Positions 1 through 34,438 of a DNA stretch of 34,438 nucleotides are shown one piece after another. The notes beneath the pieces were generated by a model. It was not told the origin of the DNA, did not search any database, and was given only the letters and a program-made list of their open reading frames with translations. Origin of the DNA: an uncultured Anaerolineae bacterium (lineage in GTDB: Bacteria > Chloroflexota > Anaerolineae > Anaerolineales > Villigracilaceae); contig CAIVSQ010000102.1 in the NCBI GenBank assembly GCA_903908605.1, forward strand, positions 1 through 34,438, read 5' to 3'. Numbering within the stretch: the first letter of the stretch is position 1; every line of letters begins with the position of its first letter. The position numbers and the translations under genes are program-made.

Positions 1-3
1 ATT

Positions 4-20
4 AGACCTCTTGCGAAAGT
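4..20 (+). repeat. IS left terminal inverted repeat
   Basis: It reads AGACCTCTTGCGAAAGT and pairs with the reverse complement of 870-886. The first 11 bases are identical and there are two mismatches further in. Confidence 0.85.
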
Positions 21-23
21 CGG

Positions 24-844
24 TTAATTCTTGATAGCGAGTTCAAGATTGTAAATAGCGGCAATCAGATTGAAACGTAAACCAAAACGTTGACGTCGAT
101 TGCGATACCGTTCACTCAAAATACGAAAGATTTTTAGACTGCGAATGACATTCTCAACAAATATGCGCTGACTTGATAATTTGTGGTTGTTGACCTTTTG
201 TTCTTTAGTCAAAGGATGCAGCTTGGACTTCTTGGCAGGTATCTGACTGTTTTCATGTAACTTGGCAATGCCCAGATAACCTGAATCCGCCAGACTGCAA
301 ATACGGGCAGACATCACACTGCGACTTTCTTTGAAAAGATGAAAATCATGCGTACTGCCAGTACCAAAAGCAGTTGCAATGATTTCCCTGGTCTTTTGGT
401 TCACAATCAACTGCGCTTTTTGGGTATGTCGCTTCTTTTTACCGCTGTAATGCTTTCGTTGCTTTTTTTCGGGCGTTCAATCGGCTGCTCTGTGGCGTCA
501 ATCAGGACAACTTCGATCAAAGTGTCGCTTGGTTCCAATGCTTTTCTACCAGGCAATCGAAATTCACCTGATTGCATCAATACATTTTCAACCTTTTTGA
601 TCGTGCGGCAGACAGTAGATTCGCTGACGCCATATGTCATGCCAATATGAAACTCAGTTCGGTATTCGCGCCAATACATCAACGTCATCAGTAACTGGTT
701 TTCACGGCTTAGCTTCGGTGTTCGACCAAAATCGCGTAGGCCTTCTTTTACAACGGCCAACATCTTTTCAAACATGGCGCGACTAACACCGGTCGACCTT
801 TTGAAGGCTTCATCTTTTAGGCTTTGCACGTTTTCGTATCTCAT
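24..844 (-). CDS. IS5-family DDE transposase, split into two phases by a -1 shift
   Basis: Two reading phases make one transposase. The first runs from the ATG at 844 to a stop at 407 (145 aa). It carries an N-terminal helix-turn-helix region and the first catalytic Asp (D116, in LIDATEQPIERP). The second phase (24-410) carries the second Asp (ADSGY, residue 42 of that segment) and the Glu (VENVIRSLK, residue 86). Moving back one base at a run of seven A on the coding strand (plus-strand T run 473-479) joins them through a lysine/arginine-rich stretch that includes HYSGKKKRHT, as expected for this family. Several IS5 groups make their transposase by programmed -1 frameshifting on A runs, so the element may be active rather than broken. 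A simple indel mutation is the alternative. The ribosome binding site is weak. Confidence 0.85.
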
Positions 845-869
845 GCCCCGATTATGGCGGCAAATCGTT

Positions 870-886
870 ACTTATGCAAGAGGTCT
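870..886 (-). repeat. IS right terminal inverted repeat
   Basis: Its reverse complement reads AGACCTCTTGCATAAGT, the partner of 4-20. The transposase start codon lies about 26 bp inside this end. Confidence 0.85.
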
Positions 887-901
887 ATTGAGGCTGGTTT
901 T

Positions 902-1765
902 TTACCACTGCCTGCGTGCACGCGCACGCGAACGGATGGCTGTGGCAACCAGGTTCATGCCGAGCACAAAAGCGATCAAGACCAGGGCGGTGCCATATTG
1001 GATTTGGAAAGGCATTTCGGGCACCTGGGTTGAAATTACGAATAAGTGGTAAGGCAGGGCCATGGTGGCGTCGAAAATTGAATGCGGCAGGCGTGGCAGA
1101 AAAAAGGCTGCGCCTGTGAAGAGGATGGGGGCAGTTTCGCCCGCGGCTCTTTCCAGCCCGAGGATGATGCCGGTGATGATGCCGGGCAGGGCTTCGGGCA
1201 GTACAATGCGGCGAATGGTTTGCCAGCGGGTGGCGCCCAGCGAGATGGAAACCGTCCGGAAGGATTGCGGTACGGCGCGCAGGGCTTCTTCGGCGGTGGA
1301 GATGATGACCGGGAGAGTCATGATGGATAGAGTCAGCGAGGCAGAAAGGATGCTGGTGCCAAACTTGAGAAACAGGACGAACAGGCCCAGCCCAAACAGC
1401 CCATAGACCACCGAGGGGATGCCAGACAGGTTGATGATGGCGATGCGGATGGTGCGGGTCAGCCAGTTTTCAGGGGCGTATTCAGAGAGGTAAATTGCCG
1501 CTGCCACACCCAACGGGACCGAGAAGATGGCGGTGCCAATGGTCAGGTAAAAGGTGCCGATGATGGCGGGCATGATGCCGCCCTGGCGCATGCCATCGTG
1601 CGGAAAGCCGGTCAGGAATTCGAGTGAAATCGCGCCACCGCCCTGCACAATAATGTAGATCACTACCGCGATGATGGGGAGGACGGTAATGGCGGCCATC
1701 AGGGAGAGCAGGCCAAAGCCCAGGCGCTGGGTCATGTTTCGATTGAGAAGGTTTTTTTTATTCAT
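902..1765 (-). CDS. pstA: phosphate ABC transporter permease PstA
   Basis: This 287-aa integral membrane protein is one of the two channel subunits of the PstSCAB high-affinity phosphate importer. Several hydrophobic segments are visible. The EAA loop (SLGATRWQTIRRIVLPEALPG), which docks on the ATPase, and the following G-L-E-R-A-A-G-E-T-A-P run are typical of PstA. I chose the ATG at 1765. A longer in-frame extension to 1876 would overlap the pstC coding sequence and has a non-membrane composition. No clear Shine-Dalgarno precedes 1765, and an internal ATG at 1735 is possible. The gene follows pstC by 49 bp. Its stop codon lies only 15 bp from the end of the insertion sequence, so whatever followed it in the operon has been displaced. 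Confidence 0.93.
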   Translation of the reverse strand: MNKKNLLNRNMTQRLGFGLLSLMAAITVLPIIAVVIYIIVQGGGAISLEFLTGFPHDGMRQGGIMPAIIGTFYLTIGTAIFSVPLGVAAAIYLSEYAPENWLTRTIRIAIINLSGIPSVVYGLFGLGLFVLFLKFGTSILSASLTLSIMTLPVIISTAEEALRAVPQSFRTVSISLGATRWQTIRRIVLPEALPGIITGIILGLERAAGETAPILFTGAAFFLPRLPHSIFDATMALPYHLFVISTQVPEMPFQIQYGTALVLIAFVLGMNLVATAIRSRARARRQW

Positions 1766-1814
1766 TGTATGTGCGTTTGATTTCCGCGAATATTTTGAAT
1801 ACAGTTGGCCCGGG

Positions 1815-2711
1815 TCAGGAGAGCACTTTTTCGGCGCGTTTTTGTGAGCGGAAGACCACTGCCGAGGCAGTGACATTGACGATCAGGGAAATAATGAAGA
1901 GGACCATGCCGATAAAGAAGAGGGTGTGATAATGGACGCTGCCATTGGCAACTTCGCCCATTTCGGCGGCAATGGTGGCGGTCATGGTGCGCACGGGTGA
2001 GAAGATCGCGCCGAGCGAGGTGGCCATGACGGGTGCGTTGCCGGTGACCATCATGACCGTCATGGTTTCACCGATGGCACGGCCGATTCCGAGCATGATG
2101 GCGGTCAGCACGCCGGAGCGGGCCGCAGGCAGGGTCACCCGCCAGATGGTTTGCCAGCGCGTGGCGCCCAGGGCCCAGGCACCTTCACGGTAGGAACGCG
2201 GGACCGAGTCGAGCGCGTCCTCGGCGACCGATACGACGGTGGGCAGGGCAATGCCGCCCAGCAGCAGCGAGCCGGCCAGGGCGGTCAGCCCGGTGGGCAG
2301 GTTTAGCAGGATGCGCAGGTAGGGCGCCAGCGAAAGAATGCCGAGGAAGCCGAGTACAACGGAGGGCAGGCCGCCGAGCAGTTCGACCAGGGGCTTGAGG
2401 ATTTCGCGTGCCCAACGCGGGGCGATTTCGGAGATAAAGATGGCGGTACCGATGCCAAATGGAACGGCGACAAATGTAGCACCGAGGGTGATGATGATGG
2501 ATCCGCTGATTAATGGCAGGATGCCGAAGTATTTCTCGATCGGGTACCAGCGTATGGCCAGCAGCGAATCTAGCTTTACTTCAGCCAGGGTCGGCAGGCC
2601 TTCGCGCAGCAGGAAGTAAAAAATGAGCGCGACGAATAGAATCGCGGAGTAGCCTGCGGCGCGGATGGCGCGGGTGATTACATATTCTTGCCAGCTCAGG
2701 TTGGATTCCAT
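1815..2711 (-). CDS. pstC: phosphate ABC transporter permease PstC
   Basis: This 298-aa protein is the partner permease of PstA. It has about six membrane segments and a conserved cytoplasmic loop, ALGATRWQTIWRVTLPAARSG, followed by GIGRAIGETMTVMM, which is the PstC version of the EAA motif. The start at 2711 is supported by an AGAAGGTGA ribosome binding site. It lies 68 bp after pstS and 49 bp before pstA on the same strand, giving the usual S-C-A order. Length and motifs are normal for the family. Confidence 0.95.
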   Translation of the reverse strand: MESNLSWQEYVITRAIRAAGYSAILFVALIFYFLLREGLPTLAEVKLDSLLAIRWYPIEKYFGILPLISGSIIITLGATFVAVPFGIGTAIFISEIAPRWAREILKPLVELLGGLPSVVLGFLGILSLAPYLRILLNLPTGLTALAGSLLLGGIALPTVVSVAEDALDSVPRSYREGAWALGATRWQTIWRVTLPAARSGVLTAIMLGIGRAIGETMTVMMVTGNAPVMATSLGAIFSPVRTMTATIAAEMGEVANGSVHYHTLFFIGMVLFIISLIVNVTASAVVFRSQKRAEKVLS

Positions 2712-2779
2712 AAATGCGTATTCACCTTCTCCCGTTTAATGGAAAATCCCGGACTTGCCCGGTACGGGAAGCGGGAGGA

Positions 2780-3661
2780 TTATTTCAGGATGGGTACAAA
2801 GCCCAGGTCGGCGACGATTTGCTGGGCCTGGGCGGAGATGATCCACGCCAGATAGTCTTTTGTGGCGCCTTCGGCCTCGCCAGCCGTGTACATGTAGAGA
2901 TCTCGTGCAACCGCGTAGGTCTTGTCGTTGACGGTGTTGATGGAGGGCAGTACGAAGGCTTCGCCATCTTTTTTGGCGACCGCGATCATTTTTAAGTCCT
3001 TGGGGACATAACCGAGCCCGTCGTAGCCAATGGCGTTGGGGTTGGAGCGCAGCTCGTTGATGATGCCTTCGGATGAGGGCAGCAGCAGGGTGTCCATGGA
3101 GAAGAGGGTCTTGTTTTTCTTGTCACCCAGACGGATGACGGTTTCGAGGAAGTAGACATGGGTGCCGGAGTTACTTTCGCGCGAAAGGCGCACAATTGGG
3201 CGATCTTCGCCACCCACTTCGTTCCAGTTACTGATCTTTCCGCTGTAAATATCAGAAAGCTGCTGGAGGGAAAGCTGGTTGACCGGATTATTGGGATTGA
3301 CGATCACGGCGATTGCATCGCGGGCGATGATGTGTTCGACCGGGTTGATGCCCTTGGCAGTGGCCTGGGTAAGCTCGTCTGCGCTGATTTTGCGGGAGGC
3401 ATTGGCGATGGTTACGGTGCCATTGATCAAGGCGGCGATGCCGGTTCCTGAACCACCACCGGTGACCGAGATGCGGATTTCGGGGTGATCGATCTGATAT
3501 TTCTCAGCCCAGGCCAGGGCCAGGTTGACGATGGTATCGGAGCCCTTGTTTTCAATATAGGCGGCGGCAGTATCCGTGCCGGGCTGCGCAGCCTGGCTGG
3601 GAGCACAGGCTGTTAACAGGACGGATAGAATGAAAAGGATAGGAATTAGGATTCGGTTCAT
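2780..3661 (-). CDS. pstS: phosphate-binding lipoprotein PstS
   Basis: This 293-aa extracytoplasmic phosphate receptor delivers phosphate to PstC/PstA. The N-terminus is a lipoprotein signal with lipobox LTAC (Cys19), so the mature protein should be lipid-anchored to the cell surface. Family landmarks include the segment KGSDT near the start, TGGGSGTGI, SRESNSGTH (phosphate-contacting Ser/Arg/Thr region) and a C-terminal YLAWI region. The start at 3661 has no Shine-Dalgarno. A TATAAT hexamer lies only 9 bp upstream, so the mRNA is probably almost leaderless. It is the first gene of pstS-pstC-pstA and is divergent from pstB. Confidence 0.95.
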   Translation of the reverse strand: MNRILIPILFILSVLLTACAPSQAAQPGTDTAAAYIENKGSDTIVNLALAWAEKYQIDHPEIRISVTGGGSGTGIAALINGTVTIANASRKISADELTQATAKGINPVEHIIARDAIAVIVNPNNPVNQLSLQQLSDIYSGKISNWNEVGGEDRPIVRLSRESNSGTHVYFLETVIRLGDKKNKTLFSMDTLLLPSSEGIINELRSNPNAIGYDGLGYVPKDLKMIAVAKKDGEAFVLPSINTVNDKTYAVARDLYMYTAGEAEGATKDYLAWIISAQAQQIVADLGFVPILK

Positions 3662-3715
3662 AGCATTTTGATTATATCGTTAACAGGCTGATATTAATCA
3701 AGTAAAATTCAAGCT
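3662..3715. promoter_or_regulatory. divergent pstS/pstB promoter region with leaderless starts
   Basis: For pstB, TTAACA (3680-3685) and TAAAAT (3703-3708) are separated by 17 bp, which puts the transcript start at or within a base or two of the ATG at 3716. For pstS, TATAAT is on the minus strand at 3671-3676, placing the start about 3 nt before its ATG. Its -35 is less clear: TTGATT at 3696-3701 with a 19-bp spacer. Neither start codon has a Shine-Dalgarno. The two promoters interleave, so a regulator bound here would control both arms. A PhoB/PhoP-type control is expected from the family, but I do not see a convincing Pho box. Confidence 0.6.
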
Positions 3716-4480
3716 ATGAGCGCCTCCCCAGTATTCTCAGTCCAGGAACTTAATTTTTATTATGGCCGTTCGCAGGCCTTATCGCGCATCAGCATGGAAG
3801 TTCAACCGCGCATGGTGACGGCCCTGATCGGGCCCTCCGGGTGTGGTAAGTCCACATTTTTGCGCTGTCTTAACCGGATGAATGACACCATTGTGGGCAC
3901 CCGTGTGGAGGGCACCATCCTGCTGAATGGCCACAATATTTACGAGGCGGATGTGGATGTGGTGGAACTGCGCCAGCAGGTGGGCATGGTTTTCCAAAAG
4001 CCCAACCCATTCCCACAATCCATTTTTGATAATGTGGCTTTTGGGCCGCGCGTGCTAGGGTCGCAGGGCAGCAAGGCTGAGCTTGGCCATACTGTTGAAA
4101 CCAGCCTACGCAAGGCGGCTTTGTGGGACGATGTGAAGGACAAGTTACACCAGGACGCGCTGGGTCTTTCGCTTGGGCAGCAGCAGCGCCTGTGTATTGC
4201 GCGCGTGCTTGCCACCAAGCCGGAAGTGATCCTGATGGATGAATCGACCTCGGCGCTTGACCCAATTGCGACCTTGCGGGTGGAAGACCTGATCCAGGAA
4301 TTGAAACAGGATTACACGATTGTGATTGTTACGCACAATATGCAGCAGGCCGGGCGTGTTTCAGATTTCACCGGCTTGTTCTGGCTGGGGGAATTGGTTG
4401 AATTTGCGCCGACCACCGAGATTTTTACACGGCCAAAGCAGGAACTGACCGAGTCTTATATCACTGGGAAAATGGGATAA
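3716..4480 (+). CDS. pstB: phosphate ABC transporter ATPase PstB
   Basis: This 254-aa ATPase powers PstSCA. It has Walker A GPSGCGKS (residues 39-46), Q-loop region [12 protein letters not shown], signature region 151-155, Walker B VILMDE (171-176), D-loop SALDP and the switch His in VTHNMQQ (H207). Two motifs differ from the PstB norm. The signature reads LSLGQ rather than LSGGQ, and Walker B continues DES instead of DEP. The Ser and second Gly that contact ATP in the signature are kept, so activity is likely. It is transcribed away from pstSCA rather than after pstA. There is no Shine-Dalgarno, and the nearby promoter predicts a leaderless mRNA. A strong intrinsic terminator follows. Confidence 0.95.
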
Positions 4481-4484
4481 ATGC

Positions 4485-4521
4485 AAACGGCCAACCCGGC
4501 AAGTGGTTGGCCGTTTTTCTT
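4485..4521 (+). terminator. intrinsic terminator after pstB
   Basis: A perfect 11-bp stem (AAACGGCCAAC, 4485-4495, with GTTGGCCGTTT, 4506-4516) encloses a 10-nt loop and runs into TTCTT. It starts 5 bp after the pstB stop. The A-rich left foot could also allow some termination in the opposite direction. Confidence 0.85.
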
Positions 4522-4679
4522 AAGAGTGATTTCTAGCGTTGCCAAACTGAGCCTGAATTGCTGGAGTGAAAGCTCTTCGTTGGCAGAACTGCGGTCTTTA
4601 TAAGGAGAACAATTAGCCGGTTATTGGAACAACCGGCAGACAGGAGCTTGTTTTTAGCGCGGGGTGTGATTAGCGCAGG
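4522..4679. other. intergenic stretch between converging pstB and gltBD transcription units
   Basis: No gene is visible. It holds one short hairpin, GCCGGTT (4616-4622) with AACCGGC (4631-4637), located after the end of the minus-strand glt unit. No clear T-run follows it on that strand, so its role as a terminator is uncertain. Confidence 0.4.
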
Positions 4680-4922
4680 TCAGACATCCAGATTATCGAC
4701 GAACATTTTGGCTTCGACCAGTGAGGCGCCGGTGTGCGAGCGGTAGACTTTGATGGCTTCAAGGATATTGCCCTGGCGTTTTAGTTCTGCCACGTCCTGG
4801 TAGGCTGCGAGGGTAGGTCTATCCACAAAGGTAAGGTGGGTCTGGCTCAATAAAAAGTTCACCTGGCGTTCCAGCAGCGCGACGCGCTGCTGTAGTTGTG
4901 CAAATTGGGTATCGTCGACCAT
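4680..4922 (-). CDS. small protein with coiled-coil start and L7/L12 C-terminal-like end
   Basis: This 80-aa protein has an N-terminal half (residues 6-27) that looks like a short amphipathic coiled coil (LQQRVALLERQVNFLL). Its C-terminal part, ILEAIKVYRSHTGASLVEAKMFVD, resembles the C-terminal domain of ribosomal protein L7/L12 (pattern IKxxRxxTGxxLxEAKxxV), a module also found in small non-ribosomal proteins. The start at 4922 has a good site, AGGAGCTAATC. It lies 30 bp after gltD on the same strand, so it is probably cotranscribed with gltBD. Function is unknown. It is too short to be ribosomal L7/L12 itself and lacks that protein's normal N-terminal dimer domain. Confidence 0.75.
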   Translation of the reverse strand: MVDDTQFAQLQQRVALLERQVNFLLSQTHLTFVDRPTLAAYQDVAELKRQGNILEAIKVYRSHTGASLVEAKMFVDNLDV

Positions 4923-4952
4923 GATTAGCTCCTATTTTTTGAGTGATCGTTG

Positions 4953-6461
4953 TTAGGGCAGGTTGGTTGTGCTCATCAGGTAACGGTCACATTCACGTGC
5001 TGCGCCGCGGCCTTCGTTAATGGCCCACACAACCAGGCTTTGCCCACGGCGCATATCGCCTGCGGCAAAAACGCCCGGCCGGTTGGTGCTGAACTGGCCG
5101 TACTCGGCCCGGGCGTTGCTGCGTTCATCCCGCTCAACTGAGAGGGCACCCAGGATGGTTTCTTCGGGTCCGAGGAAACCCATGGCCAGCAGGACGAGCT
5201 GGGCGGGGTGGACTTGTTCGGTGCCGGGGATTTCGCGTGGGCCAAGGCGTCCGTTGGCGTCCCGGACCCATTCGACGTCGATGGTGTGTACTTCTTTCAC
5301 ATGGCCATTTTCATCACCGACAAAACGCTGGGCGGTGACGGAATAACGGCGGGGATCTTGCCCGTAGAGGGCTTTGAATTCTTCCTGGCCATAATCGAGC
5401 TTGTAGACCTTGGGCCATTCGGGCCAGGGGTTATCGGACTGGCGGGTGTCGGGCGGGCGGTTGAGAATTTCCAGCTGCAGCAGGCTGCGGCAGTTGTGGC
5501 GCAGGGCGGTGCCGACGCAATCTGTGCCGGTATCGCCGCCGCCAATCACCACGACGTCTTTGCCTTCGGCGCTGAGGAAGGGGTACCCAAAGCCGCCCTG
5601 CTCTTGGGCGACTGGCTCGTGCTCATTCAGCAGGTGACGTGTGTTGCCGTGCAAAAACTCCATCGCAAAGTGAATGCCATTTAGCTGGCGGCCTTCGAGC
5701 GGCAGGTCGCGGGGACGGGTGGCACCGCCGCACAGCACGACGGCGTCAAACTCGCTGGCCAGTTTTTCGGCCGGGTAGTTTTTACCGACCTCGGTGTTGG
5801 TGATAAATTTGACGCCCTGGGCAGCCATCAGGTCAACACGGCGCTTGACCAGTTTCTTATCCAGCTTCATGTTGGGGATGCCGTAGACCAGCAACCCGCC
5901 GATGCGGTCTGAGCGCTCAAAAACGGTGACAAGGTGCCCGGCGTTGTTGAGCTGATCGGCGCAGGCCAGGCCGGCTGGGCCGGAGCCGACCACCGCCACC
6001 TTTTTACCGGTGCGGGACATGGGCGGGGTGGCTTTGATCCAGCCTTCTTCAAAACCTTTTTCGATGATGGCGTGCTCGATCGATTTGATGGTGACCGGGT
6101 CGGCATTCAGGCCGAGGGTGCAAGAGCCTTCACAGGGGGCCGGGCAGACACGGCCGGTAAATTCGGGGAAATTGTTGGTCTTGAGCAGGCGTTCGAGGGC
6201 CTGGTGCCACTGGCCTTTGTAGACCAGGTCGTTCCATTCGGGGATCAGGTTGTTGATTGGGCAGCCGGAGGCCATGCCGCTGATCAATGTGCCGGTGTGG
6301 CAGAATGGCACGCCGCAGTCCATGCAGCGAGCGCCCTGGGTCTTTAGCTTTGTTTCAGGGTAGTGCAGGTGGAATTCCTGCCAGTCTTGAATGCGTTCGG
6401 TCACTTCGCGGTCGGGGGGCAGTTCACGCCCAAATTCCATAAATCCAGTTGGTTTCGCCAT
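4953..6461 (-). CDS. gltD: glutamate synthase small (beta) subunit
   Basis: This 502-aa subunit takes electrons from NAD(P)H through FAD and passes them to GltB. The N-terminal ferredoxin-like part has the cysteines expected for [4Fe-4S] clusters: C46, C49, C54, and C106, C110, C114 in a CxxxCxxxC pattern. An FAD-binding dinucleotide fold begins at [13 protein letters not shown] (about 157-169). A second fold for NADPH is marked by [14 protein letters not shown]. The C-terminal [17 protein letters not shown] is the usual FAD-contacting end. The start at 6461 is preceded by GGAAGGTG. It follows gltB by 12 bp, a classic gltBD operon. Length is normal. Confidence 0.96.
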
Positions 6462-6473
6462 TGTTCACCTTCC

Positions 6474-9400
6474 TTAGTTGCCGCTTACGCGGGTGCGGTC
6501 ATTTTTGTTGAGTTCAAAAGCCGCCATGACGGCGTCATCACCGCTCAGACCGGAGGCCTCGACTTCTTTGAAGGCTTCCAACATGCGCTCATAATCCTTG
6601 GGGATGACGCGCACGAACCTGGGCAGGCAGGTGTTCCATTTTGCGAGGATGCGCCTGGCAAGCGGGCTGCGGGTGGCATCGGCGTGGCGTTGGATCATGG
6701 CTTTGACCTGGGCGATTTCGTCCGGTTCGAGCAGGGATTGGAGGGTGACCATTTCGGTGTTGCAGTGGCTGGCGAAGAGGCCTTTTTCATCGTAGACGTA
6801 GGCGATGCCGCCAGACATGCCAGCCGCGAAGTTTCGCCCGGTGGCGCCGAGCACAACCACGCGCCCGCCGGTCATGTATTCGCAGCCGTGGTCGCCTACG
6901 CCTTCCACCACGGCATGCAGGCCGCTGTTGCGTACGCAGAAACGTTCGCCGGCCTTGCCGTTGATATAGGCCTGGCCACTGGTGGCGCCATAGAAGGCCA
7001 CGTTGCCGATGATGACACTTTCTTCGGGGGTAAAGGTGGATCCGTTGGGCGGGTAGACGATGATTTTGCCACCCGAGAGACCCTTGCCAACATAATCGTT
7101 TGAATCGCCCTCGAGCAGCAGGGTGAGGCCGTTGGGGATAAAAGCGCCGAAGCTTTGGCCGGCCGAGCCCTTGAATTGCAGTTGAATGGTGTCTTCGGGC
7201 AGGCCCTGGGCCCCATAGGCGCGGGTGATTTCGCTGCCTAGGATGGTGCCCACCACGCGGTTGACATTGCGGATGGGCAGCTCTGCGCGCACGGGCTGAC
7301 GGTTTTCGAGGGCGGGCTTGCACAGGTCCAGGAGGATGCGGTTGTCGAGTGATTTCTCCAAGCCGTGGTCCTGTTTGGTTTTGGTCCGTGGGCCGCCTTC
7401 ATCATCGCTATCCATCTGGTAGAGCATTTCGGAGAAGTCGAGGTTGCGGGCTTTCCAGTGGGTGATGGCGGCGTTCATTTCCAGGCGGTCGGAACGCCCG
7501 ACCATTTCATCGATGCTGCGGAAGCCGAGTTTGGCCATCCATTCGCGCATTTCCTGGGCGATGAAGTGCATAAAGTTGACCACGTGCTGGGGGTCGCCGC
7601 TGAATTTGGCGCGCAGTTCGGGGTTTTGGGTGGCTACGCCGACGGGGCAGGTATCCAGATGGCAGACACGCATCATGATGCAGCCCAGGCTGACCAAGGG
7701 TCCGGTGGCAAAGCCGAATTCCTCTGCGCCGAGCAGGGCGGCAATGACCACGTCGCGCCCGGTTTTGAGCTGGCCATCGGTCTCCACCACGATCCTATCG
7801 CGCAGGTTGTTGAGGACCAGGGTCTGGTGGGTTTCGGCCAGGCCGAGTTCCCAGGGCAGGCCGGCGTGCTTGATGCTGCTGATGGGTGAGGCGCCTGTGC
7901 CGCCGTCGTACCCGCTGATTAAGACCACGTCGGCATGGGCCTTGGCTACACCGGCGGCGATGGTGCCGACGCCCACTTCGGAGACCAGCTTGACATTGAT
8001 GCGGGCTTTCTGGTTGGCGTTCTTCAGGTCGTAGATCAGTTCGGCCAGGTCTTCAATTGAGTAAATATCGTGGTGCGGGGGCGGTGAGATCAGCCCGACG
8101 CCAGGGGTGGAGTGACGCACTTTGGCAATCTCGGGATAGACTTTGCGCCCGGGCAGCTGGCCGCCTTCGCCGGGTTTGGCGCCCTGGGCCATCTTGATTT
8201 GAATCTCTTCGGCATTGACCAGGTATTCACTGGTCACTCCGAAGCGGGCCGAGGCGACCTGCTTGATGGCGCTTTTCTTTGAATCGCCGTTGGGCATGGG
8301 TTTGTAACGTTCGGGATCTTCGCCGCCTTCGCCGGTGTTGCTTTTGCCGCCGATGCGGTTCATGGCGATGGCCAGCGCTTCGTGGGCTTCTTTACTGATG
8401 GAGCCATAACTCATGGCACCGGTTTTGAAGCGCTTGCAAATGGAGTCGATTGATTCAACTTCTTCGAGCGGTACCGGGCCGGCGGTGAACTTGAACTCCA
8501 GCAGGCCGCGCAGGGTGCCGGGGCGAGTGGTTTGCTCGTCGATCAGGCGCGAATATTCTTTGAATAACTTGAAATTATTGGTGCGGACGGCCTGCTGCAA
8601 GAAATGGATGGTCTTGGGGTTGAACTGGTGATATTCGCCATCCTGGCGCCACTTGTATTCGCCGCCGGTGGCAAGGGTATTATCGTTGGAGGGCCGTTTG
8701 GGGAAACCATCGGCGTGGCGCATACCGGCTTCGCGGGCGATGATGTTCAGGTCAATGCCACCGATGCGCGAGGGGGTCCAGGTGAAATATTTATCGATCA
8801 CGCTTTGGTGAATGCCGAGGGCCTCGAAGATTTGAGCGCCGCAGTAGCTTTGCACGGAGGAAATGCCCATCTTGGAGATGGTCTTGACTACCCCCTTGGT
8901 GGCGGCCTTGATGTAATTTTTGACCGCTTGTTTGTAATCCAGGTTGGTGAGCTGGCCCTGTTCGATCAGCCCTTCGAGGGTGTCAAACACCAGGTAGGGG
9001 TTGATGGCGGTGGCGCCGTAGCTAATGAGGGCGGCAAAGTGATGGACTTCGCGCGGTTCACCGCTTTCGAGGATCAGGCCGATCTGGGTACGGGTGCCTT
9101 TGCGGATAAGGTGGTGATGCAGGCCGGAGAGGGCCAGCAGGGAGGGGATGGGGGCGTGTTCGCGGTCGATGCCACGATCTGAGAGGATCAGCAGGTTGAA
9201 GCCGCGCGCAATGGCGGCATCGGCTGCCTTGAAGACCTCTTCGAGGGCTTGCTCGAGGCCCTGACCGCCCGCGCCGGGCTTGAAGAGGATGGGCAGGGTG
9301 GTGCTGACGAAGCCGGGGATGCGGCTGTGGCGTATCTTGCCGAGGGCCTGGTTGGTCAGGAAGGGGAAGTCCAGCCGGATCTGGTGGGCGCTTTGCGGGG

Positions 9401-11108
9401 TGGGTTTGAGCAGGTTGCTCTCTGCGCCCACCATCACCTCGGTGGAGATGACCAGTTCTTCGCGGATCGAGTCGATCGGTGGGTTGGTGACCTGGGCGAA
9501 AAGCTGTTTGAAGTAATTAAAGAGCAGTTTGGGTTTGGTGGAGAGCACGGCGGGGGGGGCGTCATTGCCCATAGCGCCGATCGGCTCAATGCTGTCCTGG
9601 GCCATGGGCGTGATGATCATCTGCACATCTTCGGTGGTGTAGCCGAAGGCCTTCTGGTGGGTGATCAGGCTGGCTGGGTCGGACGTCAGCATGTTTTCGG
9701 GCTTGGGATCGGCAACATCCTGCAGGCGCACCTGGTATTTGTTGAGCCAGTCACGGTAGGGGAATTCGCCGGCGATGCGGTGTTTGAGTTCAGCATCGTC
9801 AATGATGCGGCCTTCGGAGGTATCGACCAGCAGCATGCGGCCGGGTTCGAGGCGGCCTTTGTAGGCCACTTTTTCGGGGGCAATTTCGAGCACGCCCACT
9901 TCGGAGGCCAGGATAAGCTGGTTGTCGGTGGTGACGTAATAACGTGAAGGGCGCAGGCCGTTGCGGTCGAGCATGGCGCCGATCAGGATGCCATCGGTGA
10001 AGCCCATGGCGGCCGGGCCGTCCCAGGGTTCCATCAGGTTGGCGTGAAATTCATAAAAAGCGCGTTTCTCGTCATCCATGGCATCGTGGTGTGACCAGGG
10101 TTCGGGGATCATCATCATCATGACGTGCGGCAGTGAACGGCCGGCCAGCAGCAGGAATTCGAGGCAGTTATCGAACATGGCGGTGTCACTGCCGTCCTGG
10201 CGGATGATTGGCAGGATTTTCTTCATGTCGCTGCCGAATAATTCGGATTCGAACATGCTTTCCTGGGCGCGCAGCCAGTTGATGTTGCCGCGCAGGGTGT
10301 TTATTTCACCATTGTGAATGATATAGCGGTAGGGATGGGCGCGTTCCCAGGTGGGGAAGGTGTTGGTGCTGAAGCGCGAGTGCACCAGCGCCAGCGCGGT
10401 TTCCATATCGGGTTCGGATAGGTCGAGGAAATAGCCTGCGAGCTGGTCAGAAACCAGCATGCCCTTGTAGATGAGGGTTTTGTGTGAAAGGCTGGCGATA
10501 TAAAAATACTCACCGCTTTCATACAGGCCGCCGTAACGGATCTCATTTTCGGCGCGTTTACGGATGACATACAGCTTGCGCTCAAAGGCCATGTCATCCG
10601 GCAGGTCGGGATTGCGGGCTACGAAGATCATGCGCATCTTGGGTTCGGCGCGTTTGGCCATGCTGCCGATGGCGGCGTTGTTGACCTTGACGGTGCGCCA
10701 GCCGAGCACGCGCTGTCCTTCGGAGGCGACGATTTTCTCAAGTTGGATCTCGATTGCGCGGCGGTGGTTGACATCCTGCGGCAGGAAGATCATGCCGACC
10801 CCGTAATAGCCGGGTTCGGGCAGGCTGAAGCCATGCCGTTCTGCTTTGCGCTTGAGGAACTTGTGCGGGACCTGCATCAGGATGCCGGCGCCGTCGCCGG
10901 TATTTACCTCGGACCCGCGCGCGCCGCGATGGGTGAGGTTGTTTAATATGGTCAGGGCTTGCCGGACGATCTGGTTGGATTTGGTGCCATCAATATTGAC
11001 GACCATGCCAACACCGCAAGCATCGTGCTCATAGTGCGGGTTATACAGCCCTTGCTTGGGCGGGGTGCCGGGCAGGTTCATGCCCGCATCGCTGAAAAAG
11101 TTATCCAT
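6474..11108 (-). CDS. gltB: glutamate synthase large (alpha) subunit
   Basis: This 1544-aa enzyme converts glutamine plus 2-oxoglutarate to two glutamates. The N-terminal glutaminase domain has its nucleophile at C31 in HDACGVG, so about 30 residues would be removed as a propeptide. The central and FMN-binding synthase domains include [10 protein letters not shown] and PGEGGQLPG. The [3Fe-4S] ligands appear in [16 protein letters not shown]. The C-terminal GXGXG beta-helix follows (for example [14 protein letters not shown]). The start at 11108 has a strong site, GAAGGAGAAAATAGG. It is the first gene of gltB-gltD-small protein. All expected domains are present and length is typical. Confidence 0.97.
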
Positions 11109-11582
11109 CCTATTTTCTCCTTCAAAAGCAGCCGTTCACGGCCGCGCTGGTTTTGCTGATTTCCTATCCGCCATTTGTTCTGCGTGCAAGCCGGTAGGTG
11201 AGCGAAAAAGTTCGCCGGCTTCCAGACCGGTGGTGATCTTTTCACTTGACCGAATTGTGTTGAGGTTCGGGTTGGCGCCTGGCGGCAGGTATTAGGGGCT
11301 ATAACACCAAAAAATAAAAAGGGTTTTCACCCAATTTTCCGCAGGTTTTGGAGATCAGGAGTAGACCAGTTTAGACAACCGGTAAAACTGGTATTAAATT
11401 TGCTATTTTATCCGCAAATTGAAAACTGGGTGGGTAATATATGGGTAATTTATGGTAAAACAGGATGCTGATTGGGTAAAATAGTACACCAACCCCTGTT
11501 GTTTTGTGGATTGACAGGCTTCAAGGCCTTGTTTCTGCCTATCCGGGTGGTGATTTTTTAATCTTACATTGGGGATGGTCTT
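11109..11582. other. 474-bp divergent intergenic region, gltB and pullulanase promoters
   Basis: No gene is visible. Towards gltB there is a two-tier stem on plus-strand bases about 11208-11222: AAGCCG pairs with CGGCTT and GCGAA with TTCGC, with an 8-nt bulge. It could be part of the gltB leader RNA. In the middle, two adjacent hairpins occur: ACCAGTTT (11365-11372) with AAACTGGT (11385-11392), and AATTTGC (11397-11403) with GCAAATT (11414-11420). They are followed by a phased direct-repeat array (separate entry). The middle is much more AT-rich than either gene, as expected for regulatory DNA. No known riboswitch was recognised. Confidence 0.55.
11431..11483 (+). promoter_or_regulatory. phased 11-bp direct repeats, candidate operator
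   Basis: TGGGTAATATA (11431-11441) is followed directly by TGGGTAATTTA (11442-11452), then TGGTAAAACA (11453-11462), and 20 bp after the start of that copy by TGGGTAAAATA (11473-11483). Start-to-start distances of 11, 11 and 20 bp keep all copies on one face of the helix. A 7-bp core plus 4-bp AT-rich spacer is the layout used by OmpR/PhoB-type response regulators. A TAAAAT hexamer at 11477-11482 could be the -10 of the pullulanase gene, with the array in place of a -35. The regulator is unknown. Confidence 0.5.
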
Positions 11583-14285
11583 ATGAATGATTTTTCGGAT
11601 GGAAGCACGCAGGCTTCGCGGCCCAACCTTGCCCGGCGCAGGGCACATTGGGTGCGGCGTGATTTGATTCTGTGGGATGTGCAGGGTTCATCCTGGCATT
11701 CATATGCGTTGTTTGCCTCGCCGGTTGCGGGGTTGGAATTACGGGATGGCAGGCTGCAGGGTGGCATTGAGATTCCGCTGGAATTTGATCCGGCCGGACC
11801 GGATGAAGAAATCCGCTTAAAATTTCCACACCTGGCGCATTATTCGGCTTTGCGGCTGCCGGCGGCGGCGCTGGGGCAGGTGGCGGAAGCGCTGCGCTGC
11901 CAACTGGCGATCACCATACGGGATGGCAATGGCTGGTTGATGGATGTGTGCGGGTTGCAAATTCCGGGTGTGATGGATGATTTATACACCTACCCGGGGG
12001 CGCTTGGCCCGGTGGTAGAGCATGGTAAACCGGTCCTGCGGGTGTGGGCACCTAGCGCGCGCTCTGTAATGCTGCGGATGTTCGATAGTGTTCCGGTCAG
12101 CCCGCGTGGGTCGTTGGCGGCGCTGCCGTGCAGTGTGTGCCAGCCGATGCAGTTTGACCAGGCCACCGGTGCCTGGAGCCTGGCGGGGGATTCTTCCTGG
12201 CTGAACCGCTTTTACCTTTATGAAGTTGAAGTGTATGTGCCGCTGACAGGGCGGATTGAAAAGAACCTGGTGACCGACCCGTATTCGATCAGCCTGTCTA
12301 CGAACAGCCGTTTCAGCCAGTTTGTGGATCTGCGCAGCCAGGCGTTGATGCCACCCGGCTGGGACCAGCTGCGCAAGCCAGCCCTGGATGCGCCGGAGGA
12401 TATTGTGCTGTATGAGCTGCATGTCCGCGACTTCAGCGCTTATGACAGTGGGGTGCCGGCCGCCTGGCGGGGAACCTTTAAAGCTTTCTGCGCGCCGGAT
12501 TCGAATGGGTTGAAGCATCTCAAGCGCCTGGCGGAAGCAGGTCTGACGCACATTCACCTGCTGCCAACCTTTGATATTGCAACGATCAACGAAGACAAGA
12601 GCAGCTGGCCGGTGGTGGATGATGCCACTCTGTTAGCCCTGCCGCCCGATTCGGACCAGCAGCAGGCTCTGATTGGCCAGATCGCCGAGCAGGACGGTTT
12701 CAACTGGGGCTATGATCCGTATCATTACACCACGCCTGAGGGTAGTTATTCCACCGATCCGCATGGGTCGCAGCGGGTGCTTGAATTCAGACAGATGGTG
12801 CAGGCGCTCAGCCAGGCCGGGCTGCGCGTGATTATGGATGTGGTTTACAACCATACCAATGCCAGCGGAATGGAAGAAAGATCGGTGCTGGATAAGGTGG
12901 TGCCGGGCTATTATCACCGGCTGGATATGGATGGTAATGTGGAGCAGAGCACCTGTTGTTCCAACACGGCCAGCGAGCACGCCATGATGCGAAAATTGAT
13001 GATTGATTCAATGGTCACCTGGGCGTGCGAGTACAAGGTGGATGGTTTCCGCTTTGACTTGATGGGACATCACATGCTGGCTGATATGAAGGCGGTGCGC
13101 GATAGGCTGGCGGCCCTGACCCTGGAGAAGGACGGGGTGGATGGCAAAAGTATGTATATATATGGCGAGGGTTGGAACTTTGGCGAGGTTGCCTATAATG
13201 CGCGCGGGGTCAATGCCACCCAGCAGAACATTGCCGGTACGGGTATCGGCGCGTTTAACGACCGGCTGCGGGATGCGGTGCGGGGTGGCAGTGCCTTTGG
13301 AAACTTCTTTGAACAAGGTTACGTCACCGGCCTGTATTTTCGTCCCAATCAGGCGGAGTGGCGGGATGCAGAGCAACAGCGGGTGCACTTAAACGAAATC
13401 AGCGATTGGATCCGGGTCACCCTGGCGGGTAACCTGCTGGATTACGAACTGGTGCGTGCCAATGGTGACAAGGTGCCGGCGCGCTGGATTTCTTACGGTG
13501 GTGGTTCGGCGCCTTTTGCGTTGGACCCACAGGAAAATGTGATCTACGTTGCCGCGCATGATAATGAAACGCTGTGGGATATCCTGCAGGTTAAGCTGCC
13601 GGTGGAGTTGGAGCTGGCCGAAAAGGTGCGGTTGAATAACCTGGCGCTTAGCCTGGTGGCTTTTAGCCAGGGTGTGCCGTTTTTCCACGCGGGTGACGAT
13701 ATGCTGCGGTCCAAGTCGCTTGATCGCAATTCGTATAACTCGGGTGATTGGTTCAACCGGTTGGATTGGACCTATGAGACCAATAACTGGGGCGTTGGTT
13801 TGCCTGCCGAGGGGCGTGACCGGTGGGATGTCTTTCGACCGCTGCTGGGTAACCCGGCGCTCAAGCCTGGCAAGGCCGAAATTTCGTTCAGTGCGGCGGT
13901 CTTCCGTGAATTGCTGCGCATTCGCAAGAGCTCGCCGCTTTTCCGCCTGCGCACTGCGGCTGCTGTGCAGCGTTCGGTCTCTTTTCTCAATAGCGGTTAC
14001 CAGCAAATTCCGGGTTTGATTGTGATGAACCTGGTGGATGTGGATAACCTGGACCCGCTTTACCAGGCGATTGTGGTGCTGTTTAACGCGTCGCCGGAGG
14101 TGGTTAATTTCTCGGATGCTTCTTTTGTCAATCTCAAGCTAGAGCTGCATCCTGTGCTGGCTGGTTCGGTGGATGACATTATTCGCCGGGCGGATTTCGA
14201 TACTTCCAAGGGTGAGTTCTGCATCCCTGGGCGCAGTACGGCTGTGTTTGTGCTGCGCAAGAAGGTTCGGGCGAGCCGCAAGTAG
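11583..14285 (+). CDS. pulA: type I pullulanase (alpha-1,6-glucan debranching enzyme)
   Basis: This 900-aa GH13 enzyme cleaves alpha-1,6 branches in glycogen, amylopectin or pullulan fragments. N-terminal beta-sandwich modules (about 25-260) include a CBM48-like segment near VLRVWAPSARSVML. The type I pullulanase motif FNWGYDP is at 373-379. Catalytic regions are D419-VVYNH, DGFRFD with nucleophile D492, YGEGW with acid/base E529, and HDNE with D660. A C-terminal beta domain follows. No signal peptide is visible, so it should act in the cytoplasm on stored or imported glucans. The start at 11583 is preceded by TGGGGATGG. It stands alone on the plus strand, divergent from gltB. A glycogen debranching enzyme (GlgX) is the nearest alternative, but the FNWGYDP motif and the length favour pullulanase. 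Confidence 0.9.
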   Translation: MNDFSDGSTQASRPNLARRRAHWVRRDLILWDVQGSSWHSYALFASPVAGLELRDGRLQGGIEIPLEFDPAGPDEEIRLKFPHLAHYSALRLPAAALGQVAEALRCQLAITIRDGNGWLMDVCGLQIPGVMDDLYTYPGALGPVVEHGKPVLRVWAPSARSVMLRMFDSVPVSPRGSLAALPCSVCQPMQFDQATGAWSLAGDSSWLNRFYLYEVEVYVPLTGRIEKNLVTDPYSISLSTNSRFSQFVDLRSQALMPPGWDQLRKPALDAPEDIVLYELHVRDFSAYDSGVPAAWRGTFKAFCAPDSNGLKHLKRLAEAGLTHIHLLPTFDIATINEDKSSWPVVDDATLLALPPDSDQQQALIGQIAEQDGFNWGYDPYHYTTPEGSYSTDPHGSQRVLEFRQMVQALSQAGLRVIMDVVYNHTNASGMEERSVLDKVVPGYYHRLDMDGNVEQSTCCSNTASEHAMMRKLMIDSMVTWACEYKVDGFRFDLMGHHMLADMKAVRDRLAALTLEKDGVDGKSMYIYGEGWNFGEVAYNARGVNATQQNIAGTGIGAFNDRLRDAVRGGSAFGNFFEQGYVTGLYFRPNQAEWRDAEQQRVHLNEISDWIRVTLAGNLLDYELVRANGDKVPARWISYGGGSAPFALDPQENVIYVAAHDNETLWDILQVKLPVELELAEKVRLNNLALSLVAFSQGVPFFHAGDDMLRSKSLDRNSYNSGDWFNRLDWTYETNNWGVGLPAEGRDRWDVFRPLLGNPALKPGKAEISFSAAVFRELLRIRKSSPLFRLRTAAAVQRSVSFLNSGYQQIPGLIVMNLVDVDNLDPLYQAIVVLFNASPEVVNFSDASFVNLKLELHPVLAGSVDDIIRRADFDTSKGEFCIPGRSTAVFVLRKKVRASRK

Positions 14286-14308
14286 GTGTGCCGGTTGGTT
14301 ATTCACTG

Positions 14309-14344
14309 GACAAAGGGAATGGCGATGGGGCCATTCTCTTTGTC
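14309..14344. terminator. hairpin after the pullulanase gene, terminator-like without T-run
   Basis: Arms of 14 nt (GACAAAGGGAATGG, 14309-14322, and CCATTCTCTTTGTC, 14331-14344) pair with a single G-U wobble around an 8-nt loop. It lies 24 bp after the stop codon. The following bases (GGTTAATGGG) are not T-rich. Confidence 0.45.
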
Positions 14345-14418
14345 GGTTAATGGGCTGGATGGGAAGGGCAAAGCATTACACGGAGATCGCGGAGGAAGGG
14401 CGGATATGCGCGGAGGGG

Positions 14419-14460
14419 TGGACATGTTAAGCCTGGGGGATGCCTGGCTTAACATGTCCA
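14419..14460. repeat. perfect 15-bp inverted repeat
   Basis: TGGACATGTTAAGCC (14419-14433) and GGCTTAACATGTCCA (14446-14460) are exact complements around a 12-nt loop. It may be a bidirectional transcription end, an operator or a dispersed palindrome. No T-run follows on either strand. Confidence 0.7.
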
Positions 14461-14532
14461 TGGTTGCTGGTGGCGCTTGACTATCATTTTGGGTGCGTTT
14501 TTTGCCCAGGATGTGGCGGAGCATGGTGCTTG

Positions 14533-14557
14533 AACAATCCTTTTTTGAAGGATTGTT
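14533..14557. repeat. 10-bp inverted repeat just after the kinase operon end
   Basis: AACAATCCTT (14533-14542) pairs with AAGGATTGTT (14548-14557) around a 5-nt loop. It lies 3 bp beyond the stop codon of the minus-strand REC-HPt segment (14561), so it could help end that transcript, although no U-run follows on that strand. Confidence 0.5.
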
Positions 14558-14560
14558 TTG

Positions 14561-15451
14561 TCAGGCTACCAGGGCAATCGAAGAGATCACAATGGCCAAC
14601 CTCTGTTCCACCTGCATCAGTAGTGATTCGAATAAAGGTTCTTGCCCTTCCGCTATCGCCATTTCCAAATCTTTTGCCACTGTGCGCAATTCATCTGCGC
14701 CAACCGTGCCAGCCAGCCCTTTAAGTGTGTGTGCAAGGCGTCGGGCAATTTCAAGGTCATTGACCTGCAAGGCTGCCCGGATTGCTGTTCCATCGTGGGC
14801 ATGGTCAGCGTGGAACAACAATAACAAACGTCGATACAGTTTTTTGTTGTTGCCCAAGCGAACCAATGCACTGACCATATCGATTGATTCGAGCGTCGCT
14901 GGCAGGTGATCCAGTTCTTCGGGGGTTTCGGGAGAAGGTATCAGAACCGGAATACCCTCTTTTGGGGCACCGGCTGAAGGACTGTTTTTCTCAGGTTCAG
15001 CGTTGTTCTGAAAGGATGGTTGGCCCATCCAACGCGCCAACACGCTGGCAAGCTGGGCTATATCGACCGGTTTGGAAACATAGTCACTCATACCGGCTTG
15101 CAACGCCTTCTGGTTGTCGCCATTCAGGGCGTTCGCGGTCATGGCAATGATTGGGATTTGATTGGGATTTGAGCGCAGTTGATTGACTCGTTCCACTGTG
15201 CTATTCTGCTGAGAAATTAATTCAGCTTCTGGAACTAATCCGCGGATTTGCGCGGTGGCCTGGTAGCCATCCATGCCAGGCATCTGGATGTCCATCAAAA
15301 TGGCATCGTAGACGTTCTGCCTGGCCATCTGAACTGCTTGTTCACCGTCGTCGGCTACTGACACCAGCAAGCCCATTTGTTGCAGGATCTCGGCTGCCAC
15401 CAATTGGTTGATTTCGTTGTCTTCCACCAGCAAGACATGTTTGCCACGCAA
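14561..15451 (-). CDS. REC-HPt C-terminal segment of the hybrid kinase, out of frame with it
   Basis: This 296-aa segment holds a complete receiver domain (residues 4-140: LLVEDNEIN acidic pocket, phospho-acceptor D54 in MDIQMPGMDG, KPVD lysine). A linker follows, then a histidine phosphotransfer domain with H241 in AHTLKGLAG. It is the natural continuation of the upstream kinase. The kinase frame meets it after a -1 shift at an A5 run (plus-strand T run 15477-15481), and the bridging sequence KNISAETLEILRGKHVLLVED reads smoothly. The only local start is a TTG at 15451 with no clear ribosome site, so independent translation seems unlikely. The most probable reading is one gene of about 1760 aa with an indel or sequencing error. 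A real split would leave a separate REC-HPt relay protein. Confidence 0.8.
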   Translation of the reverse strand: MRGKHVLLVEDNEINQLVAAEILQQMGLLVSVADDGEQAVQMARQNVYDAILMDIQMPGMDGYQATAQIRGLVPEAELISQQNSTVERVNQLRSNPNQIPIIAMTANALNGDNQKALQAGMSDYVSKPVDIAQLASVLARWMGQPSFQNNAEPEKNSPSAGAPKEGIPVLIPSPETPEELDHLPATLESIDMVSALVRLGNNKKLYRRLLLLFHADHAHDGTAIRAALQVNDLEIARRLAHTLKGLAGTVGADELRTVAKDLEMAIAEGQEPLFESLLMQVEQRLAIVISSIALVA

Positions 15452-18400
15452 TATTTCCAGCGTTTCGGCGGAGATATTTTTGTGCGCGGGCCGGGAGTGG
15501 GTGTTAGGGATTGATGCCCAAATACCTGCATAACGGCGTCAAACAATTGTGAACGGGTGATGGGTTTTAGCAGGCTGCCATTCAATCCTTCAATGCTGGC
15601 TATTAGGTGTACATCTTCCTGGTTGCCAAGCAGAATAATCGGCGTATTTGCCAGACGTATATCCTGCCTGATACATCTGGCGGCTTCCAACCCATCCAGG
15701 CCACCAGAAAATTTCCAGTCCATTAGCACCAATCTAAAAGGGTCATCCCTGGCTTTTTCCAGCATTAGTAAACCTTCTTCAGCGCACTGGGCAGTAGTTA
15801 CATTGAAAGCGAAGGGATCCAATGCGCTTCGTAGAAATTCCTGCGTGGCAATGTGCTGATCCACCACCAGGACGCGCAAGCCTGTCAGTTCTGGCACAGA
15901 CTGTGTCACGTCGAAGGAACTTGCGCGGTTAATTGTCGTGATGATTTCGGGCTGCTTTTCTAATGCAATGCTGCATGTAAATACAGACCCAACCCCGAAT
16001 TGACTCTCGGCCCAAATATCGCCACCCATCAATTTCACCAACCTTTGGCTGATCGTCAGCCCCAGGCCTGTACCGCCATACTTGCGGCTGATGGAGCTGT
16101 CTGCCTGGCTGAATGGTTGAAACAGGCGGGACATTTGTTCTTCCGTCATTCCAATGCCCGTATCGCGTACTGAAAATTCAAGCACGGCGGAGGTGTTTTG
16201 CGCGGGGTCGTCACGTTGCTCGGCGAGCTTGATCTTGAGGACCACCTCGCCGACCTGGGTAAACTTGATGGCATTGCTTACCAGGTTGAGCAAGATTTGG
16301 CTCAACCGCTGTGGGTCACCGATCAGCAGGCGTGGAACGTTTACTTCGGTGTGGAAAACCAGTTCCAGGTCCTTCCCATGCGCGCGTGCTGCCAGCAAGT
16401 CGGATATACCGCGCAGCACGTCGTCCAGACTGAAATCGACCCGTTCGAGAGTCAATTTTCCGGCTTCGGTTTTTGAGAAATTCAGAATGTCATTGATGGT
16501 TGCCATCAATATTTCGCCAGAGTACTGCAAATGATTCAAGTAATCGCGTTGTTTTTCGCTCAATTCAGTTTGCAGCGCCAGGTAGGTCAGACCCATTACC
16601 CCATTTAATGGGGTACGGATTTCGTGGCTCATGACTGCCAGGAAGTCGCTCTTTGCGCGGTTGGCAGACTCGGCTTGTTCTTTGGCAATTTCCAATTCAG
16701 AAGTGCGTTCTTTGACAAGTTCTTCCAAATGATCGCGGTATTGCATTAATTCTATTTCGGTCTCTTTTTGATCTTCGGTAAGGCTTAACAGTGTCAAACG
16801 GGATCGTTCTGCATCTATCAGCAGGCGTTGTAATTCAATTTGGGCTGAATTGATCTTGTCTTCAGCTTCCTTGCGTTCGGTGATGTCTACAAATGTAATG
16901 GTGGCTGACTGTAATTGCCCTGTGTCATCCCATGTGGGCAAACCGTTCACAAGAACCCAGCGCACCTTTTCCCCTTTGGCCAGGAAGATTCCCAAAATGA
17001 AATTTTGCAAAGATTGATGAGTTGAGATGACCTGGTTGATTGGATATTCAGCCAACGGCATCGCGGTTCCATCCGCACGTAAAAAGGACCATTGTGGGTC
17101 CACGGCTTGCTTTCCGAGCATTTGATCCGGCGTCATGCCCAGCAATTCACAGGCTCGTTTATTAAAGTAGAGGATGGATGTATCTGGGGCATGGGTAACC
17201 ACACCAGAGCTAAGATTATCCAACAATTCAATGAATTTCTTTTCGCTGACGCGCAGCGCTTCTTCCACCTGCTTAAATTCATGAATGTCAGTGCATGTAC
17301 CAAACCACTTGATAATAGTGCCCTTCTCGTTCAGTAAAGGTATGCCACGGATCAGCCACCATGTATAGATGCCATCCGCACGGCGCAGCCGACATTCGAT
17401 TTCATACGTGCTGCCATTTTGGGTGGCATTTTGCCAGGCATCCCATGCACGCTGCTGGTCATCGGGATGGAACGGTTTATTCCAACCATGCCCGTAACTC
17501 TCTTCCAATGATAGCCCGGTATAATCCCCCCAACGTTGATTAAAGTAATCAGTCCAACCATCCGGACGAGTAGTCCAGACGATTTGTGGCATGGACTCAG
17601 CCAAAACATGGAATTCATTTTCGCTTTGTTGCAATGCTTCTTCCGCCGCCTTGCGCACGGTGATATCGGCATGAGAAACTAAAACAGTACCGTCTTTCCC
17701 TTGCAGCGGTACCACCTGCATGGTGAACCAATGCTTTTCACCGTCAGGGCCATGACAGGGATATTCCTGGCTGAAAAAAGTCAAGTCGCCGTGCTGGACT
17801 TTGCGGACACCATCTGACCCCTCTTGTGCCAGCATCGTATCGCCCCAATCTTCGCTGTACTGCACAAAATAATTAGCTCCAACGCCCCATTTGCTTTCAT
17901 TTACTCCGCCGTTTTCAATAGCAAAATTTCGCCACTTCTCGTTGATAGCCAGAATGACTCCATCGGGATCCACCACTGCTATATGGGCATCCACGGAGTT
18001 GAATATCCGCTGGTTGAAGTCGGCTTGCTCTGCCAATTCTTCTTCCGCCCGCTTCCGTTCTGCGATATCCCAGGCGAAATCGGCCAGGGATGTTACCATT
18101 TCGATATCCTGTTGATCATAATTGGTCGGCTTGTTGCCTACGCCAAGTATAGCCACTATCGTCTCTCCGCGCATTACAGGGACGACCAGCTCTCTTATGA
18201 TTGGTGCATGACCCTCTGGCAGCCCCTTGCGGTGTGAAAGTGCTGGATAATCATTGTGAATGACAGGACGTTTTTCGCGAACGGAGTCCACCCATACACC
18301 CGCCTGGCTTATTGGATAATGAGAGCCGGCAGGCTCAGCCTTGCACATATGTTGAATCGTATTGGTGGACCATGCCTGCAGCGCTAGCGTCATTTGGTCT

Positions 18401-19869
18401 GGTTTCAGAAAATGGAAAAAGCCGACCTGGCTGCCGGTGAGTGCTTCCGTTTCGTCGAGGGTGATGCGTAACAGTTCTTCCAGCGAGCAGGTATTTGCCA
18501 TCTCAATAATACGGCTGCGCGCCGACATTACCGCCTCTGATCTTTTTCGCCTGGTGCAGTCTCGACAGAAACTGATGAGTTTGCCACCATCCAACTCTAA
18601 AAACGTCACAGATATTTCAACATCAATAACGTTACCATCTTTACATCGGTGATGAGTCTCAAATAGTTCTGAGCCATTCTCAATAATTCGCTTGATCCGC
18701 TCCGTGGTTTCAGTGGGTGTATCGTCGATATCGATGTCACCAATCGATAAATCCAAAAGCTCGGCTTTGCTATATCCTGACATGGCGCAGTAGGCTTCAT
18801 TTGCATCGGTGAGCCTGCCTTCACGGTTCACAACCAGGAAGCCATCTGCTGTTGTCCGAAGAATGGTGTGCAAATAATGTTCGCTCGCGCGCAGCGCTAA
18901 AGTTTGCTGGCTGAGATTTCGGAACATCAGGCTGAGTGGACGCTGCAAGCCGATCCGTATCACAGCGAGATAGATCAAGAAAAATGCAGTTAGTTTTCCG
19001 AAATGGCCTAATAAATTGGAAAAATCATACACGCTAACATAAAATGTGAACGCAAGTTCCGAAAGAATGGTGGCAACGGTGGCAGACAGCAACAACCCTA
19101 ACACCGGGCGATCAAAATGCTGGCGTTTGTTCCATAACAATCCTAACGAAAACAACAGGAAGAGACAGATGAGGTACTCGCTGTTTATTTTGAAAGGGGT
19201 CAGGCCCAGTCCTTCAATATAGCAGACCGGGAACTGCCGCAAGAAAATGAGCATCAGCAGCAGTAAGGTGATGACTGCGTAAATTGCAAGCAGCACGTAC
19301 TCCAAATTCTGGCGGGTTTTTTCTCGTGGATTGATTGTTGGCGAGTTGGAAAGCGGGGGTTTAGCTGACAAGAAGAAAAGAGTGAACAACATGGACAAGC
19401 TTTGCAGGTAACGGGCCGCTATCCACAATTGAGTGGGCAGATTTGAGTCGTAGCCTACAAAAATGTTCATTCCCTTGTAAGCCAACATATGGACCAGGTC
19501 CAGAATGCTTGCTGCAGCTAAAGCAATCCCAAGCCCCAAAAGATAACGATTGTTCAGCCAACGTCGCGCATTCCACATCAGCAGGGCCATGCTGAAACCG
19601 ATGACGATGCTGGATAATTCGACCAGCGCATGAAACAATAAATAACTGATCAGGCTGGTTAAATACAATCCCAGCACAGCCAATCCGGCAGTGAAAATGA
19701 TCAGCACAGTTCTGAGAAAGTGCGGTTCAGAAGCCGGTTGCTCAGGCTCTGGGAGTGTGGATGGGAAAAGCTCTCCGAAACCAGCCTGCCAGGTTTCAGG
19801 ATTGGGGGTTTTTGTTGAGTCACGATGACTTTCAGTGGGGTCATGGTGTGATTCGTGCTTTGTTGTCAT
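15355..19869 (-). CDS. large membrane hybrid histidine kinase (MASE3-PAS-GAF-PAS3-HK-REC)
   Basis: The frame is 1504 aa, of which about 1463 are genuine; the last 40 or so read out of frame after the A5 run at 15477-15481. In order: a MASE3-like multi-helix membrane sensor (52-310, with LPTQLWIAARYLQSLS), PAS (326-440), GAF (455-603), three more PAS (about 617-740, 750-865, 875-1000), a coiled coil (1000-1070), HisKA with H1082 in MSHEIRTPLNG, and an HATPase domain (N-box about 1195-1201, DTGIG, GGTGLGL). A first receiver (1331-1450) has D1384, but its acidic pocket reads VVDQH instead of the usual paired acids. The ATG overlaps the stop of the upstream sensor gene (ATGA) and is preceded by GGGAGGG, indicating translational coupling. 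REC2-HPt follows in the -1 frame. The ligand and output are unknown. Confidence 0.9.
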   Translation of the reverse strand: MTTKHESHHDPTESHRDSTKTPNPETWQAGFGELFPSTLPEPEQPASEPHFLRTVLIIFTAGLAVLGLYLTSLISYLLFHALVELSSIVIGFSMALLMWNARRWLNNRYLLGLGIALAAASILDLVHMLAYKGMNIFVGYDSNLPTQLWIAARYLQSLSMLFTLFFLSAKPPLSNSPTINPREKTRQNLEYVLLAIYAVITLLLLMLIFLRQFPVCYIEGLGLTPFKINSEYLICLFLLFSLGLLWNKRQHFDRPVLGLLLSATVATILSELAFTFYVSVYDFSNLLGHFGKLTAFFLIYLAVIRIGLQRPLSLMFRNLSQQTLALRASEHYLHTILRTTADGFLVVNREGRLTDANEAYCAMSGYSKAELLDLSIGDIDIDDTPTETTERIKRIIENGSELFETHHRCKDGNVIDVEISVTFLELDGGKLISFCRDCTRRKRSEAVMSARSRIIEMANTCSLEELLRITLDETEALTGSQVGFFHFLKPDQMTLALQAWSTNTIQHMCKAEPAGSHYPISQAGVWVDSVREKRPVIHNDYPALSHRKGLPEGHAPIIRELVVPVMRGETIVAILGVGNKPTNYDQQDIEMVTSLADFAWDIAERKRAEEELAEQADFNQRIFNSVDAHIAVVDPDGVILAINEKWRNFAIENGGVNESKWGVGANYFVQYSEDWGDTMLAQEGSDGVRKVQHGDLTFFSQEYPCHGPDGEKHWFTMQVVPLQGKDGTVLVSHADITVRKAAEEALQQSENEFHVLAESMPQIVWTTRPDGWTDYFNQRWGDYTGLSLEESYGHGWNKPFHPDDQQRAWDAWQNATQNGSTYEIECRLRRADGIYTWWLIRGIPLLNEKGTIIKWFGTCTDIHEFKQVEEALRVSEKKFIELLDNLSSGVVTHAPDTSILYFNKRACELLGMTPDQMLGKQAVDPQWSFLRADGTAMPLAEYPINQVISTHQSLQNFILGIFLAKGEKVRWVLVNGLPTWDDTGQLQSATITFVDITERKEAEDKINSAQIELQRLLIDAERSRLTLLSLTEDQKETEIELMQYRDHLEELVKERTSELEIAKEQAESANRAKSDFLAVMSHEIRTPLNGVMGLTYLALQTELSEKQRDYLNHLQYSGEILMATINDILNFSKTEAGKLTLERVDFSLDDVLRGISDLLAARAHGKDLELVFHTEVNVPRLLIGDPQRLSQILLNLVSNAIKFTQVGEVVLKIKLAEQRDDPAQNTSAVLEFSVRDTGIGMTEEQMSRLFQPFSQADSSISRKYGGTGLGLTISQRLVKLMGGDIWAESQFGVGSVFTCSIALEKQPEIITTINRASSFDVTQSVPELTGLRVLVVDQHIATQEFLRSALDPFAFNVTTAQCAEEGLLMLEKARDDPFRLVLMDWKFSGGLDGLEAARCIRQDIRLANTPIILLGNQEDVHLIASIEGLNGSLLKPITRSQLFDAVMQVFGHQSLTPTPGPRTKISPPKRWKYCVANMSCWWKTTKSTNWWQPRSCNKWACWCQ

Positions 19870-22800
19870 TCGCCCTCCCTTGGTGGATCCAGATTGACAC
19901 CATTGACGCTGGCAAAGCGCGGTGGTTTTCCAGCTTCAATCAGCAGCCTGTTGATCTCGCTTTTTAACTTTAATATCCGATCCTCGCGGCCCTGGGTTAT
20001 ATTTTGCCAGCGACGAAGTTCTTCGAGTTGTTTATTTAGCTGCTCTTCGGTTTGTTTTCGCTCGGTGATGTCGTGCATTACCAGGATGGCACTTTTTATC
20101 TGCCCATCCACTTCCACTGGAGCGAGAGAAGATAGGTACCAGCTGTTTTCTCCAAAAGACCCCAACCCCTGGGTTTCAAACTCTTCGGGTTTGCCGTTGA
20201 GGAAAACCTGTTCCAGCTTCTGGCGCATGGTGGGATGAAACTGAGCAGGAGTCCAAGCATAAAACTCTTCACCGATCACATCATTCGATTCAAGACCTGG
20301 TAACATCCGGCTGATATAGAGAATGCGTCCGTGGGGGTCAACTTCAATGATGATAGCCGGAGCATGTTTTGTGATGGTTTTCAGGCGGGCTTCGCTCTCG
20401 CGTAGGGCGATTTCGGCTAATTTCTTTTCGGTGATGTCGGTAAAGACGGTGACAAAACGATTATTGACTGGTTGGGATGTGGAAATGTATTTCCACCTAC
20501 CCGTGTGGGCATAATACAATTCAGTGATAATTTCATCACTTTTATTCAGATGTTCCTTCCAAAAGCTATTGATGTATTCCGAAGACATCTGGTAAGCATC
20601 GGTGGCTGTTTTCCCTACCACCCACTCGCGCGGAGCCTCAGAGTGTTTCTCGTAAGCCGGATTGACCTCCAGGATGCGGTAATCAACAATTTCACCGTTC
20701 CCATCGAAGATAAACTCATTCAATGCCATACCTTCTTGCATGGTGTTGAACACATTCCGAAAATTTTCTTCGCTTGTTTGAAGTGCTTCATCTGCCAGTT
20801 TGCGTTCGCTGATGTCAATACAGATCCCGGACATACGCTGAGGTACTCCGTGGTCATCATAAGTTGTATTGCCCAGGGCATTTATCCAGCGAATTTCGCC
20901 GGACGGCAGGACGATTCGATAATCATTTTCAAGCAGAGTATGCTCGCGAATGGCATCGCTAATTCGATCCTCGGCGATTTGGACGTCTTCGGGATGGATT
21001 ACCTTGCGCCAAATATCGAAGGTGGGGGTCGTGTCTGGATCCAGGCCAAACAGGATGAGAAATTCAGGGGACCATGTGAGCTGGCCGGTGGTCATGTTCC
21101 AGTCCCAAACTCCTGCTTTTGAGGATTTTTGCGCAAAGGACAGGCGCTCATTGGCTTGAAGAAGGGCTTCTTCTGCCAACTTACGTTCGGTGATGTCTTG
21201 AACGGTGCCGTTACTCCTGATGGGTTTGCCTGTCTTGTCAAACTCTATTCTACCTATTGCGGATATCGTGTGAATTGAACCATCTTTATGGACGATGCGG
21301 TATTCAAGAGCAGGTGAACTCCCATCTAATAAATTGCTATTCATACTATTTGTGAAGAGCTCAATATCGTCGGGAAAAATCACTTTTAGCATAGACTCCG
21401 GCTTAGCATCATGAGTGTTGGGGTCGATGTCAAACACGCGATACATCTCTTTTGACCAGCTGACTGTATTTGATCGCATATCCCATTGCCAGCTGCCAAT
21501 GTGAGAAATACGTTGAGCATCTGCCAGGTTTTCTTCGCTTTTTCGGAGCGCTCCTTCCGCCAATTTGCGTTCGGTAATGTCTTGAGCGATGCCCGTTAGA
21601 ACGGTGGGCTTGCCGTCCTGGTCGAAAATGGTTGTGCCGCTTTTTGCCCAAATATGATGAATAGTTGAATCTGGCAGGATAATTCGGTATTCAATCGGTT
21701 CATTTGCGAGGTTGGCAGCGTTGGAAGGCAGAACCAAGTGTAAATCATCAGGGTGAATTACGCTTTTGACCACATCCCCCAGCCGACCTGTAAAGGTATC
21801 CTTTTCGATACCGAATATGCGATACATTTCATCTGACCAGGTAATCTCACCTTTACTTACATCCCATTTCCAATTTCCAATATGCGCTGTTGACTGGGCC
21901 TTTTTTAATACCAATTCTGAAAGACGGTATTTATTCTCGCTCTCCTGCAAGGCCTGTTCAGCCTGTTTGCGCGCGGTGAAGTCATGGATAAGGGCCACGA
22001 AATAGTCCACTGACTGGTCAGGGCGGCGCACGCAGTGCACAACCAGGTTGGTAGCGATGCTGTGACCATCCTTGTGAAGAAAGCGTTTTTCAAGGGTATA
22101 GCCATCGATTTCGCCGGCAATGACCCGGTTAAATTGGACAAGATCGGCGGGCAGATCATCCGGATAGGTCAGTTCTGTCCAGCTCATCTGCATCAATTCG
22201 GCTTTTTGATAACCAAGCAAGTCACACAGGGTGGGATTGACGTCGATCCAGCCAGCATCTGGCGATGTGATGGCGCGCCCGGCCAGGGGGAGATTAAAAT
22301 AACTGCGGAAGCGTTCTTCACTCTGGCGCAAAGTTTCTTCGACTTGCTTACGCTCGGTGATGTTTTCTACTACGACCATGATTTTATTGATCTTGCCTTC
22401 CGGATTCATTAAAGGCACAGTTCGATAGTATTGGTATTGGTCGTTGATAAATAGTTCAAATTGTGTTTCAGCGCCATCAAATGTTTTGAGATAATGATCT
22501 CTGACAAGCGGCGCATGTTCGCCAAAGACCTGTTCCAAAGTCAGACCCACAAACTGGGCTGGGTCCAGGTTCTGCTTCTTGAATTCTTGCCCGGAAGTAA
22601 AGCCGATCGTCAGGTCTTTATCGATAATGGAAACATAGGAATTTGGATAATTTTGCGCCACTGTATGTAGAAGTGCAGCGTTTTCTTTCAATGCTTCTTC
22701 TGCCTGCTTACGCTCTTGAATCTCGATCTCCAGGGACTTTGTGCGCGCAGCCACCTGGCGTCTAAGCGAAAACGACCATAACAGGAGGATGGACCCAATC

Positions 22801-23747
22801 AATAGAAATGCAAGAACAATCCCACCCAAATATTTTAGAAATATTTCATTCGTGACACCAACCGGTTCCAAGGCCCCGAACCATTTTTTGTAAATTTCGT
22901 CATACTGCCCTGTGGCTTTGACAATGCTCATGCCCTGGTTCAAACGTTCCATGACTGCCTGATTTCCATTTCTTACTGCAAAACTGAATGGACGATTGTA
23001 AGCTTCCACTACCACTGGCGATGGGCCGAGATTGGTAAGTTTCAAATCCCGGATGAGCGCCAACCCGACCAGTTTGGGCATGAGCGCTGTATCCCCGTTT
23101 CCAGATGCCAGCATTCGCAAAGCTTCTGGTAAGCTGGAAACCAGGATCAGCTGCTCTGACTTGATGGAGGCCAGTGACTGTAGATAATCATGGGCCTGAT
23201 CACTCTCCATAACGAGGATCTTTTTCCCGGGCAGATCGTCCATGGAGCGAATTGGGCTGGCGTCTTTGCGCGTAAAAAAGGCGTCGTAGGCATTTGTGTG
23301 CGGAGGCGAGAAATCATATAGTTTATCGCGCTCTGCGGAATAGGCCATCATCGGCAGAAAGTCAATCTGGCCGTTATCCAGCGCGTGACGAGCATTGTCC
23401 CAGGTGTCGACCTTGATTTCGAGCTTGAACCCCATCACCTTAGCTACCGTTTGCATCAAGTCCACGCTGAATCCATCGGGCTGGCCATCTTGATTCACGA
23501 AGGTGTAGGGGGCATAATTATCAATGATGATGGTTTTCAAGATGGGCTCATTGGCGAATGAACCCATCCCTGCCGTGGCAGCCGGTTGAAGAGCAAAAAC
23601 ATGTAAAAGTGAGGGAAAAGTAAGCAGGCTGGCTATCATCAGTAAGAGCAAAAGAATACTTGCTCTTGTGGCGCGATTTATTGTTGAGCCCACGCCCCCG
23701 GGTTTTAAGCGAAGAAATTTCGGAATAGCAGCACTGCAATTCTTCAT
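19866..23747 (-). CDS. periplasmic-binding-domain sensor with seven PAS modules and no kinase
   Basis: This 1293-aa protein has an N-terminal hydrophobic helix (about 30-50), an extracytoplasmic SBP_bac_3-like Venus-flytrap domain (about 70-290: FSVDLMQTVAKVMGF, FLPMMAYSAERDKLYDFSPP), a second membrane helix (306-327), then seven PAS/PAC modules (about 355-465, 475-595, 615-725, 742-854, 870-980, 992-1105, 1115-1230), most ending in DITERK-like linkers. A terminal coiled coil follows (EELRRWQNITQGREDRIL). There is no HisKA, HATPase, GGDEF, EAL or other output domain. The N-terminal layout matches BvgS/EvgS sensors. I chose the ATG at 23747 because GGAG stands 6 nt before it; the upstream ATG at 23825 has no ribosome site. 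Its stop overlaps the kinase start, so the two proteins probably form one receptor complex. Confidence 0.88.
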   Translation of the reverse strand: MKNCSAAIPKFLRLKPGGVGSTINRATRASILLLLLMIASLLTFPSLLHVFALQPAATAGMGSFANEPILKTIIIDNYAPYTFVNQDGQPDGFSVDLMQTVAKVMGFKLEIKVDTWDNARHALDNGQIDFLPMMAYSAERDKLYDFSPPHTNAYDAFFTRKDASPIRSMDDLPGKKILVMESDQAHDYLQSLASIKSEQLILVSSLPEALRMLASGNGDTALMPKLVGLALIRDLKLTNLGPSPVVVEAYNRPFSFAVRNGNQAVMERLNQGMSIVKATGQYDEIYKKWFGALEPVGVTNEIFLKYLGGIVLAFLLIGSILLLWSFSLRRQVAARTKSLEIEIQERKQAEEALKENAALLHTVAQNYPNSYVSIIDKDLTIGFTSGQEFKKQNLDPAQFVGLTLEQVFGEHAPLVRDHYLKTFDGAETQFELFINDQYQYYRTVPLMNPEGKINKIMVVVENITERKQVEETLRQSEERFRSYFNLPLAGRAITSPDAGWIDVNPTLCDLLGYQKAELMQMSWTELTYPDDLPADLVQFNRVIAGEIDGYTLEKRFLHKDGHSIATNLVVHCVRRPDQSVDYFVALIHDFTARKQAEQALQESENKYRLSELVLKKAQSTAHIGNWKWDVSKGEITWSDEMYRIFGIEKDTFTGRLGDVVKSVIHPDDLHLVLPSNAANLANEPIEYRIILPDSTIHHIWAKSGTTIFDQDGKPTVLTGIAQDITERKLAEGALRKSEENLADAQRISHIGSWQWDMRSNTVSWSKEMYRVFDIDPNTHDAKPESMLKVIFPDDIELFTNSMNSNLLDGSSPALEYRIVHKDGSIHTISAIGRIEFDKTGKPIRSNGTVQDITERKLAEEALLQANERLSFAQKSSKAGVWDWNMTTGQLTWSPEFLILFGLDPDTTPTFDIWRKVIHPEDVQIAEDRISDAIREHTLLENDYRIVLPSGEIRWINALGNTTYDDHGVPQRMSGICIDISERKLADEALQTSEENFRNVFNTMQEGMALNEFIFDGNGEIVDYRILEVNPAYEKHSEAPREWVVGKTATDAYQMSSEYINSFWKEHLNKSDEIITELYYAHTGRWKYISTSQPVNNRFVTVFTDITEKKLAEIALRESEARLKTITKHAPAIIIEVDPHGRILYISRMLPGLESNDVIGEEFYAWTPAQFHPTMRQKLEQVFLNGKPEEFETQGLGSFGENSWYLSSLAPVEVDGQIKSAILVMHDITERKQTEEQLNKQLEELRRWQNITQGREDRILKLKSEINRLLIEAGKPPRFASVNGVNLDPPREGE

Positions 23748-24447
23748 GAGTTGCTCCACGGTTGGGCCCAATCCGGGTATATCGTTCTTGTTGTGATGCG
23801 CTTGTATATTGAAAATAGATTGCAACCGGTGGTTTCGCTTTTTGATATATCAGGACCAGCAGCACCAATTCAGACCATTAAAAGTTTACATCATTTTATT
23901 AATGACAAATAGACCATCCCCCTGGGTAGTCGACTTTATGCTGTTTTGGATTTCGCAATGATGTTTTTTTACTATACATCACCGTATCGATTTAAGCAAT
24001 AGAAACATTAATCAGCTAGATGCAAGCCGACGTGAAAAATGACCACCCGACCAGTGAAAAAGTGATCGACAAGCTTACGGGTGAAGCTGAAACGATAAAG
24101 CCCAGGCTTTTACACCTGGCACAGGCTTGCGCTAATTGTCTGTAAAGGGGTTTTGGTTTAGCTGATGCATTGTAACGCTTACGCAGTTCTTGCTGCTGAC
24201 CTTGCCCCGATGGATGGCCTGGCCAACCCGGTTTGGGGAAACTGATAAAGTATTACCTGGTTACGATAAGGTTTTGATCGGTCTGCGCGAAGGGATTGGT
24301 TCAAAGCCATGAGATAGATGCGGTGGCGGGTGGAGGGCTGGTTTGCTGTCAATGCGGAAAGACCCAAAGCATGAAAAGCGATTATAAAAATGCGGCGGGG
24401 TTGCCTTCGTCAGCTTTACGCTGTGTTGGGCAATCTTGAGGTTTTGA
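23748..24447. other. 700-bp stretch without a convincing gene
   Basis: It contains the upstream region of the sensor/kinase operon and the space before the small membrane protein gene. A 41-codon open frame (24020-24145, plus) starts MQADVKNDHPTSEK but has no ribosome site and no recognisable family. A short inverted repeat TGATGT/ACATCA spans 23959-23981. The part around 23880-24010 is AT-rich and probably carries the operon promoter, but no clean -35/-10 pair can be assigned. No RNA gene was recognised. Confidence 0.5.
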
Positions 24448-24840
24448 CTACCCTGACATGAAATCATATCCATTTAATACATAGAACCAGACCACGATGA
24501 AAGAGACTGTGATGAGGATATGCAAAAGGATGAAGTTTATACGGTGTGGGGTCTTTGAGATCACGGAACGGATCAAAAGGAATTGAATAGCAGGATATAG
24601 AAGGGTGAAAAGGAAAGGGGTTACGCTGGAAAGTTTGGCACCAAAAGGAATAGCAAGGGCCAACCCGAAAAGTGCAAATGGCCAGCTAACCATGCCAATA
24701 GCCTGCCAGAGAAGAACTTCGAGCAACATAGAGAATGGGTAACTGCCGAAAGGACGTAGTAAGAATGGCACCAGCGTGCAACAGAGAATGAGGTTGGCAG
24801 CTACGGATAGGCTGAGGTGGGCAAGAGATTGACGTGTCAT
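24448..24840 (-). CDS. small four-helix membrane protein, unknown function
   Basis: This 130-aa, very hydrophobic protein has four predicted membrane helices (about 8-28, 40-65, 73-93, 101-122), with short polar loops and basic residues at several loop ends. I do not recognise a family. The start at 24840 has only a weak ribosome site (GGGATG about 9 nt upstream). It stands alone between the sensor operon and a plus-strand gene. The coherent helix pattern over the whole length argues for a real gene, but support is modest. Confidence 0.55.
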   Translation of the reverse strand: MTRQSLAHLSLSVAANLILCCTLVPFLLRPFGSYPFSMLLEVLLWQAIGMVSWPFALFGLALAIPFGAKLSSVTPFLFTLLYPAIQFLLIRSVISKTPHRINFILLHILITVSFIVVWFYVLNGYDFMSG

Positions 24841-25136
24841 GTGAGGGGCATCCCTATTAGATCAATTATGCCACTCATCAACGATTTTCTATCAACAATC
24901 TGCTCATCAAGCCCACTTGACGCCCATTTGTACCCTGGCCAGGTCTACACTTAAGAGGCAGGCGTCTGCTGGATGGTAGATGGTTGAGACCAAGCCCAAC
25001 ATCAGGAAGACAGTGTAGGGGCGAATTTGCAATGCTGTTCTTTTTCGGTTTTTGGAGAGTAGGTCAGTTACGGGGATGATGCTATACTACACAAAAAAAC
25101 AGGCTGTTGGGATTGCAGATGAGAGGGAAGAAGGAT
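24841..25136. other. intergenic region upstream of the 269-aa gene
   Basis: No gene is visible. A TATACT hexamer at 25083-25088 could be the -10 of the downstream plus-strand gene; no good -35 stands 16-18 bp before it. Confidence 0.35.
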
Positions 25137-25946
25137 ATGACTGATAAAAAAGCACATAAGATCCTTTTTGATACTTACTGGGATGGCGGGGGTTGGAGGC
25201 GGGAGCCTACGGTTTCTGGTGAGGATTTTGCTTATGCCTGTGAGGCTGGGCTGATGTTCCCGGCTGCCGAGCTGTCTCATGCGGAGGTGGTCGGCCGGGT
25301 GGGGGCTGCCTGGCGGGCGCTTTCGCGCGAGTGGGTCAGTAATGCCTTTCTGGTGAGCCTGGGCAGCAGGCAGTTGGAGTACCGTTCGGCCCTGGGGAGT
25401 TATGCTATTGGCAGGAATTTTGTTGAGCATGACTTTGAGGGTCAGGGGCGTTATTGCTCGATTTGTGGAATGATTGAGAACCCGGCCCGGCCGTATGATT
25501 TAAGCGAGTTCAATTTTGAGCGTTATAAATGGGGTGGGGTGCAGCATGAGCTGCCGGCGTTTATGGCTTTTGACCTGGAGCAGTTTGCCAGCCTGGCGAG
25601 GGTGGAAGCCAGCGAGCAGGATGTGGCGGTTATGCGACAAATCATTGAGGTGGTGCGGCGCTGCCGGGCGGATGCGAAAGCCCGCGAGCTGGAGAAAAGC
25701 CTGGCGGCGGTGATTAAATCCAACCAGGCCGAGCGGGAAGTACTGGTGCAGGTGCTGGCTTACTGTGGCATTTTGCAGCCAGCGGCCAGGGCGAGCTATT
25801 TTACGACCTTTGTGAAGTATTCCGAGCGTAGGTACCCTGCGGCGAACAGGCTGGATTGGAGTTACCCGGCCTGCTGGTGGCGCGGTGCAGATGGAGTCAA
25901 CCAGCAGGCGTTGGATGATTATTTCCCACAGCTTTCTGGGGGGTGA
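25137..25946 (+). CDS. unrecognised 269-aa soluble protein
   Basis: I do not recognise this family. The protein has no signal peptide or membrane helix. Its N-terminus reads KKAHKILFDTYWDGGGWR. A single CxxC pair (C107, C110 in YCSICGM) could bind metal together with other residues or form a disulfide. The middle (about 155-215) is rich in charged helical sequence, and the C-terminus is aromatic-rich (YPACWWRGADG). I chose the ATG at 25137, preceded by GAGGGAAGAAGGAT; an in-frame ATG at 25119 would add six residues. Codon use and third-position GC resemble the neighbouring his genes, which supports a real gene. It converges on hisE with only 5 bp between stop codons and no terminator. Confidence 0.75.
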   Translation: MTDKKAHKILFDTYWDGGGWRREPTVSGEDFAYACEAGLMFPAAELSHAEVVGRVGAAWRALSREWVSNAFLVSLGSRQLEYRSALGSYAIGRNFVEHDFEGQGRYCSICGMIENPARPYDLSEFNFERYKWGGVQHELPAFMAFDLEQFASLARVEASEQDVAVMRQIIEVVRRCRADAKARELEKSLAAVIKSNQAEREVLVQVLAYCGILQPAARASYFTTFVKYSERRYPAANRLDWSYPACWWRGADGVNQQALDDYFPQLSGG

Positions 25947-25951
25947 TTTTT

Positions 25952-26230
25952 TTAGTGTCGTCTTTTTTCCAGTTCGCGGGCGATGTCATCGGGGTGGATG
26001 CCGCGCGCGACCATGATGACGAGGACATGGTAGGTGAGGTCGGCGATTTCGCCCACCAGCAGTTCATCGGTTTGCGAGAGGGCGGCGACGGCCACTTCCA
26101 CGCCTTCTTCGCCGACTTTTTGGGCCATGCGCGGCAGGCCCTTGGTGAAGAGCGAGGTGGTATACGAGCCTTCGCGCGGGTTGTTTTTGCGATCGAGGAT
26201 GGTTTGGTATAGGTCGTTGATGGCTGGCAT
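25952..26230 (-). CDS. hisE: phosphoribosyl-ATP pyrophosphatase
   Basis: This 92-aa protein catalyses the second step of histidine synthesis, hydrolysing PR-ATP to PR-AMP. It shows the all-alpha MazG-like signature of HisE: SYTTSLFTKG, QKVGEEGVEVAVAA and ELVxEIADLxYHxLV-like spacing. The start at 26230 has AAGGAAA nine bases upstream; an in-frame start at 26245 is less well placed. It is the last gene of the his cluster and follows hisI by 62 bp. HisI and HisE are separate here rather than fused. Length is typical. Confidence 0.95.
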   Translation of the reverse strand: MPAINDLYQTILDRKNNPREGSYTTSLFTKGLPRMAQKVGEEGVEVAVAALSQTDELLVGEIADLTYHVLVIMVARGIHPDDIARELEKRRH

Positions 26231-26292
26231 ATCGTTTCCTTGCACTTGGTTGGTTTGGCCGGGGAGTGCGACCCAGGGGGTGATCGGTTGTG

Positions 26293-26628
26293 TCAGGCGG
26301 CTTGAGTGGAGGCGTCAGGATCGAGTGGACGGTAAAAGCAGGTGGGCTGCCCGGTATGGCAGGCTGGGCCGGCGGGGGTCACCAGGATCAGGAGGGTGTC
26401 GGCATCGCAGTCGACCAGGATCTGGTTGACTTTTTGAATATTGCCGGAGGTGCCGCCTTTGTGCCACAGTTCCTGCCTGGAACGGCTCCAAAACCAGGTT
26501 TCGCCGCTTTCAACCGTCTGGCGGAGCGATTCGGCGTTCATCCAGGCCACCATCAGGACGGCGTGGGTGTCGGCATCCTGCACCACAGCGGGGATGAGAC
26601 CATCGGGGTTGAATTTTAGATTTTCCAT
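26293..26628 (-). CDS. hisI: phosphoribosyl-AMP cyclohydrolase
   Basis: This 111-aa enzyme opens the adenine ring of PR-AMP in the third step of histidine synthesis. Diagnostic motifs are [24 protein letters not shown], the metal-binding VDCDADTLL (D73, C74, D75, D77), and the zinc ligands in [14 protein letters not shown] (C90 and C97). The ribosome binding site is weak. It lies between the membrane-protein gene and hisE on the same strand, with 46 and 62 bp gaps, so it should be cotranscribed. Length is normal for a stand-alone HisI. Confidence 0.96.
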
Positions 26629-26674
26629 AAAGAAACTTCTTTCACAGCACGGAGGGTGGCACGATTGCGGCCGG

Positions 26675-27622
26675 TCAGGGGGTGGTCAGTTTGAAGGATT
26701 GAAGAAACTGGTCAATGGCTTGCGGGTTGGCCTTGTCTTTTATGGTCACAACGGTAACCTGGTAGAGGCGGTTTTCCACCAGGTAAATGCGGCTGCGCAG
26801 CAGCAATTCCTGGCCATTATCGACGGTGGAGTTTACTGTCAGTTCGCGCCCGGGGTGGCCATCGATGGTGATGCGGGTTTCGGAGAGCAGTTGGCCCTTG
26901 GAATTCTGAACCATGCCGTTCCGGCTGCCGTCCAGGATTTTATCCGGGTTGGATTTGCTGACTAACTCGGCGGGATAATCGGAGTAGCTGACGATGAGGG
27001 TCTGGGTTGGCTGGTTGGCGCTGAACATGTGCAGTTCAACGGCCCCGACCTGGGTATCGATGGATTGGGTGTTTTCTGTAAGGGTGTAGGGTGAGCTGAC
27101 TGAAAAACGACCGGCTGCGGAGCTGAATTCGCGGGCGGGGAGTGGGAACAGGCTGCCAATGGCCTGGCTGATTGGGCCAACGGAGAGCAGGAAGAGGACG
27201 ACGGCCACAATGGAGATCAGGCCGCTCAGCAGGTAGCGGGCAACGGTGCCAAGGCTGGAGCGAAAGATGCGCCCATTGATGACCATGGCGGCGCCACCGA
27301 GCAGACCGCCGAGGCCGCCGCCGATGAAGGCCAGTACGAGCGGCAGCGCGCTCCAGGTCCATTCGTACCATTTTAGCGGCGGGACGACCTGGTAGGTGAT
27401 ATCGTCGACCAGCACTTGCGGAATGGTATCGAGGATCCAGTAATTTTTGAAGCGGGCGGCGGCCAGGGTACCGTCGTCGCGGGTCAGGCTGAATTGACCG
27501 CGCTTGGGGCCGCGCGGGGCGGGTTGGCCATCGAGCAGCAGGCGGGCGCCGCGCCAAAAACCGCCGGCTTCCAGTTCAACCCGGCCATCGCTAAAACCTG
27601 GGATCGAGAGTGGGTATTTCAT
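26675..27622 (-). CDS. two-helix membrane protein with extracytoplasmic C-terminal domain
   Basis: I do not recognise a named family for this 315-aa protein. A soluble N-terminal part (1-85) is followed by two membrane helices (about 91-115, glycine-rich, and 127-149). The C-terminal domain of about 150 residues has alternating beta-like pattern ([35 protein letters not shown]), reminiscent of PsbP/LpqN-like folds, which is an impression only. The ATG at 27622 has an excellent site, AGGAGGAATTAC. A longer open frame to 27901 overlaps galK and is not real. It sits between galK and hisI, cotranscribed by position; no link to histidine synthesis is evident. Confidence 0.8.
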
Positions 27623-27662
27623 GTAATTCCTCCTGATAATGGGTGAGTGTGGTGTGGGGTGA

Positions 27663-28829
27663 CTAGAGCATGCCGGCGCCTTGCGAGGCCTGGCAGATGT
27701 AGATTTCGGGGGACTGGCCGGTGGCTTGTTGATAGCCCTGGCGGAGGAGTTGGGCAAACTGTTCGGCCTGGGTGCGTTCGACCAGGTTGATGGTGCAGCC
27801 GCCAAAACCGGCGCCGGTGAGACGGGCGCCGTAGCAACCGGGCAGGCCCTGGGCGATGCTGACCATGGTATCCAGCTCGTCGATGGAGACTTCGTAGTCA
27901 TCGCGCAGGCTGATATGGCATTCGTTCATTAATTTGCCGAAGCCGGCCATATCTGACTTTTCGAGCAGGGGGATGGCGGTGATGGTGCGCCGGACCTCGC
28001 TGATGATGTGGCGGGCACGTTTTTTCACTTCTTCGGGCAGGTCGGCTGAAAAGCGGTTGAAATCTTCAGGGCTGACATCACGCAGGGCCTGGATGGCGGG
28101 CAGGTGGTTTTGCAGCAGGCGGACTGCTTCGGTGCAGGCGTCGTGCCGGCGGTTGTATTCACCGGTGGTCAATTTGCGGCGCACACCGGTATCGGCGACG
28201 ACCAGGGCGATATTTTCGGGCAGGGGCAGGCTGTGGTATTGCAGGCTGCGGCAATCGAGGAAGAGCAGGCGGTTATTTTCGCCGCAGGCCGAGGCGAACT
28301 GGTCCATGATGCCGCAGCTGACGCCGACATACTGGTTTTCGGCGCGCTGACCGAGGCGGGCGCGTTCCATGGGGGTGAGCGACCAGCCGCCGACCTGCTG
28401 CCAGGCGATGGCGAAGGCCATTTCGACCGAGGCGGAGGAGCTGAGCCCGGAGCCGCGCGGGACATTGGAGGAGAAGACGGCGTTGATGGCGGGGGTGGCC
28501 AGGCCAGCGTCAGAAAGGGCCCAGCACATGCCGGCCGGGTAGAGGCCCCACTCGGGCATTTGGCTGCCGTCGGTCTGGGTCTTGGTGGCGATTGAATCGG
28601 AAGAGAAGCGGGCTTGCTGGTCAAAATCGGCGGCAACCAGGCAGGTTTCGAGGCCGGCGGCGGGTGAAAAGGCGATGTAGGTGGCGCGGTCTATGGCGAC
28701 CGGCATGACGAAGCCGTCGTTGTAGTCGACGTGTTCGCCCAGCAGGTTGACGCGCCCGGGGGCCTGGGCGATAAAGGCGGGCTGGGTTCCGAATTTTTGT
28801 TGGAAGATGGCGGTAATTTTTTCGATCAT
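27663..28829 (-). CDS. galK: galactokinase
   Basis: This 388-aa GHMP kinase phosphorylates galactose at C1, the entry to the Leloir pathway. The galactokinase signature GRVNLLGEHVDYNDGFVMP (about 25-43), the GHMP ATP-binding motif PRGSGLSSSASVEMA and the C-terminal GARLTGAGFGGCTI are all present. I chose the ATG at 28829 because AGGAGA is 6-7 nt upstream; the ATG at 28835 is directly adjacent to that site and too close. It is inserted between hisF (74 bp upstream) and the membrane-protein gene (40 bp downstream). No galT, galE or transporter accompanies it in this window. Confidence 0.95.
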   Translation of the reverse strand: MIEKITAIFQQKFGTQPAFIAQAPGRVNLLGEHVDYNDGFVMPVAIDRATYIAFSPAAGLETCLVAADFDQQARFSSDSIATKTQTDGSQMPEWGLYPAGMCWALSDAGLATPAINAVFSSNVPRGSGLSSSASVEMAFAIAWQQVGGWSLTPMERARLGQRAENQYVGVSCGIMDQFASACGENNRLLFLDCRSLQYHSLPLPENIALVVADTGVRRKLTTGEYNRRHDACTEAVRLLQNHLPAIQALRDVSPEDFNRFSADLPEEVKKRARHIISEVRRTITAIPLLEKSDMAGFGKLMNECHISLRDDYEVSIDELDTMVSIAQGLPGCYGARLTGAGFGGCTINLVERTQAEQFAQLLRQGYQQATGQSPEIYICQASQGAGML

Positions 28830-28903
28830 GGTCATTCTCCTGGTCGCCCCGGGTAGACTGGGGACTGGGTTCACGTTGCCCGGCGTGGATGGCCAGGCGG
28901 GGA

Positions 28904-29683
28904 TCAGGCGATTGGCCTGATTTTTAATCCGCGCCCGGTGAGGTAGGATTTAATTTCGGCAATGGTGTATTCGTTGTAATGCAGCATGGAGGCCACCAGG
29001 GCGGCATCGGCTTTGCCTTCGGTCAGCACGTCGTAGAGGTGTTCGGGGGTGCCACCGCCGCCGGAGGCGACGACCGGGATGCCAACTGCTTCGGCGATCT
29101 GGCGGGTGAGGGTCAGCTCGTAGCCCTGGCGGGTGCCATCGGCGTCGATGGAGTTGACCACCAACTCACCGGCGCCCAGTTCTTCACCGCGGCGGGCCCA
29201 CTGGATGGCATCCAGGCCCATGGGGGTGCGGCCGCCGTTGATGACAATTTCGTAGCCGGAGGGGATGGTGGGTGAGACTGGCACTTTGAGCACATCCATC
29301 GAGAGCACCACAGCCTGGGCGCCAAAGGCGTAGGCGGCCTGTGAGATGAGGAGCGGGTTTTTGACGGCGGCTGAGTTGACGTTGATTTTTTCGGCGCCGG
29401 CCAGCAGCACGCGCGAGCAATCCTCGACGGTGCGCAACCCGCCGCCGACCGAGAAGGGGATGAAGACCTGCTCGGCCACCCGGCGGACGACATCGATCAT
29501 GATGGCGCGGTTGTCACTGGAGGCGGTAATGTCATAAAAGACCAGCTCGTCCAGGCCGTCGAGGTAATATTTGCGGGCGGTTTCGACCGGGTCGCCGATA
29601 TCGCGGGTATCGACGAAGCGGACGCTTTTGGCGAGCCGGCCATCACGCACGTCCAGGCAGGAAACAATTCGTTTGCTAAGCAT
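28904..29683 (-). CDS. hisF: imidazole glycerol phosphate synthase cyclase subunit
   Basis: This 259-aa TIM barrel uses ammonia from HisH to convert PRFAR into imidazole-glycerol phosphate and AICAR. The two catalytic Asp residues are present at canonical positions: D11 in SCLDVRDG and D130 in LSMDV. Phosphate-binding loops [11 protein letters not shown] and [12 protein letters not shown] are intact, as is [17 protein letters not shown]. The start at 29683 is supported by AGAGGAACTCAA. It follows hisH by 31 bp, the usual HF pair for a bienzyme complex. Length is typical. Confidence 0.97.
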
Positions 29684-29714
29684 TTGAGTTCCTCTTTACG
29701 GGTTGGCGGTGGCG

Positions 29715-30326
29715 TTAGGCGTGCCAGTTGGCGAAGTTTTCGAGCAGTTTTAGCCCGGGCGGGCCGCTTTTTTCGGTGTGGAACTGGACGGCGAAGAGGT
29801 TATCCTGCCCGATGGCAACCGGGAATGGGCCGCCGTAATCTGCGCTGGCGTATTGGCAGGCCGGGTCTTGTGGGCGCGGGTAGTAGGAGTGGACGAAGTA
29901 AAATTCGTCGCCGGGGCGCAGGTGGGCGAGGATGGGGTGGGGTTGGGTGACGCTGACGGCGTTCCAGCCCATGTGCGGGATTTTAAGGCTGGGGTCTGGC
30001 AGGCGGAAGCGCAGGCAGCTGCCGGGCAGCAGGTCCAGGCAGGGGGTATCGCCTTCTTCGGAGTGGGTGAGGATGATTTGGCAGCCGATGCAGATGCCGA
30101 GGATGGGGGTGCCGCGCTGGAAGGCGGCTTTGAGGGCCTGGTCGAGACCACGGTCTTTGAGAACCTGCATGGCAGCATTGGCCTGGCCGACCCCGGGGAA
30201 GATGATCTGCCCGGCGTTGAGGATGACCTCAGGGTCGGCGCTGACCTGGTTTTCGATGTTGAGGTGGTCGAGCCCGCGTTTGACGGATGTGAGGTTGCCG
30301 GCTTTGTAATCGACGATGGTGATCAT
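29715..30326 (-). CDS. hisH: imidazole glycerol phosphate synthase glutaminase subunit
   Basis: This 203-aa class I glutamine amidotransferase supplies ammonia to HisF. The triad is C79 in GICIGCQ, H183 and E185 in FHTEKSG. Two positions near the triad differ from the common GICLGMQ and FHPEKSG forms (M to C and P to T), but the catalytic residues are kept. The ATG at 30326 is preceded by GGAGGGCGC and overlaps the hisA stop in an ATGA arrangement, so translation is coupled to hisA. A longer TTG start at 30344 is less likely. Confidence 0.95.
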   Translation of the reverse strand: MITIVDYKAGNLTSVKRGLDHLNIENQVSADPEVILNAGQIIFPGVGQANAAMQVLKDRGLDQALKAAFQRGTPILGICIGCQIILTHSEEGDTPCLDLLPGSCLRFRLPDPSLKIPHMGWNAVSVTQPHPILAHLRPGDEFYFVHSYYPRPQDPACQYASADYGGPFPVAIGQDNLFAVQFHTEKSGPPGLKLLENFANWHA

Positions 30327-31057
30327 GCGCCCTCCGTGAGGCAATCACGCAGTGAGATGTGGCCATCGTAGAGGGCTCGTCCGATGATGACACCGGCCAG
30401 GCCGGCGGCGCGCACGCGTTGGACATCGGCGAGGGTGGAGACGCCGCCAGAGGCGACCACCTGCAGCCCGCTGTCTTTTTGCAGTTCGAGCGCGCTGGTG
30501 ACGTTTACGCCGGTGCTGACACCGTCGCGGGCGACATCGGTCAGGACGCACCATTCCAGGCCCTGGGCACGGAAGCGCTGGCCGACTTCGGCGACGGTCA
30601 GTGGGGTGGTTTGCTGCCAGCCCTTGATGGTGACCTGGCCATCGCGCGCGCCGATATCGCCGGCGATGCGGGTTGGGCCAAATTCGGCCAGGGCACGATC
30701 GACGAGGCCGGGGTCCTGGATGGCGGCGGTGCCGAGGAAGATGCGTTCGACGCCCAGTTGGAGGGCGGTGCGGATGGTTTCTTCGGAGCGGATGCCGCCG
30801 CCGAACTCGACTTTTAGGCCGACGGTGAGGATCTGCTGGAGGGCGGTAAAGTTGGCGCGCGAGTCTTCATCGAAGGCGCCGCTCAGGTTGATGATGTGCA
30901 GCCAGCTGGCACCTTCGTCCTTCCAGCGTTCGGCCCAGGCGCGCGGATCGTCACCGTAGGTGGTCTGGCGCAGGGGGTCGCCCTGGGCCAGGCGGACAAC
31001 TTTGCCGGCGCGCAGGTCGATGGCGGGGAAGATGGTGAATGAGGCGGGGTTTGTCAT
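30323..31057 (-). CDS. hisA: ProFAR isomerase with altered active-site motifs
   Basis: This 244-aa TIM barrel should open the ribose of ProFAR to give PRFAR, the substrate of HisHF. The first catalytic Asp is present (D14 in FPAIDLRAG), as are EFGGGIR, the TDVARDGVSTG loop and the second phosphate loop ASGGVS. Two usually conserved places differ. The VDLDGA strand reads INLSGA (N57, S59). The IDARDG strand carrying the catalytic acid reads DIGARDG, so a gapless alignment puts Gly136 where Asp is expected, with D134 two residues earlier. It lies between hisB (42 bp) and hisH (overlap), so a HisA role is still by far the best call. The ribosome site is AGGAATACCGCC. Confidence 0.92.
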   Translation of the reverse strand: MTNPASFTIFPAIDLRAGKVVRLAQGDPLRQTTYGDDPRAWAERWKDEGASWLHIINLSGAFDEDSRANFTALQQILTVGLKVEFGGGIRSEETIRTALQLGVERIFLGTAAIQDPGLVDRALAEFGPTRIAGDIGARDGQVTIKGWQQTTPLTVAEVGQRFRAQGLEWCVLTDVARDGVSTGVNVTSALELQKDSGLQVVASGGVSTLADVQRVRAAGLAGVIIGRALYDGHISLRDCLTEGA

Positions 31058-31099
31058 GGCGGTATTCCTGGCCTGGGCAAATGGGCAGGCCGGTATTGG

Positions 31100-31690
31100 T
31101 CAGTGGGTGAGGGTGCCCTTGGTGGAGGGGACGCCTGCGCGGCGCGGGTCGGGCAGGGTGGCGGCAGCGAGGGCGCGGGCGAGGGCTTTAAAGAGCGCTT
31201 CGGCCTTGTGGTGGTCATCGCGGCCATAGAGGACGCGCGCGTGCAGGTTGCAGCGGCTGGTGATGGCGAAGCTTTCGAGAAAGTGGGGGAAGAGGCTGGT
31301 GGGAATGCCGCCAACGGGTGCGGAGCCCCATTCGGCCGAGACCACGCAATAGGGCCGGCCAGAGAAATCGATGGCGACGAAGGCGAGGGTCTCATCCATG
31401 GGCACGTAAAAGCTGCCCATGCGGGTGATGCCCTTGCGGTCGCCGAGGGCCTGGTCGAAGGCGGCACCGAGGACCAGGGCGACATCTTCAACGGTATGGT
31501 GGACGTCGATGTGCAAGTCACCGCTGGCCTGGACGGACAGGTCAAACAGGCCGTGGACGGCCAGGTGGGTGAGCATGTGATCGAGGAAACCGACCCCGGT
31601 GGCAATGCTGTGCTGGCCGGTTCCATCCAGGTTGAGTTCGATGGTGATGCGGGTTTCATTTGTGCTGCGTTCGATGCGGGCAGTGCGCAT
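31100..31690 (-). CDS. hisB: imidazoleglycerol-phosphate dehydratase
   Basis: This 196-aa metal enzyme dehydrates imidazole-glycerol phosphate to imidazole-acetol phosphate. Both HHxxED-type metal motifs are present: HHTVED (H64, H65) and DDHHKAE (about 158-164), plus [14 protein letters not shown]. It lacks the N-terminal phosphatase domain found in enterobacterial HisB, so a separate histidinol-phosphatase is required elsewhere. The start at 31690 has a strong GGGAGGTACTC site. It lies 24 bp after hisC and 42 bp before hisA. Length is normal for a monofunctional HisB. Confidence 0.97.
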
Positions 31691-31714
31691 GAGTACCTCC
31701 CAGTTGCCTGGTCG

Positions 31715-32809
31715 TTAGAGGGTGGAAAGCGCGGCGATGAGCGCATCCATTTGTTCGGGACGGCCGACTGAGATGCGGATGCAGTCTCGCAGGCCGGGTT
31801 TGTTGAAGTAACGGATGAAGATGCCGAAGCGGTCCGCCAGCTGGGTCTTGAGGGCGGCGGCATCGCGGCCGTGGACCTGGCAGAGGATGAAATTGGCTTG
31901 CGAGGGGTAGGGCTGCAGGTAGGGGATGGCGGCCAGGGCGAGGGCCAGGCGTTGACGTTCGGCCACCAGGGTGGCGACGGTGTGCTGCAGGTAGGCGTGG
32001 TCTTCGAGGGCGGCAATGGCGGCGACGCTGCCGGCGACATTGACGTTGTATGGCTGTTTGGCTTTCCAGAGGGTGGGCATGAGCCAGCCGGGGAAGGCGC
32101 CGTAGCCAACCCGCAGCCCGGCCAGCCCGGCCAGCTTGCTAAAGGTGCGCAGGACCAGCAGGTTTTCGCGCTGGGGCACCTGGCCCAGGCGGCTAAGGTT
32201 TTTGCCCAGCCCGGCCGGGTCGGCGAATTCGATATAGGCTTCGTCGAGGACGATCAGGGCGGGCAGCTCGAGCAGCTGGTCGACGAGGGCCGGGTCGATC
32301 AGCGAGCCATCGGGATTATTGGGGGAGGTCAGGAAGATCAGCTTGGGTTGGTGCTGGTGGGCGGCGCGCAGGATGCCCTGCACGTCCAGCGAAAAATCGG
32401 GCTGGCGGGGCACGTCGATGACGCGGGCGGCGTTCAGGTCGGCGTCGAAGACGTACATGCCAAAGGTGGGCGGGCAGTTGAGGATGCAATCGCCGGGTGA
32501 GAGGGTGACGCGCATGATCAGGTCGATCAGTTCATCGGCGCCGGAACCGGGCAGCAGGAAGGCGGCATCCAGCCCGGTGAAAGCTTGCAGGGCGGCGCGC
32601 AGGGCACGGCTCTCGGGGTCCGGGTAGATGTGCGGGAAGTCGATGTTCGCCAGGGCGGTGCGGGCGCGCGGGGACATGCCGTAGGGGTTCTCGTTGGCAT
32701 CGAGCTTGATGATGTCTTGCGGGGCGCGACCGATGCGGGCCGAGAGGACCTCGAATGGTTCGATCGGGGTGTAGGCGGGCAGGTTGGCGATGTGGGCGGG
32801 CAGTTTCAT
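31715..32809 (-). CDS. hisC: histidinol-phosphate aminotransferase
   Basis: This 364-aa PLP fold-type I aminotransferase converts imidazole-acetol phosphate and glutamate to histidinol phosphate and 2-oxoglutarate. Visible landmarks are KLDANENPYG, GSGADELID, SPNNPDG (162-168), VLDEAYIEF with D189, the PLP lysine K225 in RTFSKLAGLAGLRVGYG, and the C-terminal IRISVG Arg region. The start at 32809 follows hisD by 19 bp. No clear Shine-Dalgarno is seen, so reinitiation after hisD is plausible. The open frame extends to 33334 inside hisD, but that part is a shadow. Confidence 0.95.
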   Translation of the reverse strand: MKLPAHIANLPAYTPIEPFEVLSARIGRAPQDIIKLDANENPYGMSPRARTALANIDFPHIYPDPESRALRAALQAFTGLDAAFLLPGSGADELIDLIMRVTLSPGDCILNCPPTFGMYVFDADLNAARVIDVPRQPDFSLDVQGILRAAHQHQPKLIFLTSPNNPDGSLIDPALVDQLLELPALIVLDEAYIEFADPAGLGKNLSRLGQVPQRENLLVLRTFSKLAGLAGLRVGYGAFPGWLMPTLWKAKQPYNVNVAGSVAAIAALEDHAYLQHTVATLVAERQRLALALAAIPYLQPYPSQANFILCQVHGRDAAALKTQLADRFGIFIRYFNKPGLRDCIRISVGRPEQMDALIAALSTL

Positions 32810-32828
32810 GGTTGTGTGGTTGGTGCGC

Positions 32829-34187
<1,359 letters not shown>

Positions 34188-34284
34188 GGTCGTTTCCTTC
34201 ATTTAGGTTCCCCATTGGCTGGTTTGATGCGAAAATGGGTGGGAGGGAGTTGTAATAATCAGGTGATTTTATCATCAAAAATCG
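34188..34284 (-). promoter_or_regulatory. likely promoter region of the his cluster
   Basis: This AT-richer stretch lies directly upstream of hisD. On the minus strand a TTGATG and a TATTAC hexamer occur about 15 bp apart, a weak promoter match. No T-box, attenuator peptide with His codons or other known his regulatory element was recognised. Confidence 0.3.
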
Positions 34285-34438
34285 GACCGGGGACGGGGGA
34301 CGGAGGACGGGGGACGGGGGATGGGGGACGGGGGACGGGGGTCGGGGGATGGAGGGCGGGGGGCGGGTGGGTGTGCGGGGGGGGGGGGCGGGAGGGGGGG
34401 GAGGGGCGTTACGCGGGGGGGGGGGGGGAGGGGAGGTG
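34285..34438. repeat. G-rich heptamer repeats grading into poly-G at the contig end
   Basis: From about 34288 to 34356 the plus strand repeats GGGGGAC-type heptamers with small changes (GGAGGAC, GGGGGAT, GGGGGTC). It then turns into irregular G runs up to 34438. The regular part could be a true minisatellite able to form G-quadruplexes. The final 70 bases look like low-quality or artefactual sequence. Confidence 0.7.

Follow-up and report, generated by a model that had tools for sequence, protein, structure and literature searches.

A kinase-less PAS receptor and the kinase of the next gene carry a matched tail and motif and probably form a split sensor kinase

Introduction

In unorthodox sensor kinases of the BvgS/EvgS type, a periplasmic binding domain, PAS and the kinase are normally found in one chain. 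In other systems, such as LuxP-LuxQ, TorT-TorS and NosP-NahK, a kinase is controlled in trans by a separate accessory sensor protein. Among such accessory sensors (LuxP, TorT and NosP) we know of none with an array of seven PAS modules that ends in a tail of the kind described below.

Coiled-coil elements are one means by which signals reach output domains. In Anantharaman et al. 2006 (PMC1592074), the S-helix, a coiled-coil element through which kinases, cyclases and HD-GYP proteins receive signals, is placed between two domains and has an ERT signature. In a report on LvrB, a REC-controlled kinase (PMC13269768), coiled-coil formation of the helix that precedes the DHp switches the kinase. 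LvrB, with its input located in the same chain, is a precedent for control through a stalk and not for docking in trans.

Here we analyze a pair of genes in a contig of an uncultured Anaerolineae bacterium (the window, the whole stretch of 34,438 nucleotides that was analyzed). As in BvgS and EvgS, a periplasmic solute-binding domain, PAS, HisKA/HATPase, receiver and HPt occur within one pathway; unlike in BvgS and EvgS, they are divided between two proteins, a receptor and a kinase, the latter with MASE3, PAS and GAF inputs of its own. As in LuxP-LuxQ, TorT-TorS and NosP-NahK, a separate sensor protein would control the kinase, although here we infer the complex.

Results

The receptor gene (positions 19866 to 23825, minus strand) encodes a protein of 1319 amino acids when read from a TTG codon, or of 1293 amino acids when read from the ATG at 23747 that was used in the initial annotation. 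A Pfam search matched SBP_bac_3, a Venus-flytrap domain, at residues 99-317 (positions 22875 to 23531, minus strand, as computed from the Pfam match) together with several PAS families; hydropathy indicated two membrane segments (residues 51-80 and 326-355), and seven DITERK-like linkers of the sort found at the ends of PAS domains fit seven PAS modules. These results bear out the initial description of the protein as a solute-binding domain with two membrane helices and seven PAS modules. The further claim that it has no transmitter or output domain also held, in that the Pfam search (at an E-value of 0.001), which had been named beforehand as the refuting test, found no HisKA, HATPase, receiver or other output domain. 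The receptor therefore has the Venus-flytrap domain of a BvgS/EvgS protein and lacks a HisKA/HATPase_c transmitter in the same chain. Moreover, as originally noted, it overlaps a second gene by 4 nt, the receptor stop codon and the kinase ATG sharing the sequence ATGA at positions 19866 to 19869 (minus strand).

The partner kinase ORF (positions 15355 to 19869, minus strand) encodes MASE3, PAS, GAF, HisKA, HATPase_c and one receiver (REC1). The MASE3 domain matched PF17159 with 263.5 bits, above the curated Pfam cut-off of 31, and the whole protein scored 396.8 bits against the NCBIfam model MASE3_PAS_HK (NF047874), below its curated cut-off of 560. Past REC1 the ORF goes out of frame, and the second receiver and HPt that had been assigned to this protein lie outside it, in another frame (positions 14561 to 15451, minus strand), so that this part of the initial annotation needed correcting. 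In two related kinases, on contigs L121 (1741 amino acids) and L120 (1561 amino acids), the chain continues past REC1, with no change of frame, through a second receiver and an HPt-like end, so that the copy in the window must carry a frameshift severing the remainder of the kinase. (The frameshift is either real or an assembly error.)

Two conserved elements were found in this pair of proteins: a tail at the C-terminus of the receptor and a coiled-coil motif just before the HisKA domain of the kinase. They differ from the contact proposed initially, in which the PAS array would meet the PAS/GAF region of the kinase. The tail (positions 19914 to 20054, minus strand; receptor residues 1258-1304) is helical, about 47 residues long and followed by 15 residues and then the stop codon. 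It was found in genomes of several phyla, and in the first set of neighborhoods 68 of 78 matches lay within 40 amino acids of the ORF end, the other 10 being elsewhere than at the end. A kinase was present in only 3 of 76 tail ORFs in a profile search, and SBP_bac_3 occurred in 8 of 40 proteins with strong tails, others having GAF, HAMP, receiver or Cache domains; the split layout is not special to receptors with a solute-binding domain and seven PAS modules. The tail resembles the start of some HisKA domains and might conceivably be a degenerate DHp helix. We considered whether the tail is an S-helix and rejected this identification: unlike the S-helix as described in PMC1592074, it is usually the end of the protein, and the tail in the window has no ERT signature and does not lie between two signaling domains.

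The motif (positions 16729 to 16818, minus strand; kinase residues 1018-1047) has the pattern R..LL[SN]..ED, here called NLxED. In the window kinase the E of the ED pair lies 50 residues before the phospho-acceptor histidine, and an ERT stretch lies between the two, NLxED being upstream of it. Of 62 distances from motif to histidine, 61 fall in two of the seven possible heptad phases. Besides kinases, the partners of tail proteins include HD-GYP proteins. A motif profile was built from 17 partner genes and, at 8 bits or more, matched 27 of 33 kinases encoded by the first or second gene after a tail gene (some of which are in the profile), 6 of the 43 remaining tail-locus kinases and none of 23 control kinases. 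Reciprocally, 13 of 14 motif ORFs in 400 genomes of the home phylum have a tail gene next to them. Because the profile was built from partner genes, both of these adjacency counts are partly circular. (Note that one motif match, G068:C60, was seen in a single search and not reproduced in repeat scans.) A literature search found no description of either the tail or the motif among the titles and abstracts listed.

The two elements also occur together at the level of genomes. All 12 motif genomes among the 400 of the home phylum are among its 41 tail genomes, and in 247 genomes of another phylum 15 of 19 motif genomes are among 37 tail genomes, the other 4 having no tail match; in this second set just 10 of 23 motif ORFs follow a tail gene directly or one gene later. 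In phyla outside both profiles, 16 of 19 adjacent kinases had a motif score of at least 5 bits, compared with 3 of 17 others. (Significance figures allow for phylogeny by genus counts alone.) Contigs L014 and L121 belong to the same genome, and the receptor of L014 stops where the tail of L121 begins. Since these contigs have no exact end overlap of 25 bases or more, they only suggest a second copy of the pair that includes the solute-binding receptor.

Co-inheritance alone could yield the co-occurrence and part of the covariation described below. The tail and the motif might then be homodimerization coils of their own proteins, traveling together as one inherited operon type, with any contact made elsewhere (PAS-PAS, in the membrane or in the periplasm). 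Each element does have the look of a coiled coil, and any feature of a stalk would be expected to keep heptad phase with the DHp, as the motif does. We nevertheless think this explanation rather unlikely on the basis of two findings. First, a Trp in the tail accompanies a polar residue after the ED of the motif in 6 of 6 merged families and in 0 of 33 otherwise, and the match holds for partners with different outputs, HD-GYP proteins included. (Trp tails that have no recognizable partner motif are the first tail of L198 and those of L212, L214, L218-L220 and L359.) Second, tail and motif stay consecutive when fused. In two phyla outside the profiles there are many single chains composed of tail, linker, motif and kinase, and for internal tails in phyla outside the profiles the motif or a kinase comes next in the same chain in 27 of 30 cases; the linkers between tail and motif comprise about 20-70 residues, or a linker plus a PocR-like domain. 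A single-chain AlphaFold2 model of a fusion fragment predicts a tail helix, a low-confidence linker and one helix that runs from the motif into the DHp.

It is less probable still that the receptor is just expressed together with the kinase and has its target elsewhere in the cell, for instance in a different kinase or enzyme. Such an arrangement would fit the 8 of 41 strong tail ORFs that have no motif gene in the next three genes, although they are not at a contig end, as well as the 6 of 26 terminal cases from other phyla in which the following gene is encoded on the other strand. (Next to weak tails, unrelated genes often follow.) Against it are the 4-nt overlap in the window, the overlap of 4 or 1 nt with the first downstream gene in 17 of 76 tail ORFs, and the reciprocal adjacency in the home phylum. 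Finally, although relatives L015 and L016 have kinase-carrying ORFs in the region matching the receptor and the window contig already holds one frameshift, the idea that decay or mis-assembly of a BvgS/EvgS-type kinase, with loss of its transmitter, produced the receptor is very improbable and largely refuted by a tail that is conserved in several phyla and mostly ORF-terminal, and by the intact start-stop coupling.

Discussion

The proposal that the two genes make up one sensing unit gains support from the tail, the matched kinase motif, their computed co-occurrence in genomes of several phyla, the covariation of residues, natural fusions and the heptad spacing between the motif and the catalytic histidine. 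That tail and motif form a matched pair is well supported. We think it probable that the two genes of the window specify a sensor kinase in split form, with the tail docking, as a plug, on the coiled-coil stalk of the kinase; the physical docking, its stoichiometry, the ligand and the direction of regulation are what we infer.

In such a split kinase, the flytrap and PAS modules of the receptor, which has no enzyme of its own, would respond to a solute in the periplasm and to cues from the cytoplasm, and its output would be the helical tail. The kinase encoded by the next gene would present NLxED, as a socket, on the stalk that leads into the DHp helix, so that docking of the tail could pass the state of the receptor to the kinase, which would add its own MASE3, PAS and GAF inputs. 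In intact relatives, phosphate could then pass through REC and HPt.

The presence of the motif pair in several phyla suggests a general means of plugging a sensor into the kinase of a separate gene. The evidence leaves evenly balanced the broader proposal of a modular wiring code in several phyla, in which the plug tail would fit the NLxED socket on kinases and HD-GYP enzymes with a specificity set partly by the Trp or Phe of the tail, and relay proteins (with plug, sensor, socket and second plug) would chain signals or exchange sensors across genes.

PAS proteins that have no output domain are hard to place in a pathway, and such a sensor would be linked to its kinase by sequence alone through the tail and the motif that matches it. 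They would also provide sensor engineering with a natural, exchangeable connector, and would make allosteric signaling between polypeptides through a coiled-coil stalk open to test.

A receptor without an output domain overlaps the gene for a hybrid kinase

In the window, which comprises all of contig C102 (from a genome of 5.77 Mb in 612 contigs), the receptor gene occupies positions 19866-23825 of the minus strand. The initial annotation described its product as having no transmitter or output domain, and ORF and domain analysis bore this out, finding SBP_bac_3, two membrane helices and seven PAS modules only. The proposed 4-nt overlap, in which the stop of the receptor gene lies on the start of the kinase gene, is likewise present. 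The domain content ascribed to the kinase was recovered in part: a domain search placed MASE3, PAS, GAF, HisKA, HATPase_c and one receiver in the kinase ORF (15355-19869, minus strand), and receiver 2 and HPt (14561-15451, minus strand) in a different frame, the gene being frameshifted after REC1. Because related kinases at two other loci, L121 (1741 aa) and L120 (1561 aa), continue in a single frame through receiver 2 to an HPt-like end, the frame break is particular to the window copy or its assembly. Taken singly, the domains of the window proteins are ordinary. (The neighbouring genes, a pullulanase-like gene at 11583-14285 on the plus strand and genes at 4953-11108 on the minus strand with the Pfam content of both glutamate synthase subunits, large and small, showed no connection to the receptor pair.)

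The receptor ends in a widespread tail

Sequence comparison revealed a conserved tail of approximately 47 residues (EELRRWQNITQGREDRILKLKSEINRLL...PPRF; 19914-20054, minus strand) after the last PAS module of the receptor. A single-sequence search of 150 genomes from the same class recovered it in four of them, at five places, all near the end of a kinase-less ORF. Profile searches of 400 home-phylum genomes (Chloroflexota, going by named relatives) found the tail in 41 and, in sets chosen as the phyla of named relatives, in 31/148 genomes of the phylum of Nitrospirae MYbin3 (five-row profile) and in 37/247, 2/146, 33/120 and 9/118 genomes of the Desulfobacteraceae-, Phormidium-, Marinobacter- and Mucilaginibacter-centred sets, respectively. 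The window's own genome holds a second pair (L009, G000:C128, 4801-9464, minus strand), in which a tail-terminated ORF of 553 aa overlaps by 4 nt a kinase gene carrying the matching motif QSRRALLSMVEDQK. In L120, the tail protein is encoded before the kinase and a receiver-like N-terminus replaces the SBP domain.

For 68 of 78 tail matches in the first neighbourhood set, no more than 40 aa separate the tail from the ORF end, and our own profile detected a kinase within the tail ORF in 3 of 76 cases. Among the ten non-terminal tails, 100 aa follow the tail in L185, L188 and L189 and 188 aa in L205, L206 and L208, L186 and L204 have one internal tail each, and L209 and L211 are fusions. We read the 188-aa extensions as V4R, from position and Pfam counts. 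In L185, L188 and L189 the domain after the tail is KaiB-like (KaiB by NCBIfam in L185), and the next gene encodes a motif-bearing HD-GYP protein, not a kinase.

The 40 tail proteins with strong profile scores contain PAS (PF00989; 33), SBP_bac_3 (8), PocR (5) and HATPase_c (4), and the first downstream proteins (n = 30) contain HATPase_c (13), HisKA (12), V4R (5), HD_5 (3) and CheR (1); a kinase gene comes next behind the CheR gene and behind several V4R-size genes. A small V4R-like (4-vinyl reductase domain) gene lies between the tail gene and a motif-bearing kinase gene in L186, L197, L204, L229 and L232, and a CheR-like methyltransferase gene (L122, 7562-8401, minus strand) lies between tail gene and kinase with a 4-nt overlap at each. 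Weaker tails, with higher E-values, often have other genes downstream, such as an aminoacyl-tRNA-synthetase-like gene in L218 (by eye).

Downstream kinases share a motif on the stalk

Genes downstream of tails have in common, ahead of HisKA, a motif of roughly [RQ]RAxLN[IL][LM]ED, represented in the window by IDAERSRLTLLSLTEDQKETEIELMQYRDH (kinase residues 1018-1047, encoded on the minus strand). With a 30-residue profile built from 17 partner genes and a threshold of 8 bits, the motif was detected in 27 of the 33 kinases encoded at most two genes beyond a tail gene (members of the profile among them), in 0 of 23 control kinases, and in 6 of the 43 remaining kinases of tail loci; of these six, those of L196 and L224 are tail partners that escape the neighbour rule and that of L211 is a tail-kinase fusion. 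At a lenient threshold (the L120 score is weak), 29 of 41 strong tail ORFs are followed, within three genes, by a motif-bearing gene on the same strand; the others comprise one fusion, three at contig ends and eight with no such gene. No Pfam match to the window proteins (E 0.001) had its best stretch in the tail or the motif, the NCBIfam matches listed included no named family for either (the models there being whole-kinase or PAS), and the portions of the open-licence literature searched contained no description of them.

A sub-class (L191-L194, L213, L216, L217, L223, L224 and L236), represented both in the home phylum and in the sets centred on Nitrospirae, Desulfobacteraceae and Phormidium, has the tail 'ERLAELERFQKLTVGRELKMIELKKEIEELK' followed by a compact kinase with at least one motif copy at its N-terminus, in several loci arranged as 21-residue tandem repeats.

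Tail and motif co-occur and covary

When the same 400 home-phylum genomes were searched with the motif, 12 were positive, all within the 41 tail genomes (hypergeometric, 3e-13; by genus, with the motif in 8 and the tail in 28 of 225, 2e-8; 1e-5 without the genera used). Moreover, 13 of 14 motif ORFs, the window's included, adjoin a tail gene directly or one small gene apart; the fourteenth (G068:C60) was not reproduced by our own scans. In the 247-genome set, 15 of 19 motif genomes also belong to the 37 with a tail (6e-11; 5e-8 when the four genomes that contributed to the profile are dropped), but only 10 of 23 motif ORFs follow a tail gene directly or at a distance of one gene. Phylogeny is corrected in these figures only by the genus counts.

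A motif partner is present for 48 of 76 tail ORFs. Where the aromatic position of the tail is Trp (six families: window, L120, L009, L011, L185 and L198), ED is followed by Q, E or R; in the 33 other families, by A, L, F, M or I (Fisher, 3e-7, with near relatives merged by hand and phylogeny otherwise ignored). The Trp families come from the home phylum and from one genome of the Desulfobacteraceae-centred set, and an HD-GYP protein is among their partners. In the phyla analysed afterwards, EDH is the counterpart of the Trp tail of L358, and among the F-type pairs listed ED or its equivalent is followed by A, L or I. No partner could be recognised for some Trp tails, namely the first tail of L198 and those of L212, L214, L218-L220 and L359.

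Fusions and possible relays in phyla outside the profiles

Forty-nine stretches fetched from phyla absent from profile building yielded 56 tail matches, 26 terminal and 30 internal. Counting up to three genes and ending at the first opposite-strand gene, the terminal tails have a downstream motif in 17 cases and a downstream kinase in 18; in six the next gene is on the opposite strand. For the internal tails, a motif or kinase follows in the same chain in 27 (motif of at least 5 bits, 17; kinase, 21). The motif reaches 5 bits in 16/19 adjacent, 15/21 fused and 3/17 other kinases, and 8 bits in 15/19, 10/21 and 3/17; the three others (L323, L335 and L338) are in loci where the gene after the tail gene is on the opposite strand.

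The order in fusions is tail, linker, motif, kinase, with a linker of approximately 20-70 residues or longer, the longer stretch reading as linker plus a PocR-like domain. Judged from this order, the two-gene systems therefore resemble the fused chain split at a point between its tail and its motif. Kinase-less proteins in L323, L325, L326, L330 and L334 carry a tail, 190-235 residues, a motif and a second tail; these, and those of L186 and L204, look like relays.

Stalk geometry and proposed signal transfer

The spacing between the motif ED and the phospho-acceptor His follows one of two series with a step of seven, 25, 32, 39 and onwards or 43, 50, 57 and onwards. Of the seven heptad phases, two account for 61 of 62 cases, a count in which relatives and repeated copies within one protein are included; the exception, L320, resembles a PAS stretch. 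Four residues separate the two phases, which is the size of a coiled-coil stutter (PMC6798134). In the window kinase, an ERT stretch separates the motif from the His.

An AlphaFold2 model of an L350 fusion fragment (11 aligned sequences; mean pLDDT 75, pTM 0.55) has a tail helix at 2-36, confidence below 50 at 45-58, and a single helix at 59-141 from the motif region through DHp; an L211 fragment modelled from its single sequence gave a poor result (mean pLDDT 46.5). Were the linker flexible, a signal in the fusions would have to pass between tail and stalk through contact, a step that we infer. By analogy with the fusions, the tail of the window receptor may make the same contact with the stalk of its partner kinase, between subunits.
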